From positions 1,426,001-1,490,000 of the forward strand of contig OY756140.1 of assembly GCA_963576785.1 (NCBI GenBank): a DNA stretch of 64,000 nt. The letters run 5' to 3'. Made by a program: the position numbers and the translations under genes. This stretch comes from Chlorophyllum brunneum (taxonomy: Eukaryota > Basidiomycota > Agaricomycetes > Agaricales > Agaricaceae). The notes beneath the pieces were generated by a model that did not search any database, had not been told where the DNA came from, and worked only from the letters and a program-made list of their open reading frames with translations. This document shows positions 1 to 64,000 of this stretch, piece after piece (within the stretch, counting starts at the first letter, position 1; each line of letters opens with the position of its first letter).

Positions 1-226
1 AAGGCACAGCCGACAAGAATTCAGCTTCTTCCAGTAAGAAAAGCTTGCTGTGAGACGTATACACCTGACTCCCAGAAAGTTCAACTTCCGCGGAAGACGA
101 AGGGGTTTTCACGGTTGAAACGCTTGGTAGTTTCGCGAGCCTACGCCATTCGCTTCGCACATTTTCATCTCGGTATTTCTTCCACCAATCCTGCTGTCTA
201 CGCAGGAGCGCAGAGTATTTTGACAT
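1..226 (-). CDS. 5' part of an unrecognised protein (runs off the window)
   Basis: On the minus strand an ATG at 226 opens a frame that stays open to the window edge, giving about 75 residues that begin MSKYSALLRRQQDWWKKYRD. The start is rich in Trp, Arg and Lys (QQDWW, SEWRRLAK) and is followed by a Ser/Thr-rich stretch. There is no signal peptide or membrane segment. A QQ-W-K-D-x-W-R pattern near the start resembles the N-terminal part of fungal DUF4246-type proteins, but that is a weak impression and I give no function. It is transcribed divergently from the Pin1-type gene, with about 330 bp between the start codons. The 3' part lies outside the window. Confidence 0.55.
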   Translation of the reverse strand, partial: MSKYSALLRRQQDWWKKYRDENVRSEWRRLAKLPSVSTVKTPSSSAEVELSGSQVYTSHSKLFLLEEAEFLSAVP

Positions 227-552
227 GGCAAGCTCCGTGACCTGTAGTGCGGTCAGCGACCTCTAGTCATATGTGGCTCATTAGATCACATACTGTTCTC
301 GGGTTATCTGCAAGCGTGAAGAGTGAGCAGGTATCGAAGGTAGCAAGCGCAATTAAGACCTCCAACACCACCTAGGTAGTGAATACCAAAGAGGAAAGGA
401 TGCCTGTACCCTCTGTTAGAGTCGCGCAGGTGAGGCATTGCTGGGTGAATGGCAAGAGGCTGGAGTTCTATTTTGGGAACGTCTGTAATCATCCTGAGAT
501 AATCGGGCTTGGGGAGGTTGGCTGCCTCCACACTCCATCTTTGTTACCACTA
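227..552. other. intergenic, divergent promoter region
   Basis: This gap lies between two divergent start codons. An open frame covers part of it on the plus strand, but it carries no recognisable protein and its upstream half does not fit the WW-domain protein that follows. I see no clear TATA box or repeat. Confidence 0.5.
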
Positions 553-1175
553 TGGTACGCCCTCTCCGCTCGCATGACCACAGAGAGGCTGACTCGTATG
601 TGTGTTTTCAAGGGCTGGGAAATTCGGATGTCCAATTCCAAGGGATTAATCTACTTCTACAATACCGATACCAAAACGTCAATCTGGACAGCTCCGAAGG
701 ATTTCTCACAGGACGATGTTATGAGTTTCCCTGGAGCGGAGAAGTATAGAGATCAGTTGAAGGAACTTTTGGAAGGCAAAAAAGATCAAGTGCGTGCGAG
801 CCACCTTCTGGTCAAGCACAAAGACAGCAGGCGGCCCTCCAGCTGGAAGGAGGTGTGTGTTGAAATCGTGTCTGTCTCAGGTGATTTATGTTTTGTCAGG
901 CCAGTATTACGCGTTCGAAGGAAGAGGCGATGGAAATCCTCAAGAAGTATCAGGTTGAAATCAACGAAGCACAACAGAAGGGCGAGAAATTCGCAGAGCT
1001 AGCGTTGCAGCATTCCGATTGTTCCTCTCACAGCAACGGAGGTGATCTTGGTTGGTTTGGGCATGGCCAGATGCAGCCGGCGTTTGAGGAGGCAGCGTAT
1101 AAATTGGAGACGGGAACCGTGGGCGACATTGTTGCCACCGACAGTGGCGTCCATCTTATATTCCGCACGGGATGA
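553..1175 (+). CDS. PIN1: Pin1/Ess1-type peptidyl-prolyl cis-trans isomerase (parvulin)
   Basis: Isomerises phospho-Ser/Thr-Pro bonds, classically in the RNA polymerase II CTD; nuclear. Model: join(553..555,613..852,900..1175), 172 aa. Residues 2-35 form a WW domain ([15 protein letters not shown], final W of TSIW). A PPIase domain follows, with RASHLLVKH, the basic phosphate-binding RRPSSWK loop, [29 protein letters not shown] and a terminal GVHLIFRTG. The start is inferred: ATG at 553 is followed at once by gtacgc and a 57-nt intron, which joins it to the Gly-Trp of the WW domain. An alternative unspliced start at 574 would add [13 protein letters not shown], which fits the family less well. 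The second intron (853-899) is 47 nt. Family assignment is secure; the first exon is a prediction. Confidence 0.92.
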
Positions 1176-1516
1176 GGGAACACATGTTGCAGTTGTTTTC
1201 ATAAACATGTAACACTGTACTCTACATCACGACGCACAGGTGTGCATTTGCCCAGTGGAATTGTGGGAATAGTCTGCGGCCATTCGTCGGCAATTGCATG
1301 AGAATGAAATCCGCTCAAGCTTCTTTTTCTCGTCTGCCAACCGAGTCATGGAAGTCAGGGCTTCCCTACCCTTGCACCTCAGAACGCACGACATCCACGA
1401 CCCTCTACAGGAGTGCCCTGTATCCGGCCGCCCCACGGTTCCCTCCGCTTCACCAATCGACCATTGATCGATAGCCCCGTGGTTAGAGTAGACGAGCACA
1501 CGCCAATAGATACCAC
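1176..1516. other. intergenic
   Basis: This region lies between the 3' end of the Pin1-type gene and the start of the MOSC gene on the same strand. I see no coding region, repeat or clear promoter box. Confidence 0.5.
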
Positions 1517-3126
1517 ATGGCATCTCCAAATTCAGCTTCTTTCTCCCCAGGACTTTTAGTGGACAAACAGGCCCTTTTTTACACGGCACTTGCTGCAACT
1601 ACTGCAGCGGTTCTTCTCCTTGTTGCTTTCAGTCGCCAGGCCACCACTACAACTCCCGGAGAGGAGAAGTCGACACCTAGGTCCGGGAAAATGCCACCTC
1701 AAGTTGCAAGCATCAAGGTGACCAAGATTTTGGTACATCCCATCAAAGTAGGTTTAGTCTGCATCCAATTGGCAAGGGGAATGGTACTTTCGGGCCAAGT
1801 TCATGCCATTCGCCTGTCTCTTCCCCTGTTCTCTGACGTGGGCGGAAGCTCACTGCTGTATTCGTATTTGTAGAGTTGCCGTGGAACGTCCGTTCAATCT
1901 GCGAGATATACACCCCAGGGTCTCGAGGTATTTATCGTGTAGCCTGTTTTACTCGTTAACTGACCAGGTGACCACTCGCAGAACGATAGGTGTTGGAGTA
2001 TAATTGATGCCGAGAGTGGCAAGATCGTAACTGCGCGTGAAGTGTCAAAGGCAAGGATATCCGTACTCTGAACATAGGAGTACTTATCGATAAGAGCGCA
2101 GCTAGTTTTGATTTCACCACGTATCAAAGAAGATAGGTCCTCTCCTGAGGGTGGATCGCTTGTCGTGACACTCCCTGAAGACTCCGGGTGCGAGAGTTTC
2201 GCGGTCCCTTTGCGCCCCAGCGATAAGACGTTGAGCGGATGGTCAATGTGCGTGATATGGACATGTCCAGAATAGCGATCGTAATTTCGACCTCTCCAGG
2301 CTGAAGAATATCATCATCTGGCCAGGGTATGAGCCGTTGGATGGTTATATTTGTCAGCAATCTGGCGAAGGCGCAATTTCCCCGTCAGACACATTGTCAA
2401 AGTACATTGGGAGGCCGGTACACCTCGTTTACAAAGGCCCTATGGCTCGGGCGATTGATCCTACGTATAACTTTCCGGAACTAAAGGCAACTGCGCATTA
2501 CCAAGACATGTACCCATTGCTGTTACTATCTGAGGAGAATGTGCAGGCCATTGAAGAACAAATCAGGCCACGTGTGGGGACGCAGGGCATTGAGCGCCGA
2601 TGGGAAGATGACAAAGTCAAGATCGAACGGTGAGCTTATTCAGAGATCTGCTATGGCTTGGGTTGGATCTCCTGCTATCGTCCTGGGTTGGAGTTTTTCC
2701 GAGATATCCTACCATGTGCAGGCCAAATGGCTCAAAGCCGATGCTGACAAACTTAGATTCCGGCCCAATATAGTGTTTAGAGGTGGAGGAGCCTTTGGGG
2801 AGGATGACTGGGAGGAGATTAGTATCGGCTCAGAGGGCGCGCCCAGCATCACGCTGGTGTCCAAGTGTACACGGTGTCTGGTGAGTGATCCCTAGCGCCT
2901 GATGGGGGGCATGCTCATATGGTCGGCCTGCTTACACCAGCTTCCCAATGTCGACCCTGAAACGGGGTTGAAGGACGTCGCTGTACCCTACAAGGTGATC
3001 ATGAAGTTCAGGAGCGGGCTTGACCCCGTGGAGAAGATGAAGCCGTGCATCGGGTGTAATGCAGTTCCCGGGGGAGACGGAGTGGTGAAGGTTGGGGATG
3101 ATGTACATGTAAAGAAGATGTGGTAG
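1517..3126 (+). CDS. MOSC-domain protein, mARC-like, membrane anchored
   Basis: Predicted molybdenum-cofactor-binding sulfurase/amidoxime-reductase-type protein. Model: join(1517..1747,1874..1927,1982..2050,2102..2241,2300..2629,2757..2880,2941..3126), 377 aa. Residues 20-42 are a hydrophobic anchor (FYTALAATTAAVLLLVAF) in a mARC-like layout. The MOSC N-terminal barrel follows (KVTKILVHPIK, SCRGTSVQ, GLENDRCWSIID, LVLISPRI). The MOSC core has RFRPNIVFRG, a short acidic turn, SKCTRCL, LPNVDPETG and the C-terminal PCIGCNAVPGGDGVVKVGD. The third intron (2051-2101) uses a GC donor. The 127-nt intron at 2630 is longer than its neighbours, so a small exon inside it is possible. The Cys pairs in SKCTRC and PCIGC are kept. 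The substrate is unknown. Confidence 0.88.
2051..2101 (+). other. GC-AG intron (MOSC gene)
   Basis: The exon ends TCAAAG and the intron begins GCAAGG, close to the known AG|GCAAGT consensus. Splicing here joins REVSK to LVLISPRI, as the MOSC family requires, while the unspliced frame meets a stop. Confidence 0.8.
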
Positions 3127-3280
3127 TACAGATACGTCATCTACAAGGCACCATGAGAGCCCGCAGGTCACGTGGGCCAAGACGATGGTGGGGAAATGTT
3201 GCGAGTTTGTTGCGGTCGACGGCTGATCCACTCTCATCTCTCTCTCCTCCCTCCTCCATACCCCCTTGCCTCCCCCGCCC

Positions 3281-6200
3281 ATGGCCAACATGATGGCCAG
3301 GACCAAACGCATATTTGGCGGACAGGTCTCTTCCCAGCCACCTGAGCATGCCAAGCCTCCCTCAGAGCCCGTAGCTTGTTCCGCCGATGCCAAGAAGTTT
3401 GGTCTAGAGAATGTATGTTCTTCTCTCACATTCCCTCCTTCCGCTCATAGTGATATCTTCTTCTAGTTTGGCAACACTTGGTACGTTGCTGCCCGCCCAA
3501 TTCTCCGTCGCTTGATCTGACAGTTCTGCATCAGCTATGCCAACTCAGTCCTTCAAGCCCTCTACTTCTGTTCACCCTTCCGCGACCTTATCATCCAGAC
3601 AACCGATGCTTCCGTCCTTCCCGAGTCTCTTCTACCCACCCAGGATGCCTCAACCAAGTCCCCCCAACCCCTCGCTCCAGTCCGTCGTAAACCAGAGCCC
3701 AAAGCCTCAACATCCGGCAATCCTCCTGACACATCCCCAGCTATTACACTCCCGCCACCTCACCCCATCCCGTCCTCTCCACCTACTCTATTCTCTGCCC
3801 TCCGCTCACTGTTTCTATATATATCTACCCACCCCGGAGATAAGGGCACTGTTGCACCCCAGGCTTTCATCGACAAGCTGAAGGAGAGCAAGGAAGACTT
3901 CCGTTCAACTATGCATCAAGACGCGCACGAGTTTTTGAATCATTTGTTGAATATGATTGTCGAGGAAATAGAAGAGGAAAAGAAATCGTCGCAGAATAAC
4001 GCCCAGGGTGAAGATTGTAAGTTTGGTTCTTTCCCCCCTTATCTTTTCCCAATCCATAATTGGTATTCGCATAGTGAGTAGCTCTTTAGCGACCCTTGCA
4101 TCATCGAAATCCCCTCCGACCATTGTTACAGCAACGACGACCTCAAATTCAGGAACTTCGCCACGGAATGCCACTTTAGTGCACAGGCTCTTTGAGGGTG
4201 TGTTGACCAGTGAAACCCGATGCTTGACCTGCGAAACGGTGAATTTTAACTTTTTGCAGCATAATGCGGGCTAATGAATATTAGGTGTCTTCTCGCGACG
4301 AGTCTTTCCTGGATCTCTCAATAGACATTGAGCAAAACTCGAGTGTAACAGCGTGCCTGAGGTCCTTCAGTGCGAGCGAGATGCTCTGCCAGAGAAATAA
4401 GTTCTTGTGTGATGCGTGCTGCGACCTTCAGGAGGCGGAGAAGCGGTGGGTATTACTTTTTTTTCTTTGTCATTAGATTACTTGATTGATGATTTATTTT
4501 GAAGAATGAAAATCAAGAAGCTACCCAATGTTCTTGCTTTGCATCTTAAACGCTTCAAGTTTCAAGAGGACGTGCAAAAATATATCAAATTAACTTATCG
4601 CGTTGCTTTTCCTTTCGAATTGCGGTTGTTTAACACCGTAGACGACCTTGAGAACGCCGATCGCTTGTATAATCTCTTTGCTATCGTGGTTCACATTGGA
4701 AAGTAAGTGATCCTACCTTTCTAGCCCTTCCCTGAGAGTTACTGATCTTCTTGGTAGTGGGCCCCATCACGGCCATTATATTTCCATTGTCAAATCTGCT
4801 GGAATATGGCTTGTGTTCGACGACGATAATGTGTATCCTATACCCGAAGCCGATATCCCCAAATACTACGGCGACTCTAATTCCGGATCGGCATATGTGT
4901 TATACTACCAAGCTACAGACATCGATTTCCCCTCCCTAGGACTCAAGTCTTCTGAACCTGAACCATTTTCGCTACCTGAACCCCAATCTCAGTTCATTGG
5001 CGCTCAACCGCAGACACCCTCGCAAATAAACCAACCATCCTTACCGCCTGGCCTTGCCGAGCCCGGCCCGGAAAACTCGGTCATCATTACCCCCCCACCC
5101 ACTACACCGTTTTACGACAAATCGCTTACCTCGACCACTGCAGACAATTCATATTCGCCACTTTTGAATGGGTCTCCGGCGCTACCTGCTGGGGCTACTG
5201 CGCCCATTTCCCCTAGCTTCAATCGACCATTAGCCCCTATTCGCCGTGTCACCCCGAGACCAGCGACTGCCACCTCTTCTCTAAGCGACAGCCGGGACCG
5301 CTCGACCCATTCTACGCGATCGCCTCGTCATTCGGCATCTTCCCCGATGCTGGCGGTTCCTGATGATTCATCGGCTATCCCTCCCATACCTCCCGTCCCC
5401 CCTCTCCAACCTACAACGCCTACGCCTACGGCTAATCTTAACGGAAAAATAAAAGAAAAAGAAAAAGACAAGGAGGAGAAAAAATCTCGGAAGGAGTCTA
5501 AAGCTGGAGGTTGGTTCAAGAGGAGAAGCTTCCGGTTAGGCGACAAATCGAAGGGCGAGAAGCACGAGAAGCATCATGATGAAGTGCCACCTTCACCTAT
5601 GATTAAAGACGAACGGCCACACTCAAACGGTTGGTTCAAACCCACCTCTCAAGTCAAGCAACGCCCTTCCCAAATTGGACTACTAGATACTGCCAACAAA
5701 GTGGAAAACAGGTTGAATGCCAAACTAGATCCCCCGCAAGCATTGACTACGACGTCATCGAATGCCTCATCTAGTATGACAAACCAGGATGGGTTTTCTT
5801 CTTCAGGACCTTCAATAGTTCTATCCTCACCACCAACTACAATATCACCATCACCCCCTCCTGTTCCGCCCAAGCCATCAGTTTCACCAATCATACTAGC
5901 ACATCATGGTGACCGGGTTGATTTCCCGGCTACAAGGAAATCATCTTTAATACCAGCGCCCCGCTCTCGAGGATCAATGGACCATGGGAACAATGGAACG
6001 AAGAACAAGAGCTCTCATTCGGGCTCTCGGCCTGCTACCGTGGCTGGAACAGTGCCAATACCCAATGGAATCAGGCAGCTACCACCTATACCAATTCTGC
6101 CATCCGCTTCTCGGACAAAAGACACACCGTCACCAATTATCAGCGGAACAGGACCTCTCGTATCGGAACCGGAAAGTATATATTCGTCAAGTGCTAATGG

Positions 6201-6543
6201 ACGTGGACAAGACAGTTGGACGGGCCTCAATACTTCACAATCCGAGCTTCATTCGCACTCGTTATCCGCATCCGCATCGTCTTTGAATGCTTCGCATGCT
6301 CCACCTTCGTCAGGTCACAATAGTAGCTTAAGCAGTAGTATGACAGCCATGACCGGCGCCGGCGGCGGTCGGGGTCATGGCAGTGCGGGTGCACCTTTCA
6401 AGCGGGCGACGAGGAAACTGAGCTTGACAGCACCTATACTTGGCCTTGGAAAGAAGGATAAAGACAAGGACAAAGAAAAGGATGGCCGCAAAGACAAGGT
6501 TTCGCCGAGTTCATTTATGCAACGGTTTGATCCCAGAGTATAA
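3281..6543 (+). CDS. Ubiquitin-specific protease, USP12/46 (Ubp9/Ubp13) type, with long disordered tail
   Basis: Cysteine deubiquitinase. Model: join(3281..3412,3467..3480,3535..4016,4075..4238,4285..4445,4505..4702,4758..6543), 978 aa. The Cys box [17 protein letters not shown] is assembled across a 14-nt exon, and the catalytic Cys codon itself is split TG|C by an intron. [11 protein letters not shown], the zinc-ribbon pairs CLTC and [16 protein letters not shown], and the His box GPHHGHY then WLVFDDDNV follow in order. About 510 residues after the catalytic fold are Ser/Pro-rich, with Lys-rich patches ([11 protein letters not shown] and [16 protein letters not shown]) and end in FMQRFDPRV. 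The tail is predicted disordered and of unknown function. USP12/46 enzymes are activated by WD40 cofactors; none lies nearby. Confidence 0.93.
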
Positions 6544-6871
6544 TGTATGTGACTAGTATTCTTCCTCTCTTCCCACCCAATCATCCCTTTCTGTTATCAT
6601 TATGATCTTTGAACGACATCCCTTCATCTTGTTTTGGTTTGAGCCCGTTTGGTCTTACTCTATCATCGCATTGTTCATTGGAAGGACTCGTAGCTTTACT
6701 GTTGCTATCTGTATCCCGTTCGCCTTTGTACCATTGAAGGGGTTTTTTGTTTTTTGTTGCCATGATTCTGTAGTACGATTCCTCCCCGTTTGTTCCATTT
6801 CCTTTACGTATTTGTCGGAATCATCATTAGTTTGTGATTATATTGCATTCGAATATGAAGGGGTTGTAATA
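6544..6871. other. intergenic between convergent genes
   Basis: T-rich 3' flanks of the deubiquitinase and F-box genes. I see no further gene. Confidence 0.6.
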
Positions 6872-9015
6872 TTAATTTAGCCAATGTTCATACCAACCAG
6901 GTATAGAGCCACTATGGATACAGTTCTTAGAGTTCCAGCAACCTTGCTCTGCAATTTCCTGCGACATTCTCTCCTTCCAGCCTACGAATCTCTTGTCTGG
7001 TTCGACACTGCTTGCCATATCTAAGATCCGGACACCGAGCTCACCCTCAACTGCAATACATATTCTTCCAATAGACTCGTCCCAAGTAATGGCATTGATG
7101 CCCTTTCTAAAGGCACTAGAGTCCTCGATTGGGACTTCTATCGTCCCGTAGAGACCGCTTGGATGGAGTAGGCGTGGCTTGCGTAGGAATGCCAGGGAAT
7201 TATCGTCAGGTCTTGCTGGGTACGTAACTTTTTGAATTTCGGGTGAAAGATAACGACGAAGTCTGATCACGGATGGAGAGGCCCTCCTGTCGTCATGATG
7301 AATGGAATAGTAAATGGCGCGGTATCCGCCTGGGAGGACGTGAGCTATGAAAGGCTGGCTGACGTGACAGGTCTGGATCGCGTAGTTTTTGGCGGCCTCG
7401 GCCTGCATGGCTTCAAATTCGGGTGTTGGCCCACCTGGGGGAGGAGCTGGATCAACAGTGTACTGGGGGACACACTTTTGAGTGCCATCTGGCATTTGTT
7501 GGTACATTGGCCAGAGGCAAAAGTGCATGAGGCCATTTGGGCGACAATGCTCAAAGTAGATAGAGACTGGGGGAAGTGGATTGGGTTGTAGCTTGGGAAA
7601 GGTAGGAGAATCGAAGGGGACTTGAGGGTCGGAGATGGTAACTTTTGTTAGAGAGTAGGCTTGTAGTTGACGGACGACGATAAAGTGCGTTGGTAACATT
7701 TCTACGTGATGGGTGGGAAAGGGGTAGAGCTCGACTACCCATTCCTCAAGCTCGGCGGTGATATATTGGCGGACGACGAGGATTTGTTTTTGGTTTGGAA
7801 GAGGGAGAATTGCGCGGATTGGCTAGGAACGTGGGTTAGATGGGATACTGAGGATAAGAGGTGGTCATACACCTACCTGAGCAGAGAAGTGGGGGTGTTC
7901 TACACATTTCAAAAGAATGATGTCTGGTTGACCACAGCGGAAAAAGGCAATGTAGTGTTGTTTGGTTACGACAGCCATCCAGGCTTCTCCGTCGTTGTCG
8001 AACATGGCGACATGCTCGACATCATGGCCCGTGACTTCGTAGCTGTTGGCTAGTCGAAGTGGCGGTAAGGTTTGGTCTTCGACTCGCCTGCGATGTTCTT
8101 CAGAATTCCAGTCAAGATTGGGATCGCAGAGGAATTCGAGAACGGAAAGGGGGGTGAAAAAGGCGAGGACTTCGGAAAAGTAAGGGTGTGGCATGTCTAC
8201 GTTGTGCTCGCCACTGAGTTGGGAGAGGTCGGGAAGGGTAGAGAAGCGTGGATGATGAGGTTCGCTGAGGATATTCGTGAGGATGTGTCGGTGACGATTA
8301 GGGAATGAGTACGAACACAAAGGGCTGGCCATTGTCGTAGCGGCGTCGGACGCAGGACACTGTGATTCCATACTCACCGCTAATGTTGAGATACTTGGCC
8401 TGGAGTCGGAAGGCCTTGGTGTGAGTTGGGAAGCGAGCGATGGCCTGGGGCCCAGAGGGATGATCGAGAATGTAAAGGGCGACGTAGTAGCGGTAGTCAC
8501 CTCTGTCCTTGATTGAAGCGCAGAGGTACTTGCCACCGGGCAGGAGAGCCATGTCGAGGACCTCGTAGTGAGTCTCGAGGAGGAGACGGGTGATGGTCTT
8601 GGGTCTCGAGTGGCGCCAGTTGTCATCGAGGGAGACGGTGCGGGAGACGATCTGCTCTGTCTCGTAGTAGGTGTCTCTGTTGGAGTAGTCAAAGGTTGGG
8701 CGGAGGTAGACGGTAGGGTGGTGGTTGATGCGCTGGAGAAAGCGCCTCCATATTGATGGCTCGTGGGTGATTAGATAAAAGGCCTTGTTGACCTGGAGAA
8801 GGGGTGAGTGGGGTGCAGAGGGGGTTGGAGGGACATACGCGTCGGAGAGAGATGACGTCTTCGAGAGCGAGGCAGGGAAAGATGTGGTCGAGGTAGACGA
8901 GGAGGGGGAGGCGGAGGAAGAAACAGGAGGGGTACTGGCGGGAGTAGTCGGGGAAGGCGCTGCCTGCGATGAAGCTGGGGAGGAGATGGGCGAGGGAGAG
9001 GAAGAAGGAAGACAT
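6872..9015 (-). CDS. F-box protein of the large Agaricomycete type
   Basis: Probable substrate receptor of an SCF ubiquitin ligase. Model (minus): 9015..8839, 8792..8317, 8264..7877, 7822..6872; 663 aa. An F-box-like motif lies at about residues 35-70 (LPLLVYLDHIFPCLALEDVI then SLRRVNKAFY and PSIWRRFL). The rest is a repeated beta-rich fold with no catalytic motif, probably propeller-like, including YLNISGEYGITVSCVRRRY, VTGHDVEHVAMFDND and INAITWDESIGRICIAVEGE. The second intron (donor GTTCGT at 8316) is chosen because it is the only one found that keeps the frame into PHHPRFSTLPDL. Its exact ends are less certain than the others. The start codon is 117 bp from that of FCP1 on the other strand. 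Confidence 0.8.
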
Positions 9016-9132
9016 GGGGGGGTTGGGGCATGGCGGGATATTTAAGAGAGGAGCGTTGTTTCCGAAACGGGATGTGTGGTGTTGTTGTGGCGCGCTCGAC
9101 CAAGTCAGTGGGCGGCAGAGGCTGGGACTCAC
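9016..9132. promoter_or_regulatory. shared divergent promoter, F-box gene / FCP1
   Basis: Only 117 bp separate the two outward-facing start codons, so both promoters and 5' leaders must overlap here. I see no convincing TATA box. Confidence 0.5.
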
Positions 9133-12100
9133 ATGGCCGAGTGCAGCCCAACCGACGTCTTTCTGCCCCCCGCCTTCCCCTTCCCCATAAAAATCCTCTC
9201 GCTCGAGGCAAGTCCCCGCGACACCGTCGCCCGCGGCACCCGCCTCCTCTCCTACTCCTTCCTCCACGTCTCAAACCCCCCCGCCCCCAGTCCAGAAACC
9301 CGATTTGGCACCTGGGACGCCGCCATCGAAGGCACCCTCGACGCCTGGAATCTCAGCCCCGGCGACGTCGTGTCCAAGACCAGGGCAAAGCACAAGCCCG
9401 CCCTCGTCATTATCGAGCCCTGCAAACATGGCATCCAACTCGGCGGTCTCTGTGTCCTTTGTGGCAAGGATATGACCAAGTGCGCATTCACCACCAATCT
9501 ACCTTCTAACCCCCTCCTCACCCTCGCCCTAGCATCGACTATACCGGCTTTTCAGACTCCTCCCGTGCCTCGATCCAGATGACCCACTCTGCCTTTGGCC
9601 CCACCGTTTCCCTCGAAGAAGCCCAGCGCATAGAACGCGAAACCGCCAACCATCTTCTCTCATCCCGCAAACTCTCTCTTATCGTGGATCTCGACCAGAC
9701 CATTGTCCACGCCACCGTCGATCCTACCGTAGGAGAATGGATAGCAGAGGGCGAAGCCTGGGAGGCACAACAGGCCCACAAGTCATCCACCACCCCACGC
9801 GACTCTGATGACTCGGACGACGACGATTCTGATTCCGACGACGAGTGCAACCCCAACTGGGAAGCTCTCAAGGACGTTAAAAAGTTCCGCCTTGGTCCCG
9901 AGTCCTTTTCAACACCGTATATGAGGGGCCCCCACAGACCAAAGGGCAAGCAAAAGATGGTCGAGAATGAAGGCTGCATGTATTATATCAAACCGAGGTA
10001 CGGATCAATCTCACTATTGTTGGCCAAACTTTTAACGCCTACCCCCAAGACCCGGCTGGAAAGAGTTCTTGCGAGACATGGCCGACAAGTACGATATGCA
10101 CGTGTATACTATGGGCACTCGTGCCTATGCAGAAGAAGTCTGCGCCGCCATTGATCCCGACGGAAGTATATTCAAAAGTCGAATCTTGAGTAGGGATGAA
10201 AGCGGGAGTCAGTCACACCAGTCGTCTCCAAACTCACGTACTAACCCTCGATAGGCCTCACGCAGAAGAGTTTGCAACGATTGTTTCCGTGCGATACTTC
10301 AATGGTAGTCATCATTGACGACAGAGCAGACGTCTGGGAGTGGAGTCCCAACCTCATCAAAGTCATTCCATGTACATACGCCCCCACTTCCGCATCCTCA
10401 CGCCCGTGCTCACACATTACACAGATGACTTCTTCATTGGTATTGGCGATATCAACTCGAGCTTTCTCGCCAAGATCACCCCCCTTACCCCTTCCACCAC
10501 AACTACACCCCCCCAACAGACTGAATTCTCTTCCGGTGAATCGGCTTCGACATCGACGATCGATGGCGCTGACACCGCGATAGCAGTGAATCCACCGTCT
10601 GACTCGCCCAAACCCCCCTCCCCCGAGGAGATTGATAGCGTTGAACTCGAGAAAAAGATCATGCTCTCAACCAATAACGCGGCTCTGGATGAACAGTTTG
10701 AACAGCGACCACTGGCCAAGAAACAAGAAGAGCTACAAGGTGCTGTCGCCCATGAAAACAGCAGCACTCCTTCCCAAGAGCCTCCATCCGAAAGTCAACC
10801 TTCTGGTGTCGACAACTCTGCGGAAGATCAGACCACTCTCACACATCAACCAGAGAAGCTCAAACAAGCCTTGCTCAAGAATGACGATGCAGAATTATAC
10901 CGAATAGGAAAGGTCAGCTTCTGTGTGTTCGGAATCTTACTCCAGACTGATTTATAATCCCCCCCAGCTCTTGGACGAAATTCACAGACGATTTTTTGAA
11001 GCCTACGATGCACAGCCACATGATAATTTCAGACCCAAGCAGGCCCCAGCAAACGATAGACCTCATGATGTGACTGTATGTACTCGGTCCACGCGTTCGT
11101 TAATCTCCGGACTGATCTATTGTAGACTATTATCCCCCGGCTACGTTCCGAAGTACTGGCTGGTGTTCATCTAGTATTCTCTGGCGTCATCCCCCTCGAC
11201 ACACCACAGGAGACAACCGAATTTTGGCGAATGGCACATATGTTCGGTGCCAAGTGTTATACCGACCTCACTCCTGACATCACACACGTTGTAACAGCCA
11301 AGGCGAGTTACTCCACACTTCCTACGCGAGTCTGGATCTAACAGGTTTTTTCCAGCGTGGCACCAAGAAGGTAGAAACGGCACGAAAGCGCGGAGGAATT
11401 AAAATCGTCCGTCCAGATTGGTTCAACAACTCGGTAGCTCTCTGGCAACGACAAGACGAGACGCCGTACCTGTTCTACGACCCTCTCAACGCTGCGACCT
11501 CAACAAGCCCATTGATCTCGGACCATCAAATCTCATCAGACCCGGAACCCGACGCAGACGATTGGGATCTTGATCCGGCAGAACTCAAAGCTCAGGTCGC
11601 GCAGGAAGAGGGGGGGAATCATACGAGTGGAGGTGCGCTACACCTTGAGGAAATTGATTGGAACGATATCAATGATGAGGTTGAGGCCGCCATGATGGAG
11701 AGCGATGATGAGAGCCTAGATGGGAAGAGTGAGCGGAGCACAGGGATGAAGAGTGAAAATGAATTTACGGACGAAGCGAGTGTGGGTAGCAGGTGTGTTT
11801 ATTCACAACCGTCTGTGCTTCGGGGACGCTGCTGCTAACCTTCTACAACGCAGCGCAAATAACACTCCAAGAACAAAGAGAAAGCGATTGAGAAGTGTCA
11901 CGCCTTCGGATACGCAGAGTCAGAATGGTGATGATTCCCTACGGTCGCCACTAGCAAAGCGGAAAAAACTTGCTGCGGATCGGTACTCGAGACTAAAACA
12001 GGGGATCACAGCAGATGAACTTGCATCGACTAGTATCGAGGAGGAAGCCGAGCCAGTGACAAAACGATCCGCCTTGTTTAGCGGTGCTGTGAATGGTGAT

Positions 12101-12187
12101 AGTCCAGAAGACGACTCGGACGAGGGGGGTGAGGACGATGTAGAAGATGATTTCTTGGCGAGAGATTTGCTGGAAGAATGGGGATAA
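9133..12187 (+). CDS. FCP1: RNA polymerase II CTD phosphatase FCP1
   Basis: Removes phosphate from the heptad-repeat tail of RNA polymerase II; nuclear. Model: join(9133..9479,9533..9997,10050..10207,10255..10371,10425..10912,10968..11075,11126..11302,11356..11792,11854..12187), 876 aa. The N-terminal part carries a Cys pair (CVLCGKDMT) and the FCP1-specific DYTGFSDSSRASIQMTHS. The FCPH domain opens with LSLIVDLDQTIVHATVDPTV, containing the DxDxT catalytic motif, and ends VVIIDDRADVWEW with YDFFIGIGDINSSF. A Ser/Asp-rich insert sits within it. A BRCT domain covers about residues 600-700 (VFSGVIPLD, FGAKCYTDLTPDITHVVTAK, IKIVRPDWFNNS). The tail is acidic and ends FLARDLLEEWG. The seventh intron (11303-11355) has a GC donor. 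All FCP1 hallmarks are present. Confidence 0.95.
11303..11355 (+). other. GC-AG intron (FCP1)
   Basis: The exon ends GCCAAG and the intron begins GCGAGT. Splicing joins THVVTAK to RGTKKVETARKRG within the BRCT domain, as in other BRCT proteins. Confidence 0.75.
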
Positions 12188-12705
12188 TTTTGTTTTTTTG
12201 TTTTACTATTCCGTCGCTCGCTCTCCTCCCTTTTTGATATCCTATTGTCGACTTTTCTTTTTCGTTCCACGCGCCGGATCTGCTCGATATAGCTTTGGAT
12301 GATATGTAGGTTACACTGAGCAAACCCTAATACTGAGCGTATTACATTATTCTTCTTTCAGGAGCAGGCTGTACTATGTTTGTCAAAACCCACCACGAAA
12401 GCGTTCAAGTATGTGTAGCATATATAATGCGTCAGTGTATCAAGGTTCCCTGGCCTGCAATCTTAGCTCAGCTGTGCCCTGGAATGATAACTTGTATATT
12501 ATTACTGGAACCGTGTTGGAGCAGGGCTGATAGCAGGACGGTCTGGCCAGTGGTTGAACCACGTTACCTTAGAATGGCAAGTCGTGGACCGCCATTGGCC
12601 CTGGAACGTCACATTTAACTTACTGACGTTTAGAGCGCCCCGAAGGGTCTATATAATAGGGAAAGGGGCTGTTGATAATTTAGATTATCTCTCTAACAAT
12701 CATGA
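12188..12705. other. intergenic between convergent genes
   Basis: 3' flanks of FCP1 and of the BSP-type peptidase. There is a T-rich stretch just after the FCP1 stop. Short open frames here show no recognisable protein. Confidence 0.55.
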
Positions 12706-13635
12706 TTAATGCAATTGCCTCTCCACCAACGCCGAAGGCTGGGCCGGGATCGAAAGGACGGCCTGCATCGGCACCCGGGGAACCCGATCATAACCCTCGT
12801 CCTCCGATTCCGACCCTGCAGGCGGATCTGGGGTATATACCCGAGGCCCTCCACCTCTGATCCCGTCGGACGGAAAGGATCCACGGTAAAGTGCCCACAG
12901 CTTTCTCAGAGGGCGTCCAGTGATTTCTCGAAAAATACGACGATGGTATCTGCGCCCTTGGAATGCCAAGTTGAGAGTTTGGATTGTGCTAGGTCCATAG
13001 TGTGTGTTGATCCAGTCGAGGAAGTAGGCTGTCTTTTCGTAGCCTGCGTCCCACTTTTGGTTGTCGCCTGGGGCGGTACGGTGCCAGTGTGGTGGAGCAA
13101 GAGAAGCATGAAGGCGGACAAAATCTAGATATGGATTTGATGGTAAGTATTCTGTAATTGTCTTTTATATGTGGACAACAGATACCTGCTATGCCCTCGA
13201 TAAGTCCACCGGGACATGTCCCTTGTGCATCATGCTGGAAACAGTGGACGACCTCATGCGTCAATACGCCCATGATTTCGTCCTTTGCTCGGTGGGCATT
13301 GGTCTTGATCCAGTCAAGGGAGAAATGGATTTCTTTGTGGGTATCTGAACCAAAGGTATGTGCTACGCCTGGCATCGGGCGAAGGACGAGCTGGATTGCT
13401 TGTACCCTAAAAGATATAGTATTTGAAAACAACTAGGGTGTCGTGCTCACTTTCTAGGAACGCTTTCCGGGTTGTACAAGATCGTGAAAGTTGAGAGAAC
13501 AGCTTGATGCAAGGCATCGTACGGATGTACACTTGCGAAGAACAGTTTTGCACCTTCGTGTTTGAGATCATCAACCCGAAGAACGAAATTCGGGACTGGC
13601 CACTCTACTAGAGGCGTTGGAGGCATTCTTATCAA
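12706..13635 (-). CDS. Plant basic-secretory-protein (BSP) family metallopeptidase
   Basis: Predicted zinc peptidase. Model (minus): 13635..13451, 13406..13186, 13124..12706; 274 aa, close to the family's size. The zinc motif HEVVHCFQH lies in GVLTHEVVHCFQHDAQGT, followed by GGLIEGIADFVRL, which supplies the conserved Glu-Gly-x-Ala-Asp. WDAGYEKTAYFLDWI and GRPLRKLWALYRGSF complete the domain. There is no signal peptide at the chosen start, so it may be intracellular despite the family name. A second ATG nine bases downstream is equally possible. The C-terminal 50 residues are low complexity and not part of the domain. The substrate is unknown. Confidence 0.85.
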
Positions 13636-13881
13636 CTGCCAGCTGCAGCGCTAGCAGATCCTCCTGAAATCACGTGGGAGGGGATTAATCTCGGAAATGA
13701 AGGAGAAGACAGTCCTTCGTCGATCCCTTGGCACAAGCTTTATGCGTATTTTTGGCATTTTCTGGTGTACGGATACGGTACGGGGATATAATAATAGGGT
13801 GTCTGACGGTGCGTTTCGCTAATTAAACCCAAACAGGAGGCTAATGAGGTCCATACGAACATGCAAACCTCTCTCATGGCG

Positions 13882-14721
13882 CTATGAGCGAATGCCTGCA
13901 GCAGCTTCGAGACGCAAAACTTCCTCTCGTAGAGCATCTCGGCCCTCTTCAAGCCAGCGACAATACTCAACAGCGCGGAACAAGACGCCGCTCTTTCCTT
14001 TGCTCTGACCTTTGCCTCGACTGCCACTACCCTTTGGTCGACCCCGTGTGGGCATAGCAAGGGCTGGAGCAGAACCAGTGGGTGCGAGAAGGGCAATCAG
14101 CTGAGCATAGCCATCACGAATGGCGTTTCGTCGTTTTTGCTCTGACATGATGTGATTGAGACGCTTCTGGGGGGTGGATAGAAGAGGCTTGGATCGTGAC
14201 GTAGAAGAAGAGGCATTGCCATTCTGTAATTGCTCGCTCATGGCTGGGGAGAAGGACGAAGAAGGGATGGCTGGGGATTCCGAAATTGCGCTGGGTGTGT
14301 GATTGACATTGGTGAAATCGAGGTGGTCGTCGGGGGGTAAGGTTGAAGAGTGGTGTGTTCCGCGCGAAGATCGACTGCGAGTGTTGCGTCTGGGCCGTGC
14401 GGATGTGGATGGCTCGGGTGCAGCGTTGAGATGGGGATTAGAGTACGGGGCGAGAGAGTTGAGGACGCTGCGGGAGCGATCTGGGTAGGGGTCGTAGGAC
14501 TGTGGCTCCTGGGAGATGAGGTCTGGGGAGTTCAGATCCCAGCCGATGTCGCTGAAATTGTCGAGGAAACCGAGGAGATCGTTTGTCTCGGCAGAGGAGA
14601 AGAGCTCTGCAGACGAGGGGAGGGGCGGGGGGTTGGGGAAGAGGCTGGAGAGGGTGGGGTTGAAGGAGGTGAACTCGAAGTCGGCGAACGGGGCCGGGGG
14701 CGGGATAGGCGATGTGGACAT
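13882..14721 (-). CDS. bHLH transcription factor
   Basis: Single-exon, 279 aa. The N-terminal 170 residues are Ser/Pro/Asn-rich, as in activation domains. The basic region and helix 1 are QKRLNHIMSEQKRRNAIRD then GYAQLIALLAP. The loop is long and contains GRPKGSGSRGKGQSKGK, which resembles an AT-hook. Helix 2 is LFRAVEYCRWLEEGRDALRE, and the protein ends about ten residues later. The frame is open far upstream of 14721, but no ATG occurs in it before the divergent Zn2Cys6 gene begins, so 14721 is taken as the start. The likely target is an E-box (CANNTG), from family knowledge only. Confidence 0.88.
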   Translation of the reverse strand: MSTSPIPPPAPFADFEFTSFNPTLSSLFPNPPPLPSSAELFSSAETNDLLGFLDNFSDIGWDLNSPDLISQEPQSYDPYPDRSRSVLNSLAPYSNPHLNAAPEPSTSARPRRNTRSRSSRGTHHSSTLPPDDHLDFTNVNHTPSAISESPAIPSSSFSPAMSEQLQNGNASSSTSRSKPLLSTPQKRLNHIMSEQKRRNAIRDGYAQLIALLAPTGSAPALAMPTRGRPKGSGSRGKGQSKGKSGVLFRAVEYCRWLEEGRDALREEVLRLEAAAGIRS

Positions 14722-14850
14722 GGGTAGGCTGTTGAGGGAGGAAGGGCCGGGAGTCGGGAGTGGGTAGCCGGGAGTTACATAAGCCGTGGTTGACCGCCCG
14801 ACGAGCGGCGTGTTTCTGCCGTCTGCCTCCAGCCCGCCGTTGAAATCGCC
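14722..14850. promoter_or_regulatory. shared divergent promoter, bHLH / Zn2Cys6 regulators
   Basis: 129 bp separate the start codons of two divergently transcribed transcription factors. A common control region is inferred from the spacing only. Confidence 0.5.
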
Positions 14851-15637
14851 ATGTCGGCCCTCCCCACAGACGAACCGGCGCAGGACCCGCAGGCGTCCCT
14901 CGACAGCCAGCAGCTCCAGCAGCTGCAGCAGCACCCCCACCAGCCCCAGGACGTCCACGTCCAGCCCCAGCCCATCCAGGCCCCCGCCCAGCCCAGCGCC
15001 GCTGAGCCTCCGCGCAAACGTATGTGCTCTTCTGCCCCCTCGCCGGTCCCTCACCTCTCCATCAGCCAAGGCGCCCTCCGTCCGCAGAGCCTGCGTTGCA
15101 TGCCACACCGGCAAAACTCGGTGCAGCGAGGTCCTGCCCTGCCAGGTACCCCTCTCCCCTCTCCCCAGATCCCCTCTCACCGCCCTCCAGAGCTGTCTCA
15201 AGCGCGGCCTCGGCGCGTCCTGCGCCTATCCCGACCCCGATGCCCAGGATCACCATCCCCAGCACCACACCCCCGGTAACGCCTTTCCCACCCCTCCTCT
15301 TCTCCCCTCACCCCTCCCCACAGCTCCCAACCCCGTCCAGTTCGCTCCCCCGCCCATGTATGCAACCCTCCAAGGCACCCCCAACCTCAACCACCAGCAG
15401 TACTACGACTACAGCGGCGCATTCACCGGTGCCTCCAGCTCCACCTTCCGCCCAAACAAACGTCCCCGCAATCTCACCGAGGAAGAGGCCGCCGCCATCA
15501 CTCGCAACTTCAGCCGTGGCGACTTTTACGTCGGAAACAGTGCCCCAGTCCGCATCGATCCCCGCCTCCCCGTCCGTCTCACTCTCGGCGAGGGGGACCA
15601 TGTTCATTTCACCGTCGGCGAGGCCTTTGTACCCTGA
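14851..15637 (+). CDS. Zn(II)2Cys6 transcription factor, small
   Basis: Fungal binuclear-cluster DNA-binding protein. Model: join(14851..15019,15066..15145,15191..15275,15324..15637), 215 aa. The cluster RACVACHTGKTRC, then LPCQSCLKRGLGASCAYP, gives the six cysteines with CX2CX6C and CX2C spacing. It is assembled from two exons joined just after the fourth Cys. The N-terminus is Gln/Pro-rich (QQLQQLQQHPHQPQ). The C-terminal half contains NKRPRNLTEEEAAAITRNFS, and no fungal-specific transcription-factor middle domain is present. It is much shorter than typical family members, which run to 500-900 aa. It is divergent from the bHLH gene. Confidence 0.88.
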
Positions 15638-16015
15638 CAATTGCCGCCCTCTTCTGTCTATACTCTCTCCCTCTCCCTTTTCTCTGGTTCATAGCATCAT
15701 CTCCCTGTTTTCGGCCTTCTACCGCTGTCCCTCTTCTGTTTCAAGTATATGCAGTCTGTCCTCTTTATCTTCCGACTCGTCTGTTTCTTGTGTACAAATA
15801 GAAGTATATATTTATTCTCTCCCATTCCATGTGCTTCTGTGATTGCGGAACAGGCCACGGATGCCCGATCGGCAACGGACCCACCTCCAGATATCTCCTC
15901 GACACCGCCCGTCAACTTGATAGCCCTGTCTCCGGGTGGCGGTCAATTTCGAATTAGATTCCCAATCCAATTCAATTCAATCTAGGTTCAATTATATCTA
16001 CCCGGCGACAATATT
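15638..16015. other. intergenic between convergent genes
   Basis: 3' flanks of the Zn2Cys6 gene and the decayed cutinase. Pyrimidine-rich after the Zn2Cys6 stop. No gene seen. Confidence 0.55.
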
Positions 16016-16715
16016 TCACCCAACGTGAGCAACAACAAAACCAGCCGCCTCGTCAACATTCTGTGCAGAGATATATTAGGTCAACGGAATGCTCTAGTCT
16101 GCCATAGATACGCACTGCGCCATAGGCAAGGTGGGGAGCAAGCACAATGGGTTGACCAAGACAGATGAGGTCCCCAACATTGCAGAAAATCAACTTGCGG
16201 CTGTTGATGACACCAGGGTAGGCATCAAACTGGTCTGGGTCACCAAATGTCACAGCAGCAGCAACACGATCCCGGACACTACTCGACAGCCTAGCAGCGG
16301 CCTTGTGAGTGACCTGAGCGCCTTGTCTGCCAACCAATGAATCAACAAAACCCAAGCGCGGCGGATATCCAAAAATAGCCAGAAATAACAATCTTCGCAT
16401 TGGGGCACCTGCTCGCCGTGCCAGTGACGCTGGCCGCCATCGTATTGGCGCCCCCTTCGTCACCACCAGCGAGGTACCCAGCAATAGTAGCAGGATAATT
16501 TACACCTGTAAAGGTGAGTGACTGCCCGCGAGCTTGCAACTTGGCATTGAGAGATGCCAAGAAGCCGGGCCCAACGACAGTCCCTAACGTTGGGACTTCC
16601 GTCGTGCCGCGGGCAAAGTAGACAAAAACGTCCGAGCAGGCCTGACGTCCTGCCAGTTCAGCGGGAGCAGCGAAAGCAGAGGCTGCAAGAAGAGCGAGAG
16701 AGAGAAGGAGAACAT
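16016..16715 (-). pseudogene. Cutinase, apparently inactivated
   Basis: Most of a secreted cutinase (serine esterase of plant cutin) can be read on the minus strand: signal-like LLLSLALLAASAFA, CSDVFVYFARGTTEVPTLG, QSLTFTGVNYPATIAGYLAG, CPNAKIVISGY, QGAQVTHKAAARLSS, AVTFGDPDQFDAYPG, the catalytic Asp in CNVGDLICLG, the catalytic His in APHLAYGA, and NVDEAAGFVVAHVG after an intron at 16115-16061. Two lesions are visible. The only plausible ATG (16715) is one base out of frame with the signal peptide. The intron that should split the catalytic-Ser codon of GYSQG has its acceptor (16327) but no donor, and the sequence after GGCTAT lacks both Ser and a GT. A TATAAAT box lies at 16773-16767. An assembly error is the alternative. 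Confidence 0.72.
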
Positions 16716-17370
16716 CTCCGTGTTGTGCGAGAGATACCTCACGAAACTTTGGAAACTATACCCTACATTTATACGTCCAGAATGTGCTAACGCGAATGCG
16801 CGTCGACCAAACCAAAGTAGTGGAAAAGACCTTGGCTGGAGGCCTGAGGGATTGCGGGTGCAATTCTCGTTGATGGCAAAAGTGTCAGTTAACGGGTGCA
16901 ATGGAAAGCCAAAATAAAAATATACACTGCGGCTAACTGAGAGCTTCAAGGCGCCTCAGTCGTTGGAACAGCCCCAGTTGTAGCAGATTAGACATGAAGG
17001 TTCCCCAAGCAGACGCACATAAACGTTCTCCATGGTCGATGGATCTTTGAATATATTTACCAGAGGGTTTCAAAAGTTTGTCTCCCGTATTAGCTCTCGC
17101 CGATCTGTCGAGGACTTCGTGATGTTCGTTTGCACTCGGGAATCTGCCAAGACGAAGATTTAAGAAAAGGCATATGCAAGGGGACCACGAGACGAAGTGG
17201 CCACAAGACATCTTCACAGGCTGCCAGGTGAGACAAATCATGCAGCCACTCAAGGCGGAAAGGGTGGAGGTCACTAGATCACCCGTCGAACATATATCGC
17301 AGAACGGAGGAAGGTCGCATGATGAGGAACACTCCCTCACTCACGTGGATCCACATTCTGGGCTCTCTAC
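16716..17370. other. intergenic, with TATA box of the cutinase at its left end
   Basis: The left part is the promoter of the decayed cutinase (TATAAAT on the minus strand, 52 bases before the presumed ATG). The remainder holds a minus-strand open frame at 16933-17340 with no recognisable domain, which I do not call a gene. Confidence 0.5.
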
Positions 17371-18606
17371 TTACACAACACTCATAGCTAATGGCCCAAC
17401 GACTGACTCAACCAACCACTCTTTCTCAGCAGAGTATCCCCGCAGCATAAGCCTCTTACCCTCCTGAACGACCTCCTGTGTGGTCTTCTTTCCTCCCCAT
17501 TCAATTCTTGGCGTTAGGGTCACGAGATGCGCACCAAGGTGCACAACCGCTCTTCGGCAAAGTGCCAAGTCGGGTGCAATGTGCGTCGTATATGTCTTTA
17601 GGAATTCTTCCAACATGACACTTGCAGTATGGCCACACACGTCGGTATTAAACCGCGTAAGGAGGACCAACTCTGCACAGAATTGTCCGAGTTCTGCACC
17701 GAGCAGCCCTGGCTTACACATTTCCCAGTCCAAAACTCGGATCTGTATCGCGTTCCCTGTGTTGTCGAGGCTTAACACCAGATTCCCAGGCCAAAAATCA
17801 CCCATAACGAGCTGAGGAGTGAGGCGCCTGATTATCGGAGATGTCAGAGGCTAGGAACAGCCGACGCACCTCTTGTGAGGCTTTCCTCATAGCATCACTC
17901 GTCTCTTCACAGATATGCTCCAGTGCCTTCCTTTCTTCCTCACTAAACTTGACGTCTGGATCCCGTAACTTCTCCAGGCCGTCATCGAACGTCGGCAGAA
18001 GGCGTCCATAGAAGGCCCAGCTCGACATGATCTTGCCTTGGTGATTCCCTTCAAAAAACTCGCGCACACCAGTGTTAGCTCTCCCCCAAGCATGGAGTTG
18101 GCCAATGAAGTCTCCCACTTCCTTCCCAATCCGGAGAGCAGTCTCCACAGAGCACCGTCCTTTCTGCATGTACTCCTTCAGCGTCATGGAATCTGAACCA
18201 CAATCGTCCATGATAATCGCATGCTCCTTCTCGTCGTAGTGGTGAACACTGGGTACAGTGACGAATGCTGTAGCGGGCAACCATTCTCGTATCCTTCGTA
18301 GGGCTTCGACCTCAAAAGACTAAGAGTATGTCAATGATAAGAGGACGTCCTTGTTGTCGCACCTCTTACCTGTCGCTCCGTATCGAAAGGAATACTTGTC
18401 AAACTCTTGATATATGGCCGAGCGTGCTTGAACACCAGTGTTTTGTTGCCATCATGGGGTTGGTGTAGGTGTAACCTAAAGACAAAATTTGCTGTGCCAC
18501 CGGACAAGGCGTCTGTTCTGGTGCAAGCGTAAGAAGTATTGGAGAGATAAGCCTCGACCCCGGCTTCAGTGGTCAAGTCAAAAGGACTGGTGTAGATGGT
18601 AGCCAT
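17371..18606 (-). CDS. Aminoglycoside phosphotransferase (APH)-family kinase, MTR-kinase-like
   Basis: Small-molecule kinase fold. Model (minus): 18606..18370, 18319..17870, 17811..17371; 375 aa. The N-lobe has the glycine-containing TDALSGGTANFVFRLHL and the ATP lysine in KTLVFKHARPY. The middle has AIIMDDCGSDSMTLKEYM. The catalytic loop is LVMGDFWPGNLVL, with Asp and Asn kept, and the metal-binding Asp is in RVLDWEMCKPG. The third exon uses the later of two acceptors because only that one restores the catalytic loop. Similar proteins are common and often multicopy in Agaricomycetes. The true substrate is unknown; methylthioribose or a choline-like compound are guesses from the fold. Confidence 0.85.
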
Positions 18607-18807
18607 TGTGTGTTGAAGTAGTTTGAAATGTGACGCACAAATTCTGAGTGGCTCTTATGTACTAAAGATGGATTGATTATGATTACGGAGACGTAGCTTG
18701 AATAGGAGTCACGCTATTTCTGAAAGCCTCGGGGCCGTGATATATCTCCTGTATGTACGGGGAGGATACATTCTGATGGGTGGGAGTATCTCAATCCGCG
18801 TGTGGTG

Positions 18808-20138
18808 TTACAGGTGCCAAAAACCTTTCTTCGTTTTCTTCGTTTCGTGCTCTTTATTGCCGTCACCTTCACTCGGAGCCGGTTTACGGTCTTCGGGTTT
18901 CGGCAAAAGCACAGGACCGTAGATATCTCCAACATCCCATGCCATTGGTACGAGTGCCACTGGGAGGAGCCATGTAGCCATCAAAACGACTCCATTTCCT
19001 GCCAAAGGATGTTAGCAAGCTGCAAAATGCCTACAAGTAGCCACCTGCCTCTATCGTGATTCTTGATCCTGGTCCAGCTCCAAGCAACAAAGACCCCAAC
19101 ATAACCAACAACAGGCCCCAACCTTCTCAATAATGCAAGGGCTGGCTTAAACTGTGGGGGGACAAGCATGTCTGGCACCTTGTCCAGCAGCCACTTGAGA
19201 GCACCCGTCACCATAGCCCCCTGGGCAGTTGCTTTCAGAGATACTGAATCAAGCGTAGCCATGACAGGTGGAGGAAGATACAGTCGATAGCCCCACCAGG
19301 TAGCATATACGGATATTTGTGTTGTAGAGGGCATCCATTCAATGTCTTCACTAGGCTGTTCTGGGACTGGGGAGCCAGGTGGGATTGAGGCATTGCTGAT
19401 TGAACAAACCTCTGCGAGCTCGAGTGTGGAATCGTTTGCTGGTTCCAGAGGCGCATACATCATCAACCCATCTTGTCCATGAAAGTCGGAGCGTTCTGGT
19501 CCCCCAGTCTCCTTCGTCTTGCCCTTCCACCGCATCTTTGACAATATACTCCAGACGCTCGGCCTTTCTGCCCCCTCTTCCCTTCCTTCTTCCTCATCTC
19601 CATTCATGACTTCCTCCGAACACAACATCATGACCAGCTCCTGATCAACACCTGGTGGTACTGGCGGCCCAGCAGACCCATCTCCCGCCTTCAAAACTTC
19701 CGCATCCGCTACGTCCGCTACGGGCGGCTTTGAAGGCTTAGAGGTACCAGGTAAGGGTAGTGACACAATAAGCTCTCGGATCCTCTGAGCGAAAGTTACA
19801 GGCTCTGGTTCCAGAGCCACGGGTACCTCCGTCGAAACAACAGTTTCTGCCAATTCTGCCACTGCTTCCTCTCCAGACGATGGTGTTTCAGATTTCGTCT
19901 GGCTCCAGCCGTTATTGCTATCAATCACGAGTCTATCGATCTCCCATGATGCTGGTGGAAAGACTACGCCAGAATTTTGTCGTCGAGATGTGACTGTGTC
20001 GGTGAGCGATTTCAACCGGGTGAGTGCTGTGATTTTCGCCATCGGGAGTCGACTGCCACTCGATTTCTGAGGGGGATCCATGTCCTGGGCAACTGGAGGG
20101 AGTGGTGGAAAGGAAGGAGGCGAGTTAGGCCACGGCAA
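18808..20138 (-). CDS. Hypothetical membrane protein with C-terminal hydrophobic segments
   Basis: Model (minus): 20138..19049, 18998..18808; 426 aa. An alternative start is the ATG at 20081 (MDPPQKSSGSRLPMAK). The first 270 residues are acidic and Ser/Pro-rich, apparently disordered. The C-terminal third has hydrophobic stretches suggesting two membrane segments: PVVGYVGVFVAWSWTRI, then VVLMATWLLPVALVPMAW. It ends in a Lys-rich cytosolic-type tail (KEHETKKTKKGFWHL). The intron uses a GC donor and, when spliced, joins the two hydrophobic segments in frame. I recognise no family and give no function. The neighbour downstream on the same strand is the APH-like kinase. Confidence 0.7.
18999..19048 (-). 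other. GC-AG intron (hypothetical membrane protein)
   Basis: The exon ends AGAG and the intron starts GCAGGT. A GT three bases further on gives a different phase that does not lead into the 3' open frame. Confidence 0.6.
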
Positions 20139-20238
20139 GGGTGGTGGTACATTTTGTGCTGGCTATGCTACTTATAAATCAGGAATACCCACAGGTCAGC
20201 CCATGCCATATAGATATCGTCATCTATCTACTATTCAG

Positions 20239-22036
20239 TTACTCTCCAGTCTCGCTCCATATATCACACCCGACGGAATGACCACAGCCAACTACATGGT
20301 GCTCGTTCCCTTCGGATCCGGCAAGACATAGTATAGGTGTTGTAGTGTTGGCTATTGTGAAAGAATCATCATCGTCAGGGTCCACATCTTCCAACCCCTC
20401 CATCCCATGCGTCAGGTTGCCCTGGCCTTCGGCATTCCCAGAGAACCGTAGGAGGCGAACCCCATTTCGAGAACCCGTTCTCATCCTTGCCCGAGTCACC
20501 GCAAGCTGTGCAATGCCTTCAGCCCATCCTGCCTCGAACTCAGCACGGATTGCTGAATGTTTGGAAAACTCTATTTCGATGGTAGTAGAGATTGCTATTG
20601 TCTCGAGTCGAGGGACAGAAGGTAAAATGCGCGTTTTTGGTATAGGTTTAGGTGCATTGGGGTCGCGGCTCAGGTGAGAGGAGGCTTGGTTCAGATTTTC
20701 AGAAGGACGATCGCGAAGGGATATCGTCGCTGTAGCCAAGCCCCGTCTCCCTGGTCTCTGCCTTGGGGGCTCCGCCCTCGCGGGAATGACGACCATTCGG
20801 GCAGGCCCTGCGTCGCTGCCCAGAGTCTGGCGGCTCTCGAACCATCTTTCTTCCAACCACGCTTTTAGTTCCTTCTCTCGATCTCGAGCGCGTTTGACGC
20901 CTACGAGTGCACAACGTTTCCCTAGTGCCCCCCACTCTCCTTGACGAAGTTCTGCCCTAAGAACAGCGCACCCATCCATGACAATGTGTTTTAGGTTTCG
21001 AAAACGAGCAAGAATCATATCAAGTTCCGTTTCGATCACGCCACAGGTGGACAAGTCCAGAAATTCCAGGCTCGGCGAAGCGGGTGATAGATTAGGAGCA
21101 TAATAATACTCCTCTGTTTGTCCCGGGGATACGCACAGTGCTCTCGCCACAGGCCTAGAAGGAACCCGTAGGCGCAATGCCTTCATCGCAGGAGCCAGGG
21201 AAGGATAATGAATCAGGACGGATAAATGATCTAGACGATAGAACACGATAGGTTGCGCGAATGCTGGTTTTCGAGTAGCGTCATGATTCGTGTCCTGAGG
21301 GTCCTGAACGATAGAGATTGCAGGTATTTTTTGAGGAGGCCACTTAGCGATTGCCAAAAGAGTTGAATCAAAGTAGACACCCTAACCCATAGTCAACTCG
21401 GCGCCACTCTGAAGCTTCGGGTGAAGAGATCGCAGACCTTGTGGAACTGGTAGTAGGACGCTTTCTTCACACTGGTATGCGGTGGCCAAGCATCGACGAT
21501 CAGAAGATAAAAGTTGAAAGAGAGAGAGAGAAACAAACGCACTAGGGCCTGAACCTGAGCGACAGCCGCGCCAACGAGCCGATTGGGTTCTCGAAGAGCT
21601 GCTCCAGATGCTCTGGGGAGAAATTACTCGGGCCAATCCTCAGGTTGAGGGAGCTGAGGTTGGGAAGTAGGCGAACTACGTTGCTAATCACATCCGCATC
21701 CGCGGTCCATGTTTCCACAGAAAGCTCCTTCACCCAAGTTGTACACGGATCTTGGACTACCTCGGCATTACCTGCGTTATCCAACGCTCTGCTAAGGCGC
21801 AAGTAGAGGAAAGCGGCTTGCTGAGGGTGTTTAATTCGGATGGAGTAAAATAGGAGCTGGATAGGAATCGGCGCAGAGGGTATTGCACGAGACAGAGCCA
21901 GAACAACTGGCGTCCATAACGAGGGTTCTAATTGTTCCACGATCGCTGTATACAACTCGCCGGGAAGTGTTGCTAGAGCCATGAGAGAGACTGTTGCTGA
22001 TGTGCAGGGTTGTTTGTTTTCCTTGGTGGCGCCCAC
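20239..22036 (-). CDS. Leucine-rich, LRR/F-box-like hypothetical protein
   Basis: Model (minus): 22036..21543, 21471..21438, 21381..20239; about 556 aa, or 538 aa from the likelier second ATG at 21982 (MALATLPGELYTAIVEQLEP). The start resembles a degenerate F-box helix (LPGELYTAIVEQL). Leucine-rich strands follow: NVVRLLPNLSSLNLRIGPSN, LARLSLRFRPYV, SLEFLDLSTCGVIETELDMI and FRNLKHIVMDGC. A 34-nt middle exon is placed so that YYQFHK joins GVYFDSTLLAIAKWPP. The C-terminal half is Arg-rich, then acidic (EDVDPDDDD). The LRR spacing is irregular, so the fold is an inference. It lies head-to-tail with the SIKE-like gene upstream. Confidence 0.72.
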
Positions 22037-22093
22037 ATCACCCAGTCAATAAATAAACGTATAGTACAAATAATATACGGAAACCAATTAGAT

Positions 22094-23423
22094 CTAAGAG
22101 AATCCTGGTGTCGAGTCTAAGCCAGACCCTGGTGCTTGCCATGACCTTTCAACGACGGGCGGTGCTGGTGGAGCGGGTTGGGATGACCAAAGCGCCAGTG
22201 GGCCTGGTGTCTGGGCCCCAAATGCTAATGGTCGTCCAGTTCCGTTATTGCGCTCTCTTCGGTCAGGCACAGTACCACCCCATACGCCCCCTGTACGCTT
22301 CTGCGGCTGTGGCTGAGCAGGTTGGCCTGGGGGTTGTGACGGGCCCTGTTGCTGGAGCGTCAACCGTGGTAGAAACTGGGCCTCAGGCCCTCGTTGCAGG
22401 TGTGCTGTAGGCTCTAGAGGTACACCTGCCCAATAGGAATTATCAGTTTGTGCCCGGTGATGGGCAATAACCATCGTCCGGTGAATATCAATTTGTCCAG
22501 CATCAACCGCCAGACCTCGCGCTTCCACATTCTCCCCGTCGATTTCCAACGCCTTTCTTAGTATCGCGTTCTCTTCCTCCAGTCTCCTGATTTCCCACTC
22601 TCTTTGTAGTGTCCAGTCTTGCCGTCCTTGTTCTTCAAATTCATGATTAGCCTGCTCCTGCAGCTCCTGCATCAACTGCTGAAGTTCTTCAATCTGCTGC
22701 GGTAGCAATGAGGGTTGAGAGGCGATGTCTGGTGGTGGGGAGGATGAAGTTTCTGAATCGGGTGCTTCGCCAGCCATAGACCGTAGAAGTGATTGCAAGT
22801 GGCGTGAAAGTCTGTGAAGAGACTGGAGCATGGCGGCATTTGCAGTTGCATCCGCTGCTATACTTTGGGATTCGCGAGTATGGATAAGTGCCTCGTAATG
22901 TCTTGCGAGGGTAAGTTCGTGCTGCTGAGCGGCAAGCTGGGAACAGTCATTGAGAACAAACGACACTCAAAAATCTTGACCGAGAACGTACTGCGTGGTT
23001 TCGAAATTTGGTCATGATTGTTTCCACGGTGTTTTCATATTCCTTCAGAAGAGTGCTCAGCTGCTTGTTTTCCTGTAACAGCGTTTGGTTTTCGATAATG
23101 ATTTGTGCGTTCAGACGCTCGGTCTCTGAGTCAAATTCCTCTAGGTCTCTACATCAGCTTTCATCGATATAATTGAACATGGGTGTAACGAACCTTGTGT
23201 TACATCGACATTGAACCTGCGTAGTGAAAAGCCAGAGCAGGCTTGGTCCGCTCGGGCCTACGGTCATGGTTTAGGGAGATATTACCTATGGGGCAGTCAA
23301 GTCACCTACTTTGAGGGTCACTGCCTGGTTTTTCAACGAGGCCGCGAACTCCTGGTTGCGTGCAAGTTGTTCGCTCAGTTCTGACACAAGCTGCCAAACA
23401 CGAAGAATCAGTTCGCTCTCCAT
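22094..23423 (-). CDS. SIKE/FGFR1OP2-like coiled-coil protein (possible STRIPAK component)
   Basis: Model (minus): 23423..23310, 23257..23194, 23140..22992, 22936..22094; 389 aa. The N-terminal half is coiled coil: [76 protein letters not shown] further coil spans [20 protein letters not shown] and [20 protein letters not shown]. The C-terminus is Pro/Gln-rich. The ENxxLxxENKxLxxLLxEYE pattern followed by MxKFRNHA matches what I recall of fungal SIKE-like proteins, which belong to the STRIPAK phosphatase-kinase complex in animals and filamentous ascomycetes. Membership here is inference. All three introns are 50-55 nt. Confidence 0.72.
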
Positions 23424-23685
23424 GTAACTGATCGCTGTTGGAGAAAGGGAGAAGGCTGAGGGCGTTTAAGAAGGCCAACGTGAAGAAGAGAGTGCTGAGG
23501 TATTCTGAGTTATGATGTCCACGGCTACCATCCAGCATTGACGCCCTCGGCTACGTCCGCGATTTATCCACGACCTTGGTTACAAGCAAACCATGTACCA
23601 TTCCAGGTGCAACATAATAGTACAAGTACGTTATATCATAAACACAGCTACAGATTTTCGATCTCTTTAGCCCACTCTTCGCCTT

Positions 23686-25255
23686 CTAGTAGGCAATCTT
23701 TATATAGCTGTAAAGGATAGTTCTCAGAAATTCTTCACGTGCATTTGACAGTGTGTTACCCACATCGAAATCGATATTGTTTACAGAAACTGGAACGAGG
23801 GGTGGAGCAACTTCTGACACCCTGAGAGGTGACCTCGGGGAGACAGGTGGTTTCAATAGCTCCTTTGGTGGTGAAGACTGGTTATAGCGACTCGACGCCG
23901 CAAGTAGCTGAGGTCGACTATTTAAATCATATGAGGACCCTGTGGGAGGAGTTTGAGGTCGAGTTACGGGAGGTGGGGATGGTGTAGGGGCTGTTGAAGG
24001 GCCTTCGCCGCTCGAGGTTGCTTGGTAGATAGGTTTTTCATAGATGGTTGGTTTATTAAGGTTGGTACTTGGGGCGGCGGGTTGGAAAGGTGAACGCGCA
24101 GGTCGTGTTGCAGACGTTAGGGCAGAGACTGACGCACGGGTTCTACTGAGGGTCTTCCCAACCATAGGTACTGGTTTGGTGGATAAGGGAGAACTTCTAG
24201 AGATTTTAGCCGGACGTTCACTGGGCAACCCCGTGTCGGCAGTTCTAGTTTCTGTCTCGAGCGTATTGGTTGTTCGTACGTCCATTGGTTGAGTGAGTGC
24301 AGTAATGGTCTCACTAGCTCGAGTCTCCAATGTTTCCCAGTCTAGGTCCAATCGAGGCGGTAAAGTAGCACCGACATTTGCCTGTGCATCAGCACCATCA
24401 TTGCCAGGGTCACCGCTATGACCCTTGACGTACTGTAGGCGGACTTGTTGACCTCTCTTCCCTCGTTCCTCTAATAGCGCCGATAGATATTTAATAATTC
24501 CGGGATTCTTCACTGGAGAGCCGTTCGCCGTCTGGAAGCCATTCTCTCTCCATTTTGGCAGCCACTGCTCAAAACCTGTTACTACTTTGAGAAGGATCAG
24601 GTCAGTGAAGACGAAAACCCTTACAACTGATTGAGTATTTTGAGTCAGTTTTTATCAGCAGTTTCCGCTTATTTACGGCAACTGTCTCGAGAACGCGGAT
24701 GATGGCCTTAACTCATCGATGAGTCAATTTACATGGGTCCAAGGTGAGAGGGACTCACAATCAGCTCAGCACGATTGTTGGTCTGGTCTCCAGGACACCG
24801 TTCTGCTATATTCCTGCCTTTTATAAGTATTGCACGGTAAACAGCAAGTGCGTGGAGCTGACCGTGGATCATCAGGTCCCCAATAGACACCAATACCGGC
24901 TATGGGGTCCGCCCGTCCATTTCCTTTGCATGCACCATCCGAATACACGACAAGCCACTCGCTTTCATCTACAAAGTTTGAAAAGGCTCGCTTTCGACCT
25001 CTCCATCCCTCTTCCGACAACGCAGAGGTCTGTTGTTCCGCCACACTTAACGGAACACTCCTGACGAAAGCTTCTGCCTCTGCAGCACTCGGAAATTTCT
25101 TGAATACTGCTCCTGGATACTGGCTGATCTGCGCTTCGCACTCGGCCCTAGAATGATTAGGAAGCGGGAACTGAAATTAACTGGTTAGCTTACCATGTGA
25201 GATATACACCGTTTTGTCTGCCTTTTCGTACAGCGTAAAAGTTTTGTTTGGGCAT
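23686..25255 (-). CDS. RNH1: Ribonuclease H1 with N-terminal hybrid-binding domain and long C-terminal tail
   Basis: Degrades RNA in RNA-DNA hybrids. Model (minus): 25255..25194, 25147..24863, 24813..24759, 24706..24625, 24584..23686; 460 aa. Residues 1-55 form the viroplasmin-like hybrid-binding domain (NFYAVRKGRQNGVYLTW, AECEAQISQYPGAVFKKF). The catalytic domain keeps all acidic and His residues: VVYSDGACKGNG (Asp), NNRAELIAIIRVLE (Glu), IKTDSKYSI (Asp), VKGHSGDPGNDGADAQAN (His and Asp). About 230 Ser/Thr/Pro-rich residues follow and are not needed for the known fold; the tail is probably disordered. The frame stays open to the stop, ending LYSYIKIAY. The extra tail makes it longer than most RNase H1 enzymes. 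Confidence 0.93.
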
Positions 25256-25534
25256 TGCGAACTTCTGGATCAGGAGTTTCGGCTTCCTGCGAACGGCGAA
25301 GACACCAGGTGCAGAAAGGCGAAGGGGAAGGGATAGCCGTACTGCACTCAGAGGTTTTATGCGTGAAAGAACGGCGCGTCCGCGTTCTGGCCTTGCGATT
25401 ACGCAGAAACTGCGCATGAAAGTCTTCGTCCGGCTGGTTTGGAGAGGCGCGCTGCTCACGTGTATTGCCATAACATCACATGACACCCAGCAATCAGTCG
25501 TACATATAGAGCTTGGGATAGATACATCTGAAAT

Positions 25535-28500
25535 CTAATCGTCCTCCCCAAACATGATTTTGAGATTTTCCATGCTCTGGGGGTCCGCGCGGCCGTCCTT
25601 TCCGGTCCCACGAAAGGCTTCACGGACGATAGCTGTCTTCCTCTTCTGAATCTGAAGAATTCGACCTTCAATGGTATTTGAAACCTACTCGTGTAAGCTG
25701 GGTATGTTTATTGGGGCTGAATTATGCACTGACAACGAAGTGGGTCACATGAACCGTTTTTTCCTGACCGATCCTGTGAACACGATCAATCGCTGCAAAA
25801 AGTAGCCGTTATAAGCTAGAGCATATCAGTGAAGGTCGATGGCACACGAACCTTGATTTTCAGTAGCAGCATTCCACCAGCAATCCATCTTCGATACCAA
25901 TCAACTACAACATCGATAAAGGGCAGCGGGATCCTACCATAAATACATGGTTCGCAATCGTCAACTGTTGAGCAATATTATCAGTATCAGTATAAGTGGA
26001 GTAGGCACGACTAACGTTCAAGCCGACGCCTCCTGCTTTCAGGCTAATGATCAAAATCTTCGGCCGCAATGAAGATGCTTTGAACGCTGAGATAGCTGAA
26101 GCTTTCCTCTTCACATCCATGGTGCCATCAAAGCGGTAAAAATCATATTTTTCCCGTTGGAGAACCGCTTGTATGAGGTCCAGGAAGCTCGTGAATTGAG
26201 AGAAAACAACAGCCCGGAATGTTGGATCTTCTTCCTTCAGTCGCCCTTTTTGCCACGGTCAGGTCCTGTAACCATACACCAGATCAATACATACGCAGGT
26301 GCTTCAAAAGTGCCTCAAGTTTCGTAGACGACTGAAAGTTGTTTCTTCGCAAAATGACACCCGTAGAGGGTTGAGAGCTGGTCGGTCCCTTTCGAACGAC
26401 CTCGAGAAGCTCACTTGCCTTGATCGGACCGCGCCCGCAAGCGAAACAGTTGGGCTGCTGTCCCTTCTCTTCACATGTGGCGATATGGGTCAGGATACAG
26501 TCCTTGCAGCTAGGTAGACAATTAGCCAAGGTAAATGTAAACTGACCACAACCTACGATCGGTGAGCACACCCCCGAATTAAGGTTGGCGTCTCCACCAC
26601 ATCGAAGCATATGGGACATTCCGATGTTTCATCATCAACCAGGTTGGCTAGAACTCCCTCAGCGAACGCGGCATTGGGAATACCGCTGCCATCATCGTTC
26701 AAGATGAATTCTTTAACCAAGTCGTCTATGTTGACCGCCTGAGTCTTTGATGACCCGGCATCTCCTAATTCGTCATTCTCCAGCACTAAGCTAGGATGCA
26801 ACACTGCACGACGCAACCTCCGCAAAATATCAGACTAGTGTGACCAGTAAGATAAATACTTACTTCATGAGCATGGCCAATATATGTGTATAGTTTTTGC
26901 CGACCAAACCCTTCGCCTCGAGCTGATCGAAATTTTTCTTGACTTTCAGCCATATTGAGTCATAGATCTTCCTTTCTAAGGACGAAAACTCGAGGGTCTC
27001 GATTGTAACCTGGTACACATGAACAGGGAAATAACAATATAATGGCAAAAGGGGGACCTCTTTGGGTGGTAGTTCCACAATCCTCTTGCCGTCAATATCG
27101 AGCATGTTCTTTTCTCGTCGCAAAAGTACACTCTCGAGAATCACCTGGACAATCTCGATAGCTTTGGGATCACGAGCTAAAAAAGGCAGTGTGATAAACC
27201 TGAAAATCTTGGCTTCTAAGAGATCTCATAGATCCGACAACTTCATGGGACTTACGAGCGGAAGTAGGCATATTCAGACCAAGGCTTGTGATCCAGGAAT
27301 TTTCTATGAACAAAACATTAAACTCATGAAAACGGGTGTGCGTAACAGCGTACAAAAGGGAGAAAAGATCTTCCAGTTTATTGACAATCGGCGTTCCAGT
27401 CACAGCCCACCGCCACCTCGCCCGTAAGTCATAAATTGCCTTAGCAGTTTTACTCGTCCGAGACTTGCATGCGTGAGCCTCGTCCAAAACAATGCGTAGC
27501 CAATGGACTAGGATTCCTTAGCCAACATCAATACCATCTTTTCTGTCTACACTTACTGTCGAATACGGAAGACTTGTAAGATTTGGCATGCTCCGATGCT
27601 AACGTCCCATACGACGTGATGATCACCTTGGGTATGCTGTCTTCCTCGCCTTCAAATTCAACAACGGCATCCAGATCAAGGCGACTCTGACCGTGCCAGA
27701 CAATAACTTTCACCGTCCCAGGCTTACTGGATCGTTGAATCTCCTCCGACCATTGAGTGAGAAGCGACGTTGGCGCTACAATGAGAGTCGCTGAAGGTGG
27801 AAGACGATGGGGGCGCTCTTTACTTGGCCGAAAGGCTTTGTCGATGCGTAGCTGACGCGATTTCGCTTGCTGGGGCCCATCTTCATTAGTTTCCTCCTTC
27901 AGAAGCTGACTGGATTGTATCAAGGCCGAAACCATGATGGTTTTTCCCATGCCCACTGGAGCGAGCGTTAGAATAGAATACTGAAACCATGAAAGTGCGA
28001 CATACTTTCTATGAAAAATATGAACATCCCCTTGTCAATAATTATCATACACAAGGGGAAATGGTAATATGTCCTTACCATCGCTGCAGCAGAATGGTAA
28101 AAATCAGTTAATCCGTAAAAAGATCTGACCCACGCTAATATTCCTCCTCTGCACCTACGTTCCGCCCTCGGAACATCTAAACTCATTTCTCCAGAATACG
28201 GGTTGAAGTAAAATGCCTTTTCGTCGGCAGTCAAATCAATGTCTCCCGAGTCAAAGTTAGGTTCTAGAGGAAACAGGTATCTGGAGACATAAAAAAATCG
28301 GGCTTTATGAACGAGAAGGACGTACTGGCACCACAAAGGATGCATCGATGTTGCCCTGTGTGTATCACCTTTGTCATGTTCAATAGAAAACATCCAGCTA
28401 AACTTTCGTTAGCTTCACAGAAGTGACCATCAGTCGAAACGTACCCGAGTGCTTGCTTCTGATAACCCCGGAGTGTCAGATTAAAGCTTTCGGCAGGTTC

Positions 28501-29936
28501 CATCAGAGGCATCGAGCTATCCTTCTGCTGAGCTCTGGAAGAAGATGTGAGTAGACACTGGCTCTTAAGAAACCACGACTTACTTATGGTAGATGAGGCT
28601 CAGGTCATTATTCGAAAGCTCCTCCTCTGAATCCACCTCGATCTCTTCCCCATCACCCACGACCTCTTTCTTGGTCTTACTGACCTTGCGCGTCGCAAGA
28701 TTATCAATAGCGTCCTCGAACTTCTGCTTGTATCTCCTCGCTTTAGACCCCGCACCGACTTGTGGTCGCATCCCAATGACATCAAATAACTTCAAAATGG
28801 CTGCCTTCCTTTCGCGTAGATAACTAGACAAATATCCAGTCAGATTTCGAGGATGAAAACACTTTAAAAAGAATGAACCTTTCTTCTTGTGTTTCGTATC
28901 CCTCGCTAAAAGTAAAGCTACCACCCTCATTCTGGCTCGAAACACGCAAAGGCCTAAAAGCTTCTGCGAGGATGTAAACATGTAATGTCAATATCAATCC
29001 TAACCCTGTCGACAGCTTCTCGGGACAATCGGTCATAGTACCGCGAATTTCAACCAAGCCTATATCAAATCAGGAGCGGAAGTGAGGCGAGTGGGTTGAA
29101 AACGCACCAAAATCCAAGAGTTTTGATATCCAAGAGGCCAGTTCGGTTGGCAATCGGGCAAAATCTAGAGTACATTAATCAGAAACGGAAGGATAGCATA
29201 GGGACCGGATCATCATACCAAAGCCTCTGCGGTTGAGGATGCGCACGACCGTATCAACCTTCTTCTTTCCAGGCCTTGTCATCTGAGGTTTCAGCATGCT
29301 CGTGATAGAAACTTGTTTCTTGCCACCCGTTTTCTTAATTTTATCCAAACTCTTTTTTTGCTGAGCCATGAGGCCAGTGGCCCCGTAATCTGGCCCATCC
29401 CTTTGTATCAGAACAGATTCACCAGTCTTGACATAACCCTTTCCTGAGACGGTACACCAAGCGCCGTCAACGAGTACGTCCCCAAGATATGTTGGAGGAA
29501 ATTGAGAGGATGGCTGCAGAGGCGCTGCAACAGCCGGGGACAGCCTTCTTTTCTTAGTCGGCGGTTCCTCTATATTTTCTCTCGCGACTGCATGAGATTC
29601 CGGTGCTCCGGCAGGTGCGATGTTGCCAGGCGCAGGCATTGGGAGAATTGTTATGTCGCCGCTCTTGACACTGCTCGTGACTATGGATTTGAACGCAGGC
29701 TGTGGTGAGGAAGATACACGGGCTTCATCAACCTCTTCTTCTTCACTTGCTGTGAAAAAAAGGCTTGAAGTCGCGGGTGACTTTGTAGGCGTCTGAGGGT
29801 CTGGTGGTGGGATCAGGTCTGACTCACGCGAACTATCCCCGTCGACAAGCATTTGGGTTATCGCCCCCTCCTCGTCGTCAGAACTAGCAAAGAAGAGGCC
29901 TGGAGGGGAAGAAACAGCTACTTGCGTGGCAGACAT
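25535..29936 (-). CDS. RAD5: RAD5/HLTF-type DNA repair helicase and ubiquitin ligase (HIRAN-SNF2-RING)
   Basis: Error-free post-replication repair; polyubiquitylates PCNA and remodels stalled forks. Model (minus), 21 exons, 1,126 aa: 29936..29219, 29164..29108, 29059..28879, 28823..28584, 28534..28445, 28397..28326, 28280..28134, 28083..28079, 28008..28006, 27955..27557, 27507..27354, 27303..27256, 27199..27058, 27009..26864, 26817..26557, 26509..26295, 26245..26016, 25964..25938, 25888..25852, 25792..25734, 25684..25535. Domains: HIRAN (YLGDVLVDGAWCTVSGKGYV), helicase motif I GGILADEMGMGKT, motif II LDEAHACKS, motif III WRWAVTGTP, RING (CPICFD, CAHRSCKDC, CFACGRG), then VVFSQFTSFLDLIQ, SLKAGGVGLN and DRVHRIGQEKTVHV. 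Motif I is pieced together through two micro-exons. It is divergent from CCT7. Confidence 0.95.
27956..28133 (-). other. 5-nt and 3-nt micro-exons inside the RAD5 Walker A motif
   Basis: The exon ending ...ATATTAGC at 28134 is followed by introns 28133-28084, 28078-28009 and 28005-27956. Between them lie exons CGATG (28083-28079) and AAA (28008-28006). Joined, they read GC|C GAT G|AA A|TG GGC, i.e. Ala-Asp-Glu-Met-Gly, exactly the SNF2 motif I sequence. The three donors are GTGGGT, GTAAGG and GTATGT. The three acceptors are CAG, TAG and CAG. Confidence 0.85.
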
Positions 29937-30073
29937 TTGCAGCAGGCCAGAGACGCGAGAAATATCAAAGACCTAATTGAGACGCGTCAAACGCGTCCCA
30001 TAAACAAGGCCAAACAGCGAGCAATCTCTTCCTCTGGATCATATCTTACTGGTATTCATCCTCTTAATTCACG
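29937..30073. promoter_or_regulatory. shared divergent promoter, RAD5 / CCT7
   Basis: 137 bp between outward-facing start codons. No clear TATA box. Confidence 0.5.
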
Positions 30074-32016
30074 ATGCAACGCCCATTACCAATGGTCAGT
30101 TTATACTGTCATTACCGATTCAGTGTGACTTATGATCGTCAGCAACCCACCGTTGTCCTCCTACGAGAAGGAACGGACACATCCCAGGGAAATCCCCAGC
30201 TCTTATCGAACATATCTGCATGTCTCGCCATAGCAGAAACGCTTTCCAGTACTCTAGGACCAAGGGGAATGGACAAGCTTATCGTAAATGAGCGTGGGGA
30301 AGCGCAGATCACGAACGATGGTGCCACAATCCTCAAACTCCTGGACATCGTCCATCCCGCAGCAAGGACCCTGGTGGATATTGCCAGAGCTCAAGATGCC
30401 GAAGTTGGAGATGGAACAACTAGTGTTGTCCTACTCGCTGCGCAGCTGCTAAAAGAAGTCCGAGGGTACATTGAAGAAGGGGTGAGCCCTCATGTTATCA
30501 TCAAGGGTTTCCAGAAGGCATCGCAATTGGTGAGTCCCGTTTTTGGGGTCTTTCTCGTTACCATGCTCAAAATCTCGACCAGGCCTTGAACCGCGTCAAA
30601 GAATTGCAAGTATCAATTGATAAATCAGACCCCGAGTATGTTCACCTCGACAAGGTTACTGCCGCCAATGTCTTACTTGCAGCGACAGACGTTTCCGTGC
30701 TCTGCTACTCAAGTGTGCCTCCACTTCCATGTCCTCAAAACTTATACACTCAGAGAAACCTTTCTTCTCTAAAATGGTCGTCGATGCCATCGAGTGTCTT
30801 GACCAAGACGACCTCGACGATTCTTTGGTTGGCATCAAAAAGATTGCTGGAGGTGGCATGCAAGATTCGCTCTTAGTCCAGGGTGTCGCGTTCAAGAAGA
30901 CCTTTACCTACGCAGGAGCAGAACAACAACCCAAGTTATTCCACAATCCCCCAATCCTATGCCTTAATGTGGAGCTTGAGCTCAAGGCAGAGAAGGATAA
31001 CGCTGAGGTACGCGTTGATGCAGTCGCAGAATACCAGGCTATTGTAGATGCCGAGTGGGAAATTATCTACCGCAAACTACAAGCGATTGAAAAGACCGGC
31101 GCGAAGGTCGTGCTCAGCAAACTTCCCATTGGCGATCTTGCCACCCAGTGGTTTGCGGATCGGGACATCTTTTGCGCTGGACGCGTGGCTGCAGCTGATT
31201 TGCGGAGAGTTGTCCAGGCGGTTGGTGGTTCTATCCAATCCACTTGTTCTGATATCAGACTCGAGCACCTTGGGACGTGTGGGTTGTTCGAGGAGAGACA
31301 AATTGGTGGAGAACGTTACAACATCTTAGAAAGCTGCCCAAAAGCAAAAACTTGCACACTGATTCTTCGTGGCGGAGCCGAACAATTCATGGAGGAAGTG
31401 GAACGCAGTCTGCACGATGCACTTATGGTTGTCAAACGCGCCCTTCGTACGGGAGAAATAGTTGCAGGCGGTGGCGCCATTGAAGTATGCATTGGTTATT
31501 TACCGTTCCCAAAATTGAGGCTGACTGACGAGTGTAGATGGAGCTTTCAGCTTTTATTCGAAACCATGCGTATTCCATTTCTGACAAATCCCAACTCGTG
31601 ATGGCCGCTTTTGCGAAGGCACTTGAGGCTATCCCCCGTCAAATTTGTGATAATGCCGGTCTGGATTCCACCGACATCCTCAACAAGCTTCGAATGAAGC
31701 ATGCCAATGGCGAGAAATGGTACGGAGTTGATGTCGATGGTACCTCAGGCATTCGCGACAATTACGAGGCTTTTGTATGGGAGCCCAGTCTTATCAAAAT
31801 TAATGCCATCAGCAGTGCAACAGAAGCTGCGTGCCTAATCCTAAGCGTAGACGAGACTGTGCGCAATCCCCAGAGTGAATCCGTGAGTCTTTCACTCTCT
31901 TCCCTTTCTCTCGCGTCATGTTCACGATCAACCAGCAAAATCCCGGGCCAAAGGCTCCCCCTGGAACGGCACAGAGGGCCATGAGGGGACGCGGAAGGGG
32001 CATGCCTCGTCGGTAA
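30074..32016 (+). CDS. CCT7: T-complex protein 1 subunit eta (CCT7 chaperonin)
   Basis: One of eight subunits of the cytosolic chaperonin that folds actin and tubulin. Model: join(30074..30094,30143..30529,30583..30635,30683..31484,31538..31882,31936..32016), 562 aa, the usual size. Group II chaperonin motifs are in order: [93 protein letters not shown] and [16 protein letters not shown]. The tail [20 protein letters not shown] is Gly/Arg-rich, as in fungal CCT7. The 53-nt third exon is placed to give [20 protein letters not shown]. Every exon phase closes. Confidence 0.95.
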
Positions 32017-32762
32017 ACACCAATTACTTCTAGACCCATGCGACGCACGTTGTTCTAGCCACTCTCGCATCGATCCTATGATTTTGAGAATGGAAATACT
32101 TTAATCAACGACGCTCAGGGACGAGGTTGGAAACCTTGAGGTCATCATTAAAGCAACTCTGTTGTGATATGTGCTTCCACGGTGAACAATTTGGAGCTGC
32201 CGTTGGTCATGCATCATGTTTTCCCTCGCGCGGCGGATCGAATTAGGGGCCCTCGAACGCCAACGATGATACCTTGCGTGGTGGCCCAAAAAGCAAGAGG
32301 CAAATGCTTACTTTTGTATTGATTCCTCTTATGTAGGTAACTTAAATCCCATCAGATAAATTATGAACATTTGCAGTCGTTCTAGGACCCCACTTGCAAC
32401 TCATCTTAGAGCAAGCCAGAGCCCACGTTTGTATTCCAATACAAGGGGTTATTTAGAAACTTATTTCCTTTCCATGGTGGCTCGGAGTGTCTGGCCGGGG
32501 GCGTTTTGACTTGCTAAAAGTAGCCGTTGACCGATAACCTGACTTACATTTCTTGGATTTATCCGAGGTGACTCTGATTCTTATCGACACCCGTATCTCC
32601 GGTTTGATCAAAAGTTCGATCGGTGATCAGCATCACAGCAATCTCGATCATCACGTATTTGAGACTATTTGCTGGGGGCATACCCATATGGGTCCATGGT
32701 GATTTTATAAAATGATTGGTACCCAAGGGAAACCAAGCTGCACAAGTATGATGAAACCCCCT
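32017..32762. other. intergenic between convergent genes
   Basis: A 746-bp 3'-to-3' gap. Short open frames on both strands have no recognisable protein. No tandem repeat or RNA gene was noticed. Confidence 0.5.
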
Positions 32763-34783
32763 TCAGAAGAGCTCAAATGCAGTCCAAACGGGTACTATCC
32801 TGCCCTTCTCCTCAATCTCCGTCCATCCTTTAAGGTTTTCATCTATATAGCCCATTTCATCAACTCTGCCGAAGGATTTATCCCACCCGAGGCCCACAGC
32901 CATCATCTTGCACACGTTAGAACTAAAGGAAAACTAAGCAAGACGGAATCAACAAGGCATGGACTTGACATACCTTATCGTACATATACCTGCTCTCGGA
33001 GTTGGATCCCCTTTCCAAGCCCACACCCCACTTAATAGGGCAAAGTCCACAATCATACCTTTTGTCAGCCGAGACCTCTCGTCTTGGCTGAGCTCATTGA
33101 ACTCCTTCTGATAGTAATCACGAGTACTGGCAAGTTGACGGAGGGCGGAGTTTTTGCTTTGTCGGAGAGAGAAGAAATGGCGAGGGTAGGCATCTGCAAA
33201 TTCGCGCTCTGCGGCTGGGGAATCTGATGCGAAGTAGACTGGAGTGTCGTCGCTGAGGGTCGAAAGTCTGTTTCGGGTGACTTCAACGGCGGATGCGTAT
33301 TCTGATGTTGGTATGTATGGTGTGTCGGGGTCAGAAATTCGGAGTTTCCTATCTCCGCGTCGGGCGTGGATGGATACGTACAAAACGTCGGAGGCCGGAT
33401 TCTGGGAGGGGAGGGATTCTCTGAGTTCATGACGTGCCGAACGAATGAGAGCGCCAAGATCCGTGTTTGGTCGAATTGTCGAAATGAAGGATTCGAGTGA
33501 GCCGTTGTAGATGGGTCGAAAGCGGTTAAGATTGTGTGCATATCTGAAATGAGGAAGGGTTTGTTGAGAGAAGAATATGATAAATGGGTGTGCTTACGGG
33601 TCCTCGTAGTGCTCGGAGAAGGGATGCCCGAAGTGATATCTTGCTGTGTGGGCAGTGACAACCTAAGACTGGTAAAAATCTTCTCGGATGTGGCGAAATT
33701 GTGGTAATTTACCCAATGTCTACGTGACGGTTAGAATATCATTTGACTATGAGAAAGGCCAATCACCTAGCAGTGCGGGGACAAGCAACCAAGTCTACGA
33801 ATTGGATCGGTTGAACACCTGAAAGGCATGGAACAAGATGGTGCTTACCTTTCGGATGGGGTGCGCGGCAGCCGGGTTCAGGGCCTGGTTCTAGAGCAAG
33901 GGAGCTCTCAAAATGGTCTGTCCACCTAAATTACCGAAGGATCAAACTTAGGTACCCCTCCAAATGGCCTGAACCACTTACTTTCCACGATTCCAATACG
34001 TGTCATCGATTATAAACGTTCTGTTCCTCTATGGCACTGTTGATCCACTATTTCAGTAAGGGATAGACAGATATCACTCACCTCACGAGCCAATGCAGCA
34101 GCCTGTGCGATCAAGGCCAAGTCTGCCAACAACCCAACCTTCCCGTCCAACATATAGGTGATCGTCTTTGAGCAAATAGTGGTCCTTCCACCTTCTGGTA
34201 ACCTATACTTGTCATCCACGACCTCTTCATCCTCTGTATCATCGGTGGGGTCCACGTTCATCAAGGGTTTATCCCAATAGCCTCCATGAGACATGAACCC
34301 CTTGTTCATCTCTCTGCATTGCGCGGCGTATTCTGACGGATGCAAAGGTGCCTCTGTGGGCGGCGTGGGCGGGAGTAAATGGACGGCTGCGTCGGCGACG
34401 GGTGACTGCTTGGGTGCTTTCGTGCCGACGTATTTCTGTAAGCGGTCGGGGTTCTTGTACGAGAAGATGATCAGGCCGAAGAGGAAGCACGCGGATAGTA
34501 TACCAAGAATTAGGGGAATATCGCCGAAGCGTGCCTTAGGGCGTCGTTGTTGGGGCTTGGACGAGCTTTTGGTGGGATCAGTGCGGACGGGTTCTGCAGA
34601 AAGGAGCGGAGCGGTCTGGTTTTCAGAGCCATCGTGGAGGTCAATGTCGTCGTATTGTCCTTGGGCAGCAGTACCGTGGGTTTCAGAGCGAGAGCGAGGG
34701 GTGCGTGGTGTCAGCAGCTGTTGATCGGGGTTGTTTGTGTACACGGCAGAGGAGAGGTTGGCGAAAGATTTTGGGCGAGGCAT
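32763..34783 (-). CDS. Type II membrane glycosyltransferase, fucosyltransferase-like
   Basis: Probable Golgi enzyme. Model (minus): 34783..34082, 34028..33982, 33925..33849, 33794..33767, 33719..33713, 33662..33598, 33543..32974, 32922..32763; 551 aa. About 110 Ser/Pro-rich residues precede a single membrane anchor (IPLILGILSACFLFGLIIF). The lumenal domain has RTFIIDDTYWNRGKWTDHF, GCRAPHPK, LVACPRTARHW, VSIHARRGDRK, YFASDSPAAEREFADAYP, DFALLSGVWAW and AGICTISSNVCKMMAVGLGW, and ends PVWTAFELF. The HARRGDRK segment resembles the HxRRxD signature of NodZ/FUT8-type fucosyltransferases. That, and similarity to multicopy Agaricomycete proteins, is the basis of the call. One exon is 7 nt (ACATTGG). 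Substrate unknown. A start at 34852 is possible but less likely. Confidence 0.78.
33713..33719 (-). other. 7-nt micro-exon in the glycosyltransferase gene
   Basis: ACATTGG sits between introns with a CGTAG acceptor and a GTAAAT donor. It completes the Arg of CPRTAR and adds His-Trp before VVTAHTARYHF, in line with the family pattern. Confidence 0.7.
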
Positions 34784-34956
34784 GCGAGGTGTGGCTGACT
34801 GGAAAGGATGGAGACGACATCCAGAGCCGTTCCAGGGTAACAACGTCAACAAATGTAATGATGCTGATTTCGGCGCGTCAAGATTACAAAAACATACATC
34901 ATACGGTAAGACTAGCTGGTATCAGGCTGTAAACTAAGGTCCATGGGGAAGAATAA

Positions 34957-35692
34957 TTAAGCAGCAGGCGAGCTAGTGGGAACGCTGCTGTCAGAGGACG
35001 ATGAGGCATTGACAGACGTCGCCCTTCCGGGGTTGTCGACAGGGAGTGAGGGAGAATTGGCGGGAGTCGGTTGGACGCGCCAGGCGCTGGAAGAGGACAT
35101 TGAAGACAGGAAGGATGCCGATGACGAGTCGGAAGAATTGGGGGAGAGGGCATTGGAATTGGCAACATCCACGCGGCTACTGTTACTGCTGGAACCTCCA
35201 TCAGGAGGGGCCATCGCGGTCGAGTTGGAAGGCGAGGGAGAAGGACTGGGGGCATCGGACGGGAAGGTTGCGCGTTGCAAAGTGGCAGAGAGTTTGGAGA
35301 GCTCCTCTTTCGCCTTTTGTTCATCGACCGAAGCCTGGCGCCCTCCCTTTACGCCGTTGGAACAGAGTATGCTGGTTACAGCATCCAGTGGTAAAATCTG
35401 GGCGACCGCTTCAACGAGGGTGCAGGCCAAAGGCAAAAGACCTGGTGACGGATAAGGGACGGATGGGATGAGAGAACACGGCCAACATACCTCTCTCCTC
35501 GACATCACGCTCTGAGAGATGGGTGTGCTGGGGGGCGAGGCTTTCGGAGCTAGTGGAGGAAACGAGGGCACTGGTAGACGAGGTGTGCGTGCTCTCCTGC
35601 TGAGCCTCTGTGGTGGGTGGGACGAGGGCAGAGGACGAAGAGGAGACGGCGAGGGTGGCGAGCAAGAGGGAAGAGCTGGCAGGGATTTTCAT
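34957..35692 (-). CDS. Secreted Ser-rich hypothetical protein
   Basis: Model (minus): 35692..35491, 35441..34957; 228 aa. The N-terminus MKIPASSSLLLATLAVSSSS is a signal peptide with likely cleavage after SSSALV or a little later. A Ser/Thr stretch and SERDVEERG follow, then a short ordered-looking segment with two cysteines (LPLACTLVEAVAQILPLDAV, TSILCSNGV). The remainder is Ser/Pro/Asn-rich low complexity to the stop, with no clear GPI hydrophobic tail. It may be a cell-wall or secreted protein. I recognise no family. The intron keeps the frame open through the Cys-containing segment. Confidence 0.7.
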
Positions 35693-36131
35693 TCTGGGAC
35701 CGGGGGATTCTGAAGAGCTGACGGTGGGGAAGCGTATTTATGGGTGGTTTAGGGGTTTAGAGGTAGCCTGGACTACAGGGTGACGTCGGTGGATTTGCAG
35801 GACGGCTGGAGACAGGCATCTCCCACAACTCGTCGGATGTGCGGGCGGGCGAGTACCGGCGGCGGAGGGAGGTGCCGAGACACGAGGAGAGGAGGCACCA
35901 GAAGAGGGCGGCGGCGCTGTGGGACGGTGAGGACGGGCGGCGGAGGGGGACGGGCACGTACAGCAGCACAGCGAGGGCGGCGAGGAGCAGGAGCGGAGAG
36001 AGCATCGCACGTGGGCAGATCCGGGGGGCCGGTAGGGAGATTGGGTTGATGAGATCACGCCGGGGCCACTGTTTCGGTTCTGCTGCACAGGCCTCTTCTT
36101 CCCCAGCCTCACCCCTCTGCCCATCCTCGCT
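35693..36131. other. intergenic, divergent promoter region
   Basis: GC-rich, purine/pyrimidine-skewed gap between the secreted Ser-rich gene and the CDF transporter. Long open frames here reflect the base skew and have no recognisable product. Confidence 0.5.
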
Positions 36132-37969
36132 ATGGCCAACAGCCACGAATCGGCCTCTGCATCAACTTCACTTTCTTCCGTCACAAACAAGGTAAGCCCC
36201 AGCCCCCACCCCCCCGCCAGATCCCCCCTCACCCCCAAACCCCACCAGGCCCCCGACGCAGTGGTACCAGATCAGCCTTTTAAATTGGATGCTGATATCG
36301 AAAGGGCATCCGCCTCCGGCAGCACTCTGCCCTCCGACCCTTATCAATTTCGAGGTGGCTTCGTCGACGACCATACTCTCGCCCAGCTCCGCTCCAGGAA
36401 GAAGGGCAAGCCCATCGCCAAGTACCAGCGCAGGCAGAATGATGTCAGTTTAAGCTTTCTCCCTCCCTTCCTCCGTCCTCACTTTTCTCCAGTTGATTAC
36501 CTCCCTTCTTAAGCCCATGGAAGAACACACCGAGGAAGCCCAGTCCGAAGAAGAAGCTGCACGTCTACCAGTAATGACACGTCATCCCTCTTCTCCCTTT
36601 ACCCCCCTGATCCCTTTTCCTCAGGTAAAGATCGCCGTCTACGGAAGTTTAATAGCCAATCTCGCCCTGTGTGTTCTCCAAAGTACCCTGTCCAGTTTAC
36701 CACCATCGATCTCCGCTTATCACCAGCCTAGTGTACGCTGCCATCTCCTCCGTCTCCCTCTCACTCTTGGCCACGGGTATCGACTCCGTGTTCGACATTG
36801 GGAGCAACGTCGTCTTGTTCTGGCTGCACAGAAAGGCTCAGAAACTCGATTCCAACAAATGGCCCGTAGGAGGTTCGCGTCTCGAGACGATCGGCAACAC
36901 CGTCTATGGTGAGTCTCTCAAACCCAACCCTATATCTCTCGTGCTGATCCAGCGCCAGGTTCCTTGTAAGTCCATCCCCCCTTCTCACAACCAAAGCCCA
37001 ACATCACAAAGGATGGGTTCTGTCAATCTCGTTGTCATCGTGGAATCCGCGAGGACCATCATCGCTAAACAGGGCGACGAACTTGCCGCTTTCCACCTAC
37101 CGTCCATTATTGCCGTTGCTGCCGCGTTAGGAAAGCCCGATTCACTTCTGTTTTCGTATCCATCCTGAACTCCGCTGCAGTTGTCAAGTTCATTCTCTTC
37201 CTCTATTCATTTTCCATTCGCAAGAGCTCCAGTCAAGTTCAAGTCCTTTGGGAGGATCATCGGAATGATTTGTGGATTAATTCTTTTGGTGCGTTGTCCT
37301 ACCCTTTCCACGGACGCTACCGTATCAAACTTTCCCAAGGTATCCTGATGTCCTGCGGTGGTAGCAAGCTCCGCTGGTGTTCGTACTGCGTCACCTATCT
37401 TCATTTTTCATCCTCATGACATTGCCAGATCTTGATCCTATGGGCGGTATCATCGTAAGTATCAGATTATGTCCTAGTCCAGCTTTTCATTTATCCCCCT
37501 CCGTGTAGATCGCTGCTGGGATCATTATCGCTTGGGGTCGCACCATTTACAGCCAATTCGAGCTTCTTGCCGGCAAATCTGCCCCTCACGACTTTCTTCA
37601 ACTCTTGATCTACAAGGCTGCCACATTCAGGGACGAGATCGTAAAGATTGACACCGTTCGCGCCTATCACAGTGGACCAGTAAGTCTCATCGTCATATCT
37701 CGAAGCGCCCATTGACCAAGAATAACAGGAGTATTTTGTCGAGATTGACATCGTTATGGATGCTGGCACACCGTTATGGAAGGCGCACGATATCAGCCAA
37801 CAACTCCAAGATAAGATTGAAGTACTCCCAAATGTCGAACGTGCATTTGTACATGTCGACTATGAAACATCACATACACCAGTTGGTCGTTTTTGATTCC
37901 TCCGGCTAGCGTATTTTGCTCAGTTTGATTTGTCAGGAGCACCGAAAACCCAGATTAATTGTTCTATAG
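36132..37969 (+). CDS. Cation diffusion facilitator (CDF) transporter, Mn-type motifs
   Basis: Proton-coupled divalent-metal exporter of an internal or plasma membrane. Model: join(36132..36191,36249..36443,36493..36570,36625..36682,36732..36908,36959..36965,37012..37130,37181..37288,37340..37378,37429..37454,37509..37679,37729..37881,37937..37969), 407 aa. Membrane segments include AVYGSLIANLALCVLQMYAA, SLSLLATGIDSVFDIGSNVV, KFILFLYSFSI and GIIIAAGIIIAWG. The paired DxxxD motifs (DSVFD and DHRND) match the Mn-CDF group. The cytosolic C-terminal domain has IDTVRAYHSGPEYFVEIDIV and HDISQQLQDKIEVLPNVERA. The frame closes only if the intron at 37131-37180 is removed despite a GA donor. If it is retained, the protein stops early, so activity depends on that splice. 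One exon is 7 nt (GTTCCTT). Confidence 0.85.
37131..37180 (+). other. GA-AG intron (CDF transporter)
   Basis: The exon ends GCGTTAG and the intron begins GAAAGC where GTAAGC would be expected. It is 50 nt long and ends CTGCAG. Removal joins AVAAAL to VVKFILFLYSF. Retention gives a stop 14 codons later. Confidence 0.65.
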
Positions 37970-39099
37970 CTGTTCGGAGACACCATGACCTACTCACGCG
38001 TCTTTGTCGGCTTAGAGGGATTCGCGCATTATCATATACCACTTACACTAACTTTGCTAATGATCGGTTTTCTTCACCTATCTGATCTATTTTCGTGCTG
38101 TACCGAGGTTTCGGGTCGTGGTCTTGTTGGATGGTTGGACCCGTCATTCTGGTAACTCTGATGCAGACTATATCCGATGTTGATGCGTACGAATGTCCCA
38201 GTCGATAACGAAAACCCAATGTTGTACGAATCCTCGACTAAAACTATAGAATTGATTTTTCTCTCCCTCTCTTGTAACAAGTCGTTGCCATCGAAGCTGA
38301 TGACAAATAAGCCGAAGAAGAACAGAGGATGACCAAACGGGCGGTAACCGAAGCGAAGCGCAGCATTCATTACCCGCAAGAGGGGATCAACGACCTTTGT
38401 TCAAACAGAAGAGGTTACCGTGTGGGTGAAAACTGCGATCCCCTGCTCTTCCTTTTGAAAACAGGTCTCCTCGGACACGCATCCCGGTGGCTGGAACGCG
38501 GTTACGTGTGAGATTGGGAATGCGAGATAGGTAGATCCCACTGGGGCTTATGGCAAGTGTGGCGCTAATTATAGTAGGAGGTAAATGTGGAGCCTGGGTG
38601 GGGTTTTTCTTAGCTTGGTCGTAGGCGGGCTAGTGGTTACACTGTGAAGAGAGGTATTGGTTGGAGGCGGTGGCCGAGATGTGGTGAGGGTCGCGGGACT
38701 GAGTCAGCCGTGGTCTTCATGAAGGCGGGAATAAACAGCGAAGAATGGGTGGAGCAGACGGGCATCTCTGTTCAAGCATCGAGGTCAACCAATGGGGACG
38801 AGCTGATTCTGGCGAACTTTGAGGCTTGGGCTTCATGTAGGCATGTGGTTCATGGACAACGAGGGGTCTGATGATGACCAGGCGGTTTGTATCCCCCACC
38901 GATGGGAAGTGTTGACGCGCCGAGTGGATTGCCATATGCGGAAGTGTGACTGGAGGCGGAAGAGGCTGGGTTTGTGAGGTGCATTAATCCAGTCAGCCTC
39001 GCCCTCTCCCTCTTCCTCCACACCCACTCCCACATCCTCTCCCACTCGCTCCGTCCCACCACGAGGTCACCACACCCTTCATTTCAGACTTGGCACATC
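37970..39099. other. intergenic, 1.1 kb
   Basis: The longest non-coding gap in the window, between the CDF gene and the kinase on the same strand. Open frames on both strands are short and unrecognisable. I see no transposon end, tandem repeat or RNA gene. Confidence 0.5.
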
Positions 39100-41291
<2,192 letters not shown>

Positions 41292-41629
41292 AGAAATCAT
41301 TCATTAGGCTCGCTGTTGGTTCGTTATCCTGGTAATGGCTCCGAACTTTTTGTAGTAACCTTTTTTTGCAATCTTCACAACATCTCTCGCCGTCTTATCT
41401 ATCTCCCCACGCATATATCTCTCGTTCGTCCCAACAGCTCACTTCTCTACCACCTCATCAATATCTCCCCCATCATTCGCCCTCTCTTTAGTCTGTATAC
41501 CAATTGCTACCCCTTCCAGTAGTATCTTACAGCTTTGAATGTATTGATAATACCGACCATGTATGCTATTACTGGTGCCTATCGCGGATTAGTCCAATCG
41601 TTGTCACATATGATTCCAAGCTCAAGGAA
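41292..41629. other. intergenic between convergent genes
   Basis: T/C-rich 3' flanks of the kinase and AP-3 delta. No gene seen. Confidence 0.55.
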
Positions 41630-44600
41630 TCAAGTATCTGGTGCAGGTGTATTCACAACCCGCTTCTTTTTCTTCTTCTCCTTCTCTACACCCCCTGCCT
41701 TTTTCTTGGACCGTACGACCTTGATGGGCTCAGGGGTGCTCGTCCGCGTGTCGTCTGCTGTCTCATATGGGGGGAACGACGATAAATGAACAGGTTTAGG
41801 TAGACTACCACTTTGAATCGGTGTTTCCCGGCCTGAGTTTGGGTTGATGGTTACCATCGGTCGCACTACGGCATTTTCGGGCATCTCTCCATCTCTTTCG
41901 ACGATAAATGTGTTGGAAGATGAGAATTCTTGGGCTGTTGCTCGTAGGAAGGGACGCCGACTCGTTGCATCTAATTGTCACATTAAGGCTTTCTTTAGAA
42001 GTGGTATGAATAGTCTCCCACCAGGTATTATTGATGGCATGTCCTCCAGTCGTACTACCGGAATTATGTCAATTTCTTCTTCCGTCGGCTTTGGAGGAGG
42101 GTCATCTATTATGTAGTAAGGGTCGTCCTTGAGCTGCTCCCTCCTCTCCGCTTTCCGCTGTGCACATAACTATTCTTAGCAGATGTTACTGCCGATATTC
42201 GAGGACTTCACTTACGCGTTCACGCTCCTCTGGTGTCTCTACGTCAGCATCAGCGGGTGTAAGCACGTCGACATCTTGGTGCAGCTCCAACTCCCCAGGT
42301 TTTTTCCTAGAAGATGTCTTTGACATCTTCTTCCCATTCACCTCTTTTCCTTTCTTGCTTTTCTTCTTTTTTTCCGGCGTCGCCTCTTCTTCCACTACCG
42401 CTGATTCCAGCGGTGGAGGTACTATCCACGCATCCAAATCCAGGCCATCTGGGACAGGTACACTCGCCTGGGCGTTGGAAGCGACAGGATTAAGCTCATA
42501 TGTCGAGAACAAGGGGTAGACGAGATAAAGACTCTTTGGAAACCCGATATCCCGAGCAGATACGTCTTCTAGAGTTGATGACCCAGCGGTAGGGTACGCT
42601 GGGGTGGACGGTTTAGAGGGATGACCCTTGAGATCGGCGACAATGAAATTGCAAAGTTGACGGATATTCGCGGCCTGTACGTGTAGAGTTAGATTCCGTC
42701 ATGTAAACTCGGCTAACACGCATAGGGCGGCGGTTGAGAGATGTAATTTGGACATACCCGTTCTTGAACCTCAATATGTGGACTACTGGCGAGTGCGTTC
42801 ATTCTTTCGGATATATTTTCTATTGCGGTTTGTACCTTCGGAAGGTCATCCTCGTCCCACCGCTGAGCCAGTTCTGATGCCCAGAAACCGAAAACCTTGA
42901 TCGCAGCTTGGATGTAGATAGAAACAGTCTCTGAAGGGAGGCGGGTAATTTCTGGCTTAAGGAGGTGTGGTAGGGTCGTTTCAGGCTCAGAAATTTCCCT
43001 ATTGGAGGTAACGTGAGTACAGTGAGACTGTTAGACGTAGATCATGGACTGACTCGCAATATTCACCGACGATCCATGCTGCTGCCCATAGAATTTCAGA
43101 ACAACTACCTTCTTCTCCAGCGTTATGTATCATCGAGTCGTCAGTAAGCACTGAATACATCAATTTCACTGCATAGCGCCTTGCAGCACGAACGCGTCCG
43201 ACAACGTCAACCACCTGGTCCCGGATCTCGGCACCGACGTCTACATTGGCTATATGTGCAAGGTCCACTAGCACGGAAAGGTACCATTCGAAATTGGTGA
43301 CATTTTCATACGTTGACCGGGAACAAATAGAGAGTATGCGCTGGGACAGAATGAGACGGTAGGATAGAGATTCGCTTGGAGAGACCATCTGGTTGGAGGC
43401 GTTGCCGAGGTGCTGTGAGAGGGACTGTGCTGCGGAAGGTAGAATCGAAGCTGAGTCTGGAAGGAGGTGGGACAGAAGTTGTTGTACGATTGACTGTAGG
43501 TTGCTCCTGTTGACCTGTCAAGACGCGTAAGCACGATAGCTACAGGGATTATAAATTTCACCTCACCATCGCAGTTACCAGGTCTAGCGCGCGCATTCGA
43601 ATGCTAATATCGAAGTCATTAACGCTGGCGAGTATCGTGTCTTGATACTCTGCGATAAGGTAAGGATGGCTCGGCACAATCTTCGTCATAGCTAGCAGTG
43701 CGATATACTTCACTGACAGACTTTTAGAAGAGGCCATTGTGTGCAAAAGGGTAACGCACAATTCTGGTCGCTATCTTGGATGAACGCGGCTAGTTTTGAA
43801 ACACAAAGTCTGGCCAAAGCGTCTCCCGAAGAACCTTGCAGCATTCCACCGATAATGCACGTGTGAACACACTCATATAGTAAAGAAATTGCAGGGGTCG
43901 TCGAAATGAGTTCCGTGATTGGGGGTTGTAGTTTCTTGACAAGTCTGGGTTCATACGGAGAAAGGGATCCAAACTATTATGTTGTTAGGGGTCAGACGAG
44001 ATATCTTGAGGCTCTACTCGCCAATTTGATGATTTTAATCAGCATCCAATTATTGGTTGAATTTGTTAATAAATGAAATAGCTGTGGGGCCAGACTCAGG
44101 TAATCCTGAGGATTCCGCCTGGCGAGCTCACACAACACGTTCACCGTTGCCGCAACAACACCTGGACCGAACCCAGGTCTTGAGATGAGATGAAGATATC
44201 ACCCACGAGATATATATGACGCACCAGGGTCTGTGTCCTCCAGCTTTTCAATCAACCGTGGGCGAGCATGCGAACTTGCTTCAGGATACTTCTCCAGAGC
44301 TTTGTACATTGCTAACACCGCGCGTTTCCGAGTGCGAGCACGAGAGTGGTTTAACATGGCGACAAGCTCAGCGATTAGGTCGCGGGCGAGGTCTGGTGTA
44401 ATGATTGCTGATAACCCATTCAACGTCACAGAGATATCGGCAGGATTGGAGCTCAGATCCTAACAAAAGAAGTCGAGGATCAGTCTGCAATGCGCTCGCA
44501 TAGGCATGTAATCACTCACCTTCTTTAAAAGATTTGTAGTGAGCATAAGGACATCTGTATCCTCGTTAAAGGATTGTGCAGCTGCAAGGTACCCAACACT

Positions 44601-44892
44601 CTTCAGATGAAATTTTGGGGATGACATAGCCTCTATAACATGAAAAGAGGCCCAGCTCATGTCGTAGCCTAACATATCCAACTGAACGATGACGAGTTCA
44701 GCATACGGGTTCAGGAATAGAGGTAGCGTAGCGCACATATGTGAGTTTCAGGACAGCTCCTGCCTTCAGCTCCATATCATCGCCCTTAATTTCTTGCCTG
44801 ATTTCGTCAACCGCTTTGGCTATGAATTTCGATTCATCTTTCTTATTGGCACGCAGCCCGCGGATGAGATCCTGAAGGGTACGCTCCCACAT
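41630..44892 (-). CDS. APL5: AP-3 adaptor complex delta subunit
   Basis: Large subunit of the clathrin-independent AP-3 coat, which carries cargo from Golgi/endosomes to the vacuole. Model (minus): 44892..44737, 44681..44520, 44459..44225, 44161..44022, 43973..43760, 43712..43567, 43514..43054, 42998..42758, 42674..42216, 42169..42022, 41970..41630; 900 aa. The start MWERTLQDLIRGLRANKKDE is typical of delta subunits. The adaptin solenoid follows (AKAVDEIRQEIK, GYDMSWASFHVIEAMSS, KSVGYLAAAQSF, RKRAVLAMYKALEKYPEA, LFGSLSPYEPRLVKKLQPPI, LKYIALLAMTKIVPSHPYLI). The C-terminal third is a Lys-rich hinge (KKKKSKKGKEVNGKKMSK, EKEKKKKKRV). A GC donor occurs at 44021. The tenth intron removes an in-frame TGA. 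Confidence 0.93.
43974..44021 (-). other. GC-AG intron (AP-3 delta)
   Basis: The exon ends AAATTG and the intron begins GCGAGT. Splicing gives LIKIIKLFGSLSPYEP, the strongly conserved adaptin sequence. Confidence 0.8.
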
Positions 44893-45528
44893 ATTGACGG
44901 GCCAAGATAGACAGCGTTGTCGCAGAATATGACGGGATACGAGCCCACGAAAGTTGAACAACCTCAGCCAGCCGTTACTGAACAGATGGAAGTGACTTTG
45001 GGGTCACGTGTCAAGACCAATCTGGCCTCGAGACCCGAAGCTGACGCTGAACCACTAACGACGAGGAACTCTGTCGGTCCCTTTGTTTAGTTTCACCCCT
45101 TATCCCCACCCTGATATGCCCGGTTTCAAGCTCACTTGACACCCAGTCGTTGACCCGTCTCCAAGAGAGCAAGATGCATTTCTTGGGCGTTAAAACCCAA
45201 TCGATTGTGCACCGTTTCATGCCTAATTTTTTATCGACCACCATCACAAATCCCATGGTTGATCAGGGCTACCGCAAACAGCTGCGCAGGTTCTTCTAAT
45301 AGGTCTGTACCATGAGCAAACTATATTGAGTGACCATAGTGATAGTATCACCCTCTTCCCTGTTCGGTAAGTACCTCTACTCCACAGCTTTTGCCCCGTA
45401 AATATGTCATGGATGCAATCTACGTGGTTGCTGATGTCACTTATGCGCTGGTTGTGGACTCCACTTATAATATAGCAGACTGAGCGCTCGGATGAATCCT
45501 CATTTGCCTCTCCCCACCTGGATCAACC
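44893..45528. other. intergenic, divergent promoter region
   Basis: This gap lies between the AP-3 delta and RhoGEF start codons. A TATAATATA stretch lies about 60 bp before the RhoGEF ATG and could be its TATA element. Open frames here are short and unrecognisable. Confidence 0.5.
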
Positions 45529-47256
45529 ATGGTTTCGACCCCTGAGCTCTCTCCTCCCTCCAGCACCACTTCGTCCGACGACGAATACTCTTTCTTTTCT
45601 GCTCTGTCGACCAGCGCATTCTCTCTTACTCTTCAAACACCTTCCCCTATATTTTTGGAATCTCCAAAGATGACAGTGCAATATGATGCACACGATACCC
45701 AAAATCCCATATACCCACTGCCCCGTACCTCCACTCAGACACCGACTTGGGGAAAGGTGCCTATGTCCAGTCCGAAGCCAATAGCTGATCCTCAATCCCA
45801 CCACCAACATAGGAGAGGCGACTCATTACCACATAATCTCCATCGAGACTTTCACAGGCCTAGCCATCCTTCCTGTGTCAAATTCCCAGAAACCCTTCCC
45901 GTATGTCCATGAAGCCTTCAGCCTATTCGTGGCTGAGCTTTTCACGTAGTTAAATAAACCGCAACTCCATGGCCTGCGGTCTCCACATCCCCGCTGTATC
46001 TCCAATACAATGGGCACCGAAGTTCTCATATCTCTTGCTTGGACAGGGGAAATGTCGACGGTCGTATCCGGGTATGTGCCCTCACGAATTGGGAATACGT
46101 ACATGTGGCCCAAGTTCAAAATATCCGATACCGAGATGACTGCAACCCGCAGAACGTCATGGTCTAGTGTGGATGATGGACAAAGTGTCAAAGTTGAGGG
46201 CAAGGATGACGGAGGGATGCATCAGCCTCATCTGAATGACACTTCAAGTCGTCCTTCCCGATCTAAGCGGTGGACCTTGGCTGACGCTATTTCCGATAAT
46301 GGGGTAACAGATGAAAAACTTGTAGAACTCCTCGAAGGACTCCGTCTGCGCCGCTTGCGCTCAACAGAAAGGTCATCCTTTCAGTTTTCATTCGATGCTC
46401 AAACACCAACGCGTGATTCACCAACCTCCGACAACGAACCATCAGACGGAAACGATACGTTTCCTTCGCCACACAGTCTGTTACCCGATGATGTTTCCAA
46501 AGCTTGGTCCACCGCCCGACGAATTCTTCTTGTTTGCCGAGAACTAATTCGGACGGAGCGCCACTACTTCCTGTCTCTCAAGACCCTTTTCAAGGGTGAA
46601 ACTCAAACACCCCCTTCTTCCCTTATGTTACTCCGACTTCCTGCCCTTATAAACGCCAGCGGCCGGTTCCTGGAGCTGATGGAAATAAATCCCAGTGCCC
46701 TGGGTATCTGCGCTGCATTTATAAAAATGTATGAGCTATTGGAGGAGGCGTTTGTGCAATGGTGCGAAGTTGTTGGGGAGTTCTTTACCACCAACCCGGG
46801 CGGCACCTCGAAGTCTTCAGTCAAACGTTCCAACAGCGTTCCCCCCGGGTCCGGTACCCTTGTCGGAGACAAGAGTTCAAGTATGCTGACCAAACGTGTT
46901 GGATCGTGGGGCAAGAAGATGCATTCAAAAACCCTCACCATTGATGATATTACCTCTTTGATTGCTCGCAATATCAAAGGCGATCCGCAGCATAAAACCC
47001 CAGTCAGAGATTTAGCTATTATGCCGACACAGCGAATCACCCGCTATGTTCTCCTGTTTAAGGGTGACTAGATATGCATTTCTAATTTGAATATTATAGA
47101 GCACTGATCGCATTTGCTATAGATCTTTTGATCCACTCCCCTCCTCCTGACACTCAAGTCACTATTGAGCATGCCGCCGAAGCGGCGATGATGTTAGCCC
47201 AGAAGGCTGATAGAGCCCAAGATCATGTCGCGTTTCACATGACTTTCCCTACATGA
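45529..47256 (+). CDS. RhoGEF with Dbl-homology domain and no visible PH domain
   Basis: Guanine nucleotide exchange factor for a Rho/Cdc42 GTPase. Model: join(45529..45900,45950..47063,47123..47256), 539 aa. Residues 1-300 are Ser/Pro-rich. The DH domain follows: KAWSTARRILLVCRELIRTE and RHYFLSLKTLFKG (CR1), NASGRFLELMEINPSALGIC, AFVQWCEVVGEFF, and PTQRITRYVLLFKDLLIHSP (CR3, the signature helix). It ends EAAMMLAQKADRAQDHVAFH soon after the DH domain. The last intron (47064-47122) is set by the need for Asp-Leu-Leu after the signature helix. A PH domain normally follows DH. None is found before the stop or in the next few hundred bases, so the protein may be naturally short or the 3' end mis-modelled. 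Confidence 0.85.
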
Positions 47257-47899
47257 TCAAATATGTCAGTATGTGATTTATGCAGCTGAACCCCCATTTC
47301 TATATATCAAATTGATATGGTGCTTTTGGACCTTGGCCTTGGTACTCGAGTACCAGGATTGACAACATCATAAACCTACAAATAGAAGTAATCATCCTTG
47401 AAGCTCGAGGCCTGATCGATGATCCCTGGTGCATCCCCAGTATGCCACGATGGTGTCGGCTTGTAAAACCAAAGCTGTAATATGGGTGTTCTCCTGGTAC
47501 ACGGATGTCCTGTGATGAGAGCATCACCCAATCTGCATATCCTTGTATGAATTATGTGCAATTCGGAGATTCTCGCCGACTGGGGGAAGGACAGTGGGAA
47601 TGCGTTGTGAGAAAAGGTTAATCCTAATAAGCGTGCAGTACACATCATGACGCGAATGATTCTTCGTGCCACCACTAATGTCGTTTTGGCTACTTCTCTT
47701 TAGCAAGCCTCCCAGGGACCGCTCCAGACTATCACAACCTTTGGTAGCCCATCGTAAATAATCCTATACACACTCACGAAACCCGTATGGATATACCCTG
47801 CCATGCCTCAAAGTTGGTGGGCTAAGTAGACGCCTTGCAAAGAGATATGGGACTGTCATGTGTTCACAGCAGATGCACATAATTCCTGAAGCGATATAA
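47257..47899. other. intergenic
   Basis: 643 bp between the RhoGEF and the monooxygenase on the same strand. I looked for a PH domain continuation and found none. The open frames have no recognisable product. Confidence 0.5.
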
Positions 47900-50553
47900 A
47901 TGCACTTAGGCCTAGAGAACGGAACTCAAAAGACCTTCCCACTCACATCATCCTCGGACCCGCTCTCCCACCACCCAACAGACCTTATGCCGGAATATAA
48001 ACTTGGAAACTTTTGTGTCGATGAACCACGTCCTATGAAGGTCGTAGTCATTGGCGCGGGCTATAGTGGTAGGTTGCTAACATGTCCCGCAAAGAACTTA
48101 ATACTGAAGGTTTTCATAAGGCATTATTTCAGGAATTCGGTGTGTAATTCTCTGAGAGCCTACTGATCATTGTGGTTACGATTAAGCGATTAGCCTCCGG
48201 CAAAAGGTCAAGAACGTTGACCTTACCATCTACGAAGCGCACGACGACGTTGGTGGCACCTGGCTTGTGAATAAGTATCCTGTGTGTTTGGTTGATGGTA
48301 GCTACTACCCGACGTACCTAACTTGAATCGCAGGGTTTGGCTTGCGACATTCCCTCGCACTGCGTAAGTTACACAACGTATGGTCAATGACAGCTATACT
48401 CAGCTTGTGCATTTTCCAGTATCAACTAACCTTTGAGAACAAGGCAAGCGACACCGGTCCTTTGTGCATAAGCTTTATGGTCAATGCGACCTCACATTAG
48501 AGAGATTGGTCCAAGTTCTATGCATCCGGTCCAGAAATTCGTGGATATATCCAAGGAGTCGTCAACAAGTTCAAGCTAAACCCATTTATCAAACTACAAC
48601 ACCGCGTGACTAGTATACGTTATGATGAGGCCTCTGGAAAGTGGATTATCTCCGTCATCCGACCGGCCTTAGACAATGGAAAAGAGACAGAGGTCATTCG
48701 GGACATCGCAGATGTCGTGATCCCTGCCGTTGGGAATCTCAGGATCCCAGCGTGGCCTGATATCCACGGACTTAATACCTTCCAGGGTGAACTCATCCAT
48801 AGTGCAGAATGGCGGACTCAGGAAGGAGAAGGCGTATGGGAGGATACCGTCAAGACCTGGGGCGAAAAACGTGTCGGAGTCATCGGTGTGGTAAGTCGCT
48901 TCGACAATCACTCCGCTAAAGGATGTAAACCCGTCTCGGTGCATGAAGGGCTCCTCAAGTATTCAGATTGTTCCAAGCTTGCAACCCCGCGTTAGACATT
49001 TGGTGAACTTTGTCCGCGGAAAGACGTGGATCTCTGGTACATTCTTGCACGAGAAGCAACTAGAGCTCTCAGGAGGTGAAAATACGTCAAACTGTGAGTT
49101 GTAAATTATGCACAGATACTTCAAGTACAGTCAGGTAGCTCATACACTGGGATTAGATGAATTCGGGGAGAAAGATTTTGAACGGTTCAAGGACGACCAT
49201 CGCTACCAGGAATGGCGTCGCAATCTCGAGAATAGCCTCAACGTGGGTCCCAAAAATGCAGCTTCTGGCACCATAACATGTTATACTGATACAGGCGGCG
49301 CATCTTGCTACCCTGCATGGACACCCAATTCAAAAATTCGCACAAGACGAATTCAGGAAGGATATGCTCAAACGCCTCTCTAAAAAACCTTGGATTGCAG
49401 ATCATCGTAAGGAGTTTCCCCCTGGTGTCACCAATCATCCTGAAGTTCACGGGCAGTCATTCCCGATTTTGTTATTGCATGTCGCCGCTTGACACCTGGG
49501 CCCGGTTATCTTGAAGCGCTTTGCGAGGACAATGTTGGTCGCAAAGCGATGTTGTGCACATTTAACCCCCCTAACATACCTGCAGTGTGACTTTGTTCCT
49601 ACACCCATTAAGCAGGTCTTACCTATGGGTATCGAGACCGTCGACGGCAATATTCAAGAACTCGATGTAATCATCTGTGCTACTGGTAAGTTATTCGTTG
49701 TCTCGGGTTGCAAGGTGCGACTGTGTTCCTCTCCCTAGGGTTCGATACCTCGTGCAAATATGGCTTCCCCATCGTCGGTCGCGCCGGCACTGACCTGGCT
49801 GACAAGTACACTCCATATCCAAAAACTTATCTTGGTATTGCTGCCGACGGATTCCCCAACTTTTTCCATGTTTTGGGACCCAACTCCGCTGTCGGCGCTG
49901 GATCCTTACTGCTTCTTATAGAGCGCCAAGTTGAATACATAGTCCAGGTCATCTTGAAGATACAACGTGAACGCCTGAAGAGCATGGAAGTGAAGGTCGA
50001 AGCTGTTGATGACTTCGATCAATATTTGGAGGTGCGAGTTTAGCATCTGCGGTAGGAAAGGACGCTCATTTCGAGTGATAGAGCTACTTTCCCAAGGTCT
50101 GGATACTCTCATATGAAGGTGATTTGATGACTCTCATGGCATCATATAGACGGTCTTTGCCCAAAAATGTCGCTCATGGTATAAAGCAGGCAAAGCAGCT
50201 GAAGGTCGGATTGTCGCCCTCTGGCCAGGTGAGCACCGGCTCTTGGCTCAGAAGGGGGATACATGATTCACCTTTCTTTCGCGCCCAGGTTCGCCTTTGC
50301 ATGCCGTTAAGGCTCTTCAACACCCTCGTTGGGAAGACTTTAGGTACGAAGAATTGGATGGCGACACCAAAAACCGTTTCTACTTTCTTGGAGATGGTAA
50401 CACTACAGCCGATGTAAACCCTGAGGAAGACAGTTCGTGGCTCCCGCTGCCACCTTCAGACTTTATTTTGATGGCATCATTGTAGGAGCCTGGTACCTCC
50501 TCCCCGAGAACATTGATTACCCTCCGGGTGAGTATCCTTCTGGTTCGCAATGA
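47900..50553 (+). CDS. FAD-dependent Baeyer-Villiger-type monooxygenase
   Basis: NADPH/FAD oxygenase that inserts oxygen next to a ketone. Model: join(47900..48068,48133..48139,48194..48281,48334..48363,48420..48443,48501..48890,48949..49093,49157..49242,49295..49406,49457..49533,49586..49685,49739..50031,50082..50096,50150..50228,50289..50432,50486..50553), 608 aa. The FAD-binding motif is VVVIGAGYSGIRLRQK, where the second Gly and Ile come partly from a 7-nt exon. GGTWLVNKYPGLACDIPSH follows. The BVMO fingerprint FxGxxxHxxxW reads FQGELIHSAEW. The NADPH Rossmann motif is VGVIGVGSSSIQIV, then VIICATG. The C-terminus includes CRSWYKAGKAAEGRIVALWP and DRAWYLLPENIDYPP. A further 3' intron at about 50528 could alter the last residues. 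Substrate unknown; no biosynthetic cluster surrounds it. Confidence 0.9.
48133..48139 (+). other. 7-nt micro-exon in the monooxygenase gene
   Basis: GAATTCG lies between a TTTCAG acceptor and a GTGTGT donor. It completes Gly, supplies Ile and starts Arg in GYSGIRLRQK of the FAD-binding motif. Confidence 0.8.
48444..48500 (+). other. GC-AG intron (monooxygenase)
   Basis: The exon ends AACAAG and the intron begins GCAAGC, a good AG|GCAAGT match. Splicing gives YQLTFENKRDWSKFYASG, the family sequence. Confidence 0.85.
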
Positions 50554-50765
50554 GCTTAAACTCAGGCCAACCACGATACAGTCCCGTCAGATTGAACCGG
50601 ATATATAAATGTATTCCTGTGGGACCCCCCGACAGTATCAGTTGAATCAGCACTCGGGCGCATTCAGGAGGGTCCACTGTAACGATACCCTAATTTTGTA
50701 AAATCTACCAAAGGCTGGTGTTTATACAATAGGCACCAAACAGTGAAACAGTGAAGACAAGTCAG

Positions 50766-53725
50766 TCAGAACATCCCTTCTCTCTGAGGGACGACGCTCT
50801 TGGGCGTTTGTTGCCCGCCACTACCACCAAGTTGACTCCCAGGCCTATTAGCTGACCTAGGAGGTAACGATGGATTGGTTCGCACCGATCTGGCCCTCAT
50901 ACTTCCTCCGGGACTTGTCGTATCCCAGTCCCTTTCTGCCTCTCCATGTCGGCCCCTCACGGGACCGAAATGTCCTGCACTACTGGGCGGCGATCTTGGT
51001 CTCCTCACGGAAATGCCCAAGCCCGTGATGGGTGCCGAGATGGGAGGGGCCATGGCAGAAGTAGGTGTCAGGGGTATGGGTGCGGGAAGTACGCTGACGT
51101 TGGCAGATGCAGGTACAGCACCAGGCGTGCGACTGCGGCTGGGGTATGAAGATGGGGGATATACTGATGCAGAGGATGGTAGTGGTTGCGGTGTTTTGCT
51201 TGTGGGCACGATGTCGGCGGGTGGTGGTGTCGCATCTCTTGGACTGCTCGGCTCTCTGAATGCAGATGGGGGCGCTGGTGAACGACGTCGGGTCGGTGGT
51301 GGTGGTGCTGAAAGTGTTGGTGGTGGTGGTGGCGGTGGTAGCTGCTGAATTGAAGACGGTTCTTTCTCCTCGGGCTGTGATCGAGGGGAAGGGGTGCGTT
51401 GATTGGTGTCAGGTTGCCTAAGGAGTGATGACAGATCGCCTTGTCTGGACAATCGATGCTCGGCAAATGAAAAATGTGTTGACCCTTTGTTGATTTCTTT
51501 TGGTTTTTCAATCAAAAGCTGGTCGAGCAGGTAGCGGAAATCAAGGCCATGTTCTTGGAGAAGCTGAGGCTTCCATTAGCCGCCGGGAGAAACTTTAACA
51601 AGACAGATATACCTTGCGTCCCTGCATTTGTGCGATAGCAATGGCCTCTTGTACAACACCAGGTTCTACATCTGCGGTGTACACTTGTTTCCTGAACATA
51701 TCTGCGAACGTTCTGAGCTGATCTTGAGCCCACACGACGAGGGCTAAATATGAGTAAGATTAAAAGGCAAATCTGGATACTTGTGGTCACGTACTGCTCG
51801 TCGATTCGTTATCCTTGAAGCTTGCCAAATACCAATCCGCAGTATGTTTGATTCCAGTGAACCAAACGATGCTAAGGTCCCCAACGTAAGCATTGATGTC
51901 CCCTTCAAATCGGATTCTCCTCATCAACCCTGTGATTACACTCGTCCGCATCTCCAAGTACGTTTTACGCGCAGCCGCCCCCACTTTCAATCGTATAAGA
52001 AGGGAAATAAGCGTGATACAGATGGTTTTCTTGTTGGAAGGCATTGATAGCGATAACAGTAGGGCAGCCGTCAGTTGGTTTGTCAGGTTTGGGAGCTTAG
52101 TCTGCAGAGCCGGTGTGGTCGACAGGCGGGCTTGGCCTGTTCCAGGATAAATATAGTTCTACACAACACGGGAGGAAAACGTACCTTGCTCGATAAGATT
52201 AACTGCTTTTGTCCACTCGCGCAGAGCGATTGCCACAGTTAAATCATCAGACCATTCTGCTATCCATCGAGCATCCTTCTCGGCCTTTGCTTTTGCATCA
52301 TCGACCTCACTAGCACCAGGCAAATCGCCACCCCGTCGTGCAAGATCAGCCATCCATTCAGGCATTGGGGGCGCCACGGAACTTCTCTGATGTAGTCATT
52401 AGTTGCGCTCGAAGGGTATAAAAAAATCGACAAACATCACCACCCTGCCACATGCTCTTTCGGCGTTCATGTTCACCCTCGCGCTCCTTCCGTCTCTTGG
52501 CAGCCAATTCATCTGCGGCTTGCCTGAATTGTGTAAGAAGAGATTTCTTATCTGCGACAGTGTCCGTTCGATACACGTGAGTCACTTTGTCTTGGCGAAT
52601 TTTGAAAACGTTAGTCATATCTGTGCAATAATCAGAGGAAGTTGGGGTGGAAGCAGGAATGGGAGAGCGTACTTGGTGAATCCTTAGTATCGAGAACCAG
52701 CATATCGTTGAGAGGCCAACATTTGCCTGCGACAAGTTTCCCTTCATTCGCTGTGGATCCAGGATCACCCCCACCGGCATTTCTTCTTCTCCTGCGAGCA
52801 ACCAAAACGGCGTCGTCGAGAATGACAAATTTGACCTTGCCAACGACCCTATAAGTTGCAGCATTAAGACTGTAGACACCCTCCATCTCGCCGACGACAT
52901 GTCGGCCGGGAGTGGTTGGGACGAGTTTGGCCGCGCCTTCGATGGAGGCATGTAGAGCTTGCATCTGGTTGAAATACAGGACACGGAGATCGGCAACAGA
53001 GGAACGTTTGTAGGTAGACAAGGTTCCGGTGCTTGAGGAGGTAGGGTCGGGAATATGCAGCATGGAAGGCATGGACTTGTATTCAGAGAGAAGATCTTTG
53101 AGTTCCAGCATTTCGTTTTCGAGAACGGAGATTTCCTTTGAGATGAGGACGAATTCCGCATAGCTGAAGTTGGAATCAGTTGTCTGCGACGGGGATTGGA
53201 AGCGGAGAATACTTTTTGAAGACGGAGCGTTGGAGGTCAGATGCTGTGTCGTTCTTAGCTACGCGCAGAGACGACTGGAGGCTTTTGAGTTCGGCCTCTG
53301 TTGAGTTGGAAAGCTTGAGCTTAATGACTGTATGTGCTTCAGCATATGCCCTGAGACGGATAGGAGGACGTACAGGCGCCAGGATCGAAGACTTCGGAGC
53401 TGAGGAGTTTCTTGTCGTCGGCTGAGATGGTGCCGTCTTGGGGCTTGGATAGTTTATCTGGAAGGCTGTCGTCTTGTCTATAGGGATCTCTGGTGCGGAG
53501 GAGCGAGGGAGAGGAAGTTCCTGGGAGGGGGGGGACTGTTGGAACCGGGCTGAGTTGAGTAGGGCCGGAAATGTCTGCATAGCGCATGGACATGCGCTTC
53601 TTGATTTTGTCGTCGACGCGGGACTTGCGTGCATCGCGGGCGGAGTGTTTTGAGAGCTTGCTGGGTGGGCGGTGGGGAGGCTTGCGCGGGGGTTCTGAGG
53701 GGCGGCGGGTGCGGAGGGAGTCCAT
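50766..53725 (-). CDS. EXO84: Exocyst complex subunit EXO84
   Basis: Tethers secretory vesicles at sites of polarised growth. Model (minus): 53725..53374, 53336..53213, 53163..52673, 52620..52436, 52386..52185, 52136..51795, 51743..51613, 51563..50766; 874 aa. An N-terminal Arg-rich segment (SKLSKHSARDARKSRVDDKI) precedes the vesicle-tethering helices (AELKSLQSSLRVAKNDTASD, EISVLENEMLELKDLLSEYK). The PH-like domain is GRHVVGEMEGVYSLNAATYR then KVKFVILDDAVLVARRRR. The cullin-repeat region has AKAEKDARWIAEWSDDLTVA, FTGIKHTADWYLASFKDNES and HGLDFRYLLDQLL. A Pro-rich tail of about 230 residues follows, ending PQREGMF. Exon 5 starts after the 52435-52387 intron (donor GTTTGT), which is the only one of several tried that keeps phase. 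Only 73 bp separate it from the SKT5 start codon. Confidence 0.93.
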
Positions 53726-53798
53726 GGCTGAAAGGAGTCACGCTTGCACAAATAAATAAATTAATAAATATCCGCCTCTCTGTCCACCACCACAACCC
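53726..53798. promoter_or_regulatory. shared divergent promoter, EXO84 / SKT5
   Basis: 73 bp between start codons. It contains an A/T-rich core (AATAAATAAATTAATAAATAT) just before SKT5. Two genes of polarised wall growth share it. Confidence 0.55.
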
Positions 53799-55427
53799 AT
53801 GGAGGCTCCCATCGCCCCCCCTGCCTGGCTTCCTCAGCCCTGGGACTCTGCAAACCACGTCCCGCAGTCCCACCCACGCCCCACAGACGACCTTGAGCAC
53901 TCTCCCGCCCTCTCCAACAACGCCTTCCCCGCTCCAGACGACGACCACGACGACTTCTTCGCTGCCAACCCCTCCCACACCCACCCCGCCCTCCAACCCT
54001 CCTATTCTGCCAACCTTCAGCCAGAGCAACACCACATTCCCTACCAGAACGCCAGCTCCGTAGCAACACAATCTATCCGTGCCCCCTCACCCCCTCCCAA
54101 TGGCCCAATCCTCGACCACTCCCACCTCCGCCCTGGGAAGCAGGCCGCTCTCCTCTCTCATGAACGTACCCTGGAGCTTTACCGTGCAAATGCCAAGAAA
54201 ACCCAGGATCCCGACCTTCAGTTCGAGTTCGCCGTTTTCATGATCGATGCCTCGAAATCCCTTCCCATTCCACCCAATACACCGGGTAACCTCCTGCAAG
54301 TAGAAAAGGCTTTGGAAAAGCGCGAAGATCTCATTCGTGAAGCAACATCGCTTTTGAAGCGATTGGCTGACAGAGGCCATCCCGCCAGCCAATATTTCCT
54401 AGCTGACTGCTACGCTAACGGCATCGGAACCGTCAAGGGAAAACAAGACTTTGACCGGGCTTATCCTCTCTTCGTCCTCGCCGCCAAGCACGGCCACCCC
54501 GACGCCGCCTACCGGGCGGGCACCTGCTGTGAAAACGGCTGGGGTTGCCGCAGAGAATCTGCCAAGGCCCTCCAGTTCTTCCGGAAAGCTGCAGCTGCCC
54601 TCCATCCAGGCGCCATGTACCGCCTTGGAATCGCCGAGCTCAACGGTGAACTTGGGCTCTCCAAAAGTCCCAAGGAGGGTGTCAAGTGGCTTAAGAGGAG
54701 CGCTGAACATGCCACAGCCGAATTCCCTCATGCTCTGCACGAGTTGGCATTACTTCATGAACGGGGTATCGACAACGTCGTCTTCGTTGACTATGAATAC
54801 TCAACAGAACTACTGGCACAAGCTGCGGAACTAGGCTATGCTCCGAGCGCATATAGACTCGGCGAGTGCTATGAGTATGGGAAGATGGGCTGCCCCCAAG
54901 ATCCCGCGCTGTCGATCCATTACTATGTGTGTCATACCTTTATCTTCTCAATCTCTCTCACAATTCCTTTGGGTAGAACATCGCTGCGCAGCAAAACCAT
55001 CGAGACGCATGTTTTGCTTTGACGGCATGGTATCTCGTTGGGTCGCCTGGTGTCCTTCCGCAGTCTGACACGGAGGCTTTTCTATGGGCTCAGAAAGCCG
55101 CAGAAGCAGGTCTCGCCAAAGCTATGTACGCTTGTGGATATTTCCTGGAGGTGGGAATTGGAACCCAAGCCAACATGCAAGAGTATGGTGATATTTTTTA
55201 TTGATCCCAAGTGATAATCTCAACGTTATATTCGGCTTAGGGCGATGTCTTATTATAAGCGGGCTGCAGAGAAGGGAGACAAACGTGCGACTCAGCGGTT
55301 AAAGAACTCACAGAATGGACCAATGCATCAACCAGGCGGACCTGGGTCTGTCCTACACCGTGGGCAAGGCGACTCCGACTCGGGAAAGAATGGCAAGGAT
55401 AAAGATAAGGATTGTGTCATCATGTAG
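53799..55427 (+). CDS. SKT5: Skt5/Chs4-type chitin synthase activator with Sel1 repeats and CaaX tail
   Basis: Recruits and activates chitin synthase III at the plasma membrane. Model: join(53799..54926,54977..55182,55241..55427), 506 aa. The first 110 residues are disordered. Sel1-type repeats run from about residue 185, for example GHPASQYFLADCYANGIGT, GHPDAAYRAGTCCENGWGC, LHPGAMYRLGIAELNG, GYAPSAYRLGECYEYGKMGC and GLAKAMYACGYFLEVGIGT. The C-terminus is DKDKDCVIM. CVIM is a CaaX box that predicts farnesylation, as known for yeast Skt5. The length is shorter than the yeast protein mainly because the N-terminal disordered part is short. It is divergent from EXO84. Confidence 0.95.
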
Positions 55428-55887
55428 AGTGCCACAAAGTGGACTTATTTCGGGTACGTGATGTCAGCCGGTAGCACCGAACAGAATCAACTTACTCCAT
55501 GTTCTAGACGGGAAGGTTACATCTAACGAGCTACCCGAGCGAGGTTGGTTTATCTGTCCCACTGTTCATATCCTAGACTTTTTCAGACCCTGGAATCGTA
55601 TTTACCGCTGTCAACCCTCCCCACCTGTTGTTTATTCCACTACCCTGCAGACTATCACCCTCCTTATTAGCCTCTACCTACGCATACATTACATCATGGG
55701 CATATTTACATACTTTCCTTCTTCAGCATTATTGGTCCTGTCCTTTCTACCCATCGTAACATACGTGTACACTTTTTTTCTTGATAATCGCGTATGTCAC
55801 TTCGTATTACATATCAGCACAAGGATATAGATTTCAGATGGACTCTCAAATGTATGTAGCTTCTCGTTGTCGCCCCCGGTCTTGAAA
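55428..55887. other. intergenic between convergent genes
   Basis: 3' flanks of SKT5 and the TatD gene, rich in short T runs. No gene seen. Confidence 0.55.
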
Positions 55888-57446
55888 TCAAGCACCAACT
55901 AATTCCTGTAGCTTGAACAGTTCGACTGTGTTCTTGTATGCCTTCTGTACAATTTTCCAAAAGGGTATCTCTTCTTTCTGCTCACCATTTTCTAGGGCTT
56001 CCTCCTGTGCTTTCCGGTGCAAGCAGTAGACGACCCATGCAACCCCTCCTACAGCGCTGGGTTCATTGCGACCTTTGATGGGTTTCCCCATGGCGAAGCG
56101 CTCGGGTTGTGTCGCAGGTGGATAAAAGATTGAGCGGTAATTGGGTGGGAGTTCATCAAGATGAGGTTTTGAGGCATGCGTGGAGGTACATGAACACCAT
56201 GGTGCATCTGATACAGTTTGAGGGTTACACGGGTTGGTCTTTATATAACGGGTAAACACACCGGTTTCAAACATGATCCACCGAGGAAGAATTGACAGTG
56301 CTGCCTGCAGGTTCTCAGGCGTCTTCAATGAACAGCCATTTAGGCTTTCAAATCAAATTGGTGAATTAGAGAAGTTGTGAGCATATCTGTGACTGACCTG
56401 ATGTGAAAACCCATATTCATCTGTGTCGATACTGTGTCAGCATTATTCCTGAATGAGGACCAGATGGAACCAACGTAGTCCTGTGCTTCTTCTGCTGTCC
56501 CTGTAAAGCTATGAACAACACCTCCTGCACCACCAGTATCTCTACCACCGCTACTCCCGAAACCCTCCTCGATAAGTGTCTGAACTAAATCTGCATGTGC
56601 AGCCCGAGAGTGCAAGAACATTGGGAGGTGATACTTCTTTGCGAGGGATAACTGCATTCGAAAATATTTTTTCTGAATGTCTATCGGTGCGTGGTGCGTG
56701 CGGTCATAATCTGTTTCACGGAGGCTGAAATGCTGAGTGCTGGATGGGTGTTACTGGGGACAAGAACGTACCTAGACCCAGCTCTCCGAGGGCAACTACC
56801 CTTCCTGGACCCGTTAGATTCTCCGAAATGAGATTTTCTAGATCCCTAAGGTATGCTTCAGGGCCATTCTTGTGTTTCTCGAAATCAGTGGAGCGGGTAG
56901 GGTGACAGCCCACAGTGGCGTAAAAACCTGGGAGGCATGTTCATACACTTCAACTAAAAGATGGTTTGCCTCGATGGACATTGGCTCGGAACTGCTGACC
57001 GTGCTCTTTGGCTAGTTGGATGGCATGACGAGATTCACGTAGGCTTGTCCCTGTGATGATCAGCGATTTGACGCCTGCAGTTTGACAGCGCTTTTTCATT
57101 TCTTCAAGATCATCTGGAGAATGTATTTTGGGATCAGAATGGGTTATGGGCAGTGGGAAGGTCTCGGACCTTCATGCTTCTGTCTTCCGTGGTAGACTCC
57201 GCGAAAGACGGGGTCAGTGAGGTTTACTACCCGACGTCAGCTGTGGGAGATAATTCAAGATCGGGAAAGCACAACCTGCGATATCTGTAGATGTGTGAGT
57301 TGGGCCGGGAGTAGGGGGACAGGGAGGATGGACTGGCCGATGAAACGGAGGTGTTGGGGGGCAACGGGATTGCTGGTGTTTGTATTTGGGACCACAGTGA
57401 CTGGCATGCTGGGATGAAGAGAGTTTACAGATCGCGGTTGCGTCAT
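55888..57446 (-). CDS. TatD-family deoxyribonuclease
   Basis: Metal-dependent 3'-5' exonuclease linked to DNA fragmentation and repair. Model (minus): 57446..57338, 57284..57276, 57226..57170, 57113..57000, 56927..56772, 56710..56475, 56420..56398, 56344..56262, 56207..55888; 368 aa. The TatD sequence runs [118 protein letters not shown] and MFETDAPWCS. The metal ligands are His in GCHP, Glu in GELGLDYDR, His in LHSR, His in VVHSFTG and Asp in ETDAPW. The first motif's usual His appears as Asn (VNLTD), as in other eukaryotic TatD. Exon 2 has 9 nt. The first intron uses a GC donor and is the least certain. A start at 57407 is also possible. Confidence 0.88.
57285..57337 (-). other. GC-AG intron (TatD gene)
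   Basis: The exon ends TTCATCG and the intron begins GCCAGT. Removal, plus the 9-nt exon ATATCGCAG, gives [14 protein letters not shown], the expected TatD N-terminus. The donor match is weak. Confidence 0.6.
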
Positions 57447-57503
57447 AGATCACCTACTTATGTACCGGCCGGGTCCACCGCCCCTCTTGTCCTCCCTGCA
57501 ACA
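57447..57503. promoter_or_regulatory. shared divergent promoter, TatD / thiolase
   Basis: 57 bp between start codons (96 bp if TatD starts at 57407), the tightest pair in the window. The 5' leaders must overlap or be very short. Confidence 0.5.
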
Positions 57504-59160
57504 ATGGAACGCGTCAAGCAGCTCGCTGGCCACTTCAAGCCCACTGGCCTGGCTGCCCTCCAACGCCGGAGCTCTGACGATGTCGTCATTACTATGGCTA
57601 TTCGCTCTCCCCTGTGCAGAGCGAGAAAGGGAGGGTTCAGAGACGCGAGGCAAGTATGTCTTTCTTGCCAACAAACCTCATCAGTGTACTAAATCTCTCT
57701 AGAACCGATGAGTTGATGCTTGAAATCTTCAAGGTGCGCTAATTCAGACGACTCCGTTCAGTCAAAGTATCGAACCCCTCCTCTAGCAATCTATCGCATA
57801 CTCGAGAATCGACCCGAGACTTGTTGGCGACATCTGTGTCGGAACTGTCTTGACACCGGACGCCATGTACGCTGCTCGTTCCGCAGCTCTCGCCGCTGGT
57901 TTCCCGGATACAACCCCAGTCCAGGTAGTGAACAGGTTTTGCTCAAGTGGCCTCATGGCTGTCAGCACTATTGCAAACCAAATCCAAAGCGGAGCCATCG
58001 AAGTTGGCTTGGCCATTGGGGCAGAGAGCATGTCTGAAAAGTGCGTTCATACTGCTTTAGCGCTGTAGCTCGTCATTGAAATTATTGGAAAGCCCTGACA
58101 ATGGGGGTCCAGGACAAAGCGAACTCATTTCCCGTAACCCAGCCTCCCGTGATTGTAAGGAGCGCATGGGATGGACGAGTGAAAATGTCGCGGCCGACTT
58201 CAACGTTACCCGGGAGGAACAAGACGCTTTCGCCGCCGAATCGTTCCAGAAAGCAGAACGCGCCCAGAAACTTGGCCATTTCGACAAAGAAATCGTCCCT
58301 TTCACTGTCTTTCAAAAAGATCCACAGACTGGTGATAAAAGGCAGACTGTCGTCACTCAGGATGATGGTATTAGGTATGGAACTACGAAGGAGGCATTGG
58401 CCAAGATCCGCCCAGCGTTCCCCCAATGGGGCAAGTCTACCACAACCGGTGGAAATGCTAGTCAGATCACAGACGGTGCTGCTGCGGTACTACTAATGAC
58501 TAGGAAAAAGGCTGAGGAGCTTGGGCTGACGATACTGGCAAAATATATCATCACCACCGTAGTAGGCTTACCTCCACGTATCATGGGTATCGGTCCTATA
58601 TATGCCATCCCAAAGGCATTGGAAATTGTGGGTATCACAGTCGATGATGTTGATCTTTTTGAGGTGAGGTGAATACCATTGCAAGCGACCATAATTTCAT
58701 TCCTTCCATCTAGATCAACGAAGCATTCGCTTCGCAATGCGTGTATTGTATCAAAACGTTGAAACTTCCGGCGTATGCCCTTTTTCTGACCTTCATACCC
58801 CGTGCTGACCCTTGCCGATTATTAGGGACAAGGTAATAGCCTTCGCACTCCTACCATTCGCGCTATTTATTTTCGTACAGGTCAATGTTAACGGAGGTGC
58901 CATAGCCTTCGGCCACCCACTAGATAAGCATACATTGTATTTTACTTGGGCGGGCGACTTATCTAGTTGTTAGCCACGTGCCACCGGTGCGCGCCAGATC
59001 GCAACAGGTCTGAACGAACTTCATCGGAGAAAGGGAAAGGTATGTACCAATATTATACCTCGCAAAGTGAAAGTGACTCGACTTCGGATTTCAGGTACTT
59101 GTCACTTCGATGTGTATTGGCACCGGGATGGGAGCTGCGGGTATTTTTGTGCGAGAGTAG
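57504..59160 (+). CDS. POT1: Peroxisomal 3-ketoacyl-CoA thiolase
   Basis: Last step of peroxisomal beta-oxidation, cleaving 3-ketoacyl-CoA with CoA. Model: join(57504..57649,57703..57733,57787..58040,58093..58663,58714..58772,58826..58832,58881..58923,58978..59039,59095..59160), 412 aa. The N-terminus MERVKQLAGHF contains RVKQLAGHF, a full match to the PTS2 signal. The nucleophile Cys is in NRFCSSGLMAV. NPDNGGPGQSELIS, MGWTSENVAADFNV, TTGGNASQITDGAAAVLLM and INEAFASQC follow. The catalytic His is in FGHPLGATGARQIATGLNEL, and CIGTGMGAAGIFV holds the second Cys. The His motif is intact only if an AT-AC intron (58924-58977) is removed. One exon is 7 nt (GGACAAG) and the first intron has a GC donor. 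Confidence 0.93.
57650..57702 (+). other. GC-AG intron (thiolase)
   Basis: The exon ends GCGAG and the intron begins GCAAGT, an exact match to the GC-AG donor consensus. Splicing gives FRDARTDELMLEIFK. Confidence 0.85.
58924..58977 (+). other. AT-AC intron (thiolase)
   Basis: The exon ends CCACTAG and the 54-nt intron runs ATAAGC...AGCCAC. Removal gives GHPLGATGARQ exactly. No GT-AG or GC-AG pair nearby restores this motif, and in-frame stops occur if an AG acceptor is used. The donor resembles a U2-type ATAAGT, not the U12 ATATCC. Confidence 0.75.
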
Positions 59161-59472
59161 ATAATACCACAAGTACTTCCACTCTCGGAGGCAGTGAGCC
59201 CTAACGTTTTATTTTTGACTTTATCCAGAATCCAATAGCTTCTATCCTCCAAGTCTCATATATTGTCATTCCAACTACAAGGCATTGACGATCTACGCCC
59301 GAGTTCCCCAACAATTACTAAGGATACTAGTATGAAAGAAAGACTAAAAATGCACGAAATTGAATCGACTTCAACCAGGATCTGGTATAACACAGTACCA
59401 CCCCATCATCACCATAAATCCCACACCAATTCACCGCGCCCAATACCAGTCTTGTGGTAGTCATCAGTGCCC
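59161..59472. other. intergenic between convergent genes
   Basis: 3' flanks of the thiolase and the repeat-peptide gene. No gene seen. Confidence 0.5.
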
Positions 59473-60207
59473 TCAGTTGTAGGGAACAATGACACCGTTA
59501 GGTGCCTTAACGGCGTCCTCCACGGGGATGTTTTGACGGCTCTTGAGCTCGCGCTTGTTGTAGGGAACGATCACACCGTTGGGGACCTTGACAGCGTCCT
59601 CAACAGGGATGTTCTGGCGAATTTCGAGGTCCCGCTTATTGTAGGGGACGATGACGCCGTTGGGTGCCTTAACGGCGTCCTCTACAGGGATGTTCTGACG
59701 GTTGGAGAGCTCCCTTTTGTAAGGGACAATAACGCCGTTAGGGGCCTTGACCGCATCTTCAACTGGGATATTCTGGCGTTGAACGATCTCCCTCTTGTAC
59801 GGGACGATGACCCCGTTTGGAGCTTTGACTGCGTCCTGGACTGGGATGCTCCGACGAGCATGTTCACGCTTGTAAGGAACGATAACGCCATTGGGTGCCT
59901 TGACCGCATCCTCGACAGGAATATTCTGGCGGCCGACAAGTTCTCGCTTGTATGGAACAATGACGCCATTGGGTGCTTTGACTGCGTCCTCGACGGGAAT
60001 ATTTTGTCGTCGGACATAGGCGTTGATGGGCTCAATTGGCGTGGGTTCGCGCTGTTCGAGTGCACGCTAATTAGGTGATTTAGATGAGACATTTCGCTGA
60101 TGGATGAAAGAACTCACTGCCATGGGCATGGGCATACCAACCGGGACACCCATGGTTTGGCCAGCGAGAGTGAGCAAAAGAGTGGAGATGAAGAATGAAG
60201 TGCGCAT
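59473..60207 (-). CDS. Secreted Kex2-processed tandem-repeat peptide precursor
   Basis: Model (minus): 60207..60118, 60066..59473; 227 aa. A signal peptide (MRTSFFISTLLLTLAGQTMG) precedes a short Met/Pro-rich stretch and a spacer ending YVRR. Seven units of consensus QNIPVEDAVKAPNGVIVPY then run to the stop. The first six end in Y or YN followed by Lys-Arg; the last ends YN-stop. The linkers are E/D-x-x-x-R. An Arg precedes each unit, so mature peptides of about 19-20 residues could be freed by Kex2-type cleavage plus trimming. The large exon contains no Met. Known families with this design are fungal KEP proteins, which include dikaritin-type RiPP precursors, Ustilago Rep1 and ascomycete alpha-pheromones. 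I recognise none of these specifically. No DUF3328 or other modifying enzyme is nearby. It is divergent from ESF1. Confidence 0.85.
59476..60006 (-). repeat. Seven tandem coding repeats of the peptide precursor
   Basis: Units of 63-81 bp in direct order. The protein is almost constant, but codons differ freely: Lys-Arg is written AAGCGA, AAGCGT, AAGAGG, AAAAGG, AAGCGG and AAGCGC in successive units. Unit 3 is the most divergent (SIPVQDAVKAPNGVIVPY, preceded by ARR), and unit 6 has VKVPNG. The last three units end PYN. Confidence 0.92.
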
Positions 60208-60642
60208 GGTGACTCGAAGTGATAAGGTAGAATTGGATCAACCAGATATTGAAGTTGGTGCTAGCGACTAGTAGCAAGGGCGCGCCTGCGGCCTAATAAC
60301 GAAGGGGAAGGCTGGCATATGCATAGATTAGCTGGCATTGCTGTACTGTAGAGGGGGTGCTTACAAAAGACGAGGAGGAAGAAAAAGAAAGACTGGGAGA
60401 CAAGGAAGGGGAAAGAGGCCTGCATGGATACGGGGTTTTTGTAGTCCACACCGTGTGATACACCGGATGGCAGTTGCGCGACGACCAAGTTGCCATCAGC
60501 ATCTATCGACGGTCGCTGCCAGGCTTCATGGTGTTGGTCGCTATGTTTCCTGGCTATTAATAGAATGCATGTGACTGATCATTTATGTCACGAAACCTTG
60601 ATTGTGCGGTGCTCATCATTGAGCTTGTACACTCTCTACCGC
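60208..60642. other. intergenic, divergent promoter region
   Basis: 435 bp between the peptide precursor and ESF1 start codons. It holds a purine-rich tract (GACGAGGAGGAAGAAAAAG) around 60370-60410. No gene seen. Confidence 0.5.
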
Positions 60643-63044
60643 ATGTCCGACCCGCGTTTTGCTCGTCTGAAAACTGATCCGCGGTTTCGGCGTCCCAAGA
60701 AGAAGCAGCAGAAGGTCGTCATAGACGAACGATTCAAGTCGGTCTTCCAGCAACCAAAGGACAAAAAGGCGAAGGAAAAAGCCAGCTGTGCGTACAGCCT
60801 GGCGTCCCATACCCTGTGTGCTCATAGTCAATCTCAGTGCGGGTTGATAAATATGGCCGAAATATTTCCAAAACCCACGAGAAGGATAACCTCAAGAAAT
60901 ACTATCGATTAGCCCATAGTTCGGACGAAAAAGAGAAGGACGAGACGGAGGAAGCACCCAATGTCATTGATTACGCCCGTGGAGAGGTACTCATGGAATC
61001 CTCAGACGAGGAGGAAGATGGTCACGAGAACCCAACGGCCGAGGATTCTGCTGGTAGTGACGCAGATGAAATCGTTAGGCTTGGTGGCAATGATGGATTT
61101 GAAATCGACCTCGACGAAGATACATATGCCAAACTCGACGCTCAAGCAGCAGCATACACAAAAGCAAACGAGGACCTCGAAGAGAAGGAGGATGCTGGAA
61201 TCGACAATCGGACCCGTCGGCTCGCAGTAGTGAACGTCGACTGGGATTATGTGCGAGCTTCACACCTTTATAAAATTTTCTCTTCACTGGTATCTCCCAC
61301 TGCTCCGTATGTCCCCGTTTCTATTTCATCCATGACTGGACAAGGTAGCAGTGCGAAAAAAGGAAAGGGTGGTGCCGCACCCCTTGCAAAGGGTTCTGTT
61401 CTTTCCGTTCGAGTGTACCCATCCGAGTTTGGGAGGACACGGATGGAACAAGAAGATAGGCAGGGACCCCCGGCGGGAATTTTTAAGAAAAGGCGGAAGG
61501 AGACCGACGAAATCGACGAAAAGACCATTTATGAAACCGGGAATGAGGACGACTATGACGAGGATGCTTTGCGGCAGTATCAACTCGAACGCTTAAGGTG
61601 CGTCCCTCTATTTCAACCCAGGAGTCTCCGTGCTCACGGACATCTATAGATACTACTATGCCATTGTTGAGTGTGATACAGTTGAGGCTGCTTCCCATGT
61701 TTATAATGAGCTGGAGGGTACGGAGTTGGAACGGTCGGCAAATGTTTTCGACCTCAGTTTCGTGCCTGATGCTATGACATTTGATGCGGATCCAAGGTAC
61801 ATCGTTTTAATCGTGCCTATTCACAAGGTCTTGGGTAACCCGCTTGAACAGGGATGAAGCGACGGAAGATGTATCGACGAACTACAAACCAGTAGATTAT
61901 GTCACAGACGTACGGGGAACCGCCTCCTTCTGTACTGCTTCTTTGCTTATATTGTATTAGGCTCTTCGGCATTCAAAAATCAAACTTACCTGGGATGATG
62001 ACGACCCAGAGCGACACCAAGTCACCCGGAGACAGCTAACACGGCAGGAAATCGAAGAGGCAGACTTCAAGGCGTATATTGCATCTTCATCCTCGGGGCA
62101 CGAAGATGTAGAGGACGCGAAAATCCCCATCAAGAATAAAAAAGCCTCTCGGCAAAAACTGCGGGCTCTCCTACTGGGTGGAAATGATGATGCACTGCCT
62201 GAAGGATGGAACAACGATGGTGAAGAAAGCGACGTAGACATGGAGATCACGTTTAATCCTGGCCTGAGCGAGCAGAAAGGAGAAGAAAATGAAACAACAG
62301 TGGAGAAATACCAGAGGAAGATGCGGGAGAAGAGAAAGAAGAGGAAAGAAGAGCATAAGGAGAAGTTGAAAACGAAAGGCGCGACCAAGGGTACTCAGGA
62401 AACGGGTGGGGGTGAAAGCGACAAATTCTTCAACTTTGGGGGCGGTAGCGAGGATGAAAGCGAAGAAGAGATTGACGGGAATACCGGCAGCATGAGGGAA
62501 GTCGAGGAGGAAAAATCGCATTCGCGGGCACCACCTCAACGGAAAGAGAGCACAGTCGATGAATTGGTTCTCAAAGCCGCAGCAAACGACGCTAACAGGC
62601 GGGATCCCAAGCACTTCGATATGAAAGCCGTTCTCAAAGCGGAGAAAAGGAAGGGAAAGAAAGGAAATAAAGGTAAAAAGAACCAGGAGGTCGAGTTACA
62701 GGAGGACTTCAAGATTGACGTCAAGGATGAACGTTTCAAGATTCTCCACGAGGATCACCAGTTCGCTATCGATCCCACTAATCCCCAGTGCGTCCTCCTG
62801 GAACCAGACCACGGTTTACCAAAACTGATAAACCCAACTCTTTAGTTTTCAGAAAACAAAAGGCATGAAAGCATTGTTGGAAGAGCGTCAACGAAGACAG
62901 AAAGATGGCCACAGTGGATATGTGAACGCGCCGCCAACGCTTCAAGTGAAGGACATAGACAATACGGGTCTACAGAGCTTGGTGGAGAGTCTCAAGCGCA
63001 AGAGTCAACGTGGACATAATAGCGGAAAACGACGACGGCGATGA
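60643..63044 (+). CDS. ESF1: Pre-rRNA-processing protein ESF1
   Basis: Nucleolar factor for 18S rRNA processing. Model: join(60643..60787,60838..61597,61650..61796,61852..61909,61961..62787,62846..63044), 711 aa. The start MSDPRFARLKTDPRFRRPKK is the ESF1 hallmark, followed by VVIDERFKSVF and VDKYGRNISK. An acidic stretch precedes the conserved core (NRTRRLAVVNVDWDYVRASH, SVRVYPSEFGRTRME, ELEGTELERSANVFDLSFVP, YVTDALRHSKIKLTWDDDD, SRQKLRALLLGG). The C-terminus has EDFKIDVKDERFKIL then NPHFQKTKGMKALLEERQRR, and ends in a nuclear-signal-like RKSQRGHNSGKRRRR. All five introns close in phase. Confidence 0.95.
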
Positions 63045-63200
63045 TATTTGTTCTTCGGGTTCCGTTCCTGTGACATGCTTCTCGTTATTTGAGCATGGGT
63101 GTAAATGATAAAATCGATCCAAACATCATGGCTACGGATTTTACAGAGTGGAATGATGATCCTAAAATGATATGCAAAAAATACCGAACCAGATGCAAAA

Positions 63201-64000
63201 CTACATGATGTTCGCGTTGGATAGATCCAAATCCGGATATTGGGCTTGGAACTTCTTGAGGGCCTGGATAAGATGATCCACCTGTAGCTTAGACCTGAGA
63301 AGGAACAAGACTTTCGTACCTCCGCCTTCTTGATCTCGTCCGAAGTTGGTTTTCCCATTTGCTAGTCGGGTGTCAATCAAGTCGTACCGCAAAGAAGGCC
63401 GAAATCCCTCCATACCTTCTGCTGGTTGTCGAACTAAACCACGAAGACCAATTAGCATGCTGCTACAGGCCTGTGGCGGACGTGTCCCTACCATCATCTT
63501 TTCGACGATGCCGCTAGAAAGGGGATAAGAATACCAAATCGATCGGTATTCCCCTGTGCTGCTCACCGAGTCTCTGAATCCAGGTCGCTCAATTTGCTGT
63601 TGGGTGGCTCAATCTTGCTGGTATCGATTTTTGGATGATGAGTGAGAACATTCTCCCACCACGTCTGTTTATTCAGCTTTTCGAGAGTGATTAGAATTGT
63701 ATTCTGGTCCTCTGTGTGCAAAATGAGGAGGTTGATGGTGTGGAGTAGCCAGTCTACACACCCACGGTCCAGTTACTTTCTTCAACTTTGATTTCCTTGC
63801 AGAGTTCACCGTTGAGTATTGGCTCCTGTCCCTTGAAACCAACACTGAGCTTTTTCTTCTCGATTGTTACCGCAAGATGTTTGCCCCTCGTTCCTGAAGG
63901 AACTGGCACACTGATCTCAACTTCGCTAAGCTCCTGCCTCCATCGATAAGGCAGCGCTAGAGATGGTGTCACCGGGGATATTGATAGGGAACCAGGTGAA
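63201..64000 (-). CDS. nudC: Nuclear movement protein NudC (3' part; 5' end outside window)
   Basis: CS-domain co-chaperone of the dynein pathway, needed for nuclear migration in hyphae. Visible exons (minus): 64000..63762, 63711..63567, 63513..63492, 63433..63416, 63361..63320, 63263..63201. The CS domain reads LALPYRWRQELSEVEISVPV, GTRGKHLAVTIEKKKLSVGF, GQEPILNGELCKEIKV and EESNWTVEDQNTILITLEKL. The characteristic NKQTWWENVLTHHPKIDTSK, LSDLDSETRGIVEKMM, FDNQQKQMGKPTSDEIKKAE and YPDLDLSNANIM complete it. Three consecutive exons are small (22, 18 and 42 nt). The frame is open to the window edge. The N-terminal residues are missing. Confidence 0.93.

Follow-up and report, generated by a model that had tools for sequence, protein, structure and literature searches.

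What does a minus-strand gene that encodes seven nearly identical units in tandem produce, and where would its chain be cut to release them? The gene lies at C2:1,485,473-1,486,207 of the genome, with a thiolase and an ESF1-like gene as its neighbours, within the 64,000-nt stretch of DNA that we analysed (the window). The reading we favor, at a probability of about 0.82, is a secreted seven-copy precursor of the KEP 497993 family, from which Kex2 would cut the copies at the Lys-Arg behind them and at an LxxR-type site before five of the seven. The gene model, in window coordinates, is as follows.

59473..60207, minus strand: whole gene, encoding a 227-residue seven-unit precursor (ORF and repeat analysis)
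60118..60207, minus strand: exon 1, ATG at 60207-60205 (homology across the joint)
60067..60117, minus strand: intron of 51 nt, GT-AG (GTGAGT...TTAG; a stop is met on read-through)
59473..60066, minus strand: exon 2, carrying the seven-unit array and the TGA
60148..60207, minus strand: predicted signal peptide covering residues 1-20, from a hydrophobic stretch, with the cleavage site placed by eye
60007..60066, minus strand: part of the propeptide, RALEQREPTPIEPINAYVRR

An earlier note on this DNA had proposed a signal peptide, a 51-nt intron at 60117-60067 and the coordinates used here. When the exons are joined, the first 50 residues match the leader of Macrolepiota fuliginosa P0001, itself a database prediction, at 35 of 50 positions, and because this leader homology spans the intron, the exon joint is supported as the note had drawn it. 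The precursor N terminus is hydrophobic and conserved with M. fuliginosa, and a putative signal peptide is placed there. The tally of unit lengths given in the note likewise accounts for all of exon 2 (20 + 21 + 26 + 25 + 26 + 27 + 27 + 25 = 197 residues). Within this exon, cores and spacers alternate in the following order.

59950..60006, minus strand: core 1, QNIPVEDAVKAPNGVIVPY
59929..59943, minus strand: spacer ELVGR after KR, LxxR type
59872..59928, minus strand: core 2, QNIPVEDAVKAPNGVIVPY
59851..59865, minus strand: spacer EHARR after KR, dibasic end; the sole spacer without Leu or Ile at P4
59797..59850, minus strand: core 3, SIPVQDAVKAPNGVIVPY, a variant of 18 residues
59776..59790, minus strand: spacer EIVQR after KR, IxxR type
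59719..59775, minus strand: core 4, QNIPVEDAVKAPNGVIVPY
59698..59712, minus strand: spacer ELSNR after KR, LxxR type
59641..59697, minus strand: core 5, QNIPVEDAVKAPNGVIVPY, then Asn, then KR
59617..59631, minus strand: spacer DLEIR after NKR, LxxR type
59560..59616, minus strand: core 6, QNIPVEDAVKVPNGVIVPY, then Asn, then KR
59536..59550, minus strand: spacer ELKSR after NKR, LxxR type
59479..59535, minus strand: core 7, QNIPVEDAVKAPNGVIVPY, then a C-terminal Asn and the stop

Five of the seven cores, which are about 19 residues long, have exactly the sequence QNIPVEDAVKAPNGVIVPY. Unit 3 starts with SIPVQ and is one residue shorter, and in unit 6 Val replaces Ala at position 11. Gln, which is able to form pyroglutamate, is the first residue in six of the seven cores. 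The dibasic sites around the units comprise two Arg-Arg and six Lys-Arg, the latter in six different spellings, the same number that the note had counted. Tandem Repeats Finder placed the array at 59477-60003, with 6.7 copies at a period of 78.

We compared substitution between units, a comparison that the note had called for in arguing that selection acts on the peptide and that recent duplication does not account for its constancy. Pooling the 21 unit pairs gave a pS of 0.786 and a pN of 0.020, a ratio of 0.026. Pairwise base differences numbered 6, 12, and 224 at the first, second, and third codon positions, with the third position thus holding 224 of 242. The minus-strand frame of the precursor is coding sequence under strong constraint. 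We also redealt the codons among equal amino acids inside the repeats 2,000 times. Codons differed in 215 of 375 comparisons, and the redeals averaged 206 (sd 6); because this scrambling equals that of a random redeal, the synonymous positions carry no clear trace of recent copying. Both parts of the argument in the note were therefore borne out.

The opposite strand also holds a frame open over the repeats (59467-60078, plus strand, 203 residues). Its substitution ratio of 4.05 is unlike that of coding sequence, and we rejected it as a gene; the data suggest that it is a shadow of the minus-strand coding. Another plus-strand frame has a ratio of 0.093, yet it meets 9 stops over exon 2.

The units have also changed in step. 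Ala 8 and Val 17 are found in all seven units here; of the four units in M. fuliginosa P0001, three carry Pro 8 and all four carry Glu 17. This in-step change relative to M. fuliginosa, together with scrambled codons in the window gene, is what we find hardest to explain by copying.

The repeat exon fell into no Pfam family at an E value of 0.001, and Rfam gave zero matches at gathering thresholds in the 64,000-nt window. No second copy of the gene was among the listed matches in its own genome (at least five matches with a two-unit query and at least eight with M. fuliginosa P0010 as the query, all at the precursor locus). A simple scan for KEP-like repeats, which looked for shared 4-mers in frames of 50 residues or more, returned the precursor gene alone in the window, and the same scan found no such frame in the 10 kb to the right of it.

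Protein searches placed the precursor among relatives. Three of them, each scoring about 8,000 candidates that shared the most words, gave 9, then 6, then 9 further proteins, so that the search for orthologues proposed in the note yielded 24 homologous proteins at E values up to 1. Weak members among these are P0023 (E value of 0.019) and P0024 (0.2); P0009 was weak by itself (0.041) and scored well later with a profile that contained P0009 itself. Sources include M. fuliginosa (two proteins), Tricholoma matsutake, Lentinula raphanica, L. edodes, L. lateritia, Termitomyces, Agrocybe chaxingu, Tulasnella, and Amanita muscaria. To judge from these homologues, the gene probably comes from a mushroom close to Macrolepiota. 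M. fuliginosa P0001 matched the precursor with an E value of 5.2e-61. Termitomyces P0016 was found with an E value of 2e-52 by a tandem query of the published Coprinopsis cinerea peptide and matched the window protein, leader included, with an E value of 4e-19. As judged from this sequence likeness, the window gene is a member of the KEP 497993 family that is already in print and not an orphan.

The note had described the precursor as uncharacterised, a description that does not hold at the level of the family, which was described, and a peptide of which was detected, in 2022 (PMC9769878). In that paper, Vogt et al. report that C. cinerea KEP 497993 yields the peptide pyro-QIPAELPTKSINGNIEPY and a form extended by K, both of which are gone in a precursor knockout. 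The paper also mentions at least 13 agaricomycete homologues in other species, three kex2 genes in C. cinerea, no visible phenotype of the knockout, and no antibacterial effect of synthetic peptides (PMC9769878). A literature text search for the peptide string returned PMC9769878 alone. Over 18 aligned residues, the C. cinerea core is identical to the window core at 9 and to the first M. fuliginosa core at 11.

We next asked which core residues are kept across the family, using a pattern that found 62 cores in 18 of the 25 proteins (7 were without any). The distinct cores per protein, together with the printed C. cinerea peptide, gave 48 rows. The pattern demanded Pro at position 4 and a final Tyr or Phe, which makes conservation at these positions uninformative. 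At position 8, which was free in the pattern, all 48 rows have Ala (25) or Pro (23). The NG pair retains its Gly in 46 of 48 rows, and Lys is retained in 32 of 48; Glu is found in 45 of 48, at a position that was only partly free in the pattern.

The Lys-Arg pairs would provide the cut on the C-terminal side of the units. On the N-terminal side, the conserved Arg before the units is probably a second Kex2 site, of the LxxR type, and a cut there would set the N terminus of the peptide. LxxR is a known expanded Kex2 motif (PMC8528282 and PMC6258133), and in Pichia, products cut after a single Arg have been reported, KEP 497993 among others (PMC9769878). In the window precursor and M. fuliginosa P0001, a spacer of the form (E/D)(L/I/H)xxR stands between KR or RR and the core, and at most sites in the other relatives the core lies directly behind a dibasic pair. 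All five single-Arg sites in the window gene have Leu or Ile at P4, and the spacer that bears His ends in RR.

The same preference was seen across the proteins compared. In a first pass over 16 proteins, 13 of the 14 single-Arg sites before a core had Leu or Ile at P4. Nine later proteins showed these residues in 3 of 5 single-Arg sites versus 1 of 28 dibasic sites, with Val at the other two single-Arg sites, and after these two Val were seen in this second protein set we enlarged the P4 class from Leu/Ile to Leu/Ile/Val. Across all 25 proteins, Leu or Ile occupies P4 in 16 of 20 single-Arg versus 4 of 64 dibasic sites, and the class with Val added does so in 19 of 20 versus 6 of 64, in totals that rest on a core-finding pattern of our own making, widened after the first pass, and on tandem units that are not independent. 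For the enlarged class, the proportions are 14 of 15 versus 6 of 62 without the window gene and 10 of 11 versus 5 of 24 when one site is taken per protein and class. Of the 118 other single Arg in the same proteins, at which no core starts, 35 also show Leu, Ile, or Val at P4. The exception among the sites before a core is Tyr, in P0010.

The spacers bear on another possibility, that the precursor is of the alpha-pheromone kind and undergoes trimming by the dipeptidyl peptidase Ste13. The layout is the same, an acidic residue follows KR, and the genome has one DPPIV_N match, on C7. However, Ste13 sites are defined by an XA or XP dipeptide, and none of the six spacers begins with one; the cores, moreover, start directly after Arg. 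They also lack the C-terminal Trp reported for basidiomycete Ste13-motif KEPs (PMC9769878), and we regard this possibility as extremely unlikely.

The propeptide has an LxxR-type site of its own, ALEQR (60049-60063; AIEQR in M. fuliginosa). Cutting at this site may release one more peptide, EPTPIEPINAYV, or a trimmed version.

These considerations suggest a pathway for the favored reading of a Kex2-cut KEP 497993-family precursor. The predicted signal peptide would route the chain into the secretory pathway, where Golgi Kex2, as inferred from the motif and the relatives, would cut behind each dibasic pair (KR or RR) and behind the Arg that ends an ELxxR-type spacer. Kex1 would then trim leftover C-terminal basic residues, as in the known pathway, and the Gln exposed at the N terminus would cyclise to pyroglutamate by analogy with the C. 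cinerea relative. The main product would be linear and secreted: pyro-QNIPVEDAVKAPNGVIVPY, either as such or extended by a C-terminal Asn. Free secretion of the core would go beyond what was seen in C. cinerea, where the corresponding peptide occurred in premature caps and a sister fragment alone was in the medium (PMC9769878). The note had expected a Kex2-processed repeat precursor of a secreted peptide of 19 to 20 residues, which architecture and family support as a prediction, and had suggested pyroglutamate at its N terminus, which gains likelihood from the pyro form of the C. cinerea peptides; in that study, an unmodified (non-pyro) form could not be confirmed (PMC9769878).

The genome contains candidate enzymes for part of this pathway. 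A Kex2-type gene, with a P-domain and a subtilase domain, lies at about C3:1.374-1.375 Mb, and the genome has one P-domain (Kex2-type) match, compared with the three kex2 genes of C. cinerea. For glutaminyl cyclase, PF05096 was without a match in the genome, and the 12 M28 matches are candidates at most.

We also considered a dikaritin-like RiPP, in which UstYa enzymes from unlinked genes would cyclise the core or its C-terminal Tyr, whether ahead of Kex2 cutting or following it. The core does end in Tyr, and seven UstYa (DUF3328) exon matches fall at three places in the genome, two or three per place.

C2:216-223 kb: UstYa (DUF3328) matches
C2:3.75 Mb: UstYa (DUF3328) matches
C10:66-68 kb: UstYa (DUF3328) matches

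Since the nearest of these on the same contig is about 1.26 Mb from the precursor, a cyclic dikaritin is unlikely. The genome search gave no UstYa match in the 64,000-nt window, in keeping with the note, which had reported DUF3328 to be absent nearby. In the three stretches of about 10 kb that contain the matches (C2:214000-223999, C2:3750000-3759500, and C10:62000-71900), the 4-mer scan gave no KEP-like repeat frame. The published relatives in the family are linear, with pyroglutamate as the sole modification (PMC9769878), and in the count by Umemura, 103 of 1,680 basidiomycete KEPs have DUF3328 neighbours. The tyrosine-modified RiPP that the note had kept as an option thus loses ground, and we consider it very unlikely.

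Where the peptide would act is suggested by its constancy. The most likely role would be that of a signal or interaction peptide outside the hypha, because most units hold to one exact sequence even though their codons are fully scrambled. A structural surface peptide that coats hyphae, like Ustilago Rep1, would also come from a Kex2-cut repeat precursor with many copies per chain; Rep1 peptides make fibrils on the hyphal surface, and the C. cinerea core peptides were found mainly in premature caps and were absent from the culture medium (PMC9769878). However, the cores here are about half the length of the 37-residue Rep1 peptides, and the C. cinerea peptides came out in ordinary peptide extraction, with a sister fragment present in the medium (PMC9769878). 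We judge a structural role to be decidedly unlikely.

A bolder form of the signaling reading is that the product is a peptide hormone kept exact by a specific partner, that the units change together without DNA homogenisation in this gene, and that the LxxR site before most units switches the product from a short form with pyroglutamate to a longer one capped by ELxxR, or back. We put this forward as speculation and think it, taken as a whole, unlikely to be correct.

For the favored reading of a secreted KEP 497993-family precursor, several implications follow. Many mushrooms have members of the family, one of which is known to make a real peptide; the window gene supplies an exact, near-invariant peptide for synthesis. 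The combination of scrambled codons and a constant peptide makes the gene a clean case for what keeps tandem peptide copies alike. Because an LxxR-type site probably frees the Gln that becomes pyroglutamate, our analysis suggests that KEP searches limited to dibasic sites would assign wrong N termini in part of this family. The proposal of an LxxR-type second Kex2 site for these precursors may be new here: a limited literature search found no earlier statement of such sites in them, and PMC8528282 was alone in combining both subjects.

Among known systems, the closest is KEP 497993 itself. The window precursor shares with it a signal peptide (predicted here), tandem cores of the form Q-IP-x-E-x-(A/P)-x-K-xx-NG-x-I-x-PY, Kex2 sites, and an expected pyroglutamate. 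The tie between the two runs via the Termitomyces and Macrolepiota relatives, with which the leader was compared. Unlike KEP 497993, the window cores have an extra residue after Gln (QN-IP), and units 2 to 7 have the five-residue spacer (E/D)(L/I/H)xxR in front, whereas KEP 497993 cores follow directly behind KR. M. fuliginosa has both traits; the extra residue also occurs in P0019, P0020, and P0022, and several of the other relatives likewise have single-Arg sites. M. fuliginosa P691DRAFT_812487 (P0001) has leader, core, and spacer type in common with the window precursor, and P691DRAFT_778681 (P0010), a second, shorter, irregular copy, has leader and core in common. The first core of P0010 stands behind a single Arg with Tyr at P4, and P0010 may represent a paralogue in decay or an error of annotation.

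More distant systems share the general layout. The dikaritin precursors of ustiloxin, phomopsin, and asperipin-2a have Kex2-cut tandem repeats behind a signal peptide and a core Tyr, a layout predicted for the window precursor as well, which differs in that a clustered UstYa enzyme is absent. Ascomycete alpha-pheromone precursors and basidiomycete Ste13-motif KEPs likewise have KR followed by an acidic spacer, but the window spacers end in a predicted LxxR Kex2 site in place of the XA or XP dipeptides of that type. Rep1 of Ustilago maydis is, as predicted here, a Kex2-cut repeat precursor of a basidiomycete, and its peptides are set apart from the window cores by greater length and a surface role. 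Finally, KEP type #7 of Umemura (49 genera, without DUF3328), compared by genera, overlaps with the family in Coprinopsis, Pleurotus, Hypsizygus, Panaeolus, and Termitomyces.
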